A stretch of 5,921 nucleotides of DNA, taken from assembly GCA_021820805.1 (NCBI GenBank), contig JAKADF010000240.1, forward strand, positions 1 through 5,921, in the 5' to 3' direction. This DNA is from Bacillota bacterium (GTDB lineage: Bacteria > Bacillota > Bacilli > Alicyclobacillales > Alicyclobacillaceae). This document shows, piece after piece, positions 1-5,921 of the stretch. The position numbers were made by a program, and so were the translations under genes. Every line of letters starts with the position of its first letter. Positions within the stretch are counted from its first letter, which is position 1. The notes beneath the pieces were generated by a model, which was given only the letters and a program-made list of their open reading frames with translations, did no database searches and was not told where the DNA came from.

Positions 1-371
1 TTGCACAAGTCATCGACACTTTGGAAATTGTGAATGATGAGCTAAAAACTCATTTTGTTGCAGAAGAAGAGGTTCTATTCCCGCTCCTTGCAAACTATTT
101 AGGCGGGATGGATATGGGACCAATTGGAATTATGATGGAAGAACATCGAAATATTCGTTCATTGTATGCACAAACTTTAGATGCATTAGAAGCTGTTTCA
201 ATTGAAGCGGGTCGTCTTAGCGAAAAGTTGACAAAGTTGTCTCAGGCTTTGCTGGACCATTTAGGCAAAGAGGACACTGGGATTTTTCTTATGGCAGGTC
301 ACAGATTGAGTGATGAAGAAAAAATAAAAGTTGCAAAAGAGCTTTCACGTTATACGACAAAAGATAAATAA
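1..371 (+). CDS. Hemerythrin (HHE) cation-binding domain protein, 5' partial
   Basis: This is the C-terminal part of a helical hemerythrin-like domain, a fold that binds a non-haem di-iron centre and is used for oxygen, NO or redox sensing and for iron-centre repair. The frame is open from base 3 and the gene begins outside the window. The TTG at 21 is only an internal Leu codon with no SD, so it is not taken as the start. Counting from that TTG, H11-x3-E15 followed by LFP is the typical HFxxEExxLFP helix, H42 lies in an EEHRNI helix, and H80-x4-D85 matches the last His/Asp ligand pair. The first ligand His would be in the missing N-terminal part. The exact substrate or role (sensor, YtfE-like repair or storage) cannot be told from this fragment. 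The family call is solid. Confidence 0.85.
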   Translation, partial: AQVIDTLEIVNDELKTHFVAEEEVLFPLLANYLGGMDMGPIGIMMEEHRNIRSLYAQTLDALEAVSIEAGRLSEKLTKLSQALLDHLGKEDTGIFLMAGHRLSDEEKIKVAKELSRYTTKDK

Positions 372-377
372 CTCATA

Positions 378-405
378 GAGGGCGCCCTCAGTGTGCCTGG
401 AGGGC
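378..405 (+). terminator. Hairpin after hemerythrin gene, possible terminator
   Basis: A 12-bp perfect palindrome (GAGGGCGCCCTC, 378-389) starts 6 bases after the stop. Its right half, GCCCTC (384-389), also pairs with GAGGGC (400-405) across a 10-base loop, so two alternative GC-rich stems share one arm. The downstream sequence is only loosely T-rich (TTATTTCCTTTG), so this is an imperfect intrinsic terminator. Confidence 0.45.
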
Positions 406-429
406 TGAATACTACTTATTTCCTTTGTC

Positions 430-435
430 TAATAT
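430..435 (+). promoter_or_regulatory. Weak candidate -10 box for the small peptide transcript
   Basis: TAATAT resembles a sigma-A -10 box and would place transcription start near 442, exactly where the 10-bp inverted repeat of the leader begins. No good -35 is visible 16-18 bases upstream (TGAATA at 406-411 is a poor match), so the call is tentative. Confidence 0.22.
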
Positions 436-440
436 GCATG

Positions 441-516
441 CTTCCTGAACTAGAGTAAACACACATCGAACGTTGTTCGAATATAAAGTAGTGTAATCAC
501 TTTAATGTTCAGGAAG
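441..516 (+). promoter_or_regulatory. Structured leader with three nested inverted repeats; sequesters SD
   Basis: CTTCCTGAAC (441-450) and GTTCAGGAAG (507-516) are perfect 10-bp complements and would close a long stem. Inside it are two further perfect inverted repeats: TCGAAC/GTTCGA (466-471/475-480, 3-base loop) and TAAAGT/ACTTTA (484-489/499-504). As RNA this folds into a three-way junction. The 3' arm contains AGGAAG, part of the SD of the peptide gene that starts at 520, so folding would mask its ribosome site. The TCGAAC dyad could instead be a DNA operator. The repeats are directly visible; the regulatory role is inferred. It matches no riboswitch family that I recognise. Confidence 0.5.
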
Positions 517-519
517 AGG

Positions 520-642
520 ATGACAAAGATGTGGACTGGCATTATCGCAGCGGCGGCGAGTATACCACTATTTCTTTATCAGGTGATACTCATGTGGAAA
601 CATCTATTTATCTTCCTTGATGAACAATCTGCCCATAGATAA
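520..642 (+). CDS. Small hydrophobic single-helix peptide, 40 aa, unknown
   Basis: ATG at 520 opens 40 codons ending at TAA 640-642. AGGA (511-514) lies 5 bases upstream. A second in-frame ATG at 529 (37 aa) has GAGG (516-519) at 9-base spacing and is an equally good start. The peptide begins MTKMW, has an almost uninterrupted hydrophobic stretch at about residues 7-34 (Ala-rich, then Ile/Leu/Phe-rich, broken by one Lys-His) and a short polar tail DEQSAHR. It is therefore probably a membrane peptide. Size and composition resemble single-helix small membrane proteins, including type I toxins, but no family is recognised and no antitoxin RNA is demonstrable. It sits between the hemerythrin gene and the convergent que operon and is preceded by a structured leader that covers its SD. 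That it is translated is inferred from the SD and composition. Confidence 0.5.
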   Translation: MTKMWTGIIAAAASIPLFLYQVILMWKHLFIFLDEQSAHR

Positions 643-697
643 TGTAGTTCATCTTTGCGAGAGGCTGTTCTCCGTTTATACTTCAAATGCTAAAGAA

Positions 698-757
698 GGC
701 TAGGGTCTGCTAATGATTGTGACTCAGTCACAAGATTCGTTAGTATCTTCCCTAGCC
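698..757 (-). terminator. Terminator of the queDEC operon, nested hairpin
   Basis: On the minus strand GGCTAGGG (757-750) pairs with CCCTAGCC (705-698), followed by TTCTTT. Inside, CTAA/TTAG (710-713/740-743) and TTGTGAC/GTCACAA (717-723/727-733) stack as further arms. The 3-base apical loop (724-726) is the queC stop codon itself, so the structure begins within the coding sequence. The T-run is modest, but the position and long stem fit an operon-end signal. Confidence 0.6.
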
Positions 758-1404
758 GACTCTGCCAGATAGGCTTTGAGCCCTCGATTTCTTAATTTGC
801 AGGCAGGACATTCTCCGCAGCCTTGTCCCATTATTCCGTTATAACAAGTCAAAGTTTCATTATTCACCAAGTCAAAACAGCCTAACTCGTCAGCAAGCGC
901 CCAAGTCTCCTTTTTATCTAACCACATAAGGGGAGTATGAATAACAAACTCATAATCCATTGCCAAGTTTAAGGTCACGTTTAGAGATTTGACAAAAATG
1001 TCTCGGCAGTCCGGATAACCGCTGAAGTCTGTCTCACAGACACCTGTAACGATATGGCTGGCTTTTAGTTGTTTCGCAAGGATAGCTGCAAATGATAAGA
1101 AAATATGATTTCGCCCATCGACGAATGTTGATGGAAGCTCTCCGTGCTCGCCAGCCTTAACTTCAATGTCTGAACGGGTAAGAGCGTTTGGAGCAAGTTG
1201 GTTTAGTAAATTAAGATTTAAAATATGATGGGGAACCCCTAATTTTGATGCAATGTTTTTTGCACATTCAATTTCGAGCGCGTGTCTCTGATTGTAATCA
1301 AACGTGATTGCTTCTACATGCGAAAATCTTTTTTGCGCCCATACTAGACAGGTGGTACTGTCTTGACCGCCGCTGAAAACTACAACTGCACGTTCATTCT
1401 TCAT
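724..1404 (-). CDS. queC: 7-cyano-7-deazaguanine (preQ0) synthase QueC
   Basis: QueC converts 7-carboxy-7-deazaguanine to preQ0 with ATP and ammonia, the last preQ0-forming step of queuosine biosynthesis in the cytoplasm. The 226-residue protein has the N-type ATP-pyrophosphatase P-loop SGGQDST at 11-17. At the C-terminus are Cys187, Cys196, Cys199 and Cys202 (CGECPAC), the four zinc ligands of the family. The VDGRNH (95-100) and [15 protein letters not shown] (120-134) motifs are also QueC-typical. Length is normal (Bacillus QueC is about 220). ATG at 1404 has AGAAGG 8 bases upstream. It is the last gene of the operon, 28 bases after queE, and its stop lies in the loop of the terminator hairpin. 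All key residues are present, so it should be functional. Confidence 0.97.
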
Positions 1405-1432
1405 GTTATAAACCTTCTTTTAAAATTTTATA

Positions 1433-2167
1433 TTAAACGCCGCGCTTTGACGGATGCCAAATTACTTTGTGAATCTGCAAGCTTAGTTTCACATCACTTA
1501 GATGGTTGGATAATATAAGTTCCACCAATTTGGCAGGATGCATTGTGTCCCACACAGGACTAAACAAGACAATACCTTTTTCATGCCATTTTTTCTTCAC
1601 ATCAACTGCAACATCAAAATCTTCTTTATCCCCGATGACAAATTTGATTTCATCATGTTCTTCGAGCAGTGCAAAATTCGAGTGAACCATTTTATCCATT
1701 TCGCCGCTTTTCGGCAGTTTATAATCCATGATAAAACGAACCTTCGCACGCGCGTTTTGGTCTTGGTTCCGGAGTTCGACAAAAGGATGGAGTGGAATTG
1801 ATCCGTTTGTTTCAATATGCAAATCTGTTACACATTCAATCTGCGAAAGTGCCCATACAAGGTACATGGATTTTTCCTTGTGCATGAGCGGCTCGCCGCC
1901 AGTTAAACAAATATGATGGTGTCCGTATGACGTAACTTGTGAGACAATTTCTTCGATTGTTGCATAATATTCGGGCTTATTTGGAGCATAGCTGTAAGTA
2001 GTGTCACACCATGTGCAGCGAAGATTGCAATTGTAGACACGAACAAAAGTAGTTGGGTACCCGGCCCTCGTACCTTCGCCTTCAACTGTTTGGAAAACTT
2101 CCACCATTGGCATTTTTATTTTACCAATCGTCTCTTTATCGAATTTCCCCATATCTAATGTTTCCAT
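1433..2167 (-). CDS. queE: 7-carboxy-7-deazaguanine synthase QueE (radical SAM)
   Basis: QueE is a radical-SAM enzyme that rearranges 6-carboxy-5,6,7,8-tetrahydropterin (the QueD product) into 7-carboxy-7-deazaguanine. In the 244-residue form, C47-x3-C51-x2-C54 (CNLRCTWC) is the [4Fe-4S]/SAM site, GGEP at 90-93 is the SAM-binding motif, and TVEGEGTRAG before the cluster is the family's substrate-side segment. The start is ambiguous. An in-frame TTG at 2185 would overlap the queD 3' end by 13 bases but has only a purine run directly against it. The ATG at 2167, 5 bases after the queD stop with GGATGG 10 bases upstream, gives the usual family length (about 243) and is preferred. Close packing after queD suggests translational coupling. 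Confidence 0.95.
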   Translation of the reverse strand: METLDMGKFDKETIGKIKMPMVEVFQTVEGEGTRAGYPTTFVRVYNCNLRCTWCDTTYSYAPNKPEYYATIEEIVSQVTSYGHHHICLTGGEPLMHKEKSMYLVWALSQIECVTDLHIETNGSIPLHPFVELRNQDQNARAKVRFIMDYKLPKSGEMDKMVHSNFALLEEHDEIKFVIGDKEDFDVAVDVKKKWHEKGIVLFSPVWDTMHPAKLVELILSNHLSDVKLSLQIHKVIWHPSKRGV

Positions 2168-2172
2168 GTGAA

Positions 2173-2643
2173 TTAGGCCATCCAATCTCTTTTAAGTGTT
2201 GCACGGCTTGTGGGTGTTTCATGCAGCACTAGTTTTTCAAGGCGAATCTCTTGTTCACTTTTACATTCGGCGGCAAGCGCCGCATCTAGTTGTTCCCAAA
2301 TCCACACAATCATGTTTTCTACTGATGTGTTCATTGGTGGAAGTACAGCGTTTAGATAACGGTGGTCAAGTCTCGACCCAATTCTTTCCTTATAGATGCG
2401 TTTTAAATCGTTAAAGTCGATGACTAGACCGATGTGATTCGTATAACCGCTCACCGTAACTTCAAGGTGATAGGTATGGCCGTGAAGGCTCTTGCATTTT
2501 CCTTCGTATAAGTGCAAATGGTGTGCAGCGTCAAAGATAAACTCTTTTGTTACTGCAACTCTTTTATTGTGATACCTAAGCTCATTTTCCTGTATGTCTT
2601 CGTGAAGTTTGTGCACACGTGCTGGGATTTCAAATTCGGACAT
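2173..2643 (-). CDS. queD: 6-carboxy-5,6,7,8-tetrahydropterin synthase QueD
   Basis: QueD turns dihydroneopterin triphosphate, made by GTP cyclohydrolase I (not in this window), into 6-carboxytetrahydropterin. The 156-residue protein belongs to the PTPS/QueD family. AAHHL (H41/H42) and HGH (H54, H56) supply the zinc histidines. Cys50 in CKSLHGH is the catalytic Cys of the CxxxHGH signature typical of QueD. VIDFNDLK (74-81) and the Asp93-His94 pair in RLDHRYLN are conserved, and Glu141 in LHETPTS is the pterin anchor. The roughly 30-residue N-terminal extension relative to E. coli QueD is usual for the longer Firmicute form. ATG at 2643 has GGAGGT at 8-base spacing, a strong SD. It is first in the operon queD-queE-queC. 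Confidence 0.96.
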   Translation of the reverse strand: MSEFEIPARVHKLHEDIQENELRYHNKRVAVTKEFIFDAAHHLHLYEGKCKSLHGHTYHLEVTVSGYTNHIGLVIDFNDLKRIYKERIGSRLDHRYLNAVLPPMNTSVENMIVWIWEQLDAALAAECKSEQEIRLEKLVLHETPTSRATLKRDWMA

Positions 2644-2760
2644 TCGCTAATACCTCCGAGATTTTGTTCCTTATCAAAGGATACAGCATTCGTCGTTGAT
2701 AATCGAATCAGACGTTGAACAAAAAGCCTGGGTCATTCCAGCATTGGGACTGTTTTTTAT
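2644..2760 (-). promoter_or_regulatory. queDEC leader with attenuator-like hairpin
   Basis: Going towards queD on the minus strand, a bulged stem GCTGG/CCAGGC around an AATGAC loop (about 2743-2727) is followed at once by TTTTTGTT, like a weak intrinsic terminator placed in the leader. Nearer the gene, TATCAA can pair with TTGATA and, alternatively, TCCTT with AAGGA (around 2671-2701), giving competing folds just before the GGAGGT site. This is the arrangement expected of attenuation or riboswitch control. I could not find the conserved core of a preQ1-I, -II or -III aptamer, so the regulator is unknown. No convincing -35/-10 pair was found on this strand. Confidence 0.3.
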
Positions 2761-2780
2761 ACTAAGTAAAGGCCAATCTT

Positions 2781-2789
2781 TGGTATGAT
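2781..2789 (+). promoter_or_regulatory. Extended -10 promoter for the aldolase gene
   Basis: TGGTATGAT is a TGn extended -10 with a 5/6 match to TATAAT (2784-2789). The -35 region (about 2760-2766) is poor, which extended -10 promoters tolerate. It predicts a start near 2796 and a leader of about 110 bases before the aldolase. Confidence 0.42.
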
Positions 2790-2858
2790 AAACTTTAGCT
2801 GTAACCGTATGAAAGTTGTTTATAAGGATGAATAAAATGCTGTTTTAGTTGCAGCCGG

Positions 2859-2927
2859 CCTCTTAGAAATAGAGGTAACAAATTGGAATGGATGGTGTGT
2901 TGCGTTGAACATAAAGAATGCGGTTGA
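2859..2927 (+). promoter_or_regulatory. Leader hairpin over an SD plus 14-codon upstream ORF overlapping the aldolase start
   Basis: The best SD of this leader, AGAGGT (2871-2876), does not serve the aldolase start at 2905. It lies 6 bases before a TTG at 2883 that opens a 14-codon frame (MEWMVCCVEHKECG) ending at TGA 2925-2927, inside the aldolase gene and out of frame with it. The same SD is the 3' arm of a small hairpin, CCTCT/AGAGG (2859-2863/2871-2875). This could couple or tune aldolase translation. The layout is visible; translation of the short frame is inferred. Confidence 0.3.
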
Positions 2928-3543
2928 AATTATTCGAACATCAACAGTTATTGCAATTTTGCGCAAAGTGCCGTTTGAAAAGGCCATATCCGTATCAAGT
3001 GCTGTTGTTAATGGCGGCGTGTCGGCGATTGAGGTCACAATGGACGGTGCAGATGCAGCGCAAATTATTAAAGAGCTCCGAAAGGAACATGAGGGTAAGA
3101 TTCTGATTGGAGCAGGCACGATTATGACATCAGAACAAATCCATTTGGCACTGAATGCTGGTGCAGATGTACTCTTTTGTCCCCATTTGGATGTGCAATT
3201 GTTACAAGAAGCAAAGCGTTTAGGTACACTGTTGATTCCTGGTGTTACAACGCCAACAGAAGTAGCCGTTGCAAAACAGGCTGGAGCAGAAGTGCTTAAA
3301 TTGTTCCCAGCTGGTTCGCTTGGGCCGGGATACTTAAAGGCTCTTCTCGGGCCGTTTGCGGGAACCTTGTTTATTCCAACAGGCGGCATATCTCCAGAAA
3401 ATGCTGCGTCATATTTAAAGGCTGGAGCAGTTGCTGTTGGAATGGGCAGTGCTCTTTTTCCAAAATCCGAAGTCGATAAGGGAGACTTTGCAGCCATAAG
3501 TAATCAGATAAAGACTGTTATGACTTCTTTGCAGGCTAAGTAA
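2905..3543 (+). CDS. eda: KDPG / 4-hydroxy-2-oxoglutarate aldolase (class I)
   Basis: This Eda/KdgA-family TIM-barrel aldolase cleaves 2-keto-3-deoxy-6-phosphogluconate to pyruvate and glyceraldehyde-3-phosphate, and may also act on 4-hydroxy-2-oxoglutarate. Of its 212 residues, Glu43 in IEVTM is the catalytic acid/base and Lys132 in LKLFPA is the Schiff-base lysine, matching Glu45 and Lys133 of the E. coli enzyme. GAGT (69-72), PGV (112-114), PTGGISP (158-164) and GMGS (179-182) form the phosphate and substrate loops. The start is TTG at 2905 with a weak SD (GGATGG/GGTG a few bases upstream). No better in-frame start exists: a stop-free extension upstream has no ATG or GTG, and the next Met is too far inside. 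No KDG kinase, dehydratase or sugar transporter lies nearby, so the sugar acid it serves cannot be inferred from context. Confidence 0.93.
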   Translation: MNIKNAVEIIRTSTVIAILRKVPFEKAISVSSAVVNGGVSAIEVTMDGADAAQIIKELRKEHEGKILIGAGTIMTSEQIHLALNAGADVLFCPHLDVQLLQEAKRLGTLLIPGVTTPTEVAVAKQAGAEVLKLFPAGSLGPGYLKALLGPFAGTLFIPTGGISPENAASYLKAGAVAVGMGSALFPKSEVDKGDFAAISNQIKTVMTSLQAK

Positions 3544-3621
3544 GTTCGCAGGAACTAATTTTGGAAAGTTAAGTGAAGCAGTGTATTTCAGAAATAGTAC
3601 AGGCAGTATTGTTTAAGGGCA

Positions 3622-3647
3622 GGGGCGAAAATGTGTTTCTTCGCCCC
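3622..3647. terminator. Hairpin between convergent genes, likely bidirectional terminator
   Basis: GGGGCGAA (3622-3629) and TTCGCCCC (3640-3647) form a perfect 8-bp stem with a 10-base loop, between the end of the aldolase gene (+) and the end of the 58-codon gene (-). Neither side has a strong T-run, so termination efficiency is uncertain, but stem strength and position support the role. Confidence 0.6.
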
Positions 3648-3658
3648 AAACCTAAACT

Positions 3659-3835
3659 CTAGCGTTCTTCCTCTTCAACCAGGTCAATTGTACCGAGCAG
3701 TACATGTGCTGCACCAAATGCTGCGAGTGACCATGGGATTACGGGATTCACGTTGCGGCGGTTTACTAGTGCAAGCCCTGTAGCCGTGACAGCTGTTCCG
3801 ACAATAGTTGGTATCAACCCTTCCCGTACATTCAC
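3659..3835 (-). CDS. Small two-helix membrane protein, 58 aa
   Basis: The open frame extends back to an ATG at 3889, but the best start is GTG at 3835. GGAGGTG (3848-3842 on the minus strand) lies 6 bases before it, whereas the ATG has no comparable SD. The resulting 58-residue protein begins MNVREGLIP and has two hydrophobic stretches, about 7-24 (Gly/Thr/Ala-rich) and 31-50 (with Trp35 and His44). They are joined by a basic NRRN turn, and the protein ends in acidic DLVEEEER. By the positive-inside rule the loop should face the cytoplasm. It resembles short conserved membrane proteins of Bacillales that have sometimes been mislabelled 'asparagine synthase'; this is from memory. It has no catalytic motif, and its function is unknown. 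It is transcribed towards the aldolase gene. Confidence 0.72.
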   Translation of the reverse strand: MNVREGLIPTIVGTAVTATGLALVNRRNVNPVIPWSLAAFGAAHVLLGTIDLVEEEER

Positions 3836-3957
3836 GACCAACACCTCCGTAAGTGAGCTAGAGTCCACTGTGTAGTATGTTGTCAGCATCGGAAATATAT
3901 GCCGTCTGAGATGATTTGCCTGTTTATATCAAGCTGTATATTTTTTTCGGATTTGTA

Positions 3958-4030
3958 GGTGGATATGTGGGTAAGTCTGTGGATATCTTTGTGGATAACA
4001 CAATCTATCTGTGCATAAGTTTGTGGATTA
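3958..4030 (+). promoter_or_regulatory. DnaA-box array, 12-bp spaced, all one orientation
   Basis: Read on the plus strand as complements of TTATCCACA, the sites are TGTGGGTAA (3966-3974), TGTGGATAT (3978-3986), TGTGGATAA (3990-3998, perfect), TGTGCATAA (4010-4018, fits TTATNCACA) and TGTGGATTA (4022-4030). A weaker GGTGGATAT (3958-3966) overlaps the first. Starts are 12, 12, 20 and 12 bases apart. DnaA is the initiator that binds such 9-mers, and clusters outside oriC titrate DnaA or let it regulate transcription. The regular unit could also be read as plasmid-like iterons. No dnaA or dnaN gene is near, so this is not taken as the chromosomal origin. DnaA binding itself is inferred. Confidence 0.7.
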
Positions 4031-4092
4031 CTTTTTAAACCACAAATATAGTACTCCGTGTATATCGATTATATTTTGGGAATATAACCCAA
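4020..4092. repeat. AT-rich dyads between DnaA-box array and promoter
   Basis: Three inverted repeats lie here: TTTGTGG/CCACAAA (4020-4026/4040-4046, including the last DnaA-like box), TTATATT/AATATAA (4069-4075/4081-4087) and TTGGG/CCCAA (4076-4080/4088-4092). The last two are interlocked, the loop of one being an arm of the other. The stretch is strongly AT-rich and could be an unwinding region or an operator. No gene is visible between 3836 and 4175. Confidence 0.4.
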
Positions 4093-4107
4093 TGGTTAAG
4101 ATAGTCT

Positions 4108-4137
4108 TTGACCATTTTTAATCTTTCCGGTTACACT
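4108..4137 (+). promoter_or_regulatory. Sigma-A-like promoter of the 378-codon gene
   Basis: TTGACC (4108-4113, 5/6 to TTGACA) and TACACT (4132-4137, 4/6 to TATAAT) are 18 bases apart. They predict a start near 4144, just before the SD GGGGAGGTGG and the ATG at 4176. The promoter lies about 80 bases downstream of the last DnaA-like box. Confidence 0.5.
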
Positions 4138-4175
4138 TGGATTAAAACCCATAACTCCGAAGGGGAGGTGGATTC

Positions 4176-5312
4176 ATGAAAACATTAAAAGGTTTTGATG
4201 CAATCGATCTTGCTGACAGGTACAACATACCCCTCTTGGATCTTGAAACAAAAAAGGAAATTTCAGCTGAAAGGGCAATGGTACAAATCCACCAGCGCCA
4301 CGATCCGAGTATTTTTGTTATCCAAAACTGGCCGGATTCTGATGAGGAAGCTGAGGCAGTTATCCTTAAGGAATTCCAGAAGGCTCTTAGAGAAAATCGC
4401 TGGGCAGAGGCAAGTTTACTCGCAATTAACGCTTCTTTGAATGGCAGTATGCCTATTCACCTTAGAGCTGCTGAGCTTGCAGCAGAAAGACTTGTCAAAC
4501 AAGGCAAGTTAGAACTTGTAGAAATGGGCAAAGACTTTAGTTTGTATCGTATTCCGCGAACTGTTCGTTTTTCAGAAGAATTTCTGAAAGAGTTGCGTGG
4601 CATCGTGTGTGAGGAATGCGCGATACTCGACGTTGAAGGGCCTTTTCACGAAACTTGTCTCATGAATCTATTTGATTATTTGCAAGAAAAGAATTTTACG
4701 GTTCATGACATTATTCAAGTCGAGGAAGATCACCATCCCGAAACTAGATTTCGTATGTCGCGCCCGAATATTGGGATGCAGTGGCTTTCTAGAACTGCAT
4801 CAGCTACAAAATCACGCCTAAAAAGTGTTGTGCAGCCTATCCTAAGTCAGGATAGCGATGGACTGCATAACAAAGCAAAGAAACCTGATGAAAAACCTGT
4901 AAGCCAAGTGTCATCTGATGAGCATGTGCAGTATCGGCAACAGCCGTCAGACTCAGACGAGTCAGTTCAAGTCAGCAGAACCGTTGCGCCTACGACGGCC
5001 TGGACTGAGACAAGCCAAAAGCAGCGAATCAGTAAACAAGAGTTAATTTCGTATATGCAAAGTGTTGAAATTGTTGAGGATCCGTACGAGATTGACAGCT
5101 TAAAGAATGAAAATGCAGAACTGCAAAGACTACTTCGGGAAAAAAAGCAGGATTACGAAAAAGTCGAAAAGCAGCGTGTATTTTTCGAGAAACAATGCCA
5201 AGAATTGCAACGCGATTTAGATGTGCTCGTTCAAGCCATGCAAATTGCAAAACGGCGTGATTCGAAGTCGGACAATATTGTTGATGTGGTTGATGCTACA
5301 TATACCGAGTAA
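4176..5312 (+). CDS. Unknown protein: possible winged helix, CCHC cluster, C-terminal coiled coil (378 aa)
   Basis: Not recognised. ATG at 4176 follows a very strong SD (GGGGAGGTGG, 4-base spacing). Visible parts: an N-terminal mixed region (1-55). Then helices at about 60-110 with RAAELAAERLVKQGKLELVE followed by DFSLYRI (119-126), which has the look of a recognition helix and wing of a winged-helix DNA-binding domain. Then C145-x2-C148-x9-H158-x2-C161, a possible zinc site. A polar Ser/Gln/Asp-rich linker, probably disordered, spans about 222-285. A charged coiled coil covers about 305-360 (SLKNENAELQRLL onward), and the tail is acidic. There is no signal peptide or membrane segment, so it is cytosolic. 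It is monocistronic between its own promoter and a strong terminator, and downstream of the DnaA-box array, which hints at a role tied to replication or chromosome biology. All domain calls are by eye and tentative; that the gene is real is very likely. Confidence 0.88.
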   Translation: MKTLKGFDAIDLADRYNIPLLDLETKKEISAERAMVQIHQRHDPSIFVIQNWPDSDEEAEAVILKEFQKALRENRWAEASLLAINASLNGSMPIHLRAAELAAERLVKQGKLELVEMGKDFSLYRIPRTVRFSEEFLKELRGIVCEECAILDVEGPFHETCLMNLFDYLQEKNFTVHDIIQVEEDHHPETRFRMSRPNIGMQWLSRTASATKSRLKSVVQPILSQDSDGLHNKAKKPDEKPVSQVSSDEHVQYRQQPSDSDESVQVSRTVAPTTAWTETSQKQRISKQELISYMQSVEIVEDPYEIDSLKNENAELQRLLREKKQDYEKVEKQRVFFEKQCQELQRDLDVLVQAMQIAKRRDSKSDNIVDVVDATYTE

Positions 5313-5313
5313 C

Positions 5314-5345
5314 AAAGAACAGCCGCCTTTTGGCGGCTGTTCTTT
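5314..5345. terminator. Strong intrinsic terminator
   Basis: A perfect 14-bp inverted repeat (arms 5314-5327 and 5332-5345, core CAGCCGCC/GGCGGCTG) surrounds a TTTT loop. The arms begin with AAAGAA and end with TTCTTT, so each strand ends in a U-rich tract. It starts 1 base after the stop of the 378-codon gene and can act in both directions. Confidence 0.95.
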
Positions 5346-5388
5346 ATAAGGTCTTTAGGATAATTATCAAACGCGCCGTAAGACCCCT

Positions 5389-5410
5389 TGCTTTAGCCAT
5401 GCTTTAGCCA
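5389..5410 (+). repeat. 11-bp tandem duplication in IS end hairpin
   Basis: TGCTTTAGCCA occurs twice in direct succession (5389-5399, 5400-5410), in the apical part of the IS-end hairpin between its CCCC and GGGG arms. It probably arose by replication slippage. Confidence 0.85.
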
Positions 5411-5434
5411 TGGGGATATAAGGCGCTCGCCGTT

Positions 5435-5921
5435 ATGTTGCAGGATGTGGTAAAGTGGCTTGACAAAGCATTTCAAGCCTTCTTTCGACGTGTGAGGGCA
5501 GGAGAAACACCTGGCTATCCGCGTTTCAAGTCTACAGGCAGATACGATTCCTTCACGTACCCACAAGGTGGCTATTCGATAAACGGTAATAAATTAGGAC
5601 TCTCAAAGATTGGTGAAGTAAAAATCAAGCTCCATCGCCCGCTGCAAGGGAAAATCAAAACATGCACTGTCATCGTGAAAAACGGGAAATATTATGTTTG
5701 CTTTTCATGTGAAGTGGAACAGAGGACGTTGACTGAATCTAAAACCACTGTTGGGATTGATCTTGGTGTCAAGCATCTTGCCATTACGTCCGATAGAGAG
5801 TTTTACAAACACCTGAAATTTTTGCGAGAATCCGAACGAAAACTGTACAGAAAACAAAGGTCAGTGTCGCACAAGAAGAAGGGTTCTGCTCGTCGTCACA
5901 AATCGATTTGTGAACTGGCGC
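5435..5921 (+). pseudogene. tnpB: TnpB (IS605 OrfB) RNA-guided nuclease gene, 5'-truncated, runs off window
   Basis: The frame from ATG 5435 is open for 162 codons to the window edge. The protein starts inside the TnpB family pattern at LQDVVKWLDKAFQAFFRRV, continues through PGYPRFKS (27-34), YPQGGYSIN and a beta-rich segment, and reaches TVGIDLGVKHLAI (105-117). There Asp109 is the first RuvC catalytic residue. It is followed by a basic helix (FLRESERKLYRKQRS). Full TnpB has roughly 80 more residues before LQDV. Upstream in this frame there is a TAG at 5405-5407, and no N-terminal TnpB sequence appears in any frame, so the 5' end is truly missing. No good SD precedes the ATG. RuvC-II, the zinc finger and RuvC-III would lie beyond the window. 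TnpB is an OMEGA-RNA-guided DNA nuclease that helps retain IS200/IS605 elements; this copy is probably inactive. Confidence 0.85.

Follow-up and report, generated by a model that had tools for sequence, protein, structure and literature searches.

Why should a dense, phased array of DnaA-box-like sites stand in a stretch of DNA with no recognised replication gene? The stretch analysed here (5,921 bp, hereafter the window) contains neither dnaA nor dnaN by its ORF list, Pfam or NCBIfam, and the initial annotation's remark that neither gene adjoins the array therefore holds within the window. According to the part of the B. subtilis literature consulted, too few regions are known in that species to tell which features (box sequence, orientation, spacing or flanks) favour ATP-DnaA (PMC4447404). 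Natural copies of one geometry with varying spacers and flanks make a ready comparison set, and the array layout constitutes a testable design for DnaA storage or resetting in Firmicutes.

Five candidate DnaA 9-mers within one mismatch of TTATCCACA were found again, all on the minus strand, starting at 3966, 3978, 3990, 4010 and 4022 and thus spaced 12, 12, 20 and 12 bp from start to start over a span of 65 bp. One is perfect and one fits TTATNCACA, exactly as first described. The scores below derive from a weight matrix built from sites with at most one mismatch in 16 Alicyclobacillus dnaA loci.

3966..3974, minus strand: candidate DnaA box 1, TTACCCACA, one mismatch, matrix score 11.5
3978..3986, minus strand: candidate DnaA box 2, ATATCCACA, one mismatch, 3 bp from box 1, matrix score 13.1
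3990..3998, minus strand: candidate DnaA box 3, TTATCCACA, perfect, 3 bp from box 2, matrix score 17.0, the top site of the window
3998..4009, no strand assigned: 12-nt segment separating the 8-nt core of box 3 from that of box 4, reading ACACAATCTATC in plus-strand orientation
4010..4018, minus strand: candidate DnaA box 4, TTATGCACA, fitting TTATNCACA, starting 20 bp from box 3, matrix score 12.7
4022..4030, minus strand: candidate DnaA box 5, TAATCCACA, one mismatch, 3 bp from box 4, matrix score 10.3

When all window sites were ranked by the matrix, the five boxes took ranks 1, 2, 3, 4 and 6, and the five-box score of 64.6 compares with a maximum of -21.5 in 200 simulations; the offsets in this comparison come from the window itself, and the same consensus served to select the matrix sites. 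The whole window holds six boxes at one mismatch or fewer against a shuffle mean of 1.53, a count reached by 3 of 200 shuffles. Local density is stronger evidence than this whole-window count: 1,000 first-order Markov simulations never placed more than two same-strand boxes within 65 bp (two were seen in 16 of them) against the five of the window, which bears out the claim that the density lies above chance. Several DnaA boxes close together are one mark of an extra-oriC cluster, and the array has them. It likewise fits the fuller definition used below for the 12-12-20-12 geometry, namely boxes at 0, 12, 24 and 44, ACRC after the box 3 core and a fifth box at +56.

To the left of the array lie hemerythrin-like, queC, queE, queD and KDPG-aldolase genes and a small divergent ORF; to the right lie a 378-codon gene and then a partial IS605-type tnpB. 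An Rfam search at the gathering threshold gave no match, and the reading of the array as an RNA element was dropped. The features closest to the array are as follows.

3659..3889, minus strand: small ORF of 76 codons from its listed ATG, left of the array and pointing away from it
4108..4137, plus strand: sigma-70-like promoter match, TTGACC-18-TACACT, between the array and the 378-codon gene
4176..5312, plus strand: putative 378-codon gene of no assigned family, starting 146 bp right of the array

The small ORF has no Pfam or NCBIfam match, and by eye a GTG near 3837 following a GGAGGTG motif may be its true start. As a partner of the array it was rejected, having a match in 1 of 16 genomes (A. 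fastidiosus), where the 9-kb stretch L092 carries no dense cluster. The promoter match is weak, one being found where shuffles lead one to expect 3.8.

This arrangement suggested a DnaA-controlled promoter element, in which array-bound DnaA would tune the small ORF and/or the 378-codon gene with the replication state, as at the B. subtilis sda promoter. The array does have divergent start codons on its two sides and the promoter-like match about 80 bp downstream, and B. subtilis DnaA is described, in the published text available, as a transcription factor at some regions. The protein of the 378-codon gene has no Pfam family and a single NCBIfam match, to GrpE, at 16.6 bits against a cut-off of 152. 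C145, C148, H158 and C161 (CxxC...HxxC) are invariant in 21 aligned relatives. The structure model (mean pLDDT 71.6) predicts an N-terminal half that, judged by eye from its helix-strand order, is winged-helix-like, and a C-terminal coiled coil; searched against the PDB, it gave nothing at E ≤ 0.001, the weak matches including winged-helix proteins. A large protein search returned 25 relatives besides the query, the named ones belonging to Alicyclobacillus, to Alicyclobacillaceae and, once, to a MAG called Thermoflavifilum. Scanning genome contigs for the gene yielded 19 loci (18 Alicyclobacillus records and one Bacillota MAG), and it is present in 33 of the 59 genomes of the order, the order being taken via A. 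pomorum.

The initial annotation had named loss of the sites and their spacing in close relatives that keep this gene as a refuting outcome, and the sites are indeed absent there. Among the 17 of the 19 loci that contain the start of the gene, 15 have no box at one mismatch or fewer within 600 bp upstream and two have one. In a second set of 30 loci scanned up to 1,500 bp upstream, 22 have no box and eight a single one, with no four-box match close to the geometry in any of them; the two sets share species and are not independent, and at L111 and L121, where the upstream contig sequence is shorter, some coding sequence falls within the scan. Two upstream boxes thus occur at 0 of 17 and 0 of 30 orthologue loci, on which a tie between the array and the 378-codon gene was rejected and which counts against the promoter element. 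Since the array recurs beside other genes, this absence of sites speaks against the link to the gene and not against DnaA binding. As side observations, the A. pomorum orthologue (L001, 5401-11823) is flanked by dacA-type and guaB-type genes, next to yaaC and pdxS types, and in three genomes (G008, G019 and G022) the orthologue sits about half a chromosome away from dnaA. In the window itself, an IS605-type TnpB frame (5435-5920, Pfam) adjoins the 378-codon gene and runs off the contig end.

Recurrence of the geometry was examined at several levels. A search of 16 genomes for box doublets at 12 bp matched 139 places, where the reversed pattern matched 24, and the 12-12-20 spacing was first met in A. 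fastidiosus and A. suci loci fetched via such doublets. A degenerate four-box pattern, drawn up after these first copies had been seen and comprising ACRC after the box 3 core with up to three mismatches allowed, matched 10 places in 6 of the 59 genomes of the order, while its reversed control matched none. Seven of the ten places match without mismatch, two with one and one with three, this last being a weak match in A. macrosporangiidus (G003) beside a redoxin gene. Besides the window, the geometry is found at four other loci across five genomes, including A. fastidiosus, A. suci and A. dauci, and in the A. macrosporangiidus weak match. The other 53 genomes of the order, A. pomorum included, have no array at three mismatches or fewer.

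Since the pattern was designed after the first copies had been seen, an open-spacing search matters. With relaxed boxes and two free spacings of 9 to 36 bp, it returned 71 triplet rows in 31 of the 59 genomes and 10 rows for the reversed control. Fifty-eight of the 71 rows were tabulated after dropping 13 AT-rich or simple-repeat rows (three in G009, one in G005:C93, one in G047 and eight in G057:C10). In these 58 rows, which overlap, include dnaA loci and do not give independent counts, the commonest triplets are 12-9 (17 genomes), 12-12 and 12-20 (five rows each), 12-32 (four) and 12-30 and 24-20 (three each), and the commonest adjacent spacings are 12 (47 times), 9 (19), 20 (11) and 32 (10).

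Of 398 genomes sampled across the class, without G008 (the A. fastidiosus genome), four gave a match to the five-box pattern, and all four belong to the 59 of the order. A strict triplet search of 398 class genomes, with boxes too stringent to recover the arrays at the four loci described below, matched in 49 genomes against six matches for the reversed control. By eye on the spans, the strict 12-20 triplet occurs within the order only in G006, and the strict 12-21 triplet occurs in five genomes outside the order's 59 (G371, G292, G149, G092 and G358) and in G057 within it. The idea of a general module of Bacilli was not supported by these class-wide searches, which are a weak test of it. The array was not described in the literature searched on DnaA boxes, Alicyclobacillus, clusters, spacing and phages, a coverage that takes in few subscription journals.

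These results bear on whether the array is a product of chance or a site for another protein that happens to resemble DnaA boxes. DnaA binding of the array is a prediction from its letters, which gives that explanation some room, but the density is unreached in the 1,000 simulations, the same spacing recurs with no match for the reversed pattern, and the gaps are those favoured by E. coli DnaA; we regard it as highly improbable.

The four other loci, named alpha to delta, lie beside different genes (G008, A. fastidiosus; G007, A. suci; G021, A. dauci).

alpha, in G008, G022, G019 and G007: next to a kinase gene of APH type (by Pfam)
beta, in G008 and G022: on the 3' side of the gene for a ribonucleotide-reductase small chain
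gamma, in G007 and G019: a GntR/LacI-type regulator on one side, with a GH130 gene on the other side in G019
delta, on an A. dauci plasmid record: upstream of a pirin gene

The left-hand neighbour at beta is LysR in G008 but a ketoacyl-synthase-like ORF, named by eye, in G022. The delta contig (contig 2 of G021) matches plasmid NZ_CP104065.1 with 100% identity over 6,001 bp. By coordinates and assuming circular chromosomes, the window-type arrays of G008, G022 and G019 are 0.3-1.4 Mb from dnaA. Neighbour calls were made on the longer ORFs, short ORFs beside or over the arrays being left out of the judgement. On these calls at least one gene has the array upstream of it in the window, at alpha of G007 and G019, at gamma of G007 and at delta of G021, as a DnaA-controlled promoter element would require, but convergent 3' ends flank it at alpha and beta in both G008 and G022 and at gamma in G019. 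Taken with the orthologue loci, this makes the promoter element a possible but rather unlikely explanation.

Conservation was measured ungapped from the anchor, with flanks of 80 bp on each side, and the flank identities are consequently underestimates. At alpha, box identity is 96% for G008 against G022 and 84-87% for either of them against G019 or G007, with spacers at 75% and 60-65%, respectively, while flank identity is 17-36% to the left of the array and 23-31% to its right in five of the six species pairs; in the sixth, the close pair G019 and G007, the array is 100% identical and the flanks 51% and 85%. Beta shows 93% for boxes, 95% for spacers and 39% and 50% for flanks, and gamma 91%, 85%, and 28% and 30%. 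With a small gap allowed, MAFFT aligned well about 40 bp to the right of the beta array and to the left of the gamma array. A conserved array in diverged flanks, as judged from these alignments, is clear at alpha only and partial at beta and gamma.

The common anatomy was derived from the window together with a single array for each of beta, gamma and delta and, for alpha, one from each of two species groups. Offsets 0, 24, 44, 12 and 56 show the smallest mean mismatch to TGTGGATA, the next-best offset having 3.8. The core of box 3 is separated from that of box 4 by 12 nt with an A+T content of 50-75%, the first four of which are ACAC or ACGC, or ACTC in the G022 copy of alpha; the A. macrosporangiidus weak match reads AGCC after the box 3 core. 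A fifth box at +56 is present in the window and at alpha, beta and delta, and absent from gamma and the weak G003 match. In alpha of G019 and G007, box 1 is weak and the fifth box has mismatches in its second half.

We then considered the proposal that the array is the captured origin of a plasmid or island, its repeats being iteron-like. Tandem DnaA-trios, TA(G/A), beside a DnaA box are a functional feature of oriC. Runs of at least three tandem trios were found at 0 of 10 arrays and at 6 of the 8 dnaA loci scanned (of 19), the stretches scanned around arrays (3701-4300 in the window and 200 bp either side of the anchor for the nine others) being shorter than the dnaA loci. In four dnaA loci with boxes listed, the trios are 21-22 bases from the box. 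A strict trio run is missing from the dnaA loci of G008 and G021, both array-bearing genomes, and for this reason and the shorter stretches the strength of the trio test is moderate. With no trio motif nearby, the window array probably does not fire as an origin.

Phased direct repeats are what the array shares with plasmid iterons, and one copy does stand on the A. dauci plasmid record. The repeats, however, fit the boxes of dnaA loci, no rep or other replication initiator gene was recognised in the window (which ends about 1.9 kb right of the array), and none is annotated in 65 of the 149 kb of the plasmid record. A blastn search with 111 bp found one weak record among plasmids (E 0.9) and 12 among phages, the lowest-E phage match (34 bp, E 0.007) lying inside a gene annotated as a replication initiator. 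In viral contigs, a doublet with a third box at 18, 19, 20 or 21 bp occurs in 1, 3, 20 and 29 contigs, several contigs of the 19 and 21 sets sharing one array; the occurrence of such patterns in viral contigs lends the captured origin some support, a viral preference for the 20-21 bp spacing being no more than suggestive. On balance the captured replicon, or plasmid iterons, proposed at the outset was not supported, and we give it only a very slight chance.

What remains is the other proposal of the initial annotation, a DnaA-titrating or regulating cluster, and this is the best reading in view of the fit to the dnaA-locus matrix, the 3-bp gap at three of the four junctions, the recurrence and the conservation. 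We propose, with a probability of roughly 0.55, that the window array is an extra-oriC DnaA-box cluster which, through putative binding, would sequester DnaA and tune initiation. That the array is not linked to a gene speaks for a role on DnaA itself, and the occurrence of a similar layout beside different genes suggests a stand-alone tuner of DnaA supply and not an origin or a single-gene switch. In B. subtilis, deleting six extra-oriC clusters is reported to cause early initiation, which was read as lost DnaA sequestration (PMC5295017, PMC13220808, PMC11019786), and the analogy makes DnaA sequestration the likeliest role of the window array. Against the titration reading, a roughly 10-fold overproduction of B. 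subtilis DnaA is reported to cause no over-initiation. Such dissenting published statements, together with the partly kept flanks, hold our confidence at the level given.

The array is best read as a fixed-geometry variant of the Bacillus extra-oriC clusters. These too are described as dense boxes outside oriC, one of them between convergent 3' ends, to which several authors assign sequestration (PMC5295017, PMC13220808, PMC11019786, PMC4447404). Recurrence and place set the array apart: one five-box 12-12-20-12 geometry appears at unrelated loci, and not at tsaD/gcp.

For the layout on the DNA, E. coli offers the closest comparisons. E. coli DnaA is reported to favour in vivo box pairs 2-3 bp apart (PMC11317965), and three of the four array junctions have the 3-bp gap of the double DnaA box described, for example, upstream of purH, polA and mutH/DARS2; the array differs in having five boxes and one 11-bp gap instead of a single pair. 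The oligomerization regions of E. coli oriC, according to the text consulted, likewise have co-oriented boxes 2-4 bp apart, domain III contact being thought absent across 9 bp (PMC5742627), whereas the array has no trio motif nearby and no replication gene recognised in the window. From the preference for 3-bp gaps and the presumed loss of contact across 9 bp we infer a three-plus-two layout: boxes 1-3, head to tail at 3-bp gaps, would carry a short DnaA oligomer of three protomers and boxes 4-5, in the same arrangement, one of two, and the 11-bp gap would place box 4 about two turns of the helix from box 3. DnaA, probably ATP-DnaA, would thereby be held away from oriC, and initiation would be delayed or tuned independently of the neighbouring genes. 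DnaA occupancy, oligomer layout and effect on initiation at the array are all inferred.

A related proposal goes beyond storage. At a datA- or DARS-like locus, a DnaA oligomer of fixed geometry would hydrolyse or exchange nucleotide and so reset DnaA. E. coli datA, DARS1 and DARS2 are, like the array, non-coding DnaA-box loci whose spacing is described as strictly kept; a strict geometry would also seem to exceed the needs of simple titration, and the balancing of ADP- and ATP-DnaA in B. subtilis is stated to be open in the text available. Orientation tells against the comparison, DARS box I being opposed to boxes II and III while the five array boxes are co-oriented. So does IHF, which datA is reported to need: B. 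subtilis is said to have no IHF, datA or DARS, and a dependence on IHF is not expected in a Firmicute. We consider such a resetting locus improbable. Unlikely as well is the broader proposal of an Alicyclobacillus platform of fixed geometry, holding DnaA oligomers three-plus-two and head to tail at varied genome places regardless of neighbours, which would set the nucleotide state or supply of DnaA and serve as a functional Firmicute counterpart of datA/DARS.

A separate DnaA-box cluster was found 3' of tsaD/gcp in 12 genomes, with the same neighbours by blastp. It accounts for 12 of the 35 doublet-holding loci, which were chosen for their doublets, and the count thus does not give the frequency of tsaD without the cluster.

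tsaD-cluster loci: L068, L070, L071, L073, L074, L076, L079, L081, L083, L085, L087 and L090

Pfam confirmed TsaD in the two neighbourhoods tested and ThiL-type AIRS domains in the one tested; the other neighbours we take to be tsaE, tsaB and rimI. The spacing is 12-9 in 7 of the 12. In B. subtilis this place is occupied by a strong DnaA region, gcp/ydiF, which is listed with sda, ywcI, ywlC and yydA among the strong regions outside oriC in the published text consulted. Many Alicyclobacillus genomes keep the classical Bacillus cluster, and some also carry a window-type array. Finally, in A. fastidiosus a 42-bp stretch with two DnaA-box-like ends occurs in 12 identical copies on contigs C1 and C2 of G008 (for example C1:24040-24081), perhaps as part of an insertion element.
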